Shown in pieces: positions 1 to 64,000 of a stretch of DNA of 64,000 nt (position 1 is its first letter; each line of letters begins with the position of its first letter). The stretch is taken from assembly GCF_014489495.1 (NCBI RefSeq), contig NZ_CP060780.1, forward strand, positions 2,057,001-2,121,000, read 5' to 3'. Below the pieces are notes generated by a model. It had not been told where the DNA came from. It saw nothing but the letters and a program-made list of their open reading frames with translations, and did no database searches. The stretch is from Sphingomonas daechungensis. GTDB taxonomy: Bacteria; Pseudomonadota; Alphaproteobacteria; Sphingomonadales; Sphingomonadaceae. Position numbers and translations under genes: made by a program.

Positions 1-1642
1 CACGTGCGGGCTTCGAGCCCTTCAGCCGTTCCATCAACGGGTCGCGCACCAGCGGATCGCTGAGGTCGACGCCAGCGCTGTTGCGGCGCGCTGAGCCGAA
101 GAGATCGGTTGGCAGAACGATCTTCGGATTCCGCTTGGGCGTGAGAGCATCAAGATCCGCGACGGGATCGCGGACGAGATCGTCGAGGCTGACGTGCTCG
201 TCGGCAATGCGGTTCACGAACGAGGAATTGGCACCGTTCTCCAAAAGGCGACGAACGAGGTAGGCCAGCAGTTCCTTGTGGCTGCCGACAGGCGCATAAA
301 TGCGCACCGGTGTTTGCGGGTCGCCAATGCCCCTTTCGAGCTGGGCAAGCTCTTCGTAGAGCCCCTCGCCCATGCCGTGCAGGCGCTGGAATTCGAACTG
401 CGTCTTTCCGGCAATCGCCTTGATCGCGGCGATTGTGTTGGCGTTGTGAGTGGCGAAGGCCGGATAGATGGCGTCGCTGGCAGCCAGCAGGATCTTCGCC
501 GATGCCAAATAGGAGACGTCGGTCGCCACCTTGCGGGTGAAAACGGGATAGTCCGTCAGGCCGGCTACCTGCGCAGCCTTGATCTCCGTGTCCCAATAGG
601 CGCCTTTCACCAGGCGAACCATCAGCTTGCGCCGATGCGCTCGTGCGGCCTCGACCACCCATTCGCATAACGGAACGGAGCGTTTCTGATACGCCTGGAT
701 GGCGATGCCGAGACCGCCCCAGCCGTTGGCGAACAGGCTGTCGTCGGCAAGCAAGGCTTCGAGCATGTCCATCTGAAGTTCGAGCCGGTCCGCTTCCTCG
801 GCATCGATGGTCAGGTGAACGTCCGCCTTGCTCGCCTTCTGCGCCAGCTCGGTTAGGATCGGTAGGATGTAGGCCTTGGCCTCGTCTGCGTGGCTCCATT
901 CGTAGCGGGGATGGAGCGCGGATAGCTTGACCGAAATTCCCGGGGACACGCGGAAGCCGTCCTTGGCCTCCTTGGCGATCCGATCGAGCGCGTTGCGATA
1001 AGCTTCGGCGTAACGTTCGGCATCCGCAATCGTGCGCGCAGCCTCTCCCAGCATGTCGAAGCTGTGCGTCAGCCCCTGAGATCGCTCCGGCGCGGCGCGG
1101 CGGAGCGCTTCGTCGATGGTGCGGCCAAACACGAAATTGCGGCCGAGGATCTTCATCGCTTCGCGAACGGCGGCGCGAACCACCGGCTCGCCAAGGCGGC
1201 CGACGGCGCGGCCAAGCGCAGCCTTCCAATTGTCGCTGCGATCGTTGGCTCCCTCCAGCACCTTGCCGGTCAGCAGCAGCGAGAAAGTCGCCGCATTGAC
1301 GAAGGATGAGTCGGACTGACCGATTTTTTCGGCCCAGTCGGGGCCCGAGAGCTTGTCGGCGATCAGCTCATCCGCAGTATGCGCGTCGGGGATGCGGAGA
1401 AGCGCCTCAGCCAGGCACATCATCGCGACCCCTTCCTCGCTGCCGAGATCGTAGGCCTGCAGGAATGCGTCGAGGCCGGACGGCTTGTGCGAGCGAACGC
1501 CTTTCACCAGCGTCCTCGCAATCGCGTTTGCTTCGCTTAGCGCATCCGATGGCATGCGCGCTTGCGAAAGCCGCTCCAAGACGACCTCGTCCTCTTCAGC
1601 GCGATACGCGAGCCTGACCTTGTTGCGATTGACCTGGGCCAT
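1..1642 (-). CDS. putA: Bifunctional proline dehydrogenase / P5C dehydrogenase PutA, N-terminal part
   Basis: Oxidises proline to glutamate in two steps; only the first 547 codons are in the window and the reading frame leaves the left edge. The protein starts with helical sequence and has no ribbon-helix-helix DNA-binding domain, so it is not a PutA repressor type. The FAD-binding proline dehydrogenase barrel is clear: RLVKGAYWDTEIK near residue 345, FEFQRLHGMGEGLY and VRIYAPVGSHKELLAYLVRR near residues 430-460. The aldehyde dehydrogenase half should lie to the left. The start is the ATG at 1642, 14 bases after the secA stop, with a weak GAGGG upstream. No frame break is seen in the visible part. 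Co-transcription with secA is inference from spacing. Confidence 0.93.
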   Translation of the reverse strand, partial: MAQVNRNKVRLAYRAEEDEVVLERLSQARMPSDALSEANAIARTLVKGVRSHKPSGLDAFLQAYDLGSEEGVAMMCLAEALLRIPDAHTADELIADKLSGPDWAEKIGQSDSSFVNAATFSLLLTGKVLEGANDRSDNWKAALGRAVGRLGEPVVRAAVREAMKILGRNFVFGRTIDEALRRAAPERSQGLTHSFDMLGEAARTIADAERYAEAYRNALDRIAKEAKDGFRVSPGISVKLSALHPRYEWSHADEAKAYILPILTELAQKASKADVHLTIDAEEADRLELQMDMLEALLADDSLFANGWGGLGIAIQAYQKRSVPLCEWVVEAARAHRRKLMVRLVKGAYWDTEIKAAQVAGLTDYPVFTRKVATDVSYLASAKILLAASDAIYPAFATHNANTIAAIKAIAGKTQFEFQRLHGMGEGLYEELAQLERGIGDPQTPVRIYAPVGSHKELLAYLVRRLLENGANSSFVNRIADEHVSLDDLVRDPVADLDALTPKRNPKIVLPTDLFGSARRNSAGVDLSDPLVRDPLMERLKGSKPAR

Positions 1643-1656
1643 GCCCGCAGCTGCCC

Positions 1657-4388
<2,732 letters not shown>

Positions 4389-4564
4389 GGAAATCCTTTA
4401 CGTGCCGGGCGCTTAGACGGCCTGAACGACTGCCCCACAACAGCCGGCAAATTGTGGCGGGCGATGTAGGCAGCCCCTAGCTCTAGTCAATGAAACGAGG
4501 GTTTAACAGCGAGCGGGACCGGAGGCCGTAAAAGCCACCGGTCCGGCCGCAGGATTTCGATTCG

Positions 4565-4909
4565 TTACGCCTGTGCGCTCGACTGGGAATCCAGGTTGCT
4601 CTCCAGCCACTGCTGGATCTGGCTGCGAGGAGCGGCGCCGACCTTCTGCGCGACCGGCTGTCCGCCCTTGAACAGTAGCATGGTCGGGATGCCGCGCACG
4701 CCGTAGCGGCCCGGGGTCTCAGGGTTTTCGTCGATGTTGATCTTCACGACGGAAACCTTCTCGCCCAGCTCGTTCGAGATTTCCTCAAGCGCGGGAGCGA
4801 TCATCCGGCACGGACCGCACCACTCTGCCCAAAAATCGACGAGAACGGGACCCGAAGCACCCAAGACATCATCCTGGAAGCTCTGGTCGGTGACGGACTT
4901 GGTGGCCAT
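4565..4909 (-). CDS. trxA: Thioredoxin
   Basis: Small cytoplasmic disulfide reductase. The 114-residue protein has the classical active site AEWCGPCRMIAP near residue 30 and the cis-proline region GIPTMLLFKGG. I chose the ATG at 4909, which has GGAGA eight bases upstream, over a TTG 21 bases further out that also keeps the frame. It lies 57 bp downstream of addA on the same strand, so it may be the last gene of the addBA operon, an arrangement often seen in alphaproteobacteria. A GGACCGG/CCGGTCC inverted repeat follows in the gap before secA but has no T-tract, so I do not call a terminator. Confidence 0.97.
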   Translation of the reverse strand: MATKSVTDQSFQDDVLGASGPVLVDFWAEWCGPCRMIAPALEEISNELGEKVSVVKINIDENPETPGRYGVRGIPTMLLFKGGQPVAQKVGAAPRSQIQQWLESNLDSQSSAQA

Positions 4910-4966
4910 TTCGAAATGTCTCCGTGACAAAAGTTAACGCACATATGGGGAGTGTGGTCGGCAGTC

Positions 4967-7900
4967 TCAACACTGCAATTGGAACAGCGCCGGTCCGCTG
5001 GTGTAAAGTAGCGCCGCGCGAACCTCCCGCCCGGGAAGATGACCCGCAATGCGCCGGTGTAGGCCTTCATCTGGGACTGGTGCGGACCGGGTATTTCGCC
5101 TTCCGATGCTGGCACCTGGCCAGTCTTGAAGTCGATGACCGAGACGCGATCCTTCTCAACCAACAGCCGATCCACGGTTCCGGCAACGACCGTGCCGTCC
5201 GGCAGTGTCGCGGCGAGAGGTGCTTCAGCGAGAGAGCCGTCTCCGAACAGGGCGGCGAACCGCACATCCGACAACACTTCGCAAACGGTATCCGCAATCT
5301 CCGTCCGCCTCCCCTCCTCGGTGACGCCCGCGGAGCGCTCAAGCCAGCGCAGCGCAGTCGCGTGCCGGTGCTTCGGATCCACATCAGCCAACCGTTCGAG
5401 AAGTTGGTGGATCAACGTTCCCGCTCGGCGGCGGCGCGCATCGTTTCACTCGGCGGCGGCAAGGCCTCCCGGTCTTCGGCGATCGCGGACGGAGCGAGCG
5501 GCCGCGGAGGGCGGGACTCCGGAGGCGCCGGGGCTGTGGCCCAAGCGGGAATCGGCGGGTTCGGAAGTGCCGCGGCGTCCGCTTTCGGTTTGACTGCACT
5601 GACAGGAACTGAGCCGCTGTAACGCAGGACCTGCCCCATGGCTCTTCGACCACGGGTTCGGCCCCAAGCGAGACCAGCGCCCGCTCGACGCTGCTGTGCC
5701 AGCAGTTCTCAGGCCTGACGCCGTCCTTCGTTTTCGGCTTGATCCCGGCGATGACCAGCCGCTCCTCGGCGCGAGTCAGGCCGACGTAAAGGAGCCGCCA
5801 ATGCTCTTGAAGGTCCCGAGCTTCCTCGACTGCGATGAGTTCGCTGAAGGGAGAGACACGCTCCGCCTTGCGCGGGCGGATAAGCGGGACTTCCCCACTC
5901 CTGTTATCGGGAAATCCAGAGTACGCTGAACGCCGCCCAGGCGCGCCGGATCGGCCGTTGCGTCGGCGAGAATGACCACCGGAGCTTCCAGCCCCTTCGC
6001 GCCGTGCACCGTCATCACCCGCGCCGCGTTGGTCGGCGCCGAAGGGTCACGCTTGATCTCCACCTCCCCACGCGAAAACCAGTCCAGAAAGCGGTCGAGC
6101 GACGCAATCTCCTGCTGCTCGAAATCGAGTGCGCTCGTCAGCAGCTCGTCGATCGGATCCCGCGCGGCCAACCCGAGCCGACCGTAAAGCTTCCTTCGCC
6201 CGTCCATCGGCCGCTGAGGATCGTCTCCAGGAAGCGGTGCGGTGTCGTGAAATCGGCCATCGCCAGAAGCTGGCCAAGCTCGTCCTCGTTTTCCTGAACT
6301 CGGGCCGGGTATCCGCGCGTTCCCCAGGCGCTGCCAGAGCGAAATGCGGTCGCGGCCGTGCGCTAGCTCGAGAAGCAGTTCCTGGCTCCAGCCAAGCAGC
6401 GGCGAGACCAACAGGTTGGCGAGGTTGAGATCGTCGAGCGGTTGCGCGGCGAATGCAATCGTCGCCAGCAAGTCCTTGACCGCCAGTGGCTCCTGAAGGT
6501 GCAGGCGGTCGATACCCGCCACCGGCACGCCCTCCTCGAACAGGCGCGCCACGATGAGCGACGCCAGCTCGCCTCGGCTTCTCACGAGGATCAGGACGTC
6601 TCCCGCGCTGAGCGGCCGCTTGGTCGACGCCAGCACGGGCCCTCATCGATCCAGCTGCGAACCTGCCGGGCAAGGGCACTGGCGTAACGGCGGGCATCCT
6701 CGCCTAGCCAGCCTTCCTCGCCCTCTTCCTCCTCCACACCGTCCTCGACGGAGAAGGGCGTCCAGAGTTCGACAATCCCGGGCCTGCGGTCGAAGTGTGC
6801 CTGATGTTGGTTTGGCCGCTCCGGGAGGCCCATTCGTTCGTATCCAACGTCGGCGATCACCGCATCGACGACGTCAAGCACGGCAGGCGCGGAGCGATAG
6901 CTGGCCTCGATCGATAGATCGCGGAATTCCAGCGCGGCTGCCTCATCGTCATCGTCGGCAAACAGCATGCCGGAGGCGAAGCGGGCGCTGGACGATTGCT
7001 TGCGGACCCATTCGCGAGCGCGGCGGAACTCGTTCGGGTCGGTGCCCTGGAAACCGAAAATCGCCTGCTTGAAGTCGCCGACCATGAAGAGGGTGCGATT
7101 GCGGTCCTCGCGAGCGCCCGAGCCGGCGAAGAACTCACCCGCAAGCGCCTGCACGATCTCCCACTGCTCGCGGTTGGTGTCCTGGCTTTCGTCGACGAGA
7201 ATATGGTCGGTGCGGCGATCAAGCTTGTAGCGCACCCACTCACTCATCCCGGCGTAGCCAGAAGCGCGCGGGTCCAGGCGATCAGGTCGTTGAAGTCGGC
7301 AACACCTGCGCTCCGCTTCGCCGCGGAATAGGCGATGGCGAAGGCCTGCCCGCCCGGAGCCCCGCCGCCATGTCGGCCGCCAGGCGAACGCCGTTCTGGA
7401 CGGCGAGCAACTCGCTGACGAGGTTGGCAAGCCGACCGGCATGCTCTTCGTAATTGGGCTCAGCCTTCGTCTGTCCCGGCGAGACCTTCAGCGTGTCCTT
7501 GTCGGTGAGGACGACTTTCCTGATCTCGGTGAGCGAGGCGGCACGTTCGATCGGCGTCAGGGAAAGCCAGCGCTCGATGACGTCCGCATGGCCAAGCCCG
7601 GTCGACGCTCCCAGCGCCGGTTTGCGTCGGCGATGGCGCGCAACAGATCGCGATCGATGCGGTCGTCGCCGAGATGATGAGCGAAGAAATCGTCGACCGA
7701 GGCATCGGGCAATCCCATTGTGCCGCGAATGAACGGCTCGATCGAATCCGGTGCGCCGAGCTTCGCCATTGCATCCGCAGCGTGCGCACAAAGCATCAAG
7801 TACCGGACCGCGCCTTCCTCGCCGAGGCGAAGGCTCAGGCATTGCACGTCCCCGATCAGCCGTTCGTCGCCCTTGGCTTCAGCGTCCGCCAGAAGGTTGG

Positions 7901-8389
7901 CCAGTGTCGTGCGGGCCAGCTCCTGCTCCGCCCTGCCCTCGATCGGCGCAAAGCCGGGGGTGATCCCGCCTCCGCGGGGAAAGCCGCAAGCAGAGCCTGC
8001 GCGAAGCTGTGGATGGTCTGGATACGAAGGCCTCCAGGCGCTTCCAGGACCTTGGCGAACAGCCTACGAGCGCGTTCACGGCTATTCGGACCGGGGTCGG
8101 CGCGAAGGGCCATCAGGTCCTGCCCAAGCTCCGCATCCTTCATCCGAACCCAGGCGGCCAGGCGCGCCCCGATGCGGTTCGCCATCTCCGCCGCGCCGGC
8201 TTTCGTGAAAGTCAGGCAAAGGATCGTCTCGGGATCGGCGCCATTCAGCAGCAGGCTGAGGACGCGGCCAGTCAGGACCTGAGTCTTGCCCGATCCCGCC
8301 GACGCCGACACCGCGGCATGTACGTTGGGATCAACCGCAGCGGCCTGAGCACCCTGGAGGGACGGCAAAGGCTTGAACCGGCGCCCCAT
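4967..8389 (-). CDS. addA: AddA, helicase-nuclease subunit of the AddAB recombination enzyme (many frameshifts)
   Basis: With AddB, resects double-strand breaks for RecA loading. The start is ATG 8389 (MGRRFKPLPSLQGAQ). UvrD-type helicase motifs follow in order across several frames: ASAGSGKTQVLTGRV (Walker A), LCLTFTKAGAAEMANR, IQTIHSFAQALL, DHILVDESQDTNREQW (Walker B), FMVGDFKQAIFGFQG, VMTVHGAKGLEAPVV and LLYVGLTRAEERL. The RecB-like nuclease segment VSVIDFKTGQVP lies near the C terminus. At least eleven single-base losses, nearly all in G/C runs (around 5031, 5415, 5636, 5895, 6230, 6305, 6640, 7250, 7353, 7611, 7970), break the frame; restoring them gives a continuous protein of about 1,145 residues ending at 4967. 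Such density in a gene with all motifs intact argues for base-calling errors, though genuine decay cannot be fully excluded from sequence alone. Confidence 0.9.
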
Positions 8390-8460
8390 CAGGCGAGCGC
8401 TTCCATTGTCTTCGCAGCACTCATAAAGTTGGGGCGATCGTAAGCATTCAGAGGTTCGAA

Positions 8461-8607
8461 ATGGCCGACAACGAAGACAGCGACGAAGCCAGCGAGCAGC
8501 GCCGGACGAAGCTCGTGAAGGCCGGTGTGGCGGTCGGGATCGGCTCGGCCGCGATCGTCGCAGCCTTGCTCTACGCGTCCAAGGTGAAGAAGAAGCCGCG
8601 CCGTTAA
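8461..8607 (+). CDS. Small single-span membrane protein, 48 residues
   Basis: Not a recognised family. An acidic, Ser/Asp/Glu-rich N terminus (MADNEDSDEASEQ) is followed by a basic stretch, one hydrophobic Ala/Val/Ile span (about residues 21-38) and the basic tail KVKKKPRR. This charge pattern suggests an inner-membrane protein with both ends short. GAGG lies eight bases before the ATG, and the codon third positions are GC-rich as in neighbouring genes. It sits alone on the plus strand in the 220 bp between the addB stop and the addA start, both of which run the other way. Its coding status rests on the ribosome site, codon use and membrane span only. Confidence 0.6.
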   Translation: MADNEDSDEASEQRRTKLVKAGVAVGIGSAAIVAALLYASKVKKKPRR

Positions 8608-8609
8608 CC

Positions 8610-11502
8610 TCACTTGCGGCCGTACCATTCTTCCAGTCGCATGAGCTGGTCATAGTCGCCATAGGGCGCGTAGCTCGGGTTCAGTTTCGCAATGAAGGGC
8701 TCGTCGCCCGTCAGCCACTTGCGGGCGGCTTCGCTGAAGTTCCGAAGCGCATGGTCGAGGAATTCCTCAGCGCCCATCGACTTGTCGGGCCGAACGCACT
8801 TCCCGAACTGGTCGCGATACTTGCTGAGCGACCAGTATTCGTGGGTGCTCGATTTGCCCGAGATACCATCGAACCCGCCGGCCTCCGCGATGAGCCCGAG
8901 CAGGCCCAATTGCAGCGCGAAGCCCTCGTCGACCGCTCGCTGCGACGGGGCCTTGCCGGTCTTGTAGTCGACGATCGCAATGCCGCCGCTTTCAAGCCGG
9001 TCTATGCGGTCGGCCTTGCCGTGAAGCACGACACCCTCGATCGTCGCTTCGCCCTTCTTCTCACCCGCGAGGGGTCGGCGTCCCTTGGCCTGGTTCTCGA
9101 CCTCCTGCCCCTCGATCCAGCGGATCGCCTCCATCAGTCGCGGCTGCCAGAGTGCACGGAGCATCGGATGGATCGTCTCGCTGCGAAGGAGTTCGCGAGC
9201 GCGCCAGACCAGCCGCTCAGGATCGCAATTGTCCTCCTTCAGCCAGGTTTCGAAGACCTCATGAACGGCCGTTCCTTTCCAGGCCGCGCTGTGCTCCGCG
9301 TCGACCGGGTCCATTCGGCGCAGACCCAGGATCGCCTGCGCATAGAAGGCAAACGGGTCGGCCTTCAGGCGATCGACCGAGGTCACCGAAATCCTGGATG
9401 GACGAAGCGACCTGTCGGGCTTCGGTGCCGGGCGATCGGCGGGCATCGGACGACCGGGATCGTCAAGTGCCACCGAAAGCCGCTCCAGCCTGGTATCGTG
9501 CGCCAGCCCACCCGTCATCGCTTGCAGCCGCAGCCACAGCCGCGAAGCGACCGTCGGTGATCGGCTGTCGCGGCGCGCGCGCGTGATCAGCACTTGCGGC
9601 GCCCCAAGAGCACTGGCGAAGTCATGCGCCGAAAGGCCGATCCGGAATTCGAGACCAGGGAGACCAAGGTTCGCCCGGATCTTCGGCGCCAGCCAGGGAT
9701 CGGGAGCTGGTAAGGCGGGCCATACCCCCTCGTTCAGCCCGCCCAGGATCATCAGATCGGCTTGCTGCAATCTCGCTTCGAGAAGGCCCAGATGAACACG
9801 CGAGGATGCCCGCCGTAAGGCGGACGGACGCGCACCCCATCCAGGAACTGCCGCAGGATCGGACCGCTGTCGCTCGGCCCTAATGGCAGATCGGATCGGT
9901 CGAGCGCCTGAAGCTCCGCGAGCAGGTCCGCAGCTCCTCGACCCGCGACACCCGACCAGATCCTCTCGCCTGACAGTTCGCTGGCTGCGGCCGATGCCGC
10001 CCTTGCGAGACCGGACAGCGACTGAGCGTCCCGCACGGCAGCGAGGGTGGAGAGGCGCGGGCGAAGGCGCTTCCAGGCACGGTCACGAATTGCGTGCTCG
10101 GCGACATGTGCGTCGATGCCTTCAAGTCCACCGGCGGGTCGGGGCCCACGCAGCGCCTCGTCGAGCAAGCGAACGTCATCCATCCACCGGCGCCGCTCCT
10201 CGCCCTCCCTCCCGACGAGCGGGTGCTTCAGAAGCGCGAGCAAGGGAACCGGTGCCAGATCTTCCGCCGCTGCAGAGGCGATCGCCAGCAGCAAAGTGCC
10301 GGTCGGCAATTGGGACAGAGCCCGGCCGGCGCTATCGTCCGCCTCGATTCCCCAACGCCCGAGCAATGCGGAAACACGCTGGGCGAGCAGCCGATCGGGC
10401 GTGACGAGAGCGGCCGTTCGTCCCGGCGTCTCGAGCGCCTCACGGATCGCGAGAGCGATGGCCTGCGCTTCGGCCGCGGGATCGGAAAGCTCGACGGCCC
10501 GGATGCCGGTCAGCCGCCGCTCGGGCGGCCTCAGCGCGTTCCACTTGTCGCTGAAATCTGCGCCAGTCATCCCGTTCGCAATCGCGCGGCTTCGGACTGC
10601 AGGCGACGCAGATCGCCCGGATGACGGCCAGAGCTGGACCTCGCCCCTTGCCACGCCAATCCGGTCGAGGAGCAGCTTCAGATGGTATTGAGGGTGGGTT
10701 TCCTCGCTGCGACCGCGGTCGTCGGGGCCAAGCGCGTCCCATTCCGCGTCCGGCATCGCCTTGAGCAGGCTCAGGCCGGGGACCACGACGAGTCCGTTCG
10801 GCATTCGTGCGACCCGCCCAGCAGGTCGGCAATTGCCGAAGCCGAGGTGGTGATTCCCGCGGCAACCGTGAATCCACTCGGCGGTCTCTCGGACCACCGC
10901 TGCGCTGTCCGCCGCAGAAGCCGATTGCGGCGATCGGTAAGATCGATGCGACCCCGCTCGGCGAGGAGCGATGGCCAGCGATCGAGAACGGCGCGAAACC
11001 GCTCCAGCGCCTTCTGCCAATGGTGCGCAAGGTCCGGTGCATCGGCCGCAGCGTCCGTCAACCGGCTCGGCTCAATCTCCTCGATCTCCAGGGCATCGAT
11101 CGTCCGCGCCAGTTCCTGTGCCAGACGCAGGGCCTCGGCCGATGATTCTCCCGGTCCACGGACCATCTCCGCCAGGAGCATCAGCCGTTCGAGCGGATCG
11201 ATCGCCGGCGGGATGGGGTCGTCATCGTCTGCCGGATCGAGCGCACCACCGATGCGGTCGTCAAGCTCCGGATCGCCGACCGGGATCAGGCGCGGCAGCA
11301 GCAGCCCCGACCCGCTCGCGCGAACGAACGCGTCCGTGACCGTTCTGACCGCACGATTGTTCGGCAGCAGGATCCGTCCGGACGCCAGCGCCAGGGGGTC
11401 GGCCCCGAATCTCGCGATCAGGCCCGCGACGAGGGAATCCGAAAAGGACCGGTGCGTGGGGATCGTGAAGACGGCCGGTTGGCCGCCGTGCCCCTCAGCC
11501 AT
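8610..11502 (-). CDS. addB: AddB, nuclease/inactivated-helicase subunit of AddAB (two frameshifts)
   Basis: Partner of AddA in double-strand break processing. The alphaproteobacterial AddB family is seen in the N-terminal helicase-like half (IPTHRSFSDSLVAGL, GRILLPNNRAVRTV) and the C-terminal RecB-family nuclease half (FYAQAILGLRRMDP, GTAVHEVFETWLKE, IAIVDYKTGKAPSQRA). The frame breaks at short C runs near 10818 (after SAIADLLG) and 9788 (VFIWG/LLEARLQQAD). With one base restored at each, the protein is about 965 residues, the usual size. The start ATG 11502 overlaps the murU stop by eight bases. Confidence 0.92.
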
Positions 11503-12256
11503 TCTGCAGGAAGGCTTCGGTCTCGACGATGGACTTCGGCGTCCCGACATCGAACCACAGCCCCTGGTGGACTGCGCCGAAGCAGCGGCCTTCCTCGATC
11601 GCCCGGTCCCAGAAGACATTGGTTGAGAATGCACCCTCAGGCGCATCTCTCAGCAAAGCCTTGGACACGATCTGGATACCGGTGAAGACGAATGGTGCGA
11701 TGCGCGCCTTCTCACGCCTTCTCAGGCGGCCTGCCCGGTCCATGTGAAAGTCGCCGAGCCCGCGATGATTCTGCGCCCGGGCGTGCGGCACGAGCAGCAG
11801 GAGAGCATCCATTCGTGAGCTGTCCCAATGCGAGGCCAGCAGCTTCAGCGTATCGGCGGGACCGTCGATCCAGAGGTTATCGCTATTCACCACCAGGAAC
11901 GGATCGTCGTGGATCAGGGGTGCAGCCTTGACCAACCCGCCGCCCGTTTCGAGCAATTGCTCGCGCTCGTCGGAGATGGTGACGTTGAGCCCGCCGGCCT
12001 TCGCTGCAAGGTGGGCCTCGACCGAACCGGGGAGGTAGTGCACGTTGACGACGATATTCTCGACTCCGGCGGTGCGCAGCCGGTCGAGGACGTGGTCGAT
12101 CAGAGGCTTGCCGGCAACTTCGACGAGCGGCTTTGGACGGGTCGCGGTTAGCGGCCGCATGCGCTTGCCCAGTCCGGCTGCCATAACCATCGCCGTCTTC
12201 GGCACATCCGCCGAGACTTCGGCACGAAGCCTCAGCGCGCGGCGAGCAGCGGTCAC
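11495..12256 (-). CDS. murU: N-acetylmuramate-1-phosphate uridylyltransferase MurU-type nucleotidyltransferase
   Basis: Expected to join MurNAc-1-phosphate and UTP to give UDP-MurNAc in the peptidoglycan recycling route that bypasses de novo synthesis. The nucleotide-binding signature AMVMAAGLGKRMRPLTATRP lies near residue 20, followed by KPLVEVAGKPLIDHVLDRL and the metal-binding VVNSDNLWID. The family includes mannose-1-phosphate guanylyltransferases, so substrate is assigned mainly by the adjacent amgK, the known partner. The start is GTG 12256, whose GTGA overlaps the amgK stop; this agrees with the tight operon spacing better than upstream in-frame starts inside amgK. Length 253 residues, intact. 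Confidence 0.9.
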   Translation of the reverse strand: MTAARRALRLRAEVSADVPKTAMVMAAGLGKRMRPLTATRPKPLVEVAGKPLIDHVLDRLRTAGVENIVVNVHYLPGSVEAHLAAKAGGLNVTISDEREQLLETGGGLVKAAPLIHDDPFLVVNSDNLWIDGPADTLKLLASHWDSSRMDALLLLVPHARAQNHRGLGDFHMDRAGRLRRREKARIAPFVFTGIQIVSKALLRDAPEGAFSTNVFWDRAIEEGRCFGAVHQGLWFDVGTPKSIVETEAFLQNG

Positions 12257-13239
12257 GCCGCCTCCTTCCACGGGGCGAGGCGAAACTCCGGGCCGACGTT
12301 TTCGTCGAACCAGCGACGGACCGGCTCCAGCCCTGTCTGGGCAAGATCGCGCTCCAGCAATCCCCACATGCGCGGCTGGAAATGCGTGTAGTGCGGCTTG
12401 TTGTCGCGTTTCCACAGGCGAGTGAATACGCCAAGGATCCGCGTGTTGCGCTGAGCGGCGAGGCCCCAATAAGCGCGCGCAAATCGCTCGTCCTGGCTTG
12501 TCGCGGTCACGTAGCGATCGAGCATTGCGCGCTCGATCGCAGGCGGCACATCGCGCCGCGCGTCTTCCAGAACGGATGCGAGGTCGTATGCCGGGTGACC
12601 GGCCAGCGCGTCCTGGAAATCGAGAAGTCCGAAATGCTTCACTCCCTCGCGGCCCTGGACCAGCATGACATTTTCGGCGTGATAGTCGCGCAGGACCGTG
12701 ACGGGCCCAAGACCGTCGTTCGCGATGGGCTCAAGAACCTCCGTCCAGGCGGAGCAATACGCAAGTTCGTCCACCGTGAGGCCGACGGCGGGGCAATACC
12801 ATTCGGTGAACAGCTTCAGTTCTTCGAGCCATTGCTGCAAGCCGTGCGGCGGAAGCCCCGGCATTGGCGGATGCCCGTGCAGATGAACCAGCACGTCCGT
12901 CGCCATCTCGTAGAGTTCTCTTTCTCGCGAAGGATCGCTGTCGAGACATTCGCGGAGGCGCTCGTCGCCAAAGTCGTTAAGGAGCAGCAACCCGCCGCTG
13001 ACGTCCCGCGCGAGGATTTCCGGCGCCGTCAGTCCGGTCCTCGTCAGCCATTCCGCTACGGCGACGAAGGGACGAACGTCCTCATGTTGGGGCGGCGCAT
13101 CCATCAAGACCGCGCTCCGGTCGCCGAGCTGCACGCGGAAATAGCGACGGAAGGACGCATCGCCTGCCAGCGGCCGGATTTCCGCACCTTCCCAACCGCA
13201 CGAAGCGAGGAATTGGGGCGCGTGAGGCGGCGGAATCAT
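12253..13239 (-). CDS. amgK: Anomeric MurNAc/GlcNAc kinase AmgK
   Basis: Aminoglycoside-phosphotransferase-fold kinase that puts phosphate on the anomeric carbon of MurNAc or GlcNAc, feeding MurU. It shows a nucleotide loop region (LAGDASFRRYFRVQL), the catalytic loop VLRDYHAENVML (the Brenner-type HxDxxxxN site shifted to DYHAEN) and the metal-binding LLDFQDALAGHPAYDLASVL, all typical of the family. Start ATG 13239 overlaps the tsaE stop by four bases; a start further upstream (MARAMAST) is possible but would run deep into tsaE. Length 328 residues. In species with this pathway it contributes to intrinsic fosfomycin tolerance; that is family knowledge, not shown here. Confidence 0.92.
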   Translation of the reverse strand: MIPPPHAPQFLASCGWEGAEIRPLAGDASFRRYFRVQLGDRSAVLMDAPPQHEDVRPFVAVAEWLTRTGLTAPEILARDVSGGLLLLNDFGDERLRECLDSDPSRERELYEMATDVLVHLHGHPPMPGLPPHGLQQWLEELKLFTEWYCPAVGLTVDELAYCSAWTEVLEPIANDGLGPVTVLRDYHAENVMLVQGREGVKHFGLLDFQDALAGHPAYDLASVLEDARRDVPPAIERAMLDRYVTATSQDERFARAYWGLAAQRNTRILGVFTRLWKRDNKPHYTHFQPRMWGLLERDLAQTGLEPVRRWFDENVGPEFRLAPWKEAA

Positions 13240-13669
13240 GGTGGAGGCCATCGCCCTTGCCATGAAGACGGCACGTTCGCTGTCAAGCTCCGCGCGCCGT
13301 CCGCGGCAAAATCCAGGGTCAAAGCAAGCGCTTGCGGCCAGAGCCCGGTACCTGCCTTTTCCGGCCATTCGACCAGAAGCACACCGTCCGCGGCCGCGTC
13401 GAGGCCGAGTTCTTCCAATTCTCCATGATCCTCTATCCTGAACAGATCGACGTGCCAGACCGGCGGCGAGAGATCCTCATATGGCTGGACGATCGCGAAG
13501 CTGGGACTCGGCACATCGCCCTCATGCCCCAAAGCTTGGAGGATCGCGCGGGCCAAGGCAGTCTTGCCGACGCCCAAGGGCCCCTGAGCGTAACGACGTC
13601 TCCTGGTCGCAGAAGTGCTGCCAGCCGCTGCCCGAACGCCCGTGTTTCGCTCTCATCGGGCAGGATCAT
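13236..13669 (-). CDS. tsaE: tRNA threonylcarbamoyladenosine biosynthesis ATPase TsaE (one-base frameshift)
   Basis: ATPase of the TsaBDE complex that makes t6A37 on tRNAs. The N-terminal part (MILPDESETRAFGQRLA) runs to VVTLRGP, then the frame shifts at the GGG at 13578-13580; one more G on the plus strand gives GPLGVGKTALARAIL, the Walker A loop. Other family features are PSPSFAIVQPYE and VWHVDLFRIEDHGELEELGL. Corrected length is about 144 residues. Start ATG 13669 overlaps the divL stop (ATGA). The gene is essential in most bacteria, so the break is best read as an error. Confidence 0.93.
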
Positions 13670-16022
13670 CGGGAGCCGCGGGGTATCGTCAGCGTGACGG
13701 TGGTACCCTTACCTTTCTTGGAGTCCAATTCGACTGCACCGCCGTGCGCCTCGAGGAACTGACGGGTCAGGGGCAGTCCAAGTCCAAGTGCCGCCTCACC
13801 CCTGACGCCGGTTTCGTTGATCCGGTCGAACCGCTCGAAGACACGCGGCAAGTCCTGCTTCGAAATGCCGATGCCGTTGTCGACAACCCGAATGACGGCG
13901 TTCGCTTCGTCACCCGTAGCCTCCAGCCGCACCCGTCCCTTTCGATCGGTGTAGGCAATGGCGTTGTTGAGGACATGCTCGATCGACTCTCGAAGGCGCC
14001 TCACATCCCCGAAGACGAAGCCCGTGGTCGGCGCGACGTCGACCTCGAGCTTCTGCTCTTTCTCCTTTGCGCGGGCCTGCACCGTCTCGACCGCCATCCG
14101 GCACAGGCCACCGAGGTCCACGCGCTCCTTTTCGAGTGCGATTCCGCTGACGTCGCCCTGGGTCAGCGCAAGCACGTCGTCGATCAGCTTCGACAGCCGA
14201 TCAACAGCCTCCAGGATCGCACTCACATAATCCGCGGCTGCAGGTGCAAGTTTCCCGGCGTATCCGCCAGCCAACATCTCCGCGAAACCGCCGATGGACG
14301 TGAGAGGCGTCCGCAATTCATAGCTGACGTTGGCCACGAAGTCCGTTTTGACCCGGTCCGCTTGCTCGAGCGCGGTCGCGCGTTCTCGCAAGGCTTCCTG
14401 AATCCGCGTCGAGTCCGTGACGTCGACCATCGTAAAGAGCGCGTTGCCATCAGGCAGCGGCACGGCAGCGAACTCGAAATGCCGGCCATCGGTCAGCGAG
14501 ATATGACCGCTCGCGGGTTGCCTCTCGTTGGTGGTGTGCCGCACCATTTCACGGATCTGCGCCGCCGCCGTGGGATTGACGAGCTTGCGGGCCATCGCCG
14601 GCACGAGCTCATCGACACGCGGGTGCTCGGTAAGGCGTTCCTCCTCCAGGTCCCAGACGTCCTGGAACCTCTTGTTCCACAGGTATAGCCGTCCATCGCT
14701 GGCGAACACGCTGATCGCTTCGAACAGGTTGTCGAACGTCGCGGCACGAACCCGCAGCAAGGTGTCGCGAGCGGACGCAAGTCGCACCTGCTCGGTCCGA
14801 TCCTCAAAGAACATCCGAAGACCGCCATCAGGCAGCGGTTGCGCGACAATGCGGAGATGGTCGCCGTCGGGAAGAATCCAGTCTTCCTCGATGACTTCCT
14901 GCGGGCTGGTAAACCATTCCCGACGTTCGGCCTTCCATACCGGAAAATCGCGGACTTCGGGGACTCGATTGCGTTCGCGCATGCGTTCCAGCACGCGGTC
15001 GAACTCTGGGCTCTCTGCCAGCCATTCTGGATCGAGCTGGGCCATTACGGCAAACGGCTGATTGAAGAAGCTGACGTTGCGGTCGCCGTCGAACTGCACG
15101 GTGCCCGCCGTCATTCGGTCCGCAAGATCCCGTTGCGACTGGACGTGGCGGGCAAGCTCGGCCCGCGCGTCCTCCAGGTCCTGAACGTCGATTGCGAAGC
15201 CGGCGACAGCGCCGGTCGGAAGCGGAACATTGACGATCCGCATCATGCGGCGTTCCCCCCGGATCGTCGCGGGCTGCATGCGGTAATGAAACTTGCCGGA
15301 TTCGATCGCCGCTTGCGCGGAGGCACGCGCGCTGTCCGAGCCGGGAGCGTCGATCAGTTCGATCGAGCGTGCAATGACGTCGCCAGCATCCTTGGCCTCG
15401 ACGGCCTCGACGAAGGCGCGATTGACCAGTCCCAGTCGAAGATCTGGTCCCCGATACCACATTGGGAACGGTGCCGCTTCGATAAGGTGTGTAAGCGAAT
15501 CCAGCGCCGACTCTGTCTGATGGATTCGCAGATCGAGTTTGGACCGCTCCGCTTCCGCCGTGCTCGTGTCCGAAAGCCAGAGCAGCATTGTTCCGGCAGG
15601 TTCGGGCGCAGGGGCTGGCGCCCCCGGATTTCGAGCACTCGATCCGAACCCGCCACCTTGGCCTGGAGTTCGACGCCCCCGCCTGAGAGCGATGCCGAGC
15701 GAACAGCCTGCTGGATTTCATCGAGGGCGGCGAGATCGAGCCCGAATTTTTCTCCGCCAAGATCGGACCATGTCCGGACTGGTCCCTTTAGGCCAAGTTC
15801 CCGGACGAGCCTCGAGTCCATTTCGACCGTGCCGTCGGGCCGCGCGATGAGCGGCCTCGCAGGCGACACTTCTAGCAAGGACGCCATCGACCGGGCGGCG
15901 GCGATTACCGACCTCGCTTCCCGGATTCGGCGGGCGGCAATGACCAGAACGGCCGCCGCAATCGCGAGCCAGAGCCCCGCGATAAACAGCACCAGCCATC
16001 CCGAACCCCCGATCTCGCCCAT
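13666..16022 (-). CDS. divL: DivL-type PAS-containing pseudo-histidine kinase (one-base frameshift)
   Basis: Polarity and cell-cycle regulator upstream of the CckA-CtrA pathway in alphaproteobacteria. It has an N-terminal membrane span (residues about 8-30), several PAS-like regions across about 60-500, then a DHp domain reading FVANVSYELRTPLTSI, where the usual phospho-acceptor histidine is tyrosine, the hallmark of DivL. The ATPase domain is complete: HVLNNAIAYTD (N box), VVDNGIGISKQDLPRVFERF and LGLGLPLTRQFLEAHGG. The frame breaks at the CCCCC run at 15621-15625; one more C joins LEIRG to APAPAPEPAGTM. Corrected length is about 785 residues. It heads the tsaE-amgK-murU-addB gene string. 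The phosphate role of Tyr is not established here. Confidence 0.93.
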
Positions 16023-16116
16023 CAGTCCCCAGACTTCCGAAGAAGCCCGACTTTAGTCGCTGGCGCGCAGTTGCAAAGGAAAGAAAGCTCGGGGGCTCAG
16101 CCGACGAGGTCCGGAC

Positions 16117-16148
16117 AAAAAAAACGGGCGGGATTTCTCCCGCCCGTC
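16117..16148 (-). terminator. Rho-independent terminator after the TonB receptor gene
   Basis: On the minus strand a perfect nine-base stem (CGGGCGGGA with TCCCGCCCG, loop of four) is followed by eight T residues. It begins about 20 bases downstream of the receptor stop codon at 16171. Confidence 0.9.
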
Positions 16149-16170
16149 GAGTTGTTGATCAGGTTTGACC

Positions 16171-19100
16171 TTAGAAGATCTTCGCCTGTGCGTTGATGAA
16201 GAACGTCCGGCCACGGAAGTCCCATCCGGACTGCAGCGGGATGTTCGAAATGGTGTTCACGAACGGATCCTCGGCAGTGATCTTCGGCGGCTTCTTGTCG
16301 AAGACGTTCCGAACACCGGCCGTCAGGCTGTAGCGGTTGCTCGGCTCATAACGCAGGGCAAACGTGTGCAGCCAGTAGTCCTTGACCGAGAAGTCGTAGA
16401 CGTTCGACGGGTAATCCGCCGGGTCGACCAGGAAGTTATCGCTGCTCTTGCCGATGAACTCGACACCCCAGCGAGCGTACCACGGACCCCAGTCGTATCC
16501 GACGTGACCGGTGCCGGCCCACTTCGGATTACCGATCGAACCTTCGAAGTGCGTTGCCGCAAAGTTCGGATCGTTCTGGTTGACGCGGTCGATAACCCGA
16601 ACCGCATTGATGCCGAGGTCGAGCTTGCCCGGGCCCAGCTCGCGGTCGTAGCGGAGGGTGAAATCGATACCCTTCACCATGTCCGTCGCGACGTTGATGT
16701 ACGACTGGGTGATCGTCAGCTGGCCGGTACCCGAGCCGGTGTACGGCGCGCGGACGACGAACTGGCAATACTCAGGCCGCGTTCCGTCGTAGCAACCACG
16801 GGCGAGAGCACCCGCGCCAAGCTGCGACACGCCGTTGTTCACCTCGATGCGGAAGTAATCGATGGCGAGCGACAGGTTACCGAAGGCCGGACCGAAGGTC
16901 GGCTGGATCACCGTCCCGAAGGTCAGGTTCTTCGACGTCTCCGCCTCAAGACCCGCAGCCGCGCCGCCCTGTTGGATGACCGTCGTGCTGCCGTTGTTGA
17001 TGAAGTTGTTGGGCAACCCATCGGCAAGGCAGTTGGCGACGATCGTCTGGTTGGTGACGTTGAAGAGGCTGGTGCACGGATCGGTGCTCTGAGCCGACAG
17101 GAAGCCCGTCGTCGAACCCAGGAACTGTTCGTACAGCGCCGGAGCACGATACGAGGTGCCGTAGCTGCCGCGGAACGCCAGCCAGCGGGTTGGAGCCCAC
17201 TTGCCGCCGATCTTGTACGTCGTGTCCGACCCGTACGATTCATAGTGGGTAAAGCGGCCCGAAGCGTTGAAGGTCAGCTCGTCAGCAAACGGAACGTTGC
17301 GGAGGACGGGGAACTCAAGCTCGGTAAATGCTTCCCAGACACTGTCGGAGCCCTTGGTGATCGGCGCCGAGGTGAAGTTGTACAGGTTGTTGCGCTGCGC
17401 ATCGGACGACGGGACGTCGTTGATGCTCGACTTGCGATACTCGAAGCCGACCACAGCCTGAGCGTCACCGCCCGGCAGGCGGAACAGCGGTCCGTCGAAC
17501 GTCGCGTTGAAGGTCGTCTCACGGAACGACGTATGGCCCACCACGTCGTCGGTGACGTAGTCGAACCATGCTGCTGCCGCCGTGCGAGCCTGGCCGCCGA
17601 TGATCGCATTGCTGATCGCCGGAGCTGGAACGCAGTTGCCGATCGTAACCACGCAGGCAAAACGCGCGCCCGGCGTGTTGGCGATCGTTGCACCCGGCGT
17701 CGTGATCGGCGTGCCAGCTGCGTTGACCAAGCGAACGTTCAAGCTCTGGGCAAGGCGATCCGCAAGGATCTGCTCGAAGCTGTAGGTGCCGTCGGCCCAG
17801 CTCTTGTTGGCGTAGAAGTCGTAACGCCACGTCGGCAGGAACGGCAGGTCGCCACGGAAACCAACCGAGAACTTCACGAAGTCCTGCGTCTGGCTGCTGT
17901 CGTAGATGCCGTAGTCGGCAAAGGTACGAATGCCGATGGCAGAGTTCACCCGGCGCGGCTGAGTTGTGAACAGACCGCCATTGGCTGCGAGCAGCAACGG
18001 GCTGTTCGGGGCATAGTCGAGAGTGAACTGGCGCTGGCCATTCTGCTGCGACTTGCGGCGGGTGATCAGCAGTTCCGAATAGAGCTGGCCGTCACCGAAG
18101 AAGCCGGTGTCGTAGGTCGCCGAGAGATAGCCCGTGTAGTTGCGGGTCGGCGAGATGACGTCCTGCTTCAGCATCGACGGAGCGAAAGTATCGCGAACCG
18201 CGAGGCTGCTGCCGAAACCGCCACCCGTCGTCGGGTTGTAGATCAGGCCGCCGACGCACTCGAACCCCGGCAGGGTTCCAGCGGTGTTCGCGGCATTCGG
18301 CCGCCAACGGTTACAATAGAGATAGTAGCCCGGAGGATTGGGCTCGAAGCCGGGCGCCACGTCGGTGCCCGGATTGTTAATGAAGTAGAAGCCGGTGCCG
18401 ATCGTGTTGACCGTGACGCCGCCTTCTTCAAGCGGCCAGCACTTGTTCGTGTCGTTAACGCCCAGCGGGCTCAGGCGGCGCTGCTGCGGGCAACGGGTCC
18501 AGGGCAGGTCGCCCTGGGTGATGCGGTTGCGGTCGAACACTTCGATCGAGCCGAGGATCGAGAAACGCTCGCCCGACGTGCCGGCGGTGATCGAGTAACG
18601 CTGCGACGCGCCAGCACCGACTTCCGGAGCCGTGATGTCAGCTTCGATGGCAAGGCCGTTGAACTTGCTGAGCGTCACGATGTTGACGACGCCGGCGACG
18701 GCGTCCGAACCGTAAATCGACGACGCGCCGGTGTTCAGCACTTCGATCCGGTCGAGGATCGAGGTCGGCAGAACGTTCAAGTCGGCAGCACCCACCTGGC
18801 CGCGGGTACCGGCAGGAGCAATACGGCGGCCGTTGAGCAGGATCAGGGTGCGGGTCGTACCAAGGCCGCGCAGCGACAGCGTGTTCACGCCCGGACCGCC
18901 CTCAACGACGAAACCACCGAAGGTATCGTTGATCTGGCCGGTGCCGCCCGTGACGCCGACGCTCTGAAGCACTTCAGCGGTCGAATTGAAGCCGGCATCG
19001 ACCGCGGCGTCGCGGTTGATGACAGTGACGGGGTCGACCCCGTTGAAATTGTTGCGACGGATGCGCGAACCGACGACGACGATGCCTGAATCGGCACCCG

Positions 19101-19305
19101 TGGTGGTCGCACCTTGTGCAATAGCCTCGCCTGCAGCCGTCTCAGCCGCAGGACAATTGGCGCTCGGATCCCGCTGGTCAGCAGGAGCCGCGCACGGGTC
19201 GCTGCCGGATGCCGGCGGCGTGGAGGTCTGCGCATTCGCAGGCGCTGCTATCGCAAGCGCTGCGAAGGAAGCAGACGTCAAAAATGCATAAGAAATTGGG
19301 CGCAT
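16171..19305 (-). CDS. TonB-dependent outer-membrane receptor
   Basis: Imports a large or scarce substrate through the outer membrane with TonB energy. The 1,044-residue protein starts with a signal peptide (AALAIAAPANAQ, cleavage near residue 26), followed by a TonB-box-like segment (SGIVVVGSRIRR), a plug domain (TRTLILLNGRRIAP; DRIEVLNTGASSIYGSDA) and a barrel ending in aromatic ...INAQAKIF. The plug closely resembles the large sphingomonad receptors with GSDAVAGVVNIV and no nearby transport genes, so the substrate cannot be named. I chose ATG 19305 because the signal peptide begins there; longer in-frame starts add a charged, non-signal stretch. The gene is intact over 3.1 kb, notable against the many breaks around it. 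Confidence 0.95.
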   Translation of the reverse strand: MRPISYAFLTSASFAALAIAAPANAQTSTPPASGSDPCAAPADQRDPSANCPAAETAAGEAIAQGATTTGADSGIVVVGSRIRRNNFNGVDPVTVINRDAAVDAGFNSTAEVLQSVGVTGGTGQINDTFGGFVVEGGPGVNTLSLRGLGTTRTLILLNGRRIAPAGTRGQVGAADLNVLPTSILDRIEVLNTGASSIYGSDAVAGVVNIVTLSKFNGLAIEADITAPEVGAGASQRYSITAGTSGERFSILGSIEVFDRNRITQGDLPWTRCPQQRRLSPLGVNDTNKCWPLEEGGVTVNTIGTGFYFINNPGTDVAPGFEPNPPGYYLYCNRWRPNAANTAGTLPGFECVGGLIYNPTTGGGFGSSLAVRDTFAPSMLKQDVISPTRNYTGYLSATYDTGFFGDGQLYSELLITRRKSQQNGQRQFTLDYAPNSPLLLAANGGLFTTQPRRVNSAIGIRTFADYGIYDSSQTQDFVKFSVGFRGDLPFLPTWRYDFYANKSWADGTYSFEQILADRLAQSLNVRLVNAAGTPITTPGATIANTPGARFACVVTIGNCVPAPAISNAIIGGQARTAAAAWFDYVTDDVVGHTSFRETTFNATFDGPLFRLPGGDAQAVVGFEYRKSSINDVPSSDAQRNNLYNFTSAPITKGSDSVWEAFTELEFPVLRNVPFADELTFNASGRFTHYESYGSDTTYKIGGKWAPTRWLAFRGSYGTSYRAPALYEQFLGSTTGFLSAQSTDPCTSLFNVTNQTIVANCLADGLPNNFINNGSTTVIQQGGAAAGLEAETSKNLTFGTVIQPTFGPAFGNLSLAIDYFRIEVNNGVSQLGAGALARGCYDGTRPEYCQFVVRAPYTGSGTGQLTITQSYINVATDMVKGIDFTLRYDRELGPGKLDLGINAVRVIDRVNQNDPNFAATHFEGSIGNPKWAGTGHVGYDWGPWYARWGVEFIGKSSDNFLVDPADYPSNVYDFSVKDYWLHTFALRYEPSNRYSLTAGVRNVFDKKPPKITAEDPFVNTISNIPLQSGWDFRGRTFFINAQAKIF

Positions 19306-19485
19306 GTGAAGTCGATCCCCCTCGGAGTGGATGGAAATTTCCCCTGCGGACGACTTACGAAACCCTCTGTGAAAAGAAAGCAAAGAGCGACGCTCCGCGA
19401 AAATCCGCGAGCGATTGTAGCATTAATGCAACATGACTTGGTGCTCAGGTTGGAAGCACCGGACAGTCCTCGCCCGCTCCCTCGA

Positions 19486-20609
19486 TCATGCGTTGAGCGA
19501 GGATATCTCCGGATCGAACGTCACCGTCGTCAAAAACTCTGGAGTGCTAGGTCCCACCACCATCGGGCATTTGATGTTCGGCATCAGTTCGATCGCGAAT
19601 AGCTCTTGAACCTCGCCTTCCAGCCGGAGCCACTCGACGATTTCTCCCGCGTCCAGATCCACGACCATGACGGCACAGATCGGGGTCAGGTTTCGTCGAG
19701 CCAGCTCGTCGCCGATCGGGATGTCCTGAAACGTTCCGTATCGCGGCTTCGAAACCGTCACCAAAGCGTACTGGCCAAGCAATGCCATGCCGCGGAGGAA
19801 CCCGGGGCAAAATGCAATATCACGCAGTTCCCCGTCTGCGGATTGACCTCGACGACATACCCGCGCCCGCTATCCACGGCATAGACCCGCCCATCGTCGG
19901 CCAAGCGAGGCGAATGCGGCATCAACAACCGGTCACTCACGATCCGATCGTCCTCCACGTCGATCAAGACACCCTTCGGGAGTGGACGTCCGTGCCAGCC
20001 ATCGGCGACGTCCGTCTGGCTGACGGTCGTCACATACTTCGGCTTGCCAGCCAGCATGCCGAGACCGTTCATGTGGCAACGGTCCTCGTGCGCGAGCTCG
20101 GAAATGAACGGCGGCTTCCAGATCGGCTTGAAGCTGTGGATGGGGTCCAGCTTGGCCAGGCACGAATATGCCGTGTTTACGAACACGGGATTGCCAGTCT
20201 GGTCGACGGAAAGCTCATGAACGTCGATATCGCCCGTGACGTACATCGTCCGGGCCATGAGCGAGACATCGAAGCGCCCCTCCGCAATTTCACCCGCTTT
20301 GAGGATGTTCTCCAGCCTCCACAGGTGAGCGCGGGTGGCGAGCCAGAGGCCATCCCGATCCCAGCACACGCCCATCGCCCGGCCGAAATGCTGCTGATTC
20401 ACGGAAATGGTCCCGTCCGGCATGGTCCCGGTCAGAAGCAACCGCCCGCTCTGGTACGAGGTGAATGCGAAGCTGGTCTTATGCCGCGTCAGCCATGCCG
20501 CAAGCCCACGCGACGCACCGATCTTGGTCTCCTGCGGCACTCCTTCGGGCGGAACGCCTGGCGTCTGAGAGGCTCCGGCGTGAACCGGCGGCGAAACTTG
20601 ATCCGTCAT
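19486..20609 (-). CDS. TIGR03032-type protein (one-base frameshift)
   Basis: I recognise the conserved uncharacterised TIGR03032 family by the segments FTSYQSGRLLL, FGRAMGVCWD, CHMNGLGMLAGKPKYVT and LPHSPRLADDGRVYAVDSGR. The repeated Trp/Tyr-Asp-Gly pattern looks like a beta-propeller-like fold, but that is inference. The frame breaks at the CCC at 19801-19803; restoring one base joins HFAPG to FLRGMALLGQYALVTVS and gives about 374 residues. There is no signal peptide. It is 78 bp downstream of a hydroxylase/sulfotransferase fusion gene on the same strand, suggesting one transcription unit. Biochemical role unknown. Confidence 0.8.
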
Positions 20610-20687
20610 GATCGGCGCATTCTCCGTGAGCGCGAGGTGGTTGCCGCGCCTCTAGCCCGCGACCTTCGGAACGCCAAATTGCCCGCG

Positions 20688-22619
20688 CTAGGCCGCGGCG
20701 CGGGTCGCGGCCCGGCGGCGCGCGACGAATTCGCGTGCCCTGGCATCCGCCTTTTCCACGATCGGCCAGATCGTGTTGATCGTCGGTTCGATCCTCCGCC
20801 ACTTGTCCTTCTCAGGCGCGGAAACCGTCACCTTGGAAAGCGGAAGCGATGGACCAAGCTGGCGATCCCAGCCGAGCCCGAGGGCCGGCGCGAGAGACTC
20901 CATCTCAGCCTGCGGCGAGGCCAGGAAGGACCCATAGTCGACGACGTGCACTCGCTGATCGGGGATCTGTTCGAGATCGTCGAGCATGGTCTCGGTTGTG
21001 ATTGCCCATTGGTGAGCGACGATCTCCGGCAAGGGCATGCCGTTCAAACGCCGCCAGCCGGGAACCAACAACAGGGACCAGGTCGCCCCTGCCAGCCAGG
21101 TAGGCCCGGATACATCCGAAAGCCGCCTGACTGCCACGCCTCCAGCATGCTGTAGAGCGTCTCCCGCACGTCCCGGTACAGATAGACGAACTCGGAGTCC
21201 GGCCAGAGCGCGTCGAAGAATGGAATCCGAAGTGCGTTCTTGGGGTCTTCTCCAACATGCGCGCGCGTCCGGCGGGAGCATTGCCGTCACGGTCCCGAAG
21301 CTGGCGATAAAAGCCTTCGGCGAGGTGCTCGGCCCGATCGGCAGTCGCATCGATGGCGGTCAGGCGATTCGACGACCACCCACGGTGCTGTGGCGCCAAT
21401 CCCGGCACCGTCTCGATCAAACGATGGCTTTCGTCGCCGATCGAATACAGGCCAGGTGCCTGCTCCAACGTTTCGTAAAGCAGTGTCGAGCCCGAGCGCG
21501 GCGTGCTGACCACGATGACCGGACGATCGAAGCGCGCTCGGTATGAGTTCGACGGTGGCGGCTGCAGGCGTTGCTCCGAATGTGCCGATCCTGAAACGAC
21601 GACGCCAACGCCCATGTCCATAAAGCTGTTCGATGCCGCAGCGGGTTCCGCCTGCCTGAGCGGCTCCCCAATTCCGCCTCCGCCTTGGCAACGCGGCCTC
21701 CAGGCTCGGCGAGCGCCATGACAAAGATTAACTGGTCGAGCATCCGCGGCAGCGGCACTTCGTTCGGCATCTCCAGCTCCGAGATGCCGAGAGCGAGGAT
21801 ATCTCTCCGTGCCTGTTCCAGGACTCGCTCATATTCGCCACGGCCGGCGTCGTCGCTGCCGAACCTCGCCCAAACCGCAGCCCAGGCATCGATGAATTTC
21901 TCGACCCGATCCAATATCCTGATCGTCCGTGGATCGCTCCCCGCCTGTTCTCGCGTGAAAGCAAGGTGGCAGCGCATTTCCCACGGCGACATGACCTTGG
22001 GCGAATTCAGGCGTTCGAAGACAAGACCATCTCCGCTGCGCTCTCCGGGCCGGAGGAATCGCTCCGTTTGCGGACCCGACGCCGCAGCCTCGAGCAGGTC
22101 GGCAAAAGGACCGCCGCCGACCGTGTCCAACACCAGGTGAATGCGCTGGGCATCGCCACGGTTCTGGACGTCATGCTTGAGGAAACTGTCGAAAACCCAG
22201 CATTCGCCGGCTTTCATGTGGACGGTCTCGTCACCGCAGGTGAACTCGACGCCCGGATTCGTGATCACCGGGATGTGAATCCGCCAATGCGTGCGCCAAT
22301 AGTAATGGATGTCGATGTGTGGTGGGACCTCGCTCCCCGCCGCCAGGCCCATAAAGCGGCTGCGGCCCCAGACACCGCCAATCTCCGCCATAATTTGGCG
22401 AACGTAGTCACAATGCTGGAGATGTGTTGTCGGACCCATCGGGCCGTCGATTGCGTCGCTGTCTTCGCCGATGGGCGTGACCAGGCGAACGGCCTCATTG
22501 CCGACAAAGCCCGTCGGATGCGGCGTCCAGGCGGAGGGCGGCAAGGCACGGACCTCTGCAGCAATGGCTTCCGCATCGAACCGGATGGGCAGTTTCAGGA
22601 AGGGCCGCTTCAAGCGCAT
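20688..22619 (-). CDS. Aspartyl/asparaginyl beta-hydroxylase domain fused to a sulfotransferase domain (three frameshifts)
   Basis: The N-terminal half (residues about 1-220) resembles Asp/Asn beta-hydroxylases, Fe(II)/2-oxoglutarate enzymes: PPHIDIHYYWRTHWRIHIPV supplies the HxD-like metal site and substrate Arg, and CWVFDSFLKHDVQNRGD the distal His and Arg. After a helical linker, a sulfotransferase P-loop appears as RPVIVVSTPRSGSTLLYETL (PAPS-binding), followed by RVHVVDYGSFLASP and an Arg-rich C terminus. Single bases are missing near 21674, 21242 and 21105; corrected length is about 644 residues. Start ATG 22619. The two domains being one chain depends on the first correction, but the linker reads smoothly through it. 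Substrate unknown; likely a peptide or small molecule that is hydroxylated and sulfated. Confidence 0.82.
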
Positions 22620-22672
22620 TCAGTCATGATCCTCTTGCCGGACTTTAGCCAAAGCGGCCCCGTCGGCAAACA

Positions 22673-22704
22673 AAAGGGGCGCTTCCATCGCTGGAAACGC
22701 CCCT
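22673..22704 (-). terminator. Rho-independent terminator after ahcY
   Basis: On the minus strand GGGGCGTTTCC pairs with GGAAGCGCCCC around a six-base loop, followed by TTTTG. It starts about 20 bases past the ahcY stop. Confidence 0.85.
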
Positions 22705-22724
22705 CGCTGTTATTCCAGAGCCGC

Positions 22725-24137
22725 TTAGTAGCGGTAATGATCCGGCTTGAACGGACCCTGTTGCGGCACGCCGATGTAGGCGGCCTGCTTCTCATTGAGC
22801 TCGGTCAGATGAACGCCGAGCTTGCCGAGGTGAAGGCGGGCAACCTTCTCGTCGAGGTGCTTCGGAAGGACATAGACGTCGTTCTTGTACTGGTCGCTCT
22901 TCGTCCAGAGCTCGATCTGCGCGAGCACCTGGTTGGTGAAGGATGAGGACATCACGAAGCTCGGGTGGCCCGTCGCGTTGCCGAGGTTCACCAGGCGGCC
23001 CTTCGACAGGACGATGATCTTCTTGCCATCCGGGAATTCCACTTCGTCGACCTGCGGCTTGATCTCGGTCCACTTCATGTTCGACAGCGCGCCGATCTGG
23101 ATCTCGCTGTCGAAGTGGCCGATGTTCGACACGATCGCCATGTTCTTCATCGCCCGCATATGGTCGAGCGTGATGACGTCCATGTTGCCGGTCGCGGTGA
23201 CGAAGATGTCGGCGCGCGGGGCGGCCTCTTCCATCGTCACGACTTCATAGCCTTCCATCGCCGCCTGCAGCGCGCAGATCGGGTCGACTTCGGTCACGAT
23301 GACGCGAGCGCCGCCGTTGCGGAGCGAAGCCGCCGAGCCCTTGCCGACGTCGCCGAAGCCGGCAACGCAGGCGATCTTACCGGCGAGCATGACGTCTGTG
23401 CCGCGGCGGATGGCGTCGACCAGCGACTCCTTACAGCCGTAGAGGTTGTCGAACTTCGACTTGGTGACGCTGTCGTTGACGTTGATCGCCGGGAACGGGA
23501 GCTTGCCGGTCTTGGCGAGCTCGTAAAGGCGGTGAACACCCGTGGTGGTTTCTTCCGATACGCCCTTGATCGCCTGGACGGTCTTGGTGAGATAGCCCGG
23601 ACGCTCGGCCAGGAACTTTTTCAGCGTCGCAGCGAAGATTTCCTCTTCCTCGTTCGACGGCGTGAACAAAGCCTCGCCGGCCTCAACACGCGCGCCCCAA
23701 AGCGCGAACATCGTGGCGTCGCCACCGTCGTCGAGGATCATGTTGCAAGTCGTGTCCTGACCCCAGTCGAAGATGCGGGTGACGTAGTCCCAATATTCCT
23801 CGAGCGTTTCGCCCTTGATCGCGAACACCGGGATGTTGCGCGCAGCGATCGCGGCCGCAGCGTGATCCTGCGTCGAGAAGATGTTGCACGAGGCCCAGCG
23901 GATCTCGGCGCCGAGGTCGGCCAGCGTCTCGATCAGGACCGCGGTCTGGATCGTCATGTGCAGCGAGCCGGTGATGCGTGCGCCCTTCAGCGGCTTCGAA
24001 GCGCCATATTCATCGCGCAGCGCCATCAGGCCCGGCATTTCCGTTTCAGCGATCTCGATTTCCTTGCGACCGAAATCGGCAAGGCCGAGGTCCTTCACGA
24101 CATAATCGGTGAAACGCGTTTCAGCCTGGGTCGCCAC
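22725..24137 (-). CDS. ahcY: Adenosylhomocysteinase
   Basis: Hydrolyses S-adenosylhomocysteine to adenosine and homocysteine in the methyl cycle, using tightly bound NAD. Family signatures are [46 protein letters not shown] (NAD loop) and the C-terminal [10 protein letters not shown]. Length about 470 residues with the insertion usual in proteobacterial enzymes. I prefer the GTG at 24137 ([12 protein letters not shown]), which has GGAG nine bases upstream; a TTG at 24152 is in frame but its codon is part of that ribosome site. A perfect palindrome 80 bp upstream is a candidate operator. Confidence 0.97.
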
Positions 24138-24217
24138 GTCAAAAATCTCCAATTGTGAATGCTGGTGCGCAAGGTGCGCGTCGCGCCGCCCCTAGCCGGA
24201 CACGCGTCTCAAGGCAA

Positions 24218-24237
24218 ATATAAAGAATTCTTTATAT
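24218..24237. promoter_or_regulatory. Perfect 20-bp palindrome upstream of ahcY, candidate operator
   Basis: ATATAAAGAATTCTTTATAT is self-complementary over its whole length and stands out as an AT island in GC-rich sequence between the ahcY start and the yqgE stop. It has no T-tract or GC stem and is a poor terminator. AT-rich palindromes of this general TATAAAGA/TCTTTATA form have been described as operators of ArsR-family methionine-cycle regulators (SahR/SamR) in proteobacteria; the link here is inference. Confidence 0.6.
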
Positions 24238-24253
24238 GTCCAAACGAGACAAC

Positions 24254-24825
24254 TCACGCGGCGCCGGTCTCGTTGGCGAGCAGGCGAATGTCGATCCCGT
24301 CGGATTTGAACGCGGCGACCCAGCGCTCGTCGGTCGGCGTGTCGAAGATCAGCTTCGGCGTGGCTGGCGCGGCGTACCAGCCGTGCCGCGTCATCTCCTC
24401 GTCGAGCTGGCCCTCGCCCCAGCCAGCATAGCCGAGAGCGACAATCCACTGCGAGGGGCCTTGCCCTCAGCGATCGCCTTCAGGACGTCGATCGTGCCGG
24501 TCATGCCGAACACTGCCCCGTCAGGTCCGTTGACCTGGAGAGAGTCCTGTCCGCCCCAGTCGGTCGAATGGAGGACGAAGCCCCGGCCCGGCTCGACCGG
24601 GCCGCCGTGGTGGACCGCGCAATCCGGGGCATCGCGGGGGTCGATTTCAAGCTGTTCCAGCAAGGACCGAAAGCGCATGCCGGCGCGCTTCTGGCCGATC
24701 CCGACGCCAACCGCGCCGTTCTCATCGTGCACGCAAAGCGCGACCACGGCACGCTCAAAGCGTGGGTCGGCCATTCCGGGCATTGCCAGCAGCAATTTGC
24801 CCGACAGGAAACGCGGCTCGTCCAT
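24254..24825 (-). CDS. yqgE: YqgE/AlgH family protein (one-base frameshift)
   Basis: Conserved UPF0301 family of uncertain function. It shows FLSGKLLLAMPGMADPRF at the start, VVALCVHDENGAVGVGI, the GGPVEPGRGFVLH loop and, after the break, WIVALGYAGWGEGQLDEEM. The frame shifts at the GGGG at 24455-24458; one more G restores continuity. Corrected length 190 residues, family-typical. I chose ATG 24825 because it matches where family members begin; earlier in-frame ATGs add a non-conserved leader. Confidence 0.93.
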
Positions 24826-24925
24826 GGATCGGTAATGAGCCGCGAGAGTTGACGCGGCAAGTCTTGAGAAGACACCCATCGCGGCTGTAGGGGCATCAGC
24901 CGTATTCCCTCCAAGGAGATTTCGC

Positions 24926-25404
24926 ATGACGATCAATGTTGGCGACAAGCTGCCGGACGTTCCGCTGACCGTGGCGACCGACAACGGCCCGAGCAAACCA
25001 CCAGCGGCGAGTTCTTCGCCGGCCGCCGCGTGGCCCTGTTTGCCGTGCCGGGCGCCTTCACGCCGACCTGCTCCGCGCGCCATCTGCCGTCCTACGTCGA
25101 GAAGGCCGGAGACATCAAAGGCAAGGGCGTCGATGAGATCGCCTGCCTCTCGGTCAATGACCCGTTCGTCATGTCGGCCTGGAACAAGGCTGATGGCTCC
25201 AGCGACATCACCATGCTCGCTGACGGCAATGGCGCATTCTCCGATGCGCTCGGACTTTCGTTCGATGCCAGCAAGTTCGGCATGGGCAAGCGCAGCCAGC
25301 GCTATTCGATGCTGATCAACGACGGCGTCGTCGAACAGCTGAACGTCGAAGCGCCGGGCGAGTATCGCGCCTCGAGCGCCGAGACGCTGCTCGAACAACT
25401 TTAG
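24926..25404 (+). CDS. Peroxiredoxin of the Prx5 type (one-base frameshift)
   Basis: Thiol peroxidase reducing H2O2 and organic peroxides. The peroxidatic cysteine is in VPGAFTPTCSARHLP; the conserved Arg lies near SQRYSMLIND. The AAA at 24995-24997 is one A short: restoring it gives GPSKTTSGEFFAGRRVALF. Corrected length about 159 residues. ATG 24926 follows AAGGAGA at good spacing. Divergent from yqgE, with about 100 bp shared upstream sequence. Confidence 0.94.
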
Positions 25405-25447
25405 GCGCGGCGTCCGTCGCTTATCCGCATCTCCTCACCGCTGGACT

Positions 25448-25472
25448 GAAACTTGCCTCGGTCCAGCGCGTT
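25448..25472 (+). promoter_or_regulatory. Candidate EcfG-type general stress promoter
   Basis: GAAAC (one mismatch to GGAAC) is followed after 16 bases by CGTT, matching the alphaproteobacterial general stress consensus. It lies 33 bp before the ATG of the membrane protein gene at 25506. Judged by eye only. Confidence 0.4.
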
Positions 25473-25505
25473 GAAAACACAACGAAACCTGGAGGAGATT
25501 CCAAC

Positions 25506-25937
25506 ATGGCAAGAAGCAACAACCGCGGCCGGAATAACAATCCGTCGGGCCGCAACCAGTACAGCAGCGACTGGCTGAACACGGTCAAGGACCGGCCGAT
25601 CGCCGCCGCTGCAGTCGCGGCAGCCTCGGTCGGTGCAGGGGTGTTCCTCTGGTCGAAGCGCAACGCGCTTAGCGAGCAGATGAGCAACCTCAGCAGCCAG
25701 ATCAGCGACTGGACCGAGAACATGCGCTCCTCGGGCAGCGATAGCGACGAGTTCGACACCGCCGGCGCTGACAGCTCACCCTCCGGCGCGGCGACCGGCA
25801 GCAGCTCGGCGCGCACTTCGCGCTCCACTGGGTCGCGGCCAACGGCCACCCGCAGCAAGAGCGGCATGAGTGAGACCGGCGGCGGCAATGGTTCGCTCGG
25901 CGCTCACACCGGATCGGGATCCGGTACGACGGCCTGA
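25506..25937 (+). CDS. Small single-span membrane protein with Ser/Gly/Thr-rich tail
   Basis: No family recognised. The 143-residue protein has an Asn/Arg/Gly-rich N terminus (MARSNNRGRNNNPSGR), one hydrophobic Ala/Val span (about residues 31-49), a short amphipathic stretch (SEQMSNLSSQISDWTENM) and a low-complexity Ser/Thr/Gly tail. Strong ribosome site CTGGAGGAGA. A candidate stress promoter lies just upstream and a strong terminator just downstream, so it is probably monocistronic. The layout recalls small stress-induced envelope proteins, without evidence of function. Confidence 0.75.
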   Translation: MARSNNRGRNNNPSGRNQYSSDWLNTVKDRPIAAAAVAAASVGAGVFLWSKRNALSEQMSNLSSQISDWTENMRSSGSDSDEFDTAGADSSPSGAATGSSSARTSRSTGSRPTATRSKSGMSETGGGNGSLGAHTGSGSGTTA

Positions 25938-25960
25938 CTTCAAGACCACCGAACAATGAA

Positions 25961-25985
25961 GGGGCGCCGCGAGGCGCCCCTTTTT
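25961..25985 (+). terminator. Rho-independent terminator
   Basis: GGGGCGCC and GGCGCCCC form a perfect eight-base stem around GCGA, followed by five T residues. It ends the 25506 gene; the converging M2 peptidase gene stops at 25990. Confidence 0.92.
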
Positions 25986-25989
25986 CAAT

Positions 25990-27860
25990 CTACCAACCGC
26001 ACTGCTTCCCGCGGTTCTGCTCTTCGAGCCAAGTTTGAAGCGGCGCAAAATATTCGAGCATCGGCTTGGCCGACATCTCGCGGCTGCCGGTGAAGGCCTG
26101 GAGCGCATCCGGCCAGGGCTTCGATGCACCCATCGCCAGCATCTGGTTCAGCCGCTGACCGACTTCCTTGTTGCCATAGAAGCTGCAGCGGTGAAGCGGG
26201 CCCTGCCAGCCGGACATGTCGCAGGCGGCCTTGTAGAACTGGAACTGAAGGACTCGCGCCAGGAAGTAGCGAGCGTAAGGCGTGTTTCCCGGGATGTGGA
26301 ACTTGGCGCCAGGATCGAAGTCCGCTTCCGAACGACCAACCGGCGGCGTGATGCCCTGATACTCGCGCTTCAGGTCGACCCAGGCCTGGTTATAGTTCGC
26401 CGGCGTGATCGAGCCGTTGAACACACCCCACCGCCACTTGTCGACCAGCAGGCCAAACGGAAGGAAGGCGACCTTGTCCATCGCCTGACGGAGCAGCAGG
26501 CCGGTGTCCTTGCTGGCATCCGGAACCTTGCTGCGGTCGAGAAGGCCGATCTGCACCAGATATTCCGGCGTCACCGACAGAGCGATGAAGTCGCCGATCG
26601 CTTCATGGAAGCCGTCGTTGGCGCCATTGAGATAGAAATAGGGCTGCTGGTTGTAGGCCCGCTGATAGAAGTTGTGCCCAAGCTCGTGATGGATGGTCAC
26701 GAAGTCGTCGGCATTGACCTTGGTGCACATCTTGATGCGCAGGTCGTCCTTGTTGTCGAGGTCCCAGGCCGAAGCGTGACAGATGACCTCGCGATCCTGC
26801 GGCCGGGTGATCTGCGACCGGGTCCAGAAGCTCGCTGGAAGCGGCGCGAAGCCGAGCGAGGTGTAGAAGCCCTCACCGGCCTTCACCATCTTCACCGGGT
26901 CGTACTTCTTCGCCTTCAGCAACGCTTCAAGGTCGTATCCGATATCGCCCGAGCCCTTCGGCGCGACGACGTCGTAGATATTGCCCCACTCCTGTGCCCA
27001 CATGTTGCCGAGAAGGTCGGCGCGGATCGGGCCGGTCGCTGGCTGCACGGCATTGCCGTACTTATGATTGAGCTTGGACCGCGTGTAGCAGTGGAGCGCC
27101 TGGTACAGCGGCTTCGTCTCCGCCCACAGTCGATCGTACATCGCCGAGAACTCCTCAGGCGACATGTCGTACTGCGACCGCCACATGGCCCCGGTATCGG
27201 CATAGCCGAGTTCCTTGGCACCTGCGTTCGCGATCTCGACCATGCGCGTATAGTCCTGGCGCATCGGCCGGCCGACATTCTCGTGCCAGCTCTGCCAGAT
27301 TTCCTTGGTCTCGTTCGGATTGCGAAGCTCGCCCATCAGCGCTTCAGCGTCGTCGCCGGTGATGACCTTGCCGTTGTGCGTCGCGCGGCCCTTGCCGTAG
27401 GCCGACTGCAGGCGGGTCGTGATCTCGTTGAGCTCGGCGGCCGAGCCCGATGTTTGCGGCGCAGCAAGGACGAGAGCACCGCGAAGAATGTTCAGCTTGC
27501 GCGCGACGTCAGGATCGAGCCCGGGAACCCGCGCATATTGGGCGGCGAGGGTCGCATATTTGACGCCTTTCTCGGTCCCAATGGTTCCGAAATAGGCGTT
27601 CAGCGCATCGGTATCGTCGTTGATGTAGGTCGCATTCACCCAGGCGGCGCGGCCCCGATGACGCTGAAGTCGAACATGTCCTTTTCGGCCGCAGCGATGA
27701 ACTGCGCGGCCCCATCAGGCGTCAGCGGATACGGAAGCGCGTCCGCGGCCGGCGCGGCGGCACTCGCCGGAACTTCGGCGACCGGCGCTGCGGAAGACGT
27801 GTTGGCGGCGCAACCTGCAAGCGCGATCGCCGCAAGCGAAACAGATGCTGCAAATTTCAT
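25990..27860 (-). CDS. M2 (angiotensin-converting-enzyme-like) peptidase, lipoprotein (one-base frameshift)
   Basis: Zinc dipeptidyl carboxypeptidase of family M2, envelope-anchored. The N terminus MKFAASVSLAAIALAGCAA has a lipobox (LAGC) and an Ala/Pro linker. Zinc site: TIHHELGHNFYQ with the downstream Glu in HEAIGDFIALSV; other ACE features are NYNQAWVDLKREYQG and the C-terminal FTGSREMSAKPMLEYF. The CCCC at 27653-27656 lacks one base; correction gives VIGGRAAWVNATYI. About 623 residues. Start ATG 27860 has GGGGAG upstream. Its role may be uptake of peptides as nutrients, as for other bacterial M2 enzymes. Confidence 0.93.
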
Positions 27861-27949
27861 GGAATCGACTCTCCCCAAGCTCGGCAGACTCCCGAGGCGG
27901 CCCGACTGGAACTTGCCACCCCCTTTCGTCAAGCCGTGGCGCATGATCT

Positions 27950-28708
27950 TCAAACGGCGGAAAGAAATTCCGCGATGGCAATGCCGAACTCGGGCTTGGT
28001 AACCGAGCTCATGTGCGTTCCGGGCACTTCCCGAAACACGGCATTCGGAAGAACGTTCGCAAGCTCTTCGGCCGAACCGTTATCATCATCCTCGCTGCCG
28101 CAGACGACCAGCGTCGGCATGGTGAAGGCTTCAAGCCAGTCCATGAAGGTGTCCTCGAAGCTTTCGAGGAGCTGGGCCGCGGCGATGCGGTCGACACCCT
28201 GGCTCTTCATGAACTGGATGGACAGCCAGTGCGGGTCGCCGCGCTGCACGGTATCGAACAGTCGGATGGCTTCGACGAAGAAGGTCTTCCGACGCTCCCA
28301 GTTCCGCAAGCCTTCGAGGCCGGCACCGCCGAGGATCGCGCGCCGAGGCTTCAAGCCTTCGCCAATGCCCTCGACGGTTGTCCGTGAACCCAGCGAAAAA
28401 CCGCCGAGGTCGAAGTCGGCGAGACCGAGATGGGCGATCATTTCGCGCAGATCGCGGGCCAGAATGCCCTTCGGATAAAATTCCGGACCATGCGGACGGC
28501 CGCTGGCCCCGTGAGCGCGGAGATCCGGCATGATCACGCGGAAACCCTGTTCGGCGATGCGGTCGGCGTGGCCGAAGCGAATCCAGTTCATTTTCGCGTC
28601 GGAAAAGAGTCCGTGGAGCAGGATGACCGGCCTGCCCTCGCCCAGTTCATGGTAGGCCAGGTCGACGCCATCGGAAGCCGACCACCGGCGGATTACAGCC
28701 CCCGTCAT
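27950..28708 (-). CDS. Alpha/beta hydrolase
   Basis: Serine hydrolase of 252 residues with oxyanion motif PVILLHGLFSD, nucleophile elbow DLGGFSLGSRTT, acid region CGSEDDDNGSAEEL and catalytic His in VPGTHMSSV. No signal peptide; cytoplasmic. The substrate cannot be told from sequence. The gene is intact and lies 89 bp upstream of the M2 peptidase on the same strand. Confidence 0.9.
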   Translation of the reverse strand: MTGAVIRRWSASDGVDLAYHELGEGRPVILLHGLFSDAKMNWIRFGHADRIAEQGFRVIMPDLRAHGASGRPHGPEFYPKGILARDLREMIAHLGLADFDLGGFSLGSRTTVEGIGEGLKPRRAILGGAGLEGLRNWERRKTFFVEAIRLFDTVQRGDPHWLSIQFMKSQGVDRIAAAQLLESFEDTFMDWLEAFTMPTLVVCGSEDDDNGSAEELANVLPNAVFREVPGTHMSSVTKPEFGIAIAEFLSAV

Positions 28709-29003
28709 CCGCGAATGGTCCCAATGTTCGCACTAACGAAGCTGCAAACGGCGATTTCGGCGGAGCGATTTTTCATCGATGACGCGACATGTCAGGCGCA
28801 TTCCTACTTTGCAACGGATGCGAGTTGCGGCGGAGAATGGACTTGGTCCGTTGGCGTGCCCGGACGCCTCTATCTGCAGGCTGGCGGCCGGAATGGGTGG
28901 ATAGCTGCCGTCGCGATGCAGGCTGGTGATGTCAAAAGTGCGGATTGTAAGACCCTAGATTCAATGTCACCGGATCAAGGCACATCTTAGGACTCGTTGG
29001 CCC
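28709..29003. other. Intergenic stretch of 295 bp, no supported gene
   Basis: A plus-strand frame of 88 codons (28724-28990, beginning MFALTKLQTAIS and containing three Cys and several Trp) stays open, but it has no ribosome site, no recognisable homology and weaker third-position GC than real genes nearby. Possible promoter DNA for the converse-oriented genes on either side. Confidence 0.4.
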
Positions 29004-29018
29004 TTGATCCATCAATGT

Positions 29019-30194
29019 ATGCGCAAAGCGTCCAGACGACCTTACGCAGGAAAACGGTTTGGTGTGCTGTCGATTGCATTCGGACTCTTCGCTTCAGCCG
29101 TGTCCTCAGCGGTATTTGCGCAGGACGATCCTGGATTTCTACACCCTGGCGCGTTAAACACGGCTTCCGGGCTCGACAGGGCGCGAGCACGGATCGCCGA
29201 GGGCCAAGAGCCATGGGCAAGCATCCTCCACAGGGTTGAACAGAAGGCTCAGGCGCCCGGCCTCGCTCTCACCGTCATCGACGCGGAGGATCAAACTCAG
29301 GCAGCGGCTTCGCAAGCAGAAGCCGTGAAAGCTTACGCCAATGCGCTCGCATGGCGCCTTACGGGCAATCGCAAATATTCTCGACGGGCTATCGCAATTC
29401 TCAACCTTTGGGCGAACTTACGAGGATTCGTCGGGAAGACCGATCAGGACAAATTGCACGCTGGATGGATCGGCGCACTTTTCGGCGAGGCAGCCGAAGT
29501 CATGCGAGAGTCTCCAGACTGGAGCACTGACGATATAGCAGCCTTGCAGGCCATGTTTCGGCGAGCATTCTACCCGCAGCTGCTCACGGCCAGTCACTGG
29601 AATGGCAATGTCGACCTGACCCAGATCGACGCTTTGATGACAATCTCCGTCTTCAACGACGACGTTTCCGCATTCAAAATTGGTCTGCAAAGGCTTGAGG
29701 CTCGAAGCAAGGCCTACATCTTTCTTCAATCCGATTTTGAGCCTGGCGCAGGCGATCATCGCATATCTCCGGCGGTCTGGTTCGATCCCGTTCGGTGGGT
29801 CGATGGCCTGACCCAAGAAACCTGCCGTGACAACGGCCATCATGCACAGTTTGGGTTAGCCTCAGCCCTCCACGCCGCTGAAATTGCCTGGAATCAGGGT
29901 GTGGATGTTTACACGCCCCAAACCAAGCGGTTTACCGCGGCAATGGAGCTCTTGGCCCGCCAACTCTTGACCGGCGACATGCAAGGTACCTGCGCCAACG
30001 CAGTTTCAACCGACACCGTCTTCAATACCTTTGAAGTCGGATTCAATCACTACCACTATCGCGTGGGCTTGCCTTTGCCGTTTACCGAGCGGCTAATTTC
30101 TGAGCGTGTAAGACCCGACGGCGCGTCGGAATTGAACATATTCCACGAGACTTTGACCCACGGCGCAAATGGCGAATATGTTTGGCAGCAGTAG
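29019..30194 (+). CDS. Exported alginate-lyase-like polysaccharide lyase
   Basis: Member of the alginate lyase fold group. After a signal peptide (residues about 1-35, ending SAVSSAVFA-Q) come family segments YANALAWRLTGNRKYS, ILNLWANLRGF, NGNVDLTQIDALMTISVFND, LTQETCRDNGHHAQFGLA and VGFNHYHYRVGLPLP, which in relatives carry the Asn, His and Tyr of the active site. About 391 residues. I chose ATG 29019; a TTG 15 bases upstream keeps the frame. Probably periplasmic, cleaving a uronic-acid polymer; the exact substrate is unknown. No other polysaccharide utilisation genes adjoin it. Confidence 0.82.
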   Translation: MRKASRRPYAGKRFGVLSIAFGLFASAVSSAVFAQDDPGFLHPGALNTASGLDRARARIAEGQEPWASILHRVEQKAQAPGLALTVIDAEDQTQAAASQAEAVKAYANALAWRLTGNRKYSRRAIAILNLWANLRGFVGKTDQDKLHAGWIGALFGEAAEVMRESPDWSTDDIAALQAMFRRAFYPQLLTASHWNGNVDLTQIDALMTISVFNDDVSAFKIGLQRLEARSKAYIFLQSDFEPGAGDHRISPAVWFDPVRWVDGLTQETCRDNGHHAQFGLASALHAAEIAWNQGVDVYTPQTKRFTAAMELLARQLLTGDMQGTCANAVSTDTVFNTFEVGFNHYHYRVGLPLPFTERLISERVRPDGASELNIFHETLTHGANGEYVWQQ

Positions 30195-30311
30195 CTGGTC
30201 CTGCTGGTCAATTCGATCAAGCAGCAGCAACTTCCGCTGCGTGGGCGCACCTTCGACGGAACCCTTTCATCCTCACTGCTGCAATGGCGTCGGAAGCTGC
30301 CACCGGAAGCC

Positions 30312-30346
30312 TAGTGGCAGGAATGGATCGAACTCCGCCACTAACC
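30312..30346. repeat. Small inverted repeat, copy 1
   Basis: TAGTGGC and GCCACTA ends flank a core containing GGAATGGATCGAA. Same ends and core recur near 30659, 30993 and 34827. Confidence 0.6.
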
Positions 30347-30658
30347 CCCAAGCGGCGGAAACGGTTGGAAAGCTGACGTTATCTACACCTATGCGATGCG
30401 CCCGAGCCGTCAGACTTCTCGGACTGGTTGCCGAACGCGACGGGTTCAATGGCATTTGGCAGATGCGCCGACACTACGCCATCATTGGCGCTAAACTTGA
30501 CGGCGTTCGCTAGGGGACTCGTCCCGGGAGCCGACGTGCACTCCTTCAGAAAAGCGGGAGCGCAAATCAATGTCTCTCAGGCGCTGAAATGCTTAGTGGT
30601 CGAGTTCAGCGATGCATCTTTCCTAAACCTCCTTCCCGTCCCAAACACTAGGGTGAAC

Positions 30659-30691
30659 CCTAGTGGCAGGAATGGTTCGAGGCGGTCCAAA
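30659..30691. repeat. Small inverted repeat, degenerate copy 2
   Basis: TAGTGGCAGGAATGG, then TTCGAGGCGG: left end and core as in copy 1, right end degraded. Confidence 0.5.
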
Positions 30692-30989
30692 ACCTGAAGA
30701 AGGCATCTAGGTAATATTACTCATTCTAGCTAATCTGAGCATTAGTTAGGATCCGGAGATCATAGGTCGCCGGGGTCCGAATGATTGAGTATCGTCGCGG
30801 CATCGCCAGTCAGCGCAAGACGCCCTTTTGGCACTGGCACGCCGAGTGCCCTGGGTACCCGCTTTCGACATTTGCCATTCGCAAAATTCGGCCAGATGAG
30901 ACTGAGCTGTGTCCTCGATGCGTTAGCTTGTCTGAGCGTTGAGGGCATTATGTCGCTGCTTCACGGCTCAGCGGTCAGCATGTGCCTAG

Positions 30990-31019
30990 TGTCCGCAATG
31001 GGTCGAAAGCGGCCACTAG
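30990..31019. repeat. Small inverted repeat, copy 3
   Basis: AGTGTCCGCAATGGGTCGAA followed by AGCGGCCACTAG; left arm altered, core GGGTCGAAAGC and right end GCCACTA kept. Confidence 0.55.
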
Positions 31020-31055
31020 GGATAGGCGAGAATGCGTAGTTCGTTCGATGAGACC

Positions 31056-32051
31056 CTAAGCAACCTGCAAGACTGCTTCGGCAAACTCTCGCGGCGCTTC
31101 CTGCGGCAAATTGTGCCCAATTCCGCCACCGATGGTCCTATGCTCATAATTGCCGGTGAACTTGGCGCGATAGGCAGCAGGCTGCGGGTGTGGAGCGCCA
31201 TTGGCATCCCCTTCCATCGTAATCGTTGGAACACTGATCGTGGGCCCCGCTGCAAGTCGTTCCTCGATATCGTCGTACCGCGCATCCCCTTTCGCCAAGC
31301 CTATTCGCCAACGGTAATTGTGGATCACGACGGCCACATGGTCCGGATTGTCGAAGGAAAGCGCCGAGCGGGCAAAAGTCGCGTCGTCGAACTTCCACTG
31401 CGGCGAGGCGAGACGCCAGATCAGTTTGTTGAACTCGATGCGATTCTTCTCGTAGCCCAGTTTCCCTCGCTCCGTCGCGAAATAGAATTGGTACCACCAC
31501 TGGTATTCCGCTTCGGGCGGGAGCGGTTGCTTTCCTGCCTGCTGGTTGCCGATCAGGTAGCCGCTGACGGACACGAGAGCCCTGACGCGTTCGGGCCATA
31601 GCGCCGACACTATGTCCGCCGTTCGCGCACCCCAGTCGAAACCCGCAAGGACTGCCCTATCGATTTTCAAAGCATCCAACAGAGCAACCGCGTCCATCGC
31701 CAGCGCGGCTGGCTGGCCATTGCGGACCGTGTCGGCGGACAGGAAGCGCGTCGAACCGTATCCGCGAAGGTAAGGGACGATCACGCGATGACCAGCGGCG
31801 GCAAGGATGGGCACGACTTCCTCGAAGGCGTGGATGTCGTAAGGCCAGCCATGAAGCAGTAGAGTTGGAATACCCTGTACAGGTCCAGCTTCGACGTAGC
31901 CAATGTTCAAAAGTCCGCCATCAATTTGCTTGATCGCCCCGAATGCTGGGACCGTCGCAGAAGTGGCCGCACCCAATTGACTCGCAGTCAGCGTCGCTGC
32001 GGCCACACCGAGAAATTCTCTCCGATCAAGCTGACCCAACTTGGCCTCCAA
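31056..32051 (-). CDS. Exported epoxide-hydrolase-like alpha/beta hydrolase
   Basis: The 331-residue protein begins with a probable Tat signal (LDRREFLGVAAATLTAS). Hydrolase features are LLLHGWPYDIHAFEEV (HGxP oxyanion motif), the aspartate nucleophile in LAGFDWGARTADI and the final His in GGGIGHNLPQEAP. This Asp-nucleophile pattern suits epoxide hydrolases and haloalkane dehalogenases; the HGWP motif favours the former. Intact. It is two bases downstream of the TMEM175-type gene, same strand. Confidence 0.87.
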   Translation of the reverse strand: MEAKLGQLDRREFLGVAAATLTASQLGAATSATVPAFGAIKQIDGGLLNIGYVEAGPVQGIPTLLLHGWPYDIHAFEEVVPILAAAGHRVIVPYLRGYGSTRFLSADTVRNGQPAALAMDAVALLDALKIDRAVLAGFDWGARTADIVSALWPERVRALVSVSGYLIGNQQAGKQPLPPEAEYQWWYQFYFATERGKLGYEKNRIEFNKLIWRLASPQWKFDDATFARSALSFDNPDHVAVVIHNYRWRIGLAKGDARYDDIEERLAAGPTISVPTITMEGDANGAPHPQPAAYRAKFTGNYEHRTIGGGIGHNLPQEAPREFAEAVLQVA

Positions 32052-32052
32052 T

Positions 32053-32690
32053 TTAAGGACAGGAATGCTCCACGTCGTGATGTTCGTCTTCCGGCGAGCC
32101 CTTCGTCACGATTTGTGCGCGGATGATCGGCACGACCAGCATGGGCGGAACGCTCACAAAGCAGATCCACGCCAGCCAGACGTTTACGAACGCAAGAGGG
32201 ATCGAGGCGAGGTAAATCGCCAGAAAAGCAGCAGACTTGCGTAAGATGCGGTGATGAATGTCGCGGTGCGCTGCGTTGTGGCTCCGCCGCGATGCGTGCG
32301 AGCGAAGCAGCATGAAGGCCGCCGTGCTTGCCGCGCCGACCGAGCCGTAAACTGCCGCCGCTACAGACGAAAGTGGATGCGTCCCTAAAAATCTCGTCGC
32401 TAAGGGGATCGAGGAGATGCAGAACAGCAGGAGATTGTTGAACCAGATTGTGGTCCGGGTTGGCCGGCTGAGCGTAAAAATCAGGTAATGGTGGCTGACC
32501 CAGAGATTGGCGATGACGAAGAAACTGAGCGCGTAAGTCAGGTAGCCAGCGCCAAACCGCTGGAGCGTTACGGAATCACTTGCAAATGCAAGTCTGTCAG
32601 GGATGTGGACTTCCAGCACCATGATGGTGATGACGATCGCAAACACGCCATCCGAAAAGGACTCTACGCGGCGATTGGTCGGCCGCAGTT
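32053..32690 (-). CDS. TMEM175-type (DUF1211) cation channel, start uncertain
   Basis: Bacterial TMEM175 proteins are tetrameric potassium-conducting channels. Here the signature RRVESFSDGVFAIVITIMVL opens the protein, followed by several more hydrophobic spans and a basic C terminus. The nearest standard start (GTG 32646) falls inside this motif and would delete its RxxxFSDG part. The frame is open upstream to about 32750 without ATG, GTG or TTG; a CTG near 32690 is the only near-start. Either a rare start is used or a base is missing upstream, as so often in this window. About 210 residues. Confidence 0.8.
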
Positions 32691-32711
32691 CCGGATCGAC
32701 AGTCCGCGCGC

Positions 32712-33098
32712 CTATCTTTTCAGCGTGACTAACGGTTTGCCCTTCTCAATCACGTAGGTTGCCAATTCGGACGCGGGCGCCTCGCTGGAATTCCTGGCCG
32801 AGTGGAACACGCCAGCTGGCACGAACAGAACGTCGCCGGCCTTGACTGTAAACGCTCCTTCGCCCTCGACGTCGTACTCGATGGTGCCGTTAAGGACGTA
32901 GATGATTTCTTCCCCTGGATGACTGTGCATTGGAAAGGAAGCGCCCGGAGCAAAATCGACCCGAGCCTGAAGCGATTCCCAGCCGGGAATGCTGAGGTCG
33001 TGGCGCTGAAGGTCGGTACGCTCAGTGCCCGGAGGGCGCGCAGGAGGCGCTTGCCCCTGGATCGCTGCAACCGCAGCAATCGCAATTAAGGGTGACAT
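32712..33098 (-). CDS. Small exported cupin protein
   Basis: A 128-residue single-domain cupin with metal ligands in FPMHSHPGEEIIYVLNG (HxHxxxE pattern) and the second motif AGDVLFVPAGVFHSA. The N terminus (MSPLIAIAAVAAIQGQA) looks like a signal peptide, so I use ATG 33098 instead of an upstream ATG at 33125. Function unknown; such cupins bind metal and small molecules. It lies just upstream of the TMEM175-type gene. Confidence 0.85.
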   Translation of the reverse strand: MSPLIAIAAVAAIQGQAPPARPPGTERTDLQRHDLSIPGWESLQARVDFAPGASFPMHSHPGEEIIYVLNGTIEYDVEGEGAFTVKAGDVLFVPAGVFHSARNSSEAPASELATYVIEKGKPLVTLKR

Positions 33099-33151
33099 AG
33101 TCTTCTCCCGAGGGATGGGCGGCACTTGATCGGCACCGCCCTCACAATCGT

Positions 33152-34549
33152 TCAGTGGCGCACAGATCTAAAGCCGTTTCGAACGTCGTCCGTCCAAAAC
33201 TCCGGTTGTTCCCAGGCCATGAAGTGGCCGCCTTTCGGGTGGCGCTTGTAATAGATCATGTTCGGAAAGGCCGCCTTCGCCCATGTCTCAGGCACCTGGT
33301 AAAGTTCTGTCGGGTTGGAGCTGATGACGACCGGGACGGTCACACCCTGCGGCTTGAAGAACGCAAGCTTGTTCTCCCAGTACAGACGCGCGGAAGACAC
33401 CGCCGTCTCGGTCAGCCAATAGAGGGTAATGTTATCGAGAACGTCGTCGCAACTAAGCCCTTCGCTTACCCCATCGAACACGCGCGAGATCATTTTCAGG
33501 CTCTCATCGTCATGATCAAGAATCCAGGCGGCGAGGCCGATCGGCGAATCCTCAAGCGCATAGAGAGTCTGCGGTCGAAGCGTCATCTCGTTGGCGTAGC
33601 CCAGGCCCTTCCCAAAAAAGAATTTCAGCTGTTCCAGGGCCTTCTGCTCATCGGCCGAGAGTCCTGAAGGGGCCGGCCCACCGTTCACCGCCGCGAAAAT
33701 CTCCTCGGGAACCGCGGACGGCATGTTCAAATGAATACCTCGAACATGGTCGGAATGATTCACTGCAAGTTGTTCGGTGACCGGATCGCCCCAGTCGCCG
33801 CCGGATGCGACAAACTGATCGTAACCGAGCCTCTGCATCAGCATGGTCCACGCCTTTGCAATGCGGACTGGCTCCCATCCGAGCTCGGTCGGCTTGCCGG
33901 AAAATCCGTAGCCGGGAAGCGACGGGATCACGACGTCAAAGGAGTCTTCGGCTTTTCCGCCGTGAGCCGTGGGGTTCACCAGCGGGTCGATGATCTTCAA
34001 TTGCTCAATGATCGATCCGGGCCAGCCGTGGGTGACGATGATCGGTAGCGCGCCTGGATTCTTTGACTTGGCGTGGATGAAGTGAATGTCCAGCCCGTCA
34101 ATTGTGGTCACGAACATCGGCAGCGCGTTCAGCCGAGCTTCGATCTTTCTCCAGTCGTATTGGTTCGCCCAATAATCGGCAAGCTTCTGCATCGTCGCGA
34201 GCTGCACGCCCTGTGTGGGATTTGGCACAAGCTCTCGGCTGGGCCATCGCGTGGATTTCACCCGCCGCTTTAGGTCCGCCAGTTGCTCATCCGTTGCGTG
34301 GAATTTGAAAGGTCGGATCGATGCGTCGGCGCTCGGATCAGCCGTCGCGCCAATGAAAGCGCTTCGGGCAATCGGCGCAGACGATGAGGTCGGCTCTGGC
34401 GTCTGCGTGACGGTCTGAGAAGGAGTTGGTGACGGCGGAGGCATCGACTGAGCGCCGGCTGCGCCCATTGGAATTAGGACGCCGACAGCGCCGAGCACTG
34501 TGGAGGTAAGGAAATGACGCCTGGCAAGCGGAGGATGCAGTGCAAACAT
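33152..34549 (-). CDS. Exported microsomal-type epoxide hydrolase
   Basis: The 465-residue protein has a Tat-like signal (LARRHFLTSTVLGAVG), a Pro/Ser/Thr linker, then the epoxide hydrolase N-terminal domain (IRPFKFHATDEQLADLKRRV; WPSRELVP). The catalytic domain shows VTHGWPGSIIEQL, the nucleophile Asp in ASGGDWGDPVTEQL, lid Tyr residues and the catalytic His in KGGHFMAWEQPEFW. Function: hydrolysis of epoxides to diols, substrate unknown. Intact. A second epoxide-hydrolase-like gene lies 1.1 kb downstream. Confidence 0.92.
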   Translation of the reverse strand: MFALHPPLARRHFLTSTVLGAVGVLIPMGAAGAQSMPPPSPTPSQTVTQTPEPTSSSAPIARSAFIGATADPSADASIRPFKFHATDEQLADLKRRVKSTRWPSRELVPNPTQGVQLATMQKLADYWANQYDWRKIEARLNALPMFVTTIDGLDIHFIHAKSKNPGALPIIVTHGWPGSIIEQLKIIDPLVNPTAHGGKAEDSFDVVIPSLPGYGFSGKPTELGWEPVRIAKAWTMLMQRLGYDQFVASGGDWGDPVTEQLAVNHSDHVRGIHLNMPSAVPEEIFAAVNGGPAPSGLSADEQKALEQLKFFFGKGLGYANEMTLRPQTLYALEDSPIGLAAWILDHDDESLKMISRVFDGVSEGLSCDDVLDNITLYWLTETAVSSARLYWENKLAFFKPQGVTVPVVISSNPTELYQVPETWAKAAFPNMIYYKRHPKGGHFMAWEQPEFWTDDVRNGFRSVRH

Positions 34550-35005
34550 GTGGGGCCCTTCTCGTCAAAGTGAGGAGATGCACACGTACAGTCGGTCCGG
34601 CGCCCTCCGGGGCGCAGGCCGCAGTCTCGTGACGGGGCCGATGACGAGCGCTTCGACTTTCCGAAGCATCGACTCGATCGCGGTAACCGCCGTGCCTTAG
34701 CAGTCATCTGCCGTTGCCGTGAGTAGTCGACTCGAAGGTCTCAGCTTGAACTTATCCACAGGCCAGTAAGCGGGAGTTCCCAGCCACTATCCAAAGTCGG
34801 TCGAATGCTGCGGCAAGCTGAACTAGCGGCAGGTTTGGGTCGAAAGCTGCCACTAACTCGGCGCTGAATATTTAGCGTTGCCACCCGCGGGCCACCGTGC
34901 CAGCGTCCGACCCGCCCGCTAGCTGAGTCTCGCTAGCCGGCGCGTGCAGCATTCGGGGAAGCTGTACATGAGAACGGGGAACAGCGGACGCCGAGGGCGT
35001 CCGCA
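34550..35005. other. 456-bp non-coding stretch before the MBOAT gene
   Basis: No credible gene. It contains one clear and one degraded copy of the small inverted repeat (about 34775-34860) and presumably the promoter for the MBOAT gene at its right end. Confidence 0.6.
34824..34860. repeat. Small inverted repeat, copy 4
   Basis: TAGCGGCAGGTTTGGGTCGA followed by AAGCTGCCACTAAC, matching copies 1 and 3 in core and ends. A degraded version (GCCACTATCC...GGTCGAATGCTG) lies just before it near 34780. Confidence 0.6.
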
Positions 35006-36426
35006 ATGATATTCAATTCGCTGACCTTCCTGGTCTTCTTCGCGCTCGTGCTCGCGCTGCACAACGCGCCGTTTTTCAGCTGGCACCAGAAGAAGATCAA
35101 CCTGCTGATCGCGTCGTACCTGTTCTACGCCGCGTGGAACCCGCCGTTCGTGATCCTACTGTGGGTTTCGACCGTCGTCGACTGGTGGGCGGCCCAGTGG
35201 ATGGTGCGCGCGAAGCAGGAGCGGACGCGCAAGATGTGGATGATCATCTCGGTGGTCGTGAACATCGGCATGCTCGGCTATTTCAAGTACGGCGAGTTCC
35301 TGCTCGAGAATTTCGTCATGCTCGCGGCGTCGATCGGCATCGATTACCAGCCGCCGAAGTGGGACATCATCCTGCCGGTCGGGATCAGCTTCTACACCTT
35401 CGCGACCCTGTCCTACACGTTGGACGTCTACCTCCGGCGGGCGAAGCCGGCGCAGCACTTCCTGGATTATGCGCTGTTCGTGACCTTCTTCCCGCACCTG
35501 GTCGCGGGTCCGATCATGCGGCCGACCGAGCTGGTGCCCCAGTTCGCGAACACGCGCCGAGCGACTGCGCATCAATTGTACTTCGGCCTGGCGCTGATCA
35601 CCCTCGGCCTGTTCCAGAAGGTGGTGCTTGCGGACGGCTTCCTCGCGCCCGTCGTGGAGAAGGTTTACGACGCGCATCGGGCGTTCCGATGGCGCTCGAC
35701 GCCTGGGTCGCGACGCTGGCGTTCAGCGGGCAGATCTTCTGCGACTTCGCGGGCTATTCGACAACCGCGATCGGCGTTGCGATGTGCCTGGGCTTCGCGA
35801 TGCCCGACAACTTTCGCTTCCCGTATGCGGCGGTCGGCTTTTCGGACTTCTGGCGGCGATGGCACATCACATTGTCGAGCTGGCTTCGCGACTACCTCTA
35901 CATTCCGCTCGGAGGGAACCGGCATGGCCCGGCGCGGACCTATACCGCGCTGATGGGGACGATGCTGCTCGGCGGCCTATGGCACGGAGCGGCCTGGACC
36001 TTCGTCGTCTGGGGTGGGCTCCATGGGCTCTACCTGGTGGTTGAACGCTGGCTGCGGGCGCGATTCAAAGGCTGGACGCCGGGGCCGCTGGCCTTCGTCG
36101 GCCTCGGCCTGCTGACGTACGTCCTGGTCAACATCACCTGGGTGTTCTTCCGCGCCAAGGACTTCACCGTCGCCTCGACCATGCTGCAGTCGATGGCGGG
36201 GCTGGCGGCGGATCCGATCCCGATGATCGCGCTGCTGCCGATGATCTATGCGCTCGTGATCGTCGGCGGGATTGTCGGAACGCATTGGTGGATGCGCGAC
36301 AAGACGCTGGAAATCGCGGTGGAGCGAACGCCCGCATGGCTCGTCGGCGGACTGCTGGCGATCATGGCGGTCGCGGTTCTTGCAGAACAGGGGAAAGGCA
36401 GTGCCTTCATCTACTTCCAGTTCTGA
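35006..36426 (+). CDS. MBOAT-family membrane O-acyltransferase (AlgI-like, one-base frameshift)
   Basis: Polytopic inner-membrane enzyme that transfers acyl (often acetyl) groups to an extracytoplasmic polysaccharide or other acceptor. Family features: FNSLTFLVFFALVLAL at the start, YFKYGEFLLENF, GISFYTFATLSYTLDVY, FPHLVAGPIMRPTEL, DFWRRWHITLSSWLRDYLYI and the catalytic His segment LGGLWHGAAWTFVVWG. The GGG at 35679-35681 lacks one G; correcting it gives DAHRGVPMALDAWVATLAF. About 473 residues. Followed with overlap by a GDSR-motif protein, the usual SGNH-like partner position. Confidence 0.93.
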
Positions 36427-37593
36427 CCCCGGCTCCGCGCCGAAGGGCATCGTCGAGCGTGAAGGCGCGCTTCCGGCGGGCCTCAGGCTGACCGCATCGG
36501 ATCGGCCGGGCCAGGCTCAGCCGGTTCCGACGCGGGATGTGCCGGCGCAGCCGTGGGGACGGATTGCGCTTGGTGTGCTGGCCGCGTTGGTCGTCGGCGG
36601 GATCGCGCTCGAGGTGAATGCGCGGGAACGGATCGGCCTTCACGCGGGCGACCTCGACAATAGCGAGATTTCCTGGAGCAACGAGAAGATCAGAGCGGCC
36701 GGAGCGCCGGTCGCGATCGTCGGCGATTCCCGCATCCTGTTCGACACCGATCTCGACCGCTTCGAAGCGCTGACCGGGGTGCGGCCGATCCAGCTTGCGA
36801 TCCACGGGACCAGTGCGCTCACCCTCCTCGAGGACATGGCGGACGACAAGGATTTCAACGGACTCCTGATTGTCGGGCTCGCCGACACGATGTTCTTCCA
36901 GCCGTTCGACGGATACGGCGGCTACGTCAAAAAATGGCATGAGTTCAGGGCGCCCTACCGGGTCGTGTCGAACGAGATCGACCACATGCTCCAGCGTCAC
37001 CTCGCCTTCCTCGATTCCAACTATCGCCTCAGTGTTCTCGCCCATCGGCTGGACGACGACTTCCGGCCCGGCGTCGAAGGCCCCAAGGACGATATCTGGA
37101 AGCTGCAGGAAGTCGGTGAGCATCGGGCGACATATCTGTGGGACCGGGTGGAATATGACCCGGCGTGGCGCGCCAGGACGCGCTGGGCCTGGAAAGGCTT
37201 CAAGGACCCCTTCCCCTACACGCCGGACCTCATCGCCAAGGGTCATGCGAGGGCCAAGGCCGCCGTGGACAAGATTCGCACCCGAGGTGGCGACGTCATC
37301 TTCGTTCGTCCCCCTCGGCGCCAGAACTGCGCGTGAACGAGGAAGCCCAGGTCCCCAAGGCCAAGGGTTGGGACGTCATCCTGCGCAACACGGAGAGCGC
37401 CGGCATCCACATCGACGATCTGCCCGGCGCAAAGGACCTTCCCTTGCCGGAATTTTCCCACCTCGGACGCAAGTGCGCGACGGTCTTCACCGACATTTAC
37501 GTTCGGAAACTGACGGAACTGACGCCTCGGCTGCAGTTGCGCGCAGACGCTCCGCCGCCGCTGACCAAGGACTATTGCGTCCCGACCACTTAG
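36401..37593 (+). CDS. SGNH/GDSL-like membrane-anchored partner of the MBOAT enzyme (one-base frameshift)
   Basis: One N-terminal membrane span (GRIALGVLAALVVGGIAL) anchors an extracytoplasmic domain containing PVAIVGDSRILFDTDLD, an SGNH-like block I with the nucleophile Ser, and later QLAIHGTSALTLLED. Proteins of this kind sit beside AlgI-type MBOATs and pass or hydrolyse acyl groups (as AlgJ/AlgX do). The GTG at 36401 overlaps the MBOAT end by 26 bases and is the most upstream good start. The CCCCC at 37310-37314 lacks a base; restoration joins VIFVRPP to SAPELRVNEEAQV. About 397 residues. Catalytic activity not demonstrable here. Confidence 0.8.
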
Positions 37594-38036
37594 CCGGGGA
37601 AGCTGCCCGTCGCGTCGACCCATTTGTCGACGAGCTTTTGATAATCCTCGGTCCGCATCTCCTTGAGTCCCTCGGTGTTCAGCCAGGCGCGATGAATACT
37701 CTCGGCACCGAAGTGATGCATCGGCTTGAACCGCGAGGGATCGTCAAAGCTGGCGACGGTCAGGTCCATGTTCTCGCTGCCTTCCTTGAAACGAAAGCCA
37801 AACGAGGTCCCGCATTCGCGGCAGTAGGAGCGCTCCGCAATTGGGGAGCTGTCGTACCAGTCGGGCTCATGCTCCCAGGCGACGTCGGACTGCTTCACGT
37901 TCTTGAAGGCGATGGAGATTGAGCCGGTCGCGCGTTGGCACATTCGGCAGTGGCAGAGGTACGCCTCGTCGTCGGCGATCTTCGCCGTGTAACGAACCCG
38001 CCCGCAAGCACATCCGCCGGACATTTCGTCAGCCAC
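37590..38036 (-). CDS. GFA (glutathione-dependent formaldehyde-activating-like) zinc protein
   Basis: Family Mss4-like GFA domain, a zinc-binding beta fold. Cysteines appear in order in GGCACGRVRY (CxC), YLCHCRMCQRATG (CxxCxxC pattern) and YCRECGTSFGFRF (CxxC). About 148 residues. I start at GTG 38036, which has GGGAGG seven bases upstream; ATGs at 38024 and further up are alternatives. Biochemical role for this subgroup is unknown; formaldehyde activity is not implied. Its stop overlaps the stop of the converging SGNH gene. Confidence 0.87.
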   Translation of the reverse strand: MADEMSGGCACGRVRYTAKIADDEAYLCHCRMCQRATGSISIAFKNVKQSDVAWEHEPDWYDSSPIAERSYCRECGTSFGFRFKEGSENMDLTVASFDDPSRFKPMHHFGAESIHRAWLNTEGLKEMRTEDYQKLVDKWVDATGSFPG

Positions 38037-38083
38037 TTTGATCCTCCCTTGGTGAAGCGACATTTGCGCGGCTAAGGGGCGGC

Positions 38084-39088
38084 ATGTCCAGCGGGCCAAG
38101 CGCGCAAGAGATCTGGAAGGACGCGACCTGGCTCGCGCAGGCGGTCGATCCGCGCGCAGGGCTTGTCCGGCTCGTCGAGATGACGCCCGACGACTACCGT
38201 GAGGCCAGTTTCCTCGACGATCGCATGTTTCAGCAGCGGCCGAGGATCACGCATCTCGTGCCGTGGGCCAGTGTGCTCGGATCGGCGCCGTCAAATCCGC
38301 GACGAGACGCCCGCTGGATCTTTCACATCAGCCATGTCGGCTCGACCTTGATCGCCAGACTGCTCGGCGAGATCGAGGGGGTCCTGTCCGTCCGCGAGCC
38401 GCGGGCACTTCGGGACCTGACGTTCTTCCCGGCGGAGGTCCGGGCCCGCTTCATCCCGCTGGTCCAGGCACTGTTCTCGCGCTCGTTCACGCCGGATGGA
38501 GCAGCCCTCATCAAGGCGACCAGCTTCGTTAGCGAAATTGCGGCGGAGCTGATCCCGGACAACGGGAAGGCCCTGTTTCTCTACACGACTCCGAAGTCCT
38601 TCATTCCGGGAATTCTCGCCGGCGAGAATTCGCGGAAGGAACTCGCAGGCCGCGCGGAGCAGCGGATGGCCAGACTCGCGAACCGAGGGGTCCAACTACC
38701 GCCGCCGCGACACGAAGCAGACCTGGCCGCGGCGGCCTGGGCATCGGAAATGGTTGCCCTGCAGACCGTCTCGAATGCTGAGGTGCGGTGGGCCGATTTC
38801 GACACAGTGCTCGAGGACATGCGGGGCTCGCTGACCTGGATGGCCGAGTTTTTCGGCTTCGACGCCAGCAAGAAGCGACTGGAGGAAATCGCTACGGGAC
38901 CGCTGACCCGTCGCTATTCCAAGGCCACGCAGTACGAGTACAGCCCTGAGCTGCGCCGAGAGCTGCTTGCTGAAGCCGGGCGAACGCATCGCGCCGATAT
39001 CGACAGCGCGCTTGCCATGCTCGACGCGGCGTCCGAAACAGCGCCATTGCTTCGAAAGGCCCTCGACCGGGCGCAGGCGGAGAGCTGA
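38084..39088 (+). CDS. Sulfotransferase-like P-loop protein
   Basis: A 334-residue protein with a Walker-like PAPS-loop region DARWIFHISHVGSTLIARLL (the ShVGST form rather than the usual PRSGTT) and a late YSKATQYEYSPELR segment resembling the 3' phosphate and dimer regions of sulfotransferases. The fold is likely, the activity less so; it may bind a nucleotide or be inactive. The next gene, a dioxygenase, starts directly at its stop (TGA/ATG adjacent), pointing to one operon and a shared modification pathway. Confidence 0.7.
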   Translation: MSSGPSAQEIWKDATWLAQAVDPRAGLVRLVEMTPDDYREASFLDDRMFQQRPRITHLVPWASVLGSAPSNPRRDARWIFHISHVGSTLIARLLGEIEGVLSVREPRALRDLTFFPAEVRARFIPLVQALFSRSFTPDGAALIKATSFVSEIAAELIPDNGKALFLYTTPKSFIPGILAGENSRKELAGRAEQRMARLANRGVQLPPPRHEADLAAAAWASEMVALQTVSNAEVRWADFDTVLEDMRGSLTWMAEFFGFDASKKRLEEIATGPLTRRYSKATQYEYSPELRRELLAEAGRTHRADIDSALAMLDAASETAPLLRKALDRAQAES

Positions 39089-39751
39089 ATGTATCGGGTC
39101 CTGGATATCCTGACACCGCAAGAGGTGGCGGAATGCCGCCAGATCGCGGCTTCGGCGACCTTCGTGCACGGCAAGATCAGCAACCCGCACAACACGGCGA
39201 AGCAGAACGAGCAGCTCCACGAGCAAGGCGCATACCAGCGCAGCGCAAAGATCGTGGCCGATGCGTTGCTACGGAGCGAAGAGTTCCACGAGTTCGCCTT
39301 CCCGGCGCAAATCGCTCCGCCCCTGCTGACACGGTACAAGCCGGGCATGCACTACGGCGCGCATGCCGACGCCGCCTACCTCAAGCTGCCACACGGCACC
39401 GTCCGCAGCGACCTCAGCTGCACGGTCTTCTTGAACGACCCTGGCGATTACGAGGGCGGATCGCTTCACGTGCGACTGGCTGACGCCAGCATCTGCTTCA
39501 AGCTCAATCCCGGCCAGGCGATCGTCTATCCTTCGGATACGCTGCACGAAGTCGAAGAAGTGACGAAGGGCGAACGGCTTGTTGCGATCACCTTCATCCA
39601 GAGCCGCGTGAAGGACCCGTTTCGGCGGCACATGCTGTTCGAGCTGAATGAGGTTGCCGCGCTCGAAGGACTGAAGATGGCGCCGGAGAATTTCAGCCGG
39701 ATGCAGCTAATCCAGGCGAACCTGCTGCGCTATTGGGGTGACCAGCCTTAG
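39089..39751 (+). CDS. PKHD-type Fe(II)/2-oxoglutarate hydroxylase (PiuC/YbiX family)
   Basis: The 220-residue family member carries the iron ligands HxD in YGAHADAAYLK and a distal His in SDTLHEVEEV, with RLVAITFIQSRVKD holding the 2-oxoglutarate Arg. Prolyl-4-hydroxylase-like family; PiuC relatives are iron-regulated in other bacteria. Here it follows a sulfotransferase-like gene with no gap. Intact. No Fur box could be picked out with confidence. Confidence 0.92.
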   Translation: MYRVLDILTPQEVAECRQIAASATFVHGKISNPHNTAKQNEQLHEQGAYQRSAKIVADALLRSEEFHEFAFPAQIAPPLLTRYKPGMHYGAHADAAYLKLPHGTVRSDLSCTVFLNDPGDYEGGSLHVRLADASICFKLNPGQAIVYPSDTLHEVEEVTKGERLVAITFIQSRVKDPFRRHMLFELNEVAALEGLKMAPENFSRMQLIQANLLRYWGDQP

Positions 39752-39756
39752 CAATT

Positions 39757-39820
39757 GTCATTGCGAGCATAGCGAAGCAATCCAGCTGGATCGCCACGTC
39801 GCTGCACTCCTCGCGATGAC
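39757..39820. repeat. REP-like palindromic repeat
   Basis: GTCATTGCGAGC and AGCGAAGCAATCCAGC pair in inverted order with GCTGGATCGC and TCCTCGCGATGAC, forming an imperfect stem-loop of about 64 bases right after the PKHD gene. GTCATTGCGAGCG-type elements are dispersed in many alphaproteobacterial genomes. Confidence 0.8.
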
Positions 39821-39828
39821 GAAGGTGT

Positions 39829-40857
39829 CTACGCCGCCTTTTGCAGGTGCTTGCGACCGAGCAGCTCGGCGATCTGCACAGCGTTCAGCGCCGCGCCCTT
39901 GCGGAGGTTGTCGCTGACCACCCACAGGCTGAGGCCATTCTCGACCGTCGAATCCTCGCGGATCCGGGAGACGTAGGTCGCATATTCGCCGACGCATTCG
40001 ATCGGCGTGACGTAGCCGCCATCCTCTCGCTTATCGACGACCATCACCCCCGGCGCCTCGCGCAGGATGTTGCGCGCTTCGTCGGCGGAAATCTCGTTCT
40101 CGAACTCGATGTTCACCGCCTCTGAATGGCCGACAAACACGGGCACACGGACGCAAGTCGCGGTCAGCTTGATCGACGGGCCGAGGATCTTCTTCGTCTC
40201 GACGACCATCTTCCACTCTTCCTTGGTCGAGCCGTCGTCGAGGAAGGTGTCGATGTGCGGGATGACGTTGAAAGCGATTTGCTTGGTGAACTTCACCGGC
40301 TCGTTGGCATCGCCGACGAAAATGTTGCGGGACTGCTCGAACAGCTCATCCATGCCCTGCTTCCCGGCGCCCGACACCGACTGGTAAGTGGCGACGACCA
40401 CGCGCTTGATGCGGGCAGCGTCGTGCAGCGGCTTCAGCGCCACCACCAGCTGGGCGGTGGAACAGTTCGGGTTCGCGATGATGTTTTTCCTGGTGTAGCC
40501 GACGATCGCCTCGGCATTCACTTCGGGCACGATCAGCGGAACGTCCGGATCCATCCGATAGAGCGAGCTGTTGTCGATGACCGTGCAGCCGGCCTGCGCC
40601 GCGCGCGGCGCGTGCACTTTGCTGACGTCCGATCCGGCGGCGAACAGGGCAATGTCCCAACCGCTGAAGTCGAAATGCTCGAGGTTCTTGACCTTGAGCT
40701 CCTGCCCGCTGTCGCCGAAGTCGATGATGTCGCCCGTCGAGCGCGGCGAAGCCACCGCTGCAATCTCGTCCAGCGGAAACTGCCGCTCCGCAAGGATATT
40801 GAGCATCTCCCGCCCGACGTTTCCTGTCGCTCCGACAACTGCGACCCGATAGCCCAT
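39829..40857 (-). CDS. asd: Aspartate-semialdehyde dehydrogenase
   Basis: Reduces aspartyl phosphate to aspartate semialdehyde, leading to lysine, threonine, methionine and diaminopimelate. NADP loop VVGATGNVGREMLNIL at the N terminus, catalytic Cys in ANPNCSTAQLV, and SGAGKQGMDELFEQ and RVPVFVGHSEAVN downstream. 342 residues, intact. The ATG at 40857 begins the family-typical MGYRVAVVGATG. Supplies the DapF branch coded at 47257. Confidence 0.97.
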   Translation of the reverse strand: MGYRVAVVGATGNVGREMLNILAERQFPLDEIAAVASPRSTGDIIDFGDSGQELKVKNLEHFDFSGWDIALFAAGSDVSKVHAPRAAQAGCTVIDNSSLYRMDPDVPLIVPEVNAEAIVGYTRKNIIANPNCSTAQLVVALKPLHDAARIKRVVVATYQSVSGAGKQGMDELFEQSRNIFVGDANEPVKFTKQIAFNVIPHIDTFLDDGSTKEEWKMVVETKKILGPSIKLTATCVRVPVFVGHSEAVNIEFENEISADEARNILREAPGVMVVDKREDGGYVTPIECVGEYATYVSRIREDSTVENGLSLWVVSDNLRKGAALNAVQIAELLGRKHLQKAA

Positions 40858-41005
40858 TCTTCAGTCTCCGTTTCGGGATCGCACCTAGTGCACCCGCGTG
40901 GATTCACCAAGTGTCGGGATCCCAATTTTTTGGTATGAGAGTCGCCCAAGCGACGCGCCCCGCGGCAGCTCGCGAGACGCGCCCTCAGTGTGAAGGGAGG
41001 TCTCC

Positions 41006-41821
41006 GTGCCCGCGACAACCATTTCCTCTTCCAAGCCCTCCAAGGCCAGCATCCCGGTCCGGAGGATCACATTCGCCGACGCGAATGCGGCTTTGCGTGA
41101 GGGTTGGGCCGACTTCATGGAGATGCGCGGCGACCTGATCTTCGTCGGGCTGATCTACGTGCTGGTTGGCTTGGTCGCAGCGACCGCGATCATGGGCGGC
41201 GCCTTGCTGCCCCTGCTCTTTCCGATCGTCGCCGGGGTCGGACTTCTCGGTCCAATCGCCGCGCTCGGGTTCTACGAGATGGCGAGGCGGCGAGAGAGCG
41301 GCCTCCATTCGAACTGGCAGCACTTTCTCGACGTCCGCAAGCGCCCGGGAATCGACGAGATCAGCGCCGTGGCTGCGTTGCTCCTGGGGATTTTCGTCGC
41401 CTGGATATTTGTCGCCAGCGCGCTCTACATCGCACTGTTCGGCTGGTGGGAGCCGGATTCGATTGGCGCCTTCGTCAGCCGGGTGTTCACGACGCCGGAA
41501 GGCTGGGCGCTGATCGTCATCGGTAATGCGATCGGCCTCGCCTTCTCCGCCCTCGTCCTGGGCCTCAGCGTCGTCTCGCTGCCGATGCTGGTCGATTGCG
41601 ACATCAGCGCATCGGAAGCCGTCTCGACGTCATGGCGCGCCGTCCGGGAGAACCCGGGCGTGATGCTCCGCTGGGGGATCATCGTCGCGGCACTGCTGGT
41701 GCTCGGGTCGATCCCACTATTCGTGGGACTGGCGGTCGTGTTGCCGTGGCTCGGCTACGCGACCTGGCACCTCTACACGAAGCTGGTCGATCGCAGCGCG
41801 ATCAAGTCGCGCCGCGACTGA
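41006..41821 (+). CDS. DUF2189 multi-span membrane protein
   Basis: The 271-residue protein is recognised by the family opening VRRITFADANAALREGWADF and PIAALGFYEMARRRESG. It has about six hydrophobic spans. The start is GTG 41006, preceded by GGGAGG. Function unknown; the family is common near respiratory or stress genes in alphaproteobacteria. It lies four bases before the converging rplS stop. Confidence 0.85.
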   Translation: MPATTISSSKPSKASIPVRRITFADANAALREGWADFMEMRGDLIFVGLIYVLVGLVAATAIMGGALLPLLFPIVAGVGLLGPIAALGFYEMARRRESGLHSNWQHFLDVRKRPGIDEISAVAALLLGIFVAWIFVASALYIALFGWWEPDSIGAFVSRVFTTPEGWALIVIGNAIGLAFSALVLGLSVVSLPMLVDCDISASEAVSTSWRAVRENPGVMLRWGIIVAALLVLGSIPLFVGLAVVLPWLGYATWHLYTKLVDRSAIKSRRD

Positions 41822-41824
41822 ACC

Positions 41825-42222
41825 TTAGGCTTCGGTCGATTCCGCCTTGGCGGCTTCGCGGCGCGGGTCGCGACGCTCGGCGATGCGCGCCGACTTACCG
41901 CGACGGCCACGCAGATAGTAGAGCTTCGCACGGCGGACTGCACCGCGGCGAACGACCTCGATCGAATCGATCGACGGCGAATAGAGCGGGAAGACGCGCT
42001 CGACGCCTTCGCCGAAGCTGATCTTGCGGACGGTGAAGCTGGAACCGACGCCCTTGTTCGAACGGGCGATGCAAACGCCTTCGAACGCCTGGACGCGGCT
42101 GCGGTCGCCTTCGACGACCTTCACGCCAACGCGGAGGGTATCGCCAGGGCGGAATTCGGGACCTTCTTGTCGGCGGTCAGCGCTTCAATGGCTTCGCGCT
42201 CAAGAGTCTCGATCAGGTTCAT
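41825..42222 (-). CDS. rplS: Ribosomal protein bL19 (one-base frameshift)
   Basis: Large-subunit protein at the subunit interface. ATG 42222 ([15 protein letters not shown]) overlaps the trmD stop. The frame shifts at the GGG at 42158-42160; one more G gives [18 protein letters not shown] and joins [38 protein letters not shown] and [17 protein letters not shown]. About 132 residues, with a slightly longer C-terminal Ala/Glu tail. A ribosomal protein gene this conserved would not tolerate the break, so an error is likely. Confidence 0.95.
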
Positions 42223-42956
42223 TTCTTACTCGCTCTATCTTCACGCTGCGCGCCAGAGGGCGGTGCCTGCGATGCGCCCCCGTGGCGCTCGATCAGGTCC
42301 GGCCGCCTTAGCCGTGTATCTTCGACTGCCTTTGCGTGTCTCCACGCCGCAATCTTCGCATGATCCCCCGACCGCAGCACTTCGGGGATCGTGCGTCCTT
42401 CCCATGTTACTGGTCGGGTATAGTGCGGATATTCGAGTAGCCCCGCTTCGAAGCTCTCCTCCTCACCGCTGGAGGCCGCGCCCATTACCCCGGGAAGCAG
42501 TCTCACGCAAGCATCGAGGATGACCATCGCTCCAAGCTCTCCGCCCGAGAGGACGTAATCGCCGATCGAGACGGGTTCGATATCGCGGGCCTCGAAGATT
42601 CGCTCGTCGAATCCCTCGAAGCGGCCGCAGAGGAGAATGACCCCCTCGCCGGCTGCCAGTTCGCGGACGCGTTCCTGGCTGAGCGGTCTGCCGCGAGGGG
42701 TGAGCGCGAGGATCGGGCGGCCGTCGGCAACGCTGTCGACGGCGGCGGCGAGCACGTCGGGCTTCAGCACCATCCCTGCCCCACCGCCCGCCGGCGTATC
42801 GTCGACGCTGCGGTGCTTGTCGGTGGCGAAGTCGCGGATCTGCACCGTATCGAGCGACCAGGTGCCCTCACCCAGCGCCTTGCCTGCGAGGCTGACGCCG
42901 AGCGGACCCGGAAACATCTCCGGATAAAGGGTCAGGACGGTCGCGGCGAACGGCAT
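42219..42956 (-). CDS. trmD: tRNA (guanine-N1)-methyltransferase TrmD
   Basis: Makes m1G37 in tRNA with SAM. The SPOUT-fold family features are [45 protein letters not shown] and [20 protein letters not shown]. 245 residues, intact. Sits between the plus-strand flavoprotein gene and rplS, in the order trmD-rplS usual for the operon. Confidence 0.97.
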
Positions 42957-43006
42957 GCGCGCGGGCTAGTCTGGAACCGTAGTTGCGGCAATCCATTGGG
43001 CCACGA

Positions 43007-43921
43007 ATGGCTGAACCACTTCACTGCTTGATCGTCGGCGGCGGACCCGCTGGATTGACCGCCGCGATCTACCTCGCGCGCTTCCACCTCGACATCCTGG
43101 TGGTGGACGACGGCAAGGGGCGTGCGGAAAGCATTCCGTGTACCCACAACCATGCCGGCTATCCGGACGGGATCAGCGGCAAGGAACTCGTCCGGCTGAT
43201 GCGCGAGCAGGCGCAGCGCTACGGTGCGCGGATCGAGCGGGACTATGTGACCCGGCTCGACCAGACCGAAAATGGCTTCTGCGCGACGTGGGGATCTGGC
43301 TCGGTCGAGACGAAGACGGTGCTGCTAGCAACCGGCGTGAAGAACCGGCGGCCGCCGATGGATGAGGAGCTTCATGACGAGGCGCTTCAGCGTGGCCTGA
43401 TTCGCTACTGCCCGATCTGCGACGGGTTCGAGGTCACCGACAAGAACGTCGGCGTGATCGGCAGCGACAGCCGGGGAGTCGCGGAGGCCATATTCCTCCG
43501 CAGCTACACGCCTCACGTGACGCTCATCGCGCCCGACACGGCGCTGAAGGTCACGGAAGAAGACAAGTTACGACTGAAGGACGCGGGCATCGAATGCGTG
43601 GACGGGCCTGCTCAGGCGGTGGCCATTTCGGACAAGTGCATCGTCGTCGACACCGCCGAGGGGCATTACACCTTCGACAGCGTTTATCCGGCGCTGGGAT
43701 CCGACACGCACACGCAGCTTGCCGAGCAGCTCGGAGCGAGGCTCAGCGAGCAGGGATGCATCGGCGTGGACGCGCGGCAGCGCACGAGCGTGCCGGGACT
43801 CTATGCGGCGGGAGACGTGGTGATCGGGCTCGACCAGATCAGCCATGCGATGGGTGAAGGCGGCGTCGCGGCGACGACGATCCGCAACGATCTGGCTAAA
43901 GAGCAGCCGCTGTTACGCTAG
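43007..43921 (+). CDS. Thioredoxin-reductase-like FAD flavoprotein
   Basis: NAD(P)H-dependent FAD oxidoreductase, class II pyridine nucleotide-disulfide type. FAD motif CLIVGGGPAGLTAAIYL at the start, redox CxxC in RYCPICDGFEVTD, and a second FAD motif in GLYAAGDVVIGLDQISH. The NADPH-binding region (NVGVIGSDSRGVAEAI) is present but reads GxxxxS rather than the usual GGGxSA. About 304 residues. It is inserted on the opposite strand between rimM and trmD; its end overlaps the rimM end by nine bases. ATG 43007 is preferred; a TTG at 42983 also fits. Substrate (thioredoxin or another) unknown. Confidence 0.87.
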   Translation: MAEPLHCLIVGGGPAGLTAAIYLARFHLDILVVDDGKGRAESIPCTHNHAGYPDGISGKELVRLMREQAQRYGARIERDYVTRLDQTENGFCATWGSGSVETKTVLLATGVKNRRPPMDEELHDEALQRGLIRYCPICDGFEVTDKNVGVIGSDSRGVAEAIFLRSYTPHVTLIAPDTALKVTEEDKLRLKDAGIECVDGPAQAVAISDKCIVVDTAEGHYTFDSVYPALGSDTHTQLAEQLGARLSEQGCIGVDARQRTSVPGLYAAGDVVIGLDQISHAMGEGGVAATTIRNDLAKEQPLLR

Positions 43922-44398
43922 GAATTCCGGATCGAGGACGATGCGGCCGTCCTCCAGGTCGGCGACGCCATCGCGAAACGGGATCAGCGAGCGTTTGCCG
44001 TTGGGAAACTCGATCTCGAGCAAATCCCCCGCGCCGAAGTTCTCGACCGTGGCAACCGTGCCGACCGGCTTCCCGTCGCGATCGACGCAAGGCAGCCCGA
44101 CGATGTCGGCGTGGTAGTATTCACCCTCTTCGAGCGGCGGCAGCGCAGAGCGATCCACCTCGATGAGCGATCCACGAAGGGCTTCGGCTGCAGATCGGTC
44201 CGCGACGCCTTCGAAGCGCGCGATCGCGGTCTTGCCGCCGTCGCGAGCAAAAAGAAGGCGGCGCTGGGCACCGCCTACGTAGACATTCTGATGTTGGGCG
44301 AGGCTGGCTGCGCTGTCGGAAAACAGCTTCAGCCGAACCTCGCCCTTCACGCCATGCGCGCCGGCCACTGCGGCGAGTGCGACGCGCTTGTCGGTCAT
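43913..44398 (-). CDS. rimM: Ribosome maturation factor RimM
   Basis: Assists 30S maturation near helix 33 by binding uS19. N-terminal VALAAVAGAHGVKGEVRLKL and the C-terminal PRC-barrel segment DLLEIEFPNGKRSLIPFRDG are characteristic. 161 residues, intact. Eight bases downstream of rpsP on the same strand. Confidence 0.95.
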   Translation of the reverse strand: MTDKRVALAAVAGAHGVKGEVRLKLFSDSAASLAQHQNVYVGGAQRRLLFARDGGKTAIARFEGVADRSAAEALRGSLIEVDRSALPPLEEGEYYHADIVGLPCVDRDGKPVGTVATVENFGAGDLLEIEFPNGKRSLIPFRDGVADLEDGRIVLDPEFLA

Positions 44399-44406
44399 CT
44401 TGTCCG

Positions 44407-45090
44407 TTACTCGGCCTTCTCGGTGTCCTCGGCGGCGCCTTCGGCAGGCTCTTCGCTCGAAACGCCCTCAGCTTCGGCAACCGGCTGTTCCGGCGTCTCG
44501 GCACCTTCGGCCGGAGCATCTTCGACCGAACCTTCGGCCGGCTCGGACGACGATTCAGCGACCGGAGCCTCTTCAGCGGCGGCTTCGGCTTCAGCCGGAG
44601 CTTCTTCGGCCGGGGCCTCAGCTTCCTCAGCAGCCGGAGCTTCAGCAGCAGCTTCCTCGGCGACCACTTCCTCAGCCGGAGCCTCGGTGACCTCTTCAGC
44701 GGCCGGCTCTTCGGCCGGAGCAGCAGCGGCCTCCGCGGCAGCGGCTTCAGCGTCTGCAGCGCGCTTCGCACGCTCTTCGACGCGCTCCTTGGCCTTCTCG
44801 CCCGGTTCCGCCTTCTTCGGGTTGTTGCGGGCCGGACGCTCCTTGATGCCGGCGGCATCGAGGAAGCGGAGGACGCGGTCCGACGGCTGCGCGCCGACCG
44901 ACAGCCAATGCGAAATGCGATCGGCGTCCAGCTTCACGCGCTCCGGCGAATCCTTCGCCAGCAGCGGGTTGTAGGTGCCGACCTTCTCGATGAAGCGGCC
45001 GTCACGCGCGTTGCGGCTGTTCGCCACGACAATGCGGTAATAGGGGCGCTTCTTGGACCCGCCACGTGCGAGGCGAATTGCTACTGCCAT
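44407..45090 (-). CDS. rpsP: Ribosomal protein bS16 with long Ala/Glu/Pro C-terminal extension
   Basis: Residues 1 to about 80 are canonical bS16 ([40 protein letters not shown]). After about residue 95 comes an acidic, Ala/Glu/Pro-rich, repeat-laden tail of about 130 residues, so the 227-residue protein is more than twice normal length. Acidic S16 tails are known in alphaproteobacteria but this is at the long end. No frame break. The tail codons are the same high-GC type as the domain, so it is not an obvious insertion of foreign DNA. Confidence 0.97.
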
Positions 45091-45117
45091 GTCTTCAATC
45101 CTTCTTCTAAATTTCTG

Positions 45118-46587
45118 TTATTTCTTGCCAAACTTGTCGAAACCGGGAGGCAGGTTGAACGGGTGATTGCCGCCGAGGCCCGGAAGTGCGGGACTTCCGC
45201 CACCACCAAGGCCAGGCATTCCGCCAGCACCGGCGAGACCCCCTAGGCCCCCGCCGCCTCCAAACATTGCCGCGAGCTTGCCCAGCCCGCCCATCTTTTT
45301 CAGCCGCTTCATCACCGTGGACATTTCCTGGTGCATCTTGAGCAGCTTGTTCACTTCCTGAACGGTCGTTCCGCTGCCCTTGGCGATGCGGATCTTGCGC
45401 TTGGCGTTCACGATTTCCGGCTTGGCCCGCTCCTTCGCGGTCATGGAGGACAGCATCGCCTCCATGTGCACCAGCGCCTTGGAATCCTGCGCCTTGTCCA
45501 TCGCGCCCTTCATGCCCTTCATCCCGGGCATCATGCCGGCAAGCGCGCCGAGGCCGCCCATGCGCTGCATCTGCTTGAGCTGTGACCAAAGGTCGTCGAG
45601 GTCGAACTTGCCCTTGGCCATCTTGGCCGCGAGCTTCTCGGCGTCCTCGATCTCGATGGTTTCGGCGGCGCGCTCGACCAGGCTGACGACGTCGCCCATC
45701 CCAAGGATGCGGCCGGCGACGCGGTCCGGGTGGAAGGCTTCCAGCTTGTCGAGCGCCTCGCCGACGCCGGCGAACTTGATCGGCTTGCCAGTGACCGCGC
45801 GCATCGACAGCGCCGCACCGCCTCGGGCATCGCCGTCCATGCGGGTCAGGATCACGCCGGTAAGGTCGACTTCGCCAGCGAAACCCTTGGCGACATTGAC
45901 GGCGTCCTGGCCGGTCAGGCTGTCGACGACGAGAAGGGTTTCCGTGGGCTTCGACGCCTGGGCTACGGCCTTCATTTCTCCCATCAGCGCGTCGTCGACG
46001 TGGAGACGGCCCGCGGTGTCGAGGAGGACGACGTCGTAGGCCTGAAGCTTCGCGGCCTGGATCGCGCGGGCGGCGATCTCGACCGGCGGCTGACCCGCGA
46101 CGATCGGGAGGGTGTCGACGTTTGTTTGGCGCCCGAGCACCGCGAGCTGCTCCTGCGCGGCTGGGCGGGCGACGTCGAGCGAGGCCATAAGGACGCGCTT
46201 GCGCTCGCGCTCCGTGAGGCGCTTGGCGAGCTTGGCGGTGGTGGTCGTCTTACCGGAGCCCTGGAGACCGACCATCATGATGACGGCCGGCGGGTTGACA
46301 TCGAGGTTCAGCTCGGCGGTTTCTGAGCCAAGCGTTTCTACGAGAGCATCGTTGACGATCTTGACGACCATCTGGCCCGGCGTGACCGAGCGAATGACTT
46401 CCTGTCCGACCGCCTTCTCGGTGACCTTGTCGACGAAGTCGCGGGCAACGGGCAGCGCAACGTCGGCCTCGAGCAGCGCAACGCGCACCTCGCGCATCGC
46501 CGCACGCACGTCCGCTTCCGTAAGCGCACCGCGCCCACGAAGCCGGTCGAAAACATTGCCGAGCCGATCGCTCAGACTATCGAACAT
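45118..46587 (-). CDS. ffh: Signal recognition particle GTPase Ffh
   Basis: Binds signal sequences of nascent inner-membrane proteins together with 4.5S RNA and docks on FtsY (encoded at 49228). GTPase motifs: GLQGSGKTTTTAKLA, DTAGRLHVDD, TRMDGDARGGAAL. The Met-rich M domain contains GMMPGMKGMKGAM, and the C terminus is glycine-rich (GGGGGLGGLAGAGG). 489 residues, intact. First gene of the rpsP-rimM operon; 27 bp separate it from rpsP. Confidence 0.98.
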   Translation of the reverse strand: MFDSLSDRLGNVFDRLRGRGALTEADVRAAMREVRVALLEADVALPVARDFVDKVTEKAVGQEVIRSVTPGQMVVKIVNDALVETLGSETAELNLDVNPPAVIMMVGLQGSGKTTTTAKLAKRLTERERKRVLMASLDVARPAAQEQLAVLGRQTNVDTLPIVAGQPPVEIAARAIQAAKLQAYDVVLLDTAGRLHVDDALMGEMKAVAQASKPTETLLVVDSLTGQDAVNVAKGFAGEVDLTGVILTRMDGDARGGAALSMRAVTGKPIKFAGVGEALDKLEAFHPDRVAGRILGMGDVVSLVERAAETIEIEDAEKLAAKMAKGKFDLDDLWSQLKQMQRMGGLGALAGMMPGMKGMKGAMDKAQDSKALVHMEAMLSSMTAKERAKPEIVNAKRKIRIAKGSGTTVQEVNKLLKMHQEMSTVMKRLKKMGGLGKLAAMFGGGGGLGGLAGAGGMPGLGGGGSPALPGLGGNHPFNLPPGFDKFGKK

Positions 46588-46746
46588 TCACGTCTCCCAA
46601 TCGATGTCCGGCCCATGTAGGGAGGCAAAACGCAAAATACGCCGGCGGATGAAACCTCATCGGCCAGCGTGCACCCTCGGGCGCGATCATCGATGTTGTG
46701 TCTAAAAGACGGGCGCGCCCTAGCGGATGCGCCTGCCGAAATCAAC

Positions 46747-47195
46747 TCAGCCGCGGCTTGCCTTTTGGGGCTTGCGCGGGCGCGAAGGGCCCCCGCCCGG
46801 TCCGCCTGGTCCTCGCGGACCATTGCCGGGCCGTCGCCTTCCGGACGCGGAGGCCCTCGCCGCCCCTGCCCGTGGCGCACGGTACGGCGATCGTTCGGAT
46901 TGCGGCGGTCACGCTCCGGGACACGGTCCATCGGACGCTGCGCCTGCATCTGCTGGCGTGGGCCCACGGCGTAGCCTTCCTTCAGCAGCTGCGTGAACGC
47001 CGCGCGGGTGCTGTTCGCGATCGCGTCCTGCAACTCCTTCGGAAGATCGGCGAACGTCACATTCGGGTGGATCGCCTGAACATCACGCAGAAGCTGGTTC
47101 GGAAGACCGCCGGAGGCGCTCTTCAGTGCTGCGACAGCATCGAGCACAGCCGAAAACAGGATCGACTGCATCACATCGTTGGCGGCTCTTTGCAT
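46747..47195 (-). CDS. Hypothetical protein, likely one-base frameshift near its C terminus
   Basis: No family recognised. The N-terminal two-thirds read as a helical domain (DVMQSILFSAVLDAVAALKS; HPNVTFADLPKELQDAIANS) followed by an Arg/Asp-rich segment. In the annotated frame the end runs on without codon bias into the ffh promoter. If one C is restored near 46828 the frame instead gives a Gly/Pro/Arg-rich tail ending KPQKASRG at 46747, which fits better. About 150 residues. Treat the end as uncertain. It is transcribed away from dapF. Confidence 0.6.
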
Positions 47196-47256
47196 GTTCC
47201 CTAACTCGCGGCTGGTGGACTTGCCCTGTGCCCGTCCCTAATTGCCGCTGCAAGTC

Positions 47257-48054
47257 ATGACACGCACCTTTCACAAGATGCACGGCCTCGGGAACGACTT
47301 CGTGATCTTCGATGCGCGCGAAGAGCCGCTGTCGATGGACGAGGCGCTTGCCCGCGCGGTCTCCGATCGGAAGACCGGCATCGGCTGCGACCAGTTGATC
47401 GTCCTCGAGACCTCCAGTGTTGCCGATCTCGAGATGCGAATTTGGAACCATGATGGGATCGAGGTCGAAAGCTGCGGCAACGCATCCCGCTGCGTGGTTG
47501 CCCTCACTCATGCGAAGACGATCGAGACCGGCGGCGGCCTGGTAACGGGCGAAGAGGACGGCAGCGACGTCGAAGTCTCGCTCGGCGAGCCCGCTTTGAA
47601 TGGGACCAAGTCCCGGTCACCTACGCGATGCCGACCAACCCGATGCCGATGGCCTGGGGCGAGCTTCACAATCCCGTCGCGCTGAGCGTGGGCAACCCGC
47701 ACGTCGTCTTCTTCGTGGAAAATGCCGATAGCATCGATCTCGACGAGCTCGGTCCACGGATCGAGCACGATCCCGTCTTTCCGGATCGGATCAACGTCAA
47801 CGTCGCCGAAGTTCACCCGAGGGTATTCGGCTGCGCACATGGGAACGCGGTGCGGGGATCACTCGAGCCTGCGGCACAGGGCCAGCGCGACGGCCGTCGC
47901 CGCAATTCTCACGAAGCGCGCGCAGTCGCCGGTGAAGGTGACAATGCGCGGAGGCTCGCTGACCATCGCCTGGGCGCAAGGAGAGCCAATCCGCATGCGC
48001 GGAAGCGCGACCTACGTCTTCAAGGGCGAGATCGACCTGGAGGCGCTCGCGTGA
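47257..48054 (+). CDS. dapF: Diaminopimelate epimerase DapF (three frameshifts)
   Basis: Converts LL- to meso-diaminopimelate for peptidoglycan and lysine. The start is ATG 47257 (MTRTFHKMHGLGNDFVIFDA), with the first active Cys in VESCGNASRCVV and the second in TRACGTGASATAVA. Bases are missing in runs at 47590-47592 (CCC), 47821-47823 (GGG) and 47879-47881 (GGG); restoring them gives GEPRFEWDQVPVTYAM, HPRGIRLRTWERGAG and GTGASAT. About 266 residues, typical. Essential gene, so errors are the likely reason. Confidence 0.94.
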
Positions 48055-49231
48055 GCGTCGAGACGATTACGTTAGGGTGCCGACTGAACTTCGCGGAGAG
48101 CGAGACCATCCGCCGTCTCGCGACCACCGACGAGGACTGGGTGGTCGTCAACAGCTGCGCGGTTACGAACGAGGCGGTGCGGCAGACGCGACAGTCGATC
48201 CGCCAGATGCGCCGCCAGCGTCCGTCCGCAAAAGTCCTTGTCACCGGCTGTGCGGCCGAGCTTAACCCGAAGTCGTTCGCAGACATGCCGGAAGTCGATC
48301 GGGTCGTCGGAAATGACAACAAGATCGGTAGCTTGCGCCGAAACGCCGTCAAGACGTCACAGGTCGTACCCGCCGGATTTCTGGGTCACGTCCGCAGTTT
48401 CGTCGCTATCCAGAACGGTTGCGACCATCGCTGCACGTTCTGCTCGATCTGGCAGGCGCGCGGGCCGAGCCGGTCACTGCCCTTCGAAGCGATCCGCGAT
48501 GCAGTCGAGCGCGAGCTTGAGCGCGGTGCCAAGGAGATCGCCCTCACCGGCGTCGATATCACCAGTTACGAACGCGACGGCTTGGGCCTTGGTGCTCTTT
48601 GCCAGCGCTTGCTGAGCAAAATCCCGGCTCTCGCCCGCCTGCGCCTGTCGTCGCTCGACAGCATCGAGATCGACGATGCCCTGCTCGAGTTGATTGCGGG
48701 TGAGCCACGACTGATGCCGCACTTCCACCTGTCGCTTCAGGCGGGCGACGACATGATCCTGAAGCGGATGAAGCGCCGGCACAGCCGCGTGGACGCTGTG
48801 CGGACCGTGGAGCGGATCAAGGTCGGACGGTCAGACGCGACAATCGGCGCGGACCTGATCGCCGGCTTCCCAACAGAAACCGAGGAAATGGCACGGAACA
48901 GTTTGAAGTTGCTTGAGGATTGCGACGTGGTCGCGGCCCATGTTTTCCCGTTCTCCCTCGTCCGGACACCCCGGCCGCGCGCATGCCGCAGCTTGAGCGG
49001 GAGCTTGTGAAAGCGCGCGCGGCGAGGCTCCGTGAAGCGGCGGCCGAACGCCGTTCGCGCTGGCTGGGCAGTCTGGTCGGGTCCAACCAGGCGGTGATGA
49101 TCGAGAACAATGGCAAGGGTCACAGCGACGGCTTCGCTCCGGTGAAAATCGACGGCGCGACTCGCGGTGAGATTGGCGAGGCGCACATCATCGGACGTGA
49201 CGGCGATTGCTTGACGGCGGTGTGGGCATGA
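48051..49231 (+). CDS. mtaB: tRNA t6A37 methylthiotransferase MtaB (one-base frameshift)
   Basis: Radical-SAM enzyme that forms ms2t6A37. Its GTG start overlaps the dapF stop. UPF0004 N-terminal cysteines in TLGCRLNFAES, VVNSCAVTNEA and VTGCAAELNP; radical-SAM CxxxCxxC in NGCDHRCTFCSIWQARGPSR. The CCC at 48955-48957 is one short; restoring it gives HVFPFSPRPDTPAARMPQ and a TRAM-like end. Corrected length about 393 residues. ATGA overlap with ftsY. Confidence 0.93.
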
Positions 49232-50140
49232 GTTGGCTCGACCGCCTGCGCGGCGGGTTTTCGAAGACTGCGGAAAAGGTCGCGGATAACCTTACGGGGC
49301 TAACCAGCCGTGCCGCCTCGACACATCCACCCTCGACGACATCGAAGAGGCATTGATCGCCTCGGATTTGGGCCCAGAGGCTTCGAAGCGAATTCGAGAG
49401 GCGATTGCCCGGCAGAAGTTCGACAAATTGGATGAGCGGGGGCTCCGCTCGATCCTTGCCGAAGAGATTGAAAAGATACTCGCTCCCGTCGCCAAGCCCT
49501 GCAAGTGTGGGGCTTTCCCCGCCCGCACGTGATCCTGGTGATCGGCGTTAACGGTTCCGGCAAGACCACGACCATCGGCAAGCTCGCCCACTGGCTGAAA
49601 GAACAGGATTACGGCGTCCTTCTGGCCGCCGGCGACACCTTCCGCGCCGCAGCCATCGAACAGCTCAAGATCTGGGGCGATCGAATTGGTGCTCCGGTCA
49701 TCTCCGGCAAGGAAGGCGGCGACGCTGCCGGGATCGTCTTCGACGGTGTCAAGCAAGCGACAGACACGGGCATCGACGCGCTGATCGTCGACACGGCCGG
49801 CCGGCTCCAGAACAAGTCGCACCTGATGGAAGAGCTTTCCAAGATCCGGCGCGTGCTGGGCCGACTGAACCCGGAGGCCCCCATGACGTCCTGCTCGTCC
49901 TCGACGCAACGACTGGGCAGAATGCACTTGCCCAGGTCGAGGTGTTTCGCGAGACCGCCGGAGTGACCGGACTGATCATGACCAAGCTGGATGGCACCGC
50001 GCGAGGCGGTGTTCTGGTGGCGGCCGCGGAAAAGTTCGGCTTGCCCATTCATGCCATCGGGTCGGAGAGACAGCCGACGATCTCCGCCCTTCGACCCGCG
50101 GGCCGTCGCCCGCGCCATTGCCGGATTGCCGCCTGAATGA
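49228..50140 (+). CDS. ftsY: SRP receptor GTPase FtsY (five frameshifts)
   Basis: Membrane-docking receptor for Ffh. The start ATG 49228 leads to MSWLDRLRGGFSKTAEKV, the short N-terminal form without a long acidic A domain. NG domain motifs across frames: GVNGSGKTTTIGKLAHWL, AAGDTFRAAAIEQLK, VDTAGRLQNKSHLMEEL, and TKLDGTARGGVLVAAA. Bases are lost in runs near 49316, 49498, 49880, 50060 and 50088; with them the protein is about 305 residues and ends AGLPPE. FtsY is essential, so decay is implausible. ATGA overlap with yciB. Confidence 0.95.
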
Positions 50141-50754
50141 GCGAGCAAGCCAAGCAAAGCTCATCCTGGACCATGCTGCTCGACTACGGGCCGCTGATCG
50201 TGTTTTTCGTCGCCTACAAGTTGGCGGGCTCGGGGCTGCAAGGCTCTCTGGTCGCCACCCTCGCCTTCATGGTGGCGGTGATCATCTCGATTGCCGTGGG
50301 CCTGCTTGTAGTGAAGCGCGTCTCGCCGATGGTCTGGATTTCGACCGCCCTGATCCTCGGTTTCGGCGCAATCACGCTCTATCTTCGCGATCCCAAGTTC
50401 ATCCAGATGAAGCCGACCTTCATCTACCTCGGCTTCGCGGCGATGCTGGGCGGCGGGCTACTGCGCGGCAAGGCCTTGCTGAAGTGGCTGTTCGGACCGG
50501 TTTTCCCGGGGTTAACCGAGGAAGGCTGGCGCAAGCTGAGCCTCAACTGGGCTCTCTTTTTCCTGGCGCTGGCCGTTGCCAACGAAGTCATGCGCGCGAC
50601 GCTGACCTTCGATACCTGGCTCACGATCAAGGTCTGGGGAGTCACCGTCGTGTCGCTGGTTTTTGCGGTCGCCAACATGCCCATGCTGCTCCGTCATGGC
50701 CTCGACCCGAGCGCAAAGCGGAATCCATTGCGGAGACGCCCGTCGAATGAGTGA
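50137..50754 (+). CDS. yciB: Inner-membrane protein YciB (IspZ, septation protein A)
   Basis: Five-span inner-membrane protein involved in envelope integrity and, in some species, septation. The family segment is [18 protein letters not shown] near the start and [17 protein letters not shown] plus [17 protein letters not shown] later. 205 residues, intact. Overlaps both neighbours by a few bases, continuing the dapF-mtaB-ftsY string. Confidence 0.95.
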
Positions 50755-51685
50755 TCCGATCCTGTCCATTCGCGGCCTCGAGAAGACGTACGGCAGCGGT
50801 ACCCACGCGTTGAAGCCACTCGACCTCGACATCCAGCGCGGAGAGATCTTTGCGCTGCTAGGCCCAAACGGCGCGGGCAAGACGACGATGATCAGCATTG
50901 TCTGCGGCATCGTGACGCCAACGGCCGGCGAAGTGCTGATCGACGACAAGAATTGGCAAAGGAACTATCGCGAGGCGCGCAAACGGATCGGACTGGTCCC
51001 GCAAGAGCTGACCATGGACGTGTTCGAGCCTTTGATCAGCACGGTCAGCTTCAGCCGCGAGCTGTTCGGCCGCCGTCCCGATCCAAAGCGGATCGAGGAG
51101 ATCCTCCGCGAGCTTTCGCTATGGGACAAGCGCAAGACGATCCTCAAGGAACTGTCCGGCGGCATGAAGCGCCGCGTGATGATCGCCAAGGCGCTCGCCC
51201 ACGACCCGGACATCCTGTTCCTGGACGAGCCGACGGCCGGCGTCGACGTCGAGCTTCGCCGGGACATGTGGAACATGGTCCGCCGCCTCCGCGAGAACGG
51301 CACCACCATCATCCTCACGACCCACTACATCGAGGAGGCTGAGGAGATGGCCGACCGGGTAGGAGTCATCAACAAGGGCGAGCTGATCCTGGTCGAGGAG
51401 AAGACCGAGTTGATGAAGAAGCTCGGCCGCAAGGTCCTGCACCTGCAGCTCGCGGAAGCGCTGGAGACTGTCCCGGCGGCGCTTGCAGAATGGGACCTGA
51501 AACTCAGCGAGGACGGCGGAATGCTGACCTACGAGTTCGACGCCAAGGCCGACCGGACGGGCATTCCCTCGCTTCTGGGCGCGATGCGGGATGCAGGCAT
51601 TGCCTTCAAGGACCTCGACACCCACCAGTCGAGCCTGGAGGACATTTTCGTGGGCTTGATCAATCACCAGAAAGCCGCCGCATGA
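50747..51685 (+). CDS. ABC transporter ATP-binding protein, ABC-2 type exporter
   Basis: Walker A in [15 protein letters not shown], signature [16 protein letters not shown], Walker [17 protein letters not shown]-loop [11 protein letters not shown]. 312 residues with the ABC-2 C-terminal extension. It starts eight bases before the yciB stop and its stop overlaps the permease start. The DrrA/CcmA-like pattern suits drug, lipid or polysaccharide export; which is not shown. Intact. Confidence 0.95.
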
Positions 51686-52442
51686 ACCTCCACGGCGTCC
51701 TGGCCATCTACAAGTTCGAGATGCACCGCTTCCGGCGGACCCTCTGGACTGGACTCGCGGTCCCGGTGATCACGACCTCGCTCTATTTCGTCGTGTTTGG
51801 CTCCGCGATCGGAAGCCGAATGAGCGAGATCAACGGCATTCCCTACGGGGCCTTCATCGTGCCGGGCCTGATGATGCTCTCGCTGTTCACAGAGAGCATC
51901 TTCAACGCGAGCTTCGGTATTCACATGCCGCGGTTCACGGGGACGATCTACGAGATCCTGTCGGCGCCCTGTCCGCGTTGGAAACGGTGCTCGGCTATGT
52001 CGGCGCGGCCGCGAGCAAGGCGATCATCGTCGCCCTCGTCATCTTCGTGACCGCGCATTTGTTCGTCGATGTCGAAGTGAAGCACCCGCTGCTCATGCTG
52101 CTCTACCTGCTGCTGGTGGCGGCGACCTTTTGCTTGTTCGGCTTCATCGTCGGTATCTGGGCCAAGGGTTTCGAGCAGCTGCAGGTTATACCGCTGCTGA
52201 TCGTCACGCCTCTCACCTTCCTCGGCGGCGCCTTCTATTCGATCGACATGCTCAAGGAGCCGTGGCGGTCCATCACCTTGTTCAACCCCGTGGTCTATCT
52301 CATCAACGGTTTCCGCTGGACCTTCTTCGGGACGGCTGACGTATCCTTCCCGGCCGCGCTCGCGGCGACCTTCGCCTTCTTCCTCGCCTGCGCCGGCGTG
52401 ATCTGGTGGATCTTCCGCACAGGCTATCGACTAAAGCAGTAG
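51682..52442 (+). CDS. ABC-2 type transporter permease (one-base frameshift)
   Basis: Six-span permease for the preceding ATPase. Starts [34 protein letters not shown] and the family block [32 protein letters not shown] are recognisable. The CCC at 51967-51969 lacks a C: corrected sequence reads [19 protein letters not shown]. About 253 residues. Confidence 0.93.
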
Positions 52443-52483
52443 TCGAAGGCACATTGCTCCCAGGGCAAACTTGGGGGGTAAAC

Positions 52484-52918
52484 ATGGAAAAGTTCGTGCG
52501 ACTGATGGGCTGGGCCTATGCCCTGCTTTTCGTTGGCGTGACGGCACTGGGATACATGCCACCGCTGATGGACCACGACGGCTATTTGTTCGGCCTGTTC
52601 AAGCTGCAGTGGTGGGACGACGCCCTTCATCTCGGATCGGGCATCTGGGCGGCCTGGGCGGCCTGGAAATCGTACGATGCGACACGGACCTATTTCCGAA
52701 TCTTCGGGCCGCTCTACTTCCTGGACGGCGTGTGCGGCCTGCTGACCGGCATGGGCTATCTCGACCTCGGGATCATCCTGCACGGGCCGGCGGACCTGCC
52801 GCTGGAGACCCGCATCGCTGCCAACATCCCGCACATCGCCATCGGCGGTTTCGCCATCATCGTCGGCTATCTGATCGCGCGTCGTCGCGGCGCTGGCAGT
52901 GAGCCTGCGACTGCGTGA
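52484..52918 (+). CDS. Small four-span membrane protein, DUF4383-like
   Basis: 144 residues with about four hydrophobic spans and the WWDDALHLGSGIWAAWAAW block similar to the DxxxHxxxG of DUF4383 proteins. ATG 52484 follows TTGGGGGG. It starts 41 bp after the permease, a longer gap than inside the upstream string. Function unknown; family name from pattern memory only. Confidence 0.7.
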   Translation: MEKFVRLMGWAYALLFVGVTALGYMPPLMDHDGYLFGLFKLQWWDDALHLGSGIWAAWAAWKSYDATRTYFRIFGPLYFLDGVCGLLTGMGYLDLGIILHGPADLPLETRIAANIPHIAIGGFAIIVGYLIARRRGAGSEPATA

Positions 52919-53988
52919 AACGCCACTGGAAAGTTACGCTTTGGACGGGCGGTGTCCTCCTCGCGCTGGTCGCCGTCCCGATCGTCGTCACCGAAACGCG
53001 ATGTCGAGCTCCGATCGACGGGTTGTCGACCGGCGGCTACCAGGCTCGCTTGGCCGATCCGAAGTGGCGTCGGGATGAATCCCGGACCTGGCTGACCTAC
53101 CCTGAATGGCACATCGTTTATTCCGCGGAAGAGTTTGGACGACACCTTCAGTCGAAGCCGCCGAGCAGCTACCATTATTTGCGGGACATTGGAGGGTTCT
53201 GGCGCGGATTGTGTGCCGTAAACCGGGCGACCGCCGGCGCTGCCCAGACCGACGCCAAGGTGATGCTCTACACGATCGGGACCAGCTTCTCGGCCGAGCT
53301 GCTGTTCAAGGCGGCTTATGAGAACACGATCGGGCGGATCTCGGAGTGGATCGGCGGCTACAAAAGCGCCGACGATAAGTTGGCCGCAAAGGTGCAGCAG
53401 TCCTACGGCGCTTTCATGCATGAGACGCCTTGGTACGAATACCCGTTTAGCAAGGCACTTTCGGACCTGTGGCGCACTTCCGAGCCCAAGGCCAAGTTCC
53501 GGCATTGGGAGCGCCGCTTCGCGCTGAGCAGCGAGTATGGCGTGAAGACGGGGTACGCGAAGCTGATCGGTTTCGCTTCCGGGGCCAGCCTCGGCCGGGA
53601 CGAGCGAGCATTACGCTTCGTCGTGCAAGGGAATGGGCAAGCGCTTGCGGGCGCGGATCCTCGCTTCAAGGTGACCGGGCATCTCGCCGACGGACTTACG
53701 GTCCTTGAGGCGCCTCGATACGCGCAGTTTACCGACCTGCTACTCAAGCTCGCTAACGGTAACGCCGAATTGGTCGAGATCAGCGGGAACGACGACATCT
53801 TCCTGACGATCTGGCTGCCGCCTGGAAGGTCGACGGCGTCACTCGGCAAAGAGCTGTTCTCCATCCCGCTCGACGAACCGCGCGGTTGGCGCCGCGTTGG
53901 GATCTCGACGAAAGTACACAAACTGCTGCCTGCGATCCGCGCCATCCAGCGGGATGGCGGCAAGGTAGAGCACGTCTACGACTATTGA
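52915..53988 (+). CDS. Uncharacterised protein with N-terminal membrane anchor
   Basis: 357 residues; one N-terminal hydrophobic span (LWTGGVLLALVAVPIVV) and a large soluble remainder rich in Trp/Tyr (SRTWLTYPEWHIVYSAEEFG; HETPWYEYPFSKALSDLW). No family recognised and no catalytic motif visible. The GTG start overlaps the previous stop (GTGA), so the two genes are probably translated together. The converging FAD oxidase gene ends three bases after it, with no terminator seen. Confidence 0.85.
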   Translation: MKRHWKVTLWTGGVLLALVAVPIVVTETRCRAPIDGLSTGGYQARLADPKWRRDESRTWLTYPEWHIVYSAEEFGRHLQSKPPSSYHYLRDIGGFWRGLCAVNRATAGAAQTDAKVMLYTIGTSFSAELLFKAAYENTIGRISEWIGGYKSADDKLAAKVQQSYGAFMHETPWYEYPFSKALSDLWRTSEPKAKFRHWERRFALSSEYGVKTGYAKLIGFASGASLGRDERALRFVVQGNGQALAGADPRFKVTGHLADGLTVLEAPRYAQFTDLLLKLANGNAELVEISGNDDIFLTIWLPPGRSTASLGKELFSIPLDEPRGWRRVGISTKVHKLLPAIRAIQRDGGKVEHVYDY

Positions 53989-53991
53989 GCG

Positions 53992-55564
53992 TTAGCCGAC
54001 GGCCAGCGCGTAGCGTTCGTACCAGGTGTTGCTGAAAAGGCCGTCCGGGTCCCACTTTCGCTTTGCGGCGAAGACCTCCCGAACCTCGGGATAGGACGCG
54101 ACCAGCTGCTCCGGCGAATAATAGAGCTGGTAGGGCAGGAAAAACCGGCCGCCCGCGCGCGAGCCAGGTCGATCAGTTCGCTGGTCAGGCGTGCCATCCG
54201 GGCATTCCCGTCAGCGTCGGTCCGCTGGTTGAAGTAGAGCACCACCGAATAAGCGGGCGCGGGCGCGTAGGTCAGCCGGTTGTCTTCCTTGCCGACGACC
54301 CGCACCGAAGCGTTGAGAAGGTTGGCGTCGTGCTGCCGGACAATGGTCCTGAGACCGTCGATGAAGGGCAGCAGCTGATCGCGAGGAATGAAGTATTCCT
54401 GAAGGATATCCGTGTCGTTCTTCAGAGCGTTTCTGAGATATGGGACGCTGTCATGCATTGGGTCGTTGCGCGAAACGAGGCAAGCCTCGCCGTCTTTCAT
54501 CGCCTGCGCACGCGTGACAGTGCACGCTTCCGCCCGATGCTCGAGGTTCTTTTCCGCCCACCATTTGAAGCTGCGGAAGGCGGTAGATTTCTTGGCCAAG
54601 TTGACCGTGAGCCGACGCATCTTGACCGAGCCGACCTCGGCCAGAGGCGCGCGCTCGGCACCGGACTCGTCGGTGTGGTGGTAGGTGTAGATCAGCGCCT
54701 CATCGAGCAGCGAACCAGGCGCGGTTGAAATGTGTGTGTACATCAGGCCGACAGACGGATCGGCGATGATCCGGGTCAGCCGGCCGGGCAGGTCCGACGT
54801 GGCGATCAGCTCCCGCTCCGATCGGTAGATCGCGTTGGGGACGACATCGATCTCCGCGGACAGGATGATGCCGAACAGGCCGTAGCCCCCGACGATCAGG
54901 TCGAAGAGCTCAGGGTTCTCCGTTCGGGAAACAGTCACCACCTGCCCGTCGGCGAGAAGGACGCGAAGCGAGCGGATCGAATCCCGGATGGCCCCGGCCT
55001 GATGGTCCATTCCGTGGGCGTTGACTGAAATGGAGCCGCCGACGGTAAAAATATCCGTCGACTGCATCGCCTTGACTGCAAAACGCGGATGGATGGCGTT
55101 TTGAATATCGTGCCAGGTTGCCCGGCACCGACAGTAACGGTCGATTTCTCCGGATCGAGCCTGATCGCATTCATCTTGCGCATGTCGAGCATCAGCCCGC
55201 CGCGCCGGAAGGCATGGCCGCCCATGCTGTGGCGAACACCGGCGGGGGAAATCGTGAGTCCCTTGGCCTTGGCGTAGGTCAACGCCTGCTGCGCCTCCCG
55301 CTCGCTAACCGGAGCGATTACTCCGGCGATTGCGGTTCGGTCTACGCAGCTCGCGTCATTGACCGTCCCGCCTTTCTGCGCCCAGCGCGGCTCGGGCACC
55401 TGCTCCTGAACCGCGATCCCATGCGGGGTCGGGACTTCCGGCAGTACGTCGCCGCAGTCCTTTTCGCCATCAGGATCCGCAGCCAAGGGCTCCAGCGCAA
55501 CGGTCGTTCCAACAGCAGCGACGCCGATGACTGAGGCGCCGATGACGAGCGTCTTGCGCTTCAT
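53992..55564 (-). CDS. FAD-binding oxidase, aldonolactone-oxidase-like (two frameshifts)
   Basis: Flavin oxidase of the PCMH/vanillyl-alcohol-oxidase superfamily. N-terminal membrane anchor (KTLVIGASVIGVAAVGTTVA), FAD-binding segments TISPAGVRHSMGGHAF, FTVGGSISVNAHGMDHQAG and GGYGLFGIILSAEIDV, and a C-terminal WDPDGLFSNTWYER block. Bases are missing at 55121-55123 and 54152-54154; with them the protein is about 524 residues ending at 53992. The His-Gly-Met region suggests covalent or tight FAD. Substrate unknown. Overlaps the hydrolase upstream by four bases. Confidence 0.85.
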
Positions 55565-56524
55565 TCCTTCTCCTTCGTGACCGTCTTCAGGGACTGATCG
55601 AGAGCAGCCTGGAAAGCTGCTGGATCCTCGATGTGCGGGATGTGACCGACACCCGACAGGATGGTCAGAGATCGTGCACGGGTGAGTGCCTCAATGCGCT
55701 TGCCTTGCGGGAGCGGCGTGACCGTGTCCGCGTCCCCCAGATCAGCGCCACGGGAATCTTGATGGCGCTCAGAGTCGCCGACCGACGGCTCAGCGCACCA
55801 TCCTGCTTGGTTAACAGGTTGGGAAGCCAGGCGGCATAGGCGGACGTCGAACCTTCGCGCAGCATGGGCTCGCGAAGAACCGGGATCCAACGATGCGCTT
55901 GTTCCTTCCGCTCGATCAGTGAGCGCAGAAAGGGCTCTAGCGCGTTGGGGTTCGTCACGATTGCGGACGTCGCGAGCTGCGCAACGGGTTCGGCACGCAT
56001 GACCTTGGCGACAGGCGCCTCGGTCTTGGGATCGAGCTCACCAAGAGCGGCGTCGACGAGGACCAGGCCCGAACCTGCTCCGGGTGACGCAGTCCCAACT
56101 CGGTGACTGCCCCGCCCAAAGCTGTGGCCGACAACGACCGCCGGCTTGCCGAGCACGCCGAGAATGGCCGACAGGCGCTCGGCCTGGGTAATGCGGTCAT
56201 AGCGAGCGCTCGGATCGCGATCTGACCAACCAAACGGTGGCAGGTCGATGGCAATGACCGCCAGCCCTGCTGCGCCAGGTGATCGGCCACTTCGCTCCAG
56301 AAACCGCTCCAAGCCGCGGTGCCGTGCACCAGGACTACGGGAATGCCATCGGCCGGCCCTGCGACTCGAGCGGCGACGTGCCCCGCCGGCGTTGCGAAGT
56401 AAGTGGTGCCCGCAGGCGCCGTCGCCTCACCTTCGCGCCAAGCCGCAAGGCCGCGAAGGATCAGCAAAAGAACAAGGATGAATAGGGCTAGCGCAATGAA
56501 CCCACGGAGCGCGCTTGCACCCAT
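55561..56524 (-). CDS. Membrane-anchored alpha/beta hydrolase (about five frameshifts)
   Basis: Single N-terminal span (IALALFILVLLLILRGLAAW) followed by the hydrolase fold: GIPVVLVHGTAAWSGFW (oxyanion), VVVGHSFGGGAVTELG (Ser nucleophile), ALIWGDADTVTPLPQ (acid) and GVGHIPHIEDPAAF (His). Missing G/C near 56254, 56116 (two bases), 56070 and 55738 explain the breaks. Corrected length about 322 residues. ATG 56524 gives the best membrane anchor. Four-base overlap with the FAD oxidase suggests a two-gene operon acting on one lactone or ester-like substrate; that is inference. Confidence 0.8.
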
Positions 56525-56599
56525 CCGCACAGCCAAAGGCCGTTTCGCCTCACCCGCCCCATGCCATTGGTATGAAACGCGGATGAGGCGTTCGCAAGC

Positions 56600-57255
56600 C
56601 TATGAAATCGCCTCGCTAGACCGGGCTTCCGCGCCCTCCTGATCGGCTCGGTCAGCGCCGTTTCCGTCGAGGTTCTGGGCGACAAAGTCCCAGTTGACGA
56701 TGTTCGACAGGACCGAGGTCACGAACCGCGGCCGCTCATTGCGATAGTCGATGTAATATGCGTGCTCCCACACATCGAGCGTGAAGAGCGGCACCATGCC
56801 GTCGTGGACGAGCGGTGTGTCCGCGTCATGGAGCGAGGTGATCTTCAAGTGATCCCGGTCGAGCACGAGCCAGGCCCAGCCATTCGAGAAGTGGTTCACC
56901 GCTTCGTCGCCGAGTTTCTGGAGCAGCGGCTCGACGCCGCCGAACCCATCGTCGATCAGCTGCGCCAAGCGGCCGCTCGGCTGCTGCGCTTCCGGAGTCA
57001 GGCACTGCCAGAAGAAGCTGTGATTCCACAGCTGGGCGCTGTTGTTGAAAAGCTTCTTCTCACCACCTCCGCTGGCGTGCCGGATGACCTCGACCAACGA
57101 TGCGCCCTCTAGCTCGGGCTTCGCGCTGACGAACTCGTTGGTCTTGTTGACGTAGGCGCGGTGATGCTTGCCCAGTGGAATTCGAGCGTCTCCGCCGAGA
57201 TGTGCGGCACAAGGGCGTCCTTGGCATAGGGAAGTTCGGGCAGCTGGAAGGCCAT
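56600..57255 (-). CDS. sodB: Fe/Mn superoxide dismutase (one-base frameshift)
   Basis: Dismutates superoxide. Start ATG 57255 (MAFQLPELPYAKDALVPHIS) with AGGAGA upstream. Metal ligands: first His in LEFHWGKHHRAYVN after restoring one base at 57171-57173, second in LWNHSFFWQCL, then the DVWEHAYYIDYRNERP block. About 218 residues with a Glu/Ala-rich end. Metal choice cannot be fixed; Gly/Gln pattern was not judged. Confidence 0.95.
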
Positions 57256-57396
57256 GGCGGTCTGTCTCCTTCGGGATTTCGCCTGCATAACGATGCTCGG
57301 CCCATGTCGCTCCATGGTTCGTCGCACAACCTTGCGACTCACTGTTTCGGGGCCGTAAGAAGGTCTTGGAGCCGTCTGTCGGCGAAGGGGGAAACG

Positions 57397-57975
57397 ATGG
57401 GAAAATTCTTTGAGAATCTGAACGGTGTCCTGATCGCGGGGTTGGTGCTGGCCATTCTGATCGTGGTATTTCCGAACAGCGGCTTCCAGAACTCGGTTGG
57501 CTCGACCGACTTGTGGCTGGGCGTGTTCCAGTGGCTGCACGTATTCTTCGGCATCACCTGGATCGGCCTGCTGTATTACTTCAACTTCGTGCAGATTCCG
57601 ACCATGCCCACGGTACCCGCCGAACTGAAACCGGGGGTCACCAAATACATCGCTCCGAAGGCACTCTTCTATTTCCGCTGGGGTGCCGTCTTCACCGTCG
57701 TGACCGGCCTGATCCTCGCCTACCTCTACGGCGAGGAAAATGCGTTGCTGCTGAACGACCCATCCAACCGCCTGATCGGCATTGGCATGTGGCTAGCGCT
57801 GATCATGGCCTTCAACGTCTGGTTCATCATCTGGCCGAACCAGAAGAAGGCACTTGGGCTCGTCGAGGCGGACGACGCGACGAAGGCGAAGTCGGCCCGC
57901 ACCGCGATGATCTTCTCGCGGCTGAACACCCTGCTGTCGATCCCGATGCTGCTGGCGATGACCAACATGCACTAG
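57397..57975 (+). CDS. Multi-span membrane protein, urate-hydroxylase (PuuD)-like
   Basis: The 192-residue protein resembles the N-terminal membrane part of PuuD: LWLGVFQWLHVFFGITWIGLLYYFNF, RWGAVFTVVTGLILAYL and AFNVWFIIWPNQKKALGL. No cytochrome domain follows. GGGGG lies about seven bases upstream of ATG 57397. Function in the absence of purine genes is unclear. Divergent from sodB. Confidence 0.82.
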   Translation: MGKFFENLNGVLIAGLVLAILIVVFPNSGFQNSVGSTDLWLGVFQWLHVFFGITWIGLLYYFNFVQIPTMPTVPAELKPGVTKYIAPKALFYFRWGAVFTVVTGLILAYLYGEENALLLNDPSNRLIGIGMWLALIMAFNVWFIIWPNQKKALGLVEADDATKAKSARTAMIFSRLNTLLSIPMLLAMTNMH

Positions 57976-57991
57976 GCACTTGGCGAGCCGT

Positions 57992-58543
57992 CTACGGGCG
58001 GCTCACCTTGTAGCGGGCAAGGTCGCGACGCGGCGCGTCCCAGGCGGGTTTCAGTTGGACGGCCTGCTTCAGGTCCGCATAGGCCGCCTTGACGTTGCCG
58101 ACGTCTTCCTGAGCCAGCCCGCGGCCGTAGTAAGCAACCTCCGGCAGCTCCGTTCCAAGCTCGATCGCTTTCGAAAAAAGCGGCACGGCCGCTTCGCTGT
58201 GACCCGTCCTCAACTGCAGGATCGCCATGTTGAGGTACGGCTCCGATCGCTGCGGATTCATCTGCATGGCAGCGCTGAAATCCGTCTCGGCACGCCCGTA
58301 GTCGCTCCGAAGCATGCGAACGATCCCGCGGTTCACGTGAGTCGCCAGGCGATCTTCGTCGGACAAAGCCTGGTCCGAAAAGGCCCGGTCGCAGGTGTTC
58401 ATCGACTCAAGGGTGACGTTGCGCTGCTCGGCAGCCTTGAAACAACCCTCGGCGAAACTGCCGTCGAGGACTGAAATGCCCGCGGATGCTGGATACGCCA
58501 AAGAGCAGGCCACGGCGCCGGCAGCAAGGACTAGTGCTTTCAT
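57992..58543 (-). CDS. Periplasmic TPR protein
   Basis: Signal peptide (MKALVLAAGAVACSLAYPASA) and about four TPR helical pairs (VNRGIVRMLRSDYGRAETDF; YLNMAILQLRTGHSEAAVPL; AYYGRGLAQEDVGNVKAAYA). 183 residues. ATG 58543 follows GAGGAGGC. Scaffold or interaction role; partner unknown. Confidence 0.88.
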   Translation of the reverse strand: MKALVLAAGAVACSLAYPASAGISVLDGSFAEGCFKAAEQRNVTLESMNTCDRAFSDQALSDEDRLATHVNRGIVRMLRSDYGRAETDFSAAMQMNPQRSEPYLNMAILQLRTGHSEAAVPLFSKAIELGTELPEVAYYGRGLAQEDVGNVKAAYADLKQAVQLKPAWDAPRRDLARYKVSRP

Positions 58544-58621
58544 AAAAGCCTCCTCACCTTGCCGAGGCAGAATACGCCTCTTTGCGCCCGCATTCACTGC
58601 AAATTCGACAAACGGTCGGGA

Positions 58622-59673
58622 TCAGGCGCCGTCGGTTTCCAGCAGCTTGTGGCGTTTCAGGGCGTGGCGAAGCTGGTCGTAGCTCAGATTGAGGGCGGCG
58701 GCCGTCGCACGCTGGTTGAAGCGATTGGCGGCAAGCGCGTTCTGCAGGAGGGCACGCTCGTAGTCTGACACCGCGGCCCGGAAGTCACTGGTCGATGCTG
58801 GCGGAGGTGCCGACGACGGACTTTCCGCGCTCGGAACTGGCTCCTCCGAAACTTTGGCGTCCGTATGCGACGGGTGGGTGACCTGCCCGATCGCCGGTGC
58901 CCACGGAGAATGGAATGGATCGAACTGTATGGCGTCGATGTCCCGCTCGGGATCCTCCCAACGATAGACCGCGCGCTCCACCACATTCCTGAGCTCGCGG
59001 ACGTTTCCCGGCCAATTATAGGCTTCGAGCTCCGCGACGGCCCGGGGAGAAAAGCCCGGCCAGTTGGGCCACTCCAGCTCCACCGCCATCCGCCGACCAA
59101 AATGATCCGCCAGCAGCGATATATCTCCCGTCCGTGCGCGCAGCGGCGGGAGGGTCACCACCTCGAACGACAAGCGATCAAGCAAGTCAGCCCGAAAATG
59201 ACCTTTGTCGACCTGGAGCGGAAGGTTTTCGTTGGTCGCTGCGACGATCCGGACATCGACCGAAATCGGTTTGGACGCTCCTATGCGGGTAATCTCGCCG
59301 TACTCCACCGCGCGCAGCAGGCGGTCCTGTGCAGGCATCGACAAGGTTCCGAGTTCGTCGAGGAAGAGCGTTCCGCCGTCCGCCTCTTCGAACCGTCCGT
59401 GGCGAGTCTTCGACGCGCCGGTGAAGCTGCCGGCCTCGTGCCCGAACAATTCGGCTTCGATCAGCGTCTCGGGAAGCGCCGCGCAGTTCATCACTACCAG
59501 GGGCCCGCCCAGCGCGACGACAAGTGGTGAAGACGTTCGGCGATCAACTCCTTGCCTGTGCCGCGCTCGCCAATGACCAGGACCGGGCGATTAAGGGGCG
59601 CCGCACGGCTCGCCCGCTCGACAGCATCGAGAAAGGCCAGGCTCTGCCCGACGAACTGATTTGTCCGCTCCAT
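58622..59673 (-). CDS. pspF: Sigma-54 activator PspF (one-base frameshift)
   Basis: AAA+ enhancer-binding protein without an N-terminal receiver domain, as in PspF. Start ATG 59673 ([18 protein letters not shown]), Walker [23 protein letters not shown]-type loop as [20 protein letters not shown], Walker [13 protein letters not shown], and a C-terminal Fis-type HTH ([18 protein letters not shown]). The loop reads GSFTGA instead of GAFTGA. One base is missing in GGGG at 59500-59503; correction gives [15 protein letters not shown]. About 350 residues with a longer linker than E. coli PspF. Divergent from pspA. Confidence 0.93.
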
Positions 59674-59711
59674 CGCGCTGATAATTGGTGTCTCGCCCCA
59701 TCAGTTGGCAA

Positions 59712-59731
59712 GATATTTCAGTTGAGATATT
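59712..59731. promoter_or_regulatory. Candidate PspF upstream activator site
   Basis: GATATTTCA-GT-TGAGATATT is an imperfect dyad with seven of nine matching arm positions. It lies about 47-66 bp upstream of the -24 element, a usual distance for enhancer-binding proteins in short intergenic spaces. Confidence 0.4.
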
Positions 59732-59777
59732 GGCGAATTTCTGCAGTTTTTCTATTCTTCAGCCATTTCGCGCATTC

Positions 59778-59793
59778 TGGCACGATCCTTGTA
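59778..59793 (+). promoter_or_regulatory. Sigma-54 promoter for the psp operon
   Basis: TGGCACGATCCTTGTA matches TGGCAC-N5-TTGCA with GG at -24 and TG at -12 (one mismatch). It lies 45 bp before pspA and divergent to pspF, exactly where PspF-dependent promoters sit. Confidence 0.9.
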
Positions 59794-59837
59794 TATCTTT
59801 TGGCCATACAGGCCTGATTACGATTGCGGAGTTTGAA

Positions 59838-60506
59838 ATGGGTATATTCTCTCGCACGAGGGATATCTTCGCGGCGAACATGACGGAGCTTCTCGACCGG
59901 TCCGAAGACCCGGCGAAGATGATCCGCATGATCATCCTCGAAATGGAAGAAACGTTGGTGGAAGTCCGCGCCAGTGCCGCGCGCTCCATTGCCGATGGCA
60001 AGGAAATGCGCCGGGCGCTGAAGCGCCTTGAGGAGCTTCAATCGAGCTGGACCGAGAAGGCCGAGCTTGCACTGAGCAAGGACCGCGAGGACCTTGCCAA
60101 GGCTGCGCTGATCGAGCGCCAGAAGGCTGCCGACATGGCCGGCGGACTTCGTGCCGAGATCGATCAGATCGACGAGACCCTCAAGACCTACGAAGCGGAT
60201 ATCGCCAAGCTGCAGGGCAAATTGCGCGAGGCGCGTGCCCGGCAAAATGCTATTGCGGCTCGCCTCGAGAGTGCGGTCACGCGTGCCAAGGCCCGTGAGA
60301 TCATGCACGGCGGACGGACGGAAGATGCCTTCTCGAAGTTCGAGGTGCTGGAACGCCGGGCCGACTTCGCGGAGGGTCGTGCCGATGCGCTCGGCATGAC
60401 CGGGCCGAAGAGCCTCGAGGAAGAGATTGCCGAATTGCGTGCGTCCGAACAGGTCGACGCAGAACTGGAAGCCATGAAGGCGGCGCTGAAGCGCAAAGGG
60501 GATTAG
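59838..60506 (+). CDS. pspA: Phage shock protein PspA
   Basis: ESCRT-III-like membrane-protecting protein. Coiled-coil over most of the 222 residues; family opening MGIFSRTRDIFAANMTELLD with the amphipathic N-terminal helix, EDPAKMIRMIILEMEETLVE, and a C-terminal ERRADFAEGRADALG segment. Intact. First gene after the sigma-54 promoter. Binds and inhibits PspF in known systems. Confidence 0.97.
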   Translation: MGIFSRTRDIFAANMTELLDRSEDPAKMIRMIILEMEETLVEVRASAARSIADGKEMRRALKRLEELQSSWTEKAELALSKDREDLAKAALIERQKAADMAGGLRAEIDQIDETLKTYEADIAKLQGKLREARARQNAIAARLESAVTRAKAREIMHGGRTEDAFSKFEVLERRADFAEGRADALGMTGPKSLEEEIAELRASEQVDAELEAMKAALKRKGD

Positions 60507-60509
60507 AGA

Positions 60510-60818
60510 ATGGAAGGTGTGATTGGTCCGATCGTCATATGCACGATCCTGTTCATCGGGCTCCCGTGGATCCTGTTCCACTACATCACGAAGTGGAAAA
60601 CGGCCGCGACGATTACCGGTGCCGATGAGAAGTTGCTGGATGAACTTTACGATCTCGCACGCCGCCTGGACGACAGGCTGTGCTCGATCGAACGGATCAT
60701 GACTGCCGAGAACCCGAACTGGAAGCAGCAGTGCCTGCCGGACGCAACCGACCGCATCGCTGACGAGCTTAGCCAGGTCCGCAACCGTGGTCGCAGCCGC
60801 GCCCGGACAGGAGAATGA
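60510..60818 (+). CDS. pspB: Phage shock protein PspB
   Basis: One N-terminal span (VIGPIVICTILFIGLPWILF) and a cytoplasmic leucine-zipper-like region; RLDDRLCSIERIMTAENPNW is the PspB block. 102 residues, somewhat longer than E. coli PspB. The C-terminal Arg-rich tail RNRGRSRARTGE is extra. Overlaps the pspC start by four bases. Confidence 0.93.
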   Translation: MEGVIGPIVICTILFIGLPWILFHYITKWKTAATITGADEKLLDELYDLARRLDDRLCSIERIMTAENPNWKQQCLPDATDRIADELSQVRNRGRSRARTGE

Positions 60819-61210
60819 ACGTGGCGTACCAGCCTCCCAGCCGGACCCGGTTCTACCGGGACAAGCGCAACGGCAAAGTCATGGGCATTTGCGCCGGCAT
60901 CGCCGACTATACCGGCTTCGACATCAGCCTGGTCCGGATCACGATGATCGCCGCCGTCTTTCTCAGCAGCGGGTCGATCCTGCCGGTTTATTTCATTGCC
61001 GGTTGGTTGGTCCCCGAACAGCCGAGGGAGCTCGAAGGCACGGATGTCCAGGAGCGCGAATTCTGGCAGTCGGTTCGGCGGTCACCCGCCCGCACCGCGC
61101 GAGATATCCGCCTGCGGTTGAAGGACATCGATCGCCGGCTTGCCGACGTCGAAAGTTACGTCACGACCGAAAACCGTTCGCTTGCTCGGGAAATCGAGCA
61201 GCTTCGCTAG
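60815..61210 (+). CDS. pspC: Phage shock protein PspC
   Basis: PspC domain FYRDKRNGKVMGICAGIADY and LVRITMIAAVFLSSGSILPV with one membrane span, then a helical cytoplasmic tail ending RRLADVESYVTTENRSLARE-IEQLR. 131 residues. With PspB senses membrane stress and releases PspF from PspA. The tail resembles that of the following small proteins. Confidence 0.95.
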   Translation: MNVAYQPPSRTRFYRDKRNGKVMGICAGIADYTGFDISLVRITMIAAVFLSSGSILPVYFIAGWLVPEQPRELEGTDVQEREFWQSVRRSPARTARDIRLRLKDIDRRLADVESYVTTENRSLAREIEQLR

Positions 61211-61235
61211 TCGTCATCAGGGGTTGGAGGATTTC

Positions 61236-61502
61236 ATGAACCTTGCGGTGCTCATTCCGATTGCGGGCATTGCTGGCGGCGTCGCAATCATGTGGATGTG
61301 CTTCAAGTATCTGGAGCTACGGATCACCGACCGCAAAGCGCTCGACGACGTGGCCCGTGAAACTGCCGAGAAGAAGCGGCTGGAGGCGCGCGTCGCCATC
61401 CTGGAGCGGATCGTAACGGATCGCGGTATCCAAACCGCCGACCAGATCGACGCCTTGGTGGAACGCGACGCGCTCGACCGTGAATCCGAACAGGTTCGGT
61501 AA
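61236..61502 (+). CDS. PspB-like small membrane/coiled-coil protein 1
   Basis: 88 residues: one N-terminal span (VLIPIAGIAGGVAIMWMCF) then a charged helix with LEARVAILERIVTDRG and ADQIDALVER. No named family recognised beyond PspB resemblance. GGAGG lies seven bases before ATG 61236. Part of the psp run on the plus strand; 25 bp after pspC. Confidence 0.8.
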   Translation: MNLAVLIPIAGIAGGVAIMWMCFKYLELRITDRKALDDVARETAEKKRLEARVAILERIVTDRGIQTADQIDALVERDALDRESEQVR

Positions 61503-61513
61503 CTAAGGGGAAT

Positions 61514-61855
61514 ATGACAATGGACGCAGAGATTTTGTCACTTTTGTCGAACCTGTTCCCGATGATCGCTGTCATCGTGACCGTCGCCGTGGCCGGATGG
61601 GTCTTCACGACCTGGCTCAGGATCAAGAACGGCTATCCGCTCGAAACGTCGTGGGGCACGCCGCTCCACCCATCCAACAGCCGCGAGAACGGCGAGCGGA
61701 TCAAGCTACTGACGAGTGAGAACGCACAACTCCGCGCAGAACTGAGCGCCATCAAGGACCGCCTAGAGACGGTCGAACGGATCGTCACCGACCAACCGCA
61801 CAGACTCGCTCGCGAAATCGATGCTCTCGCGATCGACAAAGGCGGAAACGCCTGA
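61514..61855 (+). CDS. PspB-like small membrane/coiled-coil protein 2
   Basis: 113 residues: N-terminal span (LFPMIAVIVTVAVAGWVF), a short loop (KNGYPLETSWGTPLHPSN), then a helix with IKDRLETVERIVTDQPHRLA and REIDALAI. The IVTD motif and LAREI ending match PspC's tail. TAAGGGGAA precedes the ATG. Overlaps the next start by one base. Confidence 0.8.
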   Translation: MTMDAEILSLLSNLFPMIAVIVTVAVAGWVFTTWLRIKNGYPLETSWGTPLHPSNSRENGERIKLLTSENAQLRAELSAIKDRLETVERIVTDQPHRLAREIDALAIDKGGNA

Positions 61856-62133
61856 TGAACAGCATCGCCAGCTGGATCTGGGTTCTCATCCCTCTCGCCG
61901 CGATCGGAATCGCGCCTTTCAAGATGTGGATTCGGGTCAAGGAAAAGCAGATCGAGGCGCAGACAAGCCTTGCTGCGGAGAAGAGCGCCCAATATGCCGC
62001 ACACGTCGAGCGCATCGAGGCGCGTCTTCGCGTGCTAGAGCAGATTGTGACCGACCGGGGCGTTGAGACGGCTGCCCAGATCGAGGCCCTGCGTGATGCG
62101 CCGCGTCCGGAGATTGGAGAGAAAGTTCGATGA
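61855..62133 (+). CDS. PspB-like small membrane/coiled-coil protein 3
   Basis: 92 residues: N-terminal span (WIWVLIPLAAIGIAPFKMWI), then IEARLRVLEQIVTDRG and ETAAQIEALRD. Closest to the 61236 protein, sharing IVTDRG and AxQI(D/E)AL. Its stop overlaps the next ATG by four bases. Confidence 0.8.
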   Translation: MNSIASWIWVLIPLAAIGIAPFKMWIRVKEKQIEAQTSLAAEKSAQYAAHVERIEARLRVLEQIVTDRGVETAAQIEALRDAPRPEIGEKVR

Positions 62134-62372
62134 ACAACCCCTTCGAGTTTGTTCTCATCATCATCGCGATGGTCTTCCTCTTCGCCTTGCTGAAGCGCCG
62201 GATGGAGAACGGTGACGGCCGCGGCCAGGAGCCCGCCGAGGAAAGCCGGGAGAACGCTCGGCTTCGGGACGAGGTTTCGGAACTGAAGGAGCGCATCAAG
62301 GTGCTCGAACGGATTACCGTTGAGAAGGAAAACAGCCTCTCGCGAGAGATCGAGGACCTTCGTAACCGGTAG
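62130..62372 (+). CDS. PspB-like small membrane/coiled-coil protein 4
   Basis: 80 residues: N-terminal span (FEFVLIIIAMVFLFALLKRR), then LKERIKVLERITVEKENSLS and REIEDLRNR, closest to the tail of PspC and the 61514 protein. Last gene of the psp run; no clear terminator before sufE 38 bp on. Confidence 0.8.
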   Translation: MNNPFEFVLIIIAMVFLFALLKRRMENGDGRGQEPAEESRENARLRDEVSELKERIKVLERITVEKENSLSREIEDLRNR

Positions 62373-62410
62373 TGGTAGAATGCGTTTCCGTCGCCTGCTA
62401 GGCGACGACC

Positions 62411-62824
62411 GTGACGGACCTCCCGCCGATTCAGGAAATTCTTGACGAATATGAGCTGCTCGATGGCGAGGATCGCTACCGGCTGCTGATCGACCTCGGC
62501 CGCAAGCTGGAGCATATGCCCGACGCCCTGAAGACAGACGCGACCAAAGTCCGCGGCTGCTCGGCGAGCGTCTGGGTCTACCCAACGACGGCAGATGGAC
62601 GACTGCACTTCCTCGCGGACAGCAACGCTGCCATCACCAAGGGAATCGTCGCGCTCGTCCTGTCCGCCGTTCAGGACAAGTCGGCCGAGGACGTCGCCAG
62701 CATGGATGTCGCGCAAGCCCTCGCCCCATTCGAACTCAGCAAGCATCTCAGCGCCAGCCGGACGCAAGGCGTGCCCAACATGATCGCGCTAGTCCGCGAA
62801 ACCGCTCAGCGGCTGGCGGCATGA
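62411..62824 (+). CDS. sufE: SufE-family cysteine desulfuration protein
   Basis: Activates SufS by accepting persulfide sulfur for Fe-S cluster assembly. Active Cys in VRGCSASVWV near residue 50; helical N terminus (DEYELLDGEDRYRLLIDLGR). GTG 62411 start; 137 residues. Followed with four-base overlap by a thioesterase. Confidence 0.93.
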   Translation: MTDLPPIQEILDEYELLDGEDRYRLLIDLGRKLEHMPDALKTDATKVRGCSASVWVYPTTADGRLHFLADSNAAITKGIVALVLSAVQDKSAEDVASMDVAQALAPFELSKHLSASRTQGVPNMIALVRETAQRLAA

Positions 62825-63267
62825 GCAAGGCGGATTCGGCCGAAGCGGCGGCCCAGTTCGATCCGCGCCGCTTTGTGGAGCTGGCCCGCAAGGTCGGACA
62901 CGGAAGCGCGTTGGAAATCGACTATCAGGACTCTGGTCCGGACTGGCTGGAGCTCGCGCTGCCCTGGCGGGAAGAGCTTGTCGGCGTTCCGGAGACGGGC
63001 GTGCTCGCTTCCGGTGCGATCGTCAGCCTGATCGATACGGCTAGCGGCGGTTCGGTGTGGATGAAACTTGGCCGCTTCGTGCCCATCGTCACGCTCGACC
63101 TTCGCCTCGATTATATGCGGCCGGCGCTCAAGGGCGAGACCGTCTTCGCCCGCTGCGAGTGCGTGAAGGTGACGCGGCAAGTCGCCTTCGTGCGTGGCGT
63201 CGCCCATGGCGGCGACCCGGCGCATCCGATCGCACAGAGCGCCGCGACCTTCATGGTCAGCCGCTAG
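62821..63267 (+). CDS. PaaI-type hotdog thioesterase
   Basis: Hotdog fold acyl-CoA thioesterase family. VPETGVLASGAIVSLIDTAS contains the Asp in the conserved position; VTLDLRLDYMRPALKGETVF follows. 148 residues, intact. Stop overlaps the converging J-domain gene's stop through a shared CTAG. Confidence 0.9.
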   Translation: MSKADSAEAAAQFDPRRFVELARKVGHGSALEIDYQDSGPDWLELALPWREELVGVPETGVLASGAIVSLIDTASGGSVWMKLGRFVPIVTLDLRLDYMRPALKGETVFARCECVKVTRQVAFVRGVAHGGDPAHPIAQSAATFMVSR

Positions 63268-63803
63268 GCGGCTTTCCCGGTCTTCCGCTCTTCCGCCTTG
63301 CGGAGAACCTCGTAGGCCGCCTGGACCTTTTGAAACTTGTCGGCGGCCTCCCTATTCCCCGCGTTCGTGTCCGGATGATGCTCCTTCGCCAGCCGACGAT
63401 AGGCGGATTTCACATCCTTGAACTCGGCATCTGGGTCGAGCTCCAGAACATCAAGCGCACGCATCTCGTCCCGGCTGCGCGTGCCATCGCCCGGGCCGGC
63501 CCACTGCCATTGAGCGGACTGGCGGAAGGCGGATGCGCCGGACTCCTCTTCCTTCGCGCGTCGAGCAGCCTCTTCCGGGCTGAGGCCGGCAAAGTAGTTC
63601 CAGTTCTTGTTATATTCGGCTGCGTGGGGCTCGCAGAAATACCAGCGGTCCTTGCTGTTGGGCGCCTTGGGCGCCGGCCGATCGCCGGCCTCGTTACAGC
63701 CCTCGCGGTCGCAGAGCCGAACCTTCGTCGCGCCCCGTGCGGTGGCGCCGTACGCGCGCCAGCGTGGAAATCCCCAGTCGTTCGATCTCTTCTGACCTAC
63801 CAT
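63264..63803 (-). CDS. J-domain (DnaJ-like) protein
   Basis: 179 residues. C-terminal J domain: LDVLELDPDAEFKDVKSAYR, HPD in AKEHHPDTNAGN and QAAYEVLRKAEERK. The N-terminal half carries a Cys/His segment (VRLCDREGCNEAGDRPAP; YFCEPHAAEYNKNW) typical of sphingomonad J-domain proteins. Start ATG 63803 is the first good one; earlier frames run into a repeat. A DnaK partner, client unknown. Confidence 0.92.
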   Translation of the reverse strand: MVGQKRSNDWGFPRWRAYGATARGATKVRLCDREGCNEAGDRPAPKAPNSKDRWYFCEPHAAEYNKNWNYFAGLSPEEAARRAKEEESGASAFRQSAQWQWAGPGDGTRSRDEMRALDVLELDPDAEFKDVKSAYRRLAKEHHPDTNAGNREAADKFQKVQAAYEVLRKAEERKTGKAA

Positions 63804-63827
63804 TCCGACCCCGATAAACGCTGAACG

Positions 63828-63897
63828 CGCCCCTGCGAAGGCAGGAGCCCAGTCGCTTTTCCAAAAAGAAGCACTGGCCCCCTGCCTGCGCAGGGAA
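63828..63897. repeat. Imperfect inverted repeat between the J-domain gene and rnpB
   Basis: CCCCTGCGAAGGCAGGAGCC and CTGGCCCCCTGCCTGCGCAG face each other around an A-rich middle. Its arms resemble dispersed CTGCGAAGGCAG elements of sphingomonads; it may also help end rnpB transcription. Confidence 0.6.
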
Positions 63898-63905
63898 ACA
63901 GTATT

Positions 63906-64000
63906 GCCAGAGGGCCTGTAAGCCGGGTTCTGTCCAGCGCATTGCTGCGCCTGTGCGGCCATTCCTCTAGGAGGCGGATTACTCCGCCCCTCAAGCAACC
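63906..64000 (-). ncRNA. rnpB: RNase P RNA (rnpB), 3' part
   Basis: On the minus strand GAACCCGGCTTACAGGCC with flanking CCTCTGGC is the conserved 3' end of bacterial type A RNase P RNA; GGTTGCTTGAGGGGCGGAGT and CGGCCGCAC-type helices precede it. The rest lies beyond the right edge. Catalytic RNA that cleaves 5' leaders from tRNA precursors. Confidence 0.92.

Follow-up and report, generated by a model that had tools for sequence, protein, structure and literature searches.

Small one-span proteins with a PspC-tail-like helix motif follow pspABC in Sphingomonas daechungensis and across its family

The Psp system is a widely studied membrane-stress response, and the psp locus of Sphingomonas daechungensis raises the question of what the four small genes behind its pspC might contribute to it. 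The window analyzed here, the whole stretch of 64,000 nucleotides from contig NZ_CP060780.1 (positions 2,057,001 to 2,121,000 of the forward strand), contains a divergent pspF, then pspA, pspB and pspC, and behind them four intact small genes, X1 to X4, whose coordinates agree with those in an earlier note on this DNA. The features, numbered from the first letter of the window, are:

58622-59673, minus strand: pspF, regulator gene, divergently oriented; a split near 59494 interrupts its reading frame in the present assembly
59778-59793, plus strand: sigma-54-like site with 9/10 consensus letters, starting 60 bases before pspA
59838-60506, plus strand: pspA (TIGR02977, 262.7 bits, above cut-off)
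60510-60818, plus strand: pspB (PF06667, 79 bits, and TIGR02976, 76.7 bits, both above cut-off), with the core motif from residue 53
60815-61210, plus strand: pspC with a C-terminal motif tail (TIGR02978, 122.6 bits, above cut-off; motif at residues 105-130)
61236-61502, plus strand: X1, class B one-span motif protein of 88 aa
61514-61855, plus strand: X2, class A one-span motif protein of 113 aa, with a conserved GYPLE...WG stretch past the span
61855-62133, plus strand: X3, class B one-span motif protein of 92 aa
62130-62372, plus strand: X4, class C one-span motif protein of 80 aa, the final array gene, as usual

The four genes stand in the class order B-A-B-C, and what joins their products to PspB and PspC is a core motif that, composed like the relaxed pattern below after inspecting the proteins, has exactly six six-frame matches in the 64 kb, namely PspB, the PspC tail, X1, X2, X3 and X4, and none in 20 triplet-shuffled windows. 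The longer C-terminal pattern that the earlier note had ascribed to all six, taken exactly, gives three six-frame matches in the window, X1, X2 and X3 only, with no match in 20 triplet-shuffled windows, and its relaxed form gives five by adding X4 and PspC, again with none in 20 shuffles; what all six have in common is the core and not the full pattern, of which PspB carries the first half only. X1-X4 end in IVT or ITV followed by a PspC-like ending, and when the PspC tail is set against them the core motif and the next short-helix pattern align with no gaps needed.

The array is widely conserved in other sphingomonads, where the earlier note had proposed to look for it: 79 of the 80 psp loci of the family, the window locus counted, carry one to six extra genes behind pspC (overall range 0-6). 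The pspF gene is divergent in 80/80, and its N-terminal part lies in another frame in the window locus alone (1/80). Compared by all-against-all blastp, the X1-X4-type extras are at the sequence level a single family that divides into three main classes (A, B and C), so that of the two types of members described earlier the pairing of X1 with X3 (class B) stands, but the types are three, with X2 in class A and X4 in class C. In the tree, X1 falls in a set of 44 rows (34 B, 7 B2 and 3 other; support 97), and the sister of X3 is L069_x3, at 74% identity. All three classes are present in 42/80 loci, a class C gene is last in 64 of the 69 loci with at least two clustered extras, and 94 of 180 gaps between neighboring extras are exactly -1 or -4 bases. 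Median dN/dS is 0.20 for A, 0.16 for B and 0.11 for C, beside 0.14 for PspB and 0.16 for PspC, and the extras are under purifying selection. Their invariant columns lie mostly in the C-terminal helix motif common with the PspC tail and fewer in the span, with further invariant positions directly past the span in class A. Three loci have natural arrangements that fit a detachable PspC tail. In G040, pspA is followed by an 88-aa PspC without a tail and then by one B and one C gene, and the locus yielded no pspB; in two f165 loci, L298 and L302, a small motif gene comes after a second PspC that lacks the tail. Sigma-54-like sites scoring at least 8 precede pspA in 19/80 loci versus 48/800 shuffles, and a stricter count finds them upstream in 11/80 and also within the array region in 12/80, for which reason we dropped such a site as a general signature of psp loci. 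X1-X4 themselves are probably expressed together with pspABC as one unit controlled by PspF.

As the earlier note had described, each of X1-X4 has a span-like segment near its N-terminus; such a segment is found in 249 of 255 extras, and none has a second span. Mean K+R is 0.10 in the up to 12 residues before the span and 2.97 in the 12 after it, and the extras probably have a single N-terminal span with the tail in the cytoplasm. The AlphaFold2 model of X2 is of moderate quality (pLDDT 75, pTM 0.30) and predicts helices at 3-38, 56-93 and 95-110, that of PspC is poor (pLDDT 55), too poor for comparison of the tails, and a sequence search of the PDB returned no convincing match (best E 0.86 for PspC and 0.073 for PspB). 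With the PspB model TIGR02976 (cut-off 51.7) X1, X2, X3 and X4 score 20.1, 12.4, 18.3 and 18.6 bits, and with PF06667 (PspB, cut-off 25.6) X1 scores 16.5 and X4 13.4 bits, X2 and X3 having no listed match in that profile search; the best score among them for TIGR02978 (PspC, cut-off 104) is 18.8 bits, for X2, and by this cut-off X1-X4 have no PspC domain. Like PspB, all four have a charged helix behind one N-terminal span, and all four lack the D-A-E-x-P-x-W-R ending that follows the core in many alphaproteobacterial PspB proteins.

Common ancestry by profile methods, the check proposed for the earlier reading, holds among the extras, with hhalign E-values of 3.5e-19 (A-B), 4e-21 (A-C) and 7e-17 (B-C) and 0/30 heptad-preserving shuffles reaching the real score in each pair. 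Against a PspC-tail profile (38 rows from 80 loci) classes A, B and C score 41.3, 28.5 and 32.0, where the shuffle maxima are 19.6, 17.3 and 19.8 and the reversed controls 21.4, 15.0 and 17.5, and the link between A and the PspC tail has an E-value of 4.4e-8; judged by these profiles, the C-terminal helix of all three classes is homologous to the PspC tail beyond coiled-coil periodicity. Classes A and B also match the PspB profile above heptad-preserving shuffles, while class C scores 18.4 (shuffle maximum 12.8, reversed control 18.0), and the direct comparison of PspB with the PspC tail is not significant (score 14.4, with 1/30 shuffles as high), so that a joint ancestry of the six proteins leans on the X proteins as a bridge. 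Across 376 proteins, the three classes share one ungapped a/d register with PspB and the PspC tail, and one of the 'a' positions is Asn in 78/80 class A proteins. A crude g-e' charge score gives 3.5 for A-A, 3.9 for C-C and 3.5 for PspC-PspC, and 0.3 for PspC-C and 0.9 for B-C, favoring self-pairing over several mixed pairs.

Searches outside the family, in which class B (alignment A2) was left out, found an unnamed one-span family whose genes lie apart from psp, both in other Sphingomonadales and in further members of the phylum, and this unlinked family matches the extras far more strongly than PspB does. In the phylum sample outside the family PspC is present in 14/15 carriers of a relative versus 17/271 non-carriers (Fisher p 1.8e-14), and in the order sample outside the family in 52/53 carriers (Fisher p 7e-5), both tests ignoring kinship. 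The co-occurrence is one-way, 12/64 PspC-bearing genomes from other families of the order sample and 17/31 of the phylum sample being without a relative, and Psp therefore needs no relative in general. No consistent neighbor of the unlinked relatives was seen in the loci inspected, where nearby genes resemble what we take to be rpoD, a GAF-type methionine sulfoxide reductase, tadA or dut. Proteins of this kind are thus linked to pspABC or, where unlinked, co-occur with PspC, as expected of a Psp component, and the relatives that go with PspC point to one lying below the cut-offs of the Pfam and NCBIfam models tested.

These results bear on how the array arose. One account would make X1-X4 plain PspB duplicates, redundant copies that raise the PspB dose with no new role, and it can draw on the sub-cut-off match of all four to a PspB model, on the above-shuffle match of classes A and B to the PspB profile and on a published line about PspB duplicates in psp operons (PMC11237479). 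We consider it quite improbable, given that the canonical pspB is retained alongside X1-X4 in the window, that the three classes are distinct and kept family-wide, that class C barely matches PspB and none of the four has the PspB ending, and that the unlinked one-span family is a far stronger match. The earlier note's "repeated duplication of a PspB-like module" does not survive in that form either, since the C-PspB signal is small, A, B and C alike match the PspC tail, and beyond the array each class finds its strongest match in the unlinked family; on these comparisons X1-X4 are not simply PspB copies.

A likeness produced only by a charged helix behind a span appears very improbable: the weak Pfam matches of X1-X4 do include unrelated coiled coils with similar or better E-values, among them a KASH coiled coil for X4 (2.1e-4), but in 9/10 profile pairs the real score is never reached by heptad-preserving shuffles, the core motif has six and only six window matches, and the genes keep one conserved place across the family. 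Chance or coiled-coil resemblance was set aside on the shuffle tests and the six-match core. The X proteins could instead be membrane effectors that act on the bilayer or recruit PspA, as PspD- or PspG-like proteins without PspC signaling, and small one-span proteins of variable number (0-6) in a stress operon would suit such a role, for which co-occurrence with PspC would be expected too; we nevertheless regard it as unlikely, as the heptad register is common with PspB and PspC and most invariant columns lie in the PspC-tail-like helix motif and not in the span (class A having some invariant positions just past the span as well).

The reading we favor, and hold to be rather likely, is that X1-X4 serve the Psp system as accessory proteins, anchored in the membrane and pairing as coiled coils with the PspC tail and PspB, although we infer the pairing, the choice of partners and the regulatory effect from sequence. 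PspC is known to form a complex with PspB and, once the system is on, to bind PspA through its cytoplasmic C-terminal domain (PMC5596341). Each X protein would be a single span bearing a coiled-coil/short-helix module, that of PspC's C-terminal tail and in part of PspB, and at rest the X tails may pair with one another as well as with PspB and the PspC tail, which would determine how readily the latter comes free. When the membrane is stressed, the released PspC tail, possibly joined by similar X tails, would take PspA from PspF and keep it at the membrane, and having several copies that differ in span and pairing face might make the switch graded or responsive to several inputs. For E. coli, binding between PspB and PspC is reported to be independent of both leucine zippers, and two topologies are suggested for PspC, its C-terminal part being drawn in the periplasm as well (PMC3068692); both points argue against a simple model of cytoplasmic tail pairing. 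A more tentative possibility is that several lineages of Pseudomonadota have an unrecognized Psp component, one-span proteins with a detached PspC tail, usually in one or two copies away from psp, which in Sphingomonadaceae was recruited to the psp operon and expanded there to a maximum of six copies. The result would be a combinatorial membrane coiled-coil switch, where competition for PspC and PspA among tails of unlike pairing faces lets one PspF regulon read several membrane states.

PspD and PspG of enterobacteria are small extra Psp proteins, and their families are not among the Pfam and NCBIfam model matches of X1-X4. In Zymomonas, ethanol and growth on xylose are reported to raise psp genes (PMC3495753, PMC8645129; also PMC11186258), none of the genes listed in the available parts of these papers could be matched to an X gene, and psp genes are present in Qipengyuania (PMC9241875). 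The earlier note knew no description of such an array, but Ravi et al. 2024 (PMC11237479) had already recorded PspB duplicates in psp operons, in one line, and PspC fused to a divergent PspB; their passages on these give no classes, numbers, sphingomonad survey or unlinked relatives. X1-X4 resemble PspB (TIGR02976, PF06667) in the N-terminal span, charged helix, core motif, heptad register and operon, and differ from it in scoring below cut-off and in having a PspC-type end pattern in place of the PspB ending. With the C-terminal tail of PspC (TIGR02978) they have in common the core motif and the short-helix pattern, though the PspC domain is missing and the tail is borne by its own single span. 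With so many natural PspC-tail variants carried on separate spans, in some loci next to a PspC that lacks the tail, the family supplies ready parts with which to learn what surfaces keep PspC in its off state, what surfaces bind PspA and what it is that the spans sense. The array suggests that sphingomonads, in place of the two such parts of textbook bacteria, have an entire set of parts serving as sensors or adaptors.

At the end of the window, four small genes (X1-X4, 61236-62372), each encoding a one-span membrane protein, follow pspA, pspB and pspC:

58622-59673, minus strand: pspF, in two frames with a break near 59494
upstream of X1: pspA, pspB and pspC
61236-61502, plus strand: X1
61514-61855, plus strand: X2
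61855-62133, plus strand: X3
62130-62372, plus strand: X4

The genes beyond X4 are presumably sufE and a thioesterase, by resemblance. PspA, PspB and PspC of the window pass their family cut-offs, and the PspB and PspC models match X1-X4 below cut-off only (TIGR02976, 12.4-20.1 bits versus 51.7). One C-terminal pattern had been claimed in the earlier note for all six small or PspC-type proteins; in its exact form it is present in X1, X2 and X3, while X4 and the PspC tail require a relaxed form and PspB carries just its first half. A core motif, composed after the proteins had been seen, has exactly six matches in six-frame translation of the 64 kb, one each in PspB, PspC and X1-X4, and none in 20 triplet-shuffled windows.

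The window PspC is matched in 111 of the 119 Sphingomonadaceae genomes, its own included, and 80 of the corresponding loci were fetched, the window's own among them. Extra genes are present in 79 of these 80 loci: when every open frame with a relationship to the window's proteins is counted (259 in total), there are none in 1 locus, one in 10, two in 8, three in 30, four in 17, five in 9 and six in 5, with the proviso that two class A genes, each split into halves, account for four of the frames, so that loci L069 and L117 are each counted one gene too high. The split genes lie at 3338-3660 of L069 (reverse complement) and 3791-4080 of L117, in two frames each. L054 is the one locus of the 80 in which no extra was found, in the approximately 2.6 kb examined after pspC. 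A divergent pspF lies upstream of pspA in 80/80 loci, and its parts are in one frame in 79 of them and in different frames only in the window; intact copies thus exist, and the break in the window is possibly an assembly error, the genome being 86.6% complete. Sigma-54-like sites among the 80 family loci gave no added support.

Clustering of 255 whole extras gave groups of 80 (class A), 65 and 13 (class B) and 35, 34 and 3 (class C) with small rest groups, and looser cuts gave three large groups. A FastTree phylogeny built on 148 rows accommodates the labels A, B, B2, C, PspC and other with 11 changes against a shuffle mean of 87, although it retains only 84 columns and leaves 63 of its 144 inner branches open. 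X1 and X3 fall within one starred set of 44 rows (34 B, 7 B2, 3 other; support 97), X2 is placed among the A rows and X4 nearest the C rows, so that the division into two types by C-terminal endings proposed earlier gives way to three classes. All three classes occur together in 42 of the 80 loci, and class C stands last in 64 of the 69 loci that have at least two clustered extras. The distance from pspC to the first extra has a median of 30 bases (range 11-367), and where one extra follows another, the gap is exactly -1 or -4 bases in 94 of 180 cases. Median dN/dS values, from mutually non-independent, ungapped pairs of 72-97% identity in named loci, are 0.20 for A (436 pairs), 0.16 for B (107), 0.11 for C (32), 0.14 for PspB (130) and 0.16 for PspC (212), and at the level of sequence this indicates that the function of the extras is kept.

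For class A, the best 80 of at least 517 confirmed places in named public genomes were used: 74 titles are Sphingomonadales, 5 are proteobacterial MAGs without a closer name and 1 is labelled Arthrobacter. Among the nearest named in these best 80 are Sphingomonas edaphi (69% identity), S. deserti (67%), S. segetis (64%) and S. alba (60%). In 61 of the 80, the sequence extends 2 kb or more beyond pspC, and all 61, which were selected for the presence of class A, have 2-6 extras. Close relatives can differ in gene number (three extras listed in locus L181, six in L187), indicating that the members of the array change while its position stays. The record labelled Arthrobacter sp. TPD3018 (L211) has a class A gene resembling the sphingomonad ones and is probably a mislabelled or contaminated assembly.

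Common ancestry of the extras was borne out by profile comparison (alignments of 80 A, 78 B, 72 C, 71 PspB and 38 PspC tail rows). The classes match one another (A-B E 3.5e-19, A-C 4e-21, B-C 7e-17), the PspC tail (A 4.4e-8, B 1.5e-5, C 1.7e-6) and PspB (A 2e-6, B 4.4e-5, C 0.007), and none of the 30 shuffles run per pair, with columns permuted inside heptad positions, reached the real score in any of the nine; for C-PspB, the reversed control (18.0) is close to the real score (18.4). Direct comparison of PspB with the PspC tail was not significant, with 1 of 30 shuffles as high. Aligned on the core, 376 proteins (71 PspB, 76 PspC tails, 80 A, 77 B, 72 C) have one ungapped a/d pattern in common; its hydrophobicity is not independent evidence because the rule for choosing the register rewards hydrophobic a/d positions, whereas letter conservation is independent. 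Of 80 class A proteins, 78 carry Asn at a particular 'a' position, a mark of parallel paired helices. A span-like segment was found in 249 of the 255 extras and a second span in none, and the best segment begins within 30 residues in all 255. Mean K+R is 0.10 in up to 12 residues before the segment, a figure lowered by the often short N-terminal stretch, and 2.97 in the 12 after, which by the positive-inside rule places the tail in the cytoplasm. The X2 model (32 sequences) has helices at 3-38, 56-93 and 95-110 (mean pLDDT 75, pTM 0.30), and the PspC model is poor (pLDDT 55).

Outside the family, matches to class A are few and weak (6 of 285 class-sample genomes at E 1e-3). Five of the six matches were inspected: in G152 it is the PspC tail itself, in G299 it is a genuine pair of small genes lying some 80 kb away from pspC, and in three no such gene is present. 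Other families of the order sample mostly gave one weak match each, and among 19 fetched other-family loci, a small one-span motif gene adjoins pspC only in five from family f165. A profile built from eleven small one-span motif genes (A5) found relatives in 28 of 299 phylum-sample genomes. An alignment of 18 unlinked relatives, encoded away from psp, matches the array classes strongly, at E 3.5e-20, 6e-23 and 2e-26, and gives weak matches, yet above 20 shuffles each, to the PspC tail and to PspB. When five unlinked relatives and three members of the classes were compared with Pfam and NCBIfam, no model passed its cut-off; the weak matches repeatedly include PspB and PspC, alongside unrelated coiled coils. 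In five f180 genomes (L322, L325, L332, L336, L337), the unlinked relative lies near a gene resembling tadA.

In a preliminary look at 24 chosen genomes, PspC was over cut-off in 23, and sample-wide searches followed to supply background, with paired searches taken as covering the same genomes because the same handles and numbers recur in both. Among 286 phylum-sample genomes outside the family (13 family genomes removed), 15 have an A5 match; PspC (E 1e-10) is present in 14 of these 15 and in 17 of the 271 others (Fisher p 1.8e-14, kinship ignored). The one carrier without PspC, G647, has a 134-residue frame with no hydrophobic segment. The other 14 span five families (f146, f180, f193, f215, f216), and in none of them does the listed match adjoin pspC. 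The 73 order-sample genomes from other families show a match in 52 of the 64 that have PspC and in 1 of the 9 that lack it (p 7e-5, kinship ignored), the exception, G439, being a genome 71% complete; of the 53 carriers, 10 have the listed match next to pspC (all f165), 41 have it elsewhere and 2 have no listed place. All four f161 genomes in this sample lack both PspC and the relative. The link is one-way, and PspC-bearing genomes without a match include 8/8 of f189 and 5/6 of f193. Within the family, seven of the eight genomes without PspC have no class C match, and in the eighth (G082) the array is present on a contig that stops just before the expected pspC start; this result is not independent, since the genes share an operon there.

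The cytoplasmic domains of PspB and PspC reportedly interact to silence the response, according to the title of a 2016 paper. PspB and PspC form a complex, and the PspC cytoplasmic C-terminal domain binds PspA in the on state, leaving PspF free, as described in passages of PMC5596341. From this literature, we propose that the X proteins would act as further tails in the PspB/PspC pairing network. Several natural variants are consistent with a separately supplied tail: G040 (L308 2806-4407) has pspA, a tail-less PspC of 88 residues, one B gene and one C gene, with no pspB found at that locus; two f165 loci (L298 3075-4109, L302 3302-4261) have a full pspC, a short tail-less second PspC and then a small motif gene; and two loci of the alphaproteobacterial f51 (L177 5326-5814, L178 4563-5052) have two one-span extras after pspC, the ending being of PspC type in one extra and of PspB type in the other, perhaps an independent gain. 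By a crude charge score, deserving little weight, the mixed pairs that do better are PspC-B (2.9), A-C (2.8) and PspC-PspB (2.8), and A, C and PspC each score higher still when paired with themselves. Counting against tail pairing, passages of PMC3068692 describe PspB-PspC binding in E. coli as independent of both zippers and draw the PspC C-terminus on the periplasmic side as well. Separately, genome G000 has a second psp-like locus (C1:2716000-2730000; L172 ~6400-7914) with an additional pspA, an additional pspC that has a tail and a small one-span gene with a shortened motif; a similar gene terminates the array in L061 and L309.

The earlier note knew of no description of such an array; 'PspB duplicates' in psp operons are mentioned in one line of the portions covered of PMC11237479, where a divergent PspB fused to PspC is also reported. 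A phyletic survey (PMC9239133) describes multiple copies of PspA and PspC, with PspB copies absent from the passages covered, and no fuller account of extra psp-operon genes was found in main texts. With the duplicates already in print, what is new is the family of unlinked relatives and the way it co-occurs with PspC.
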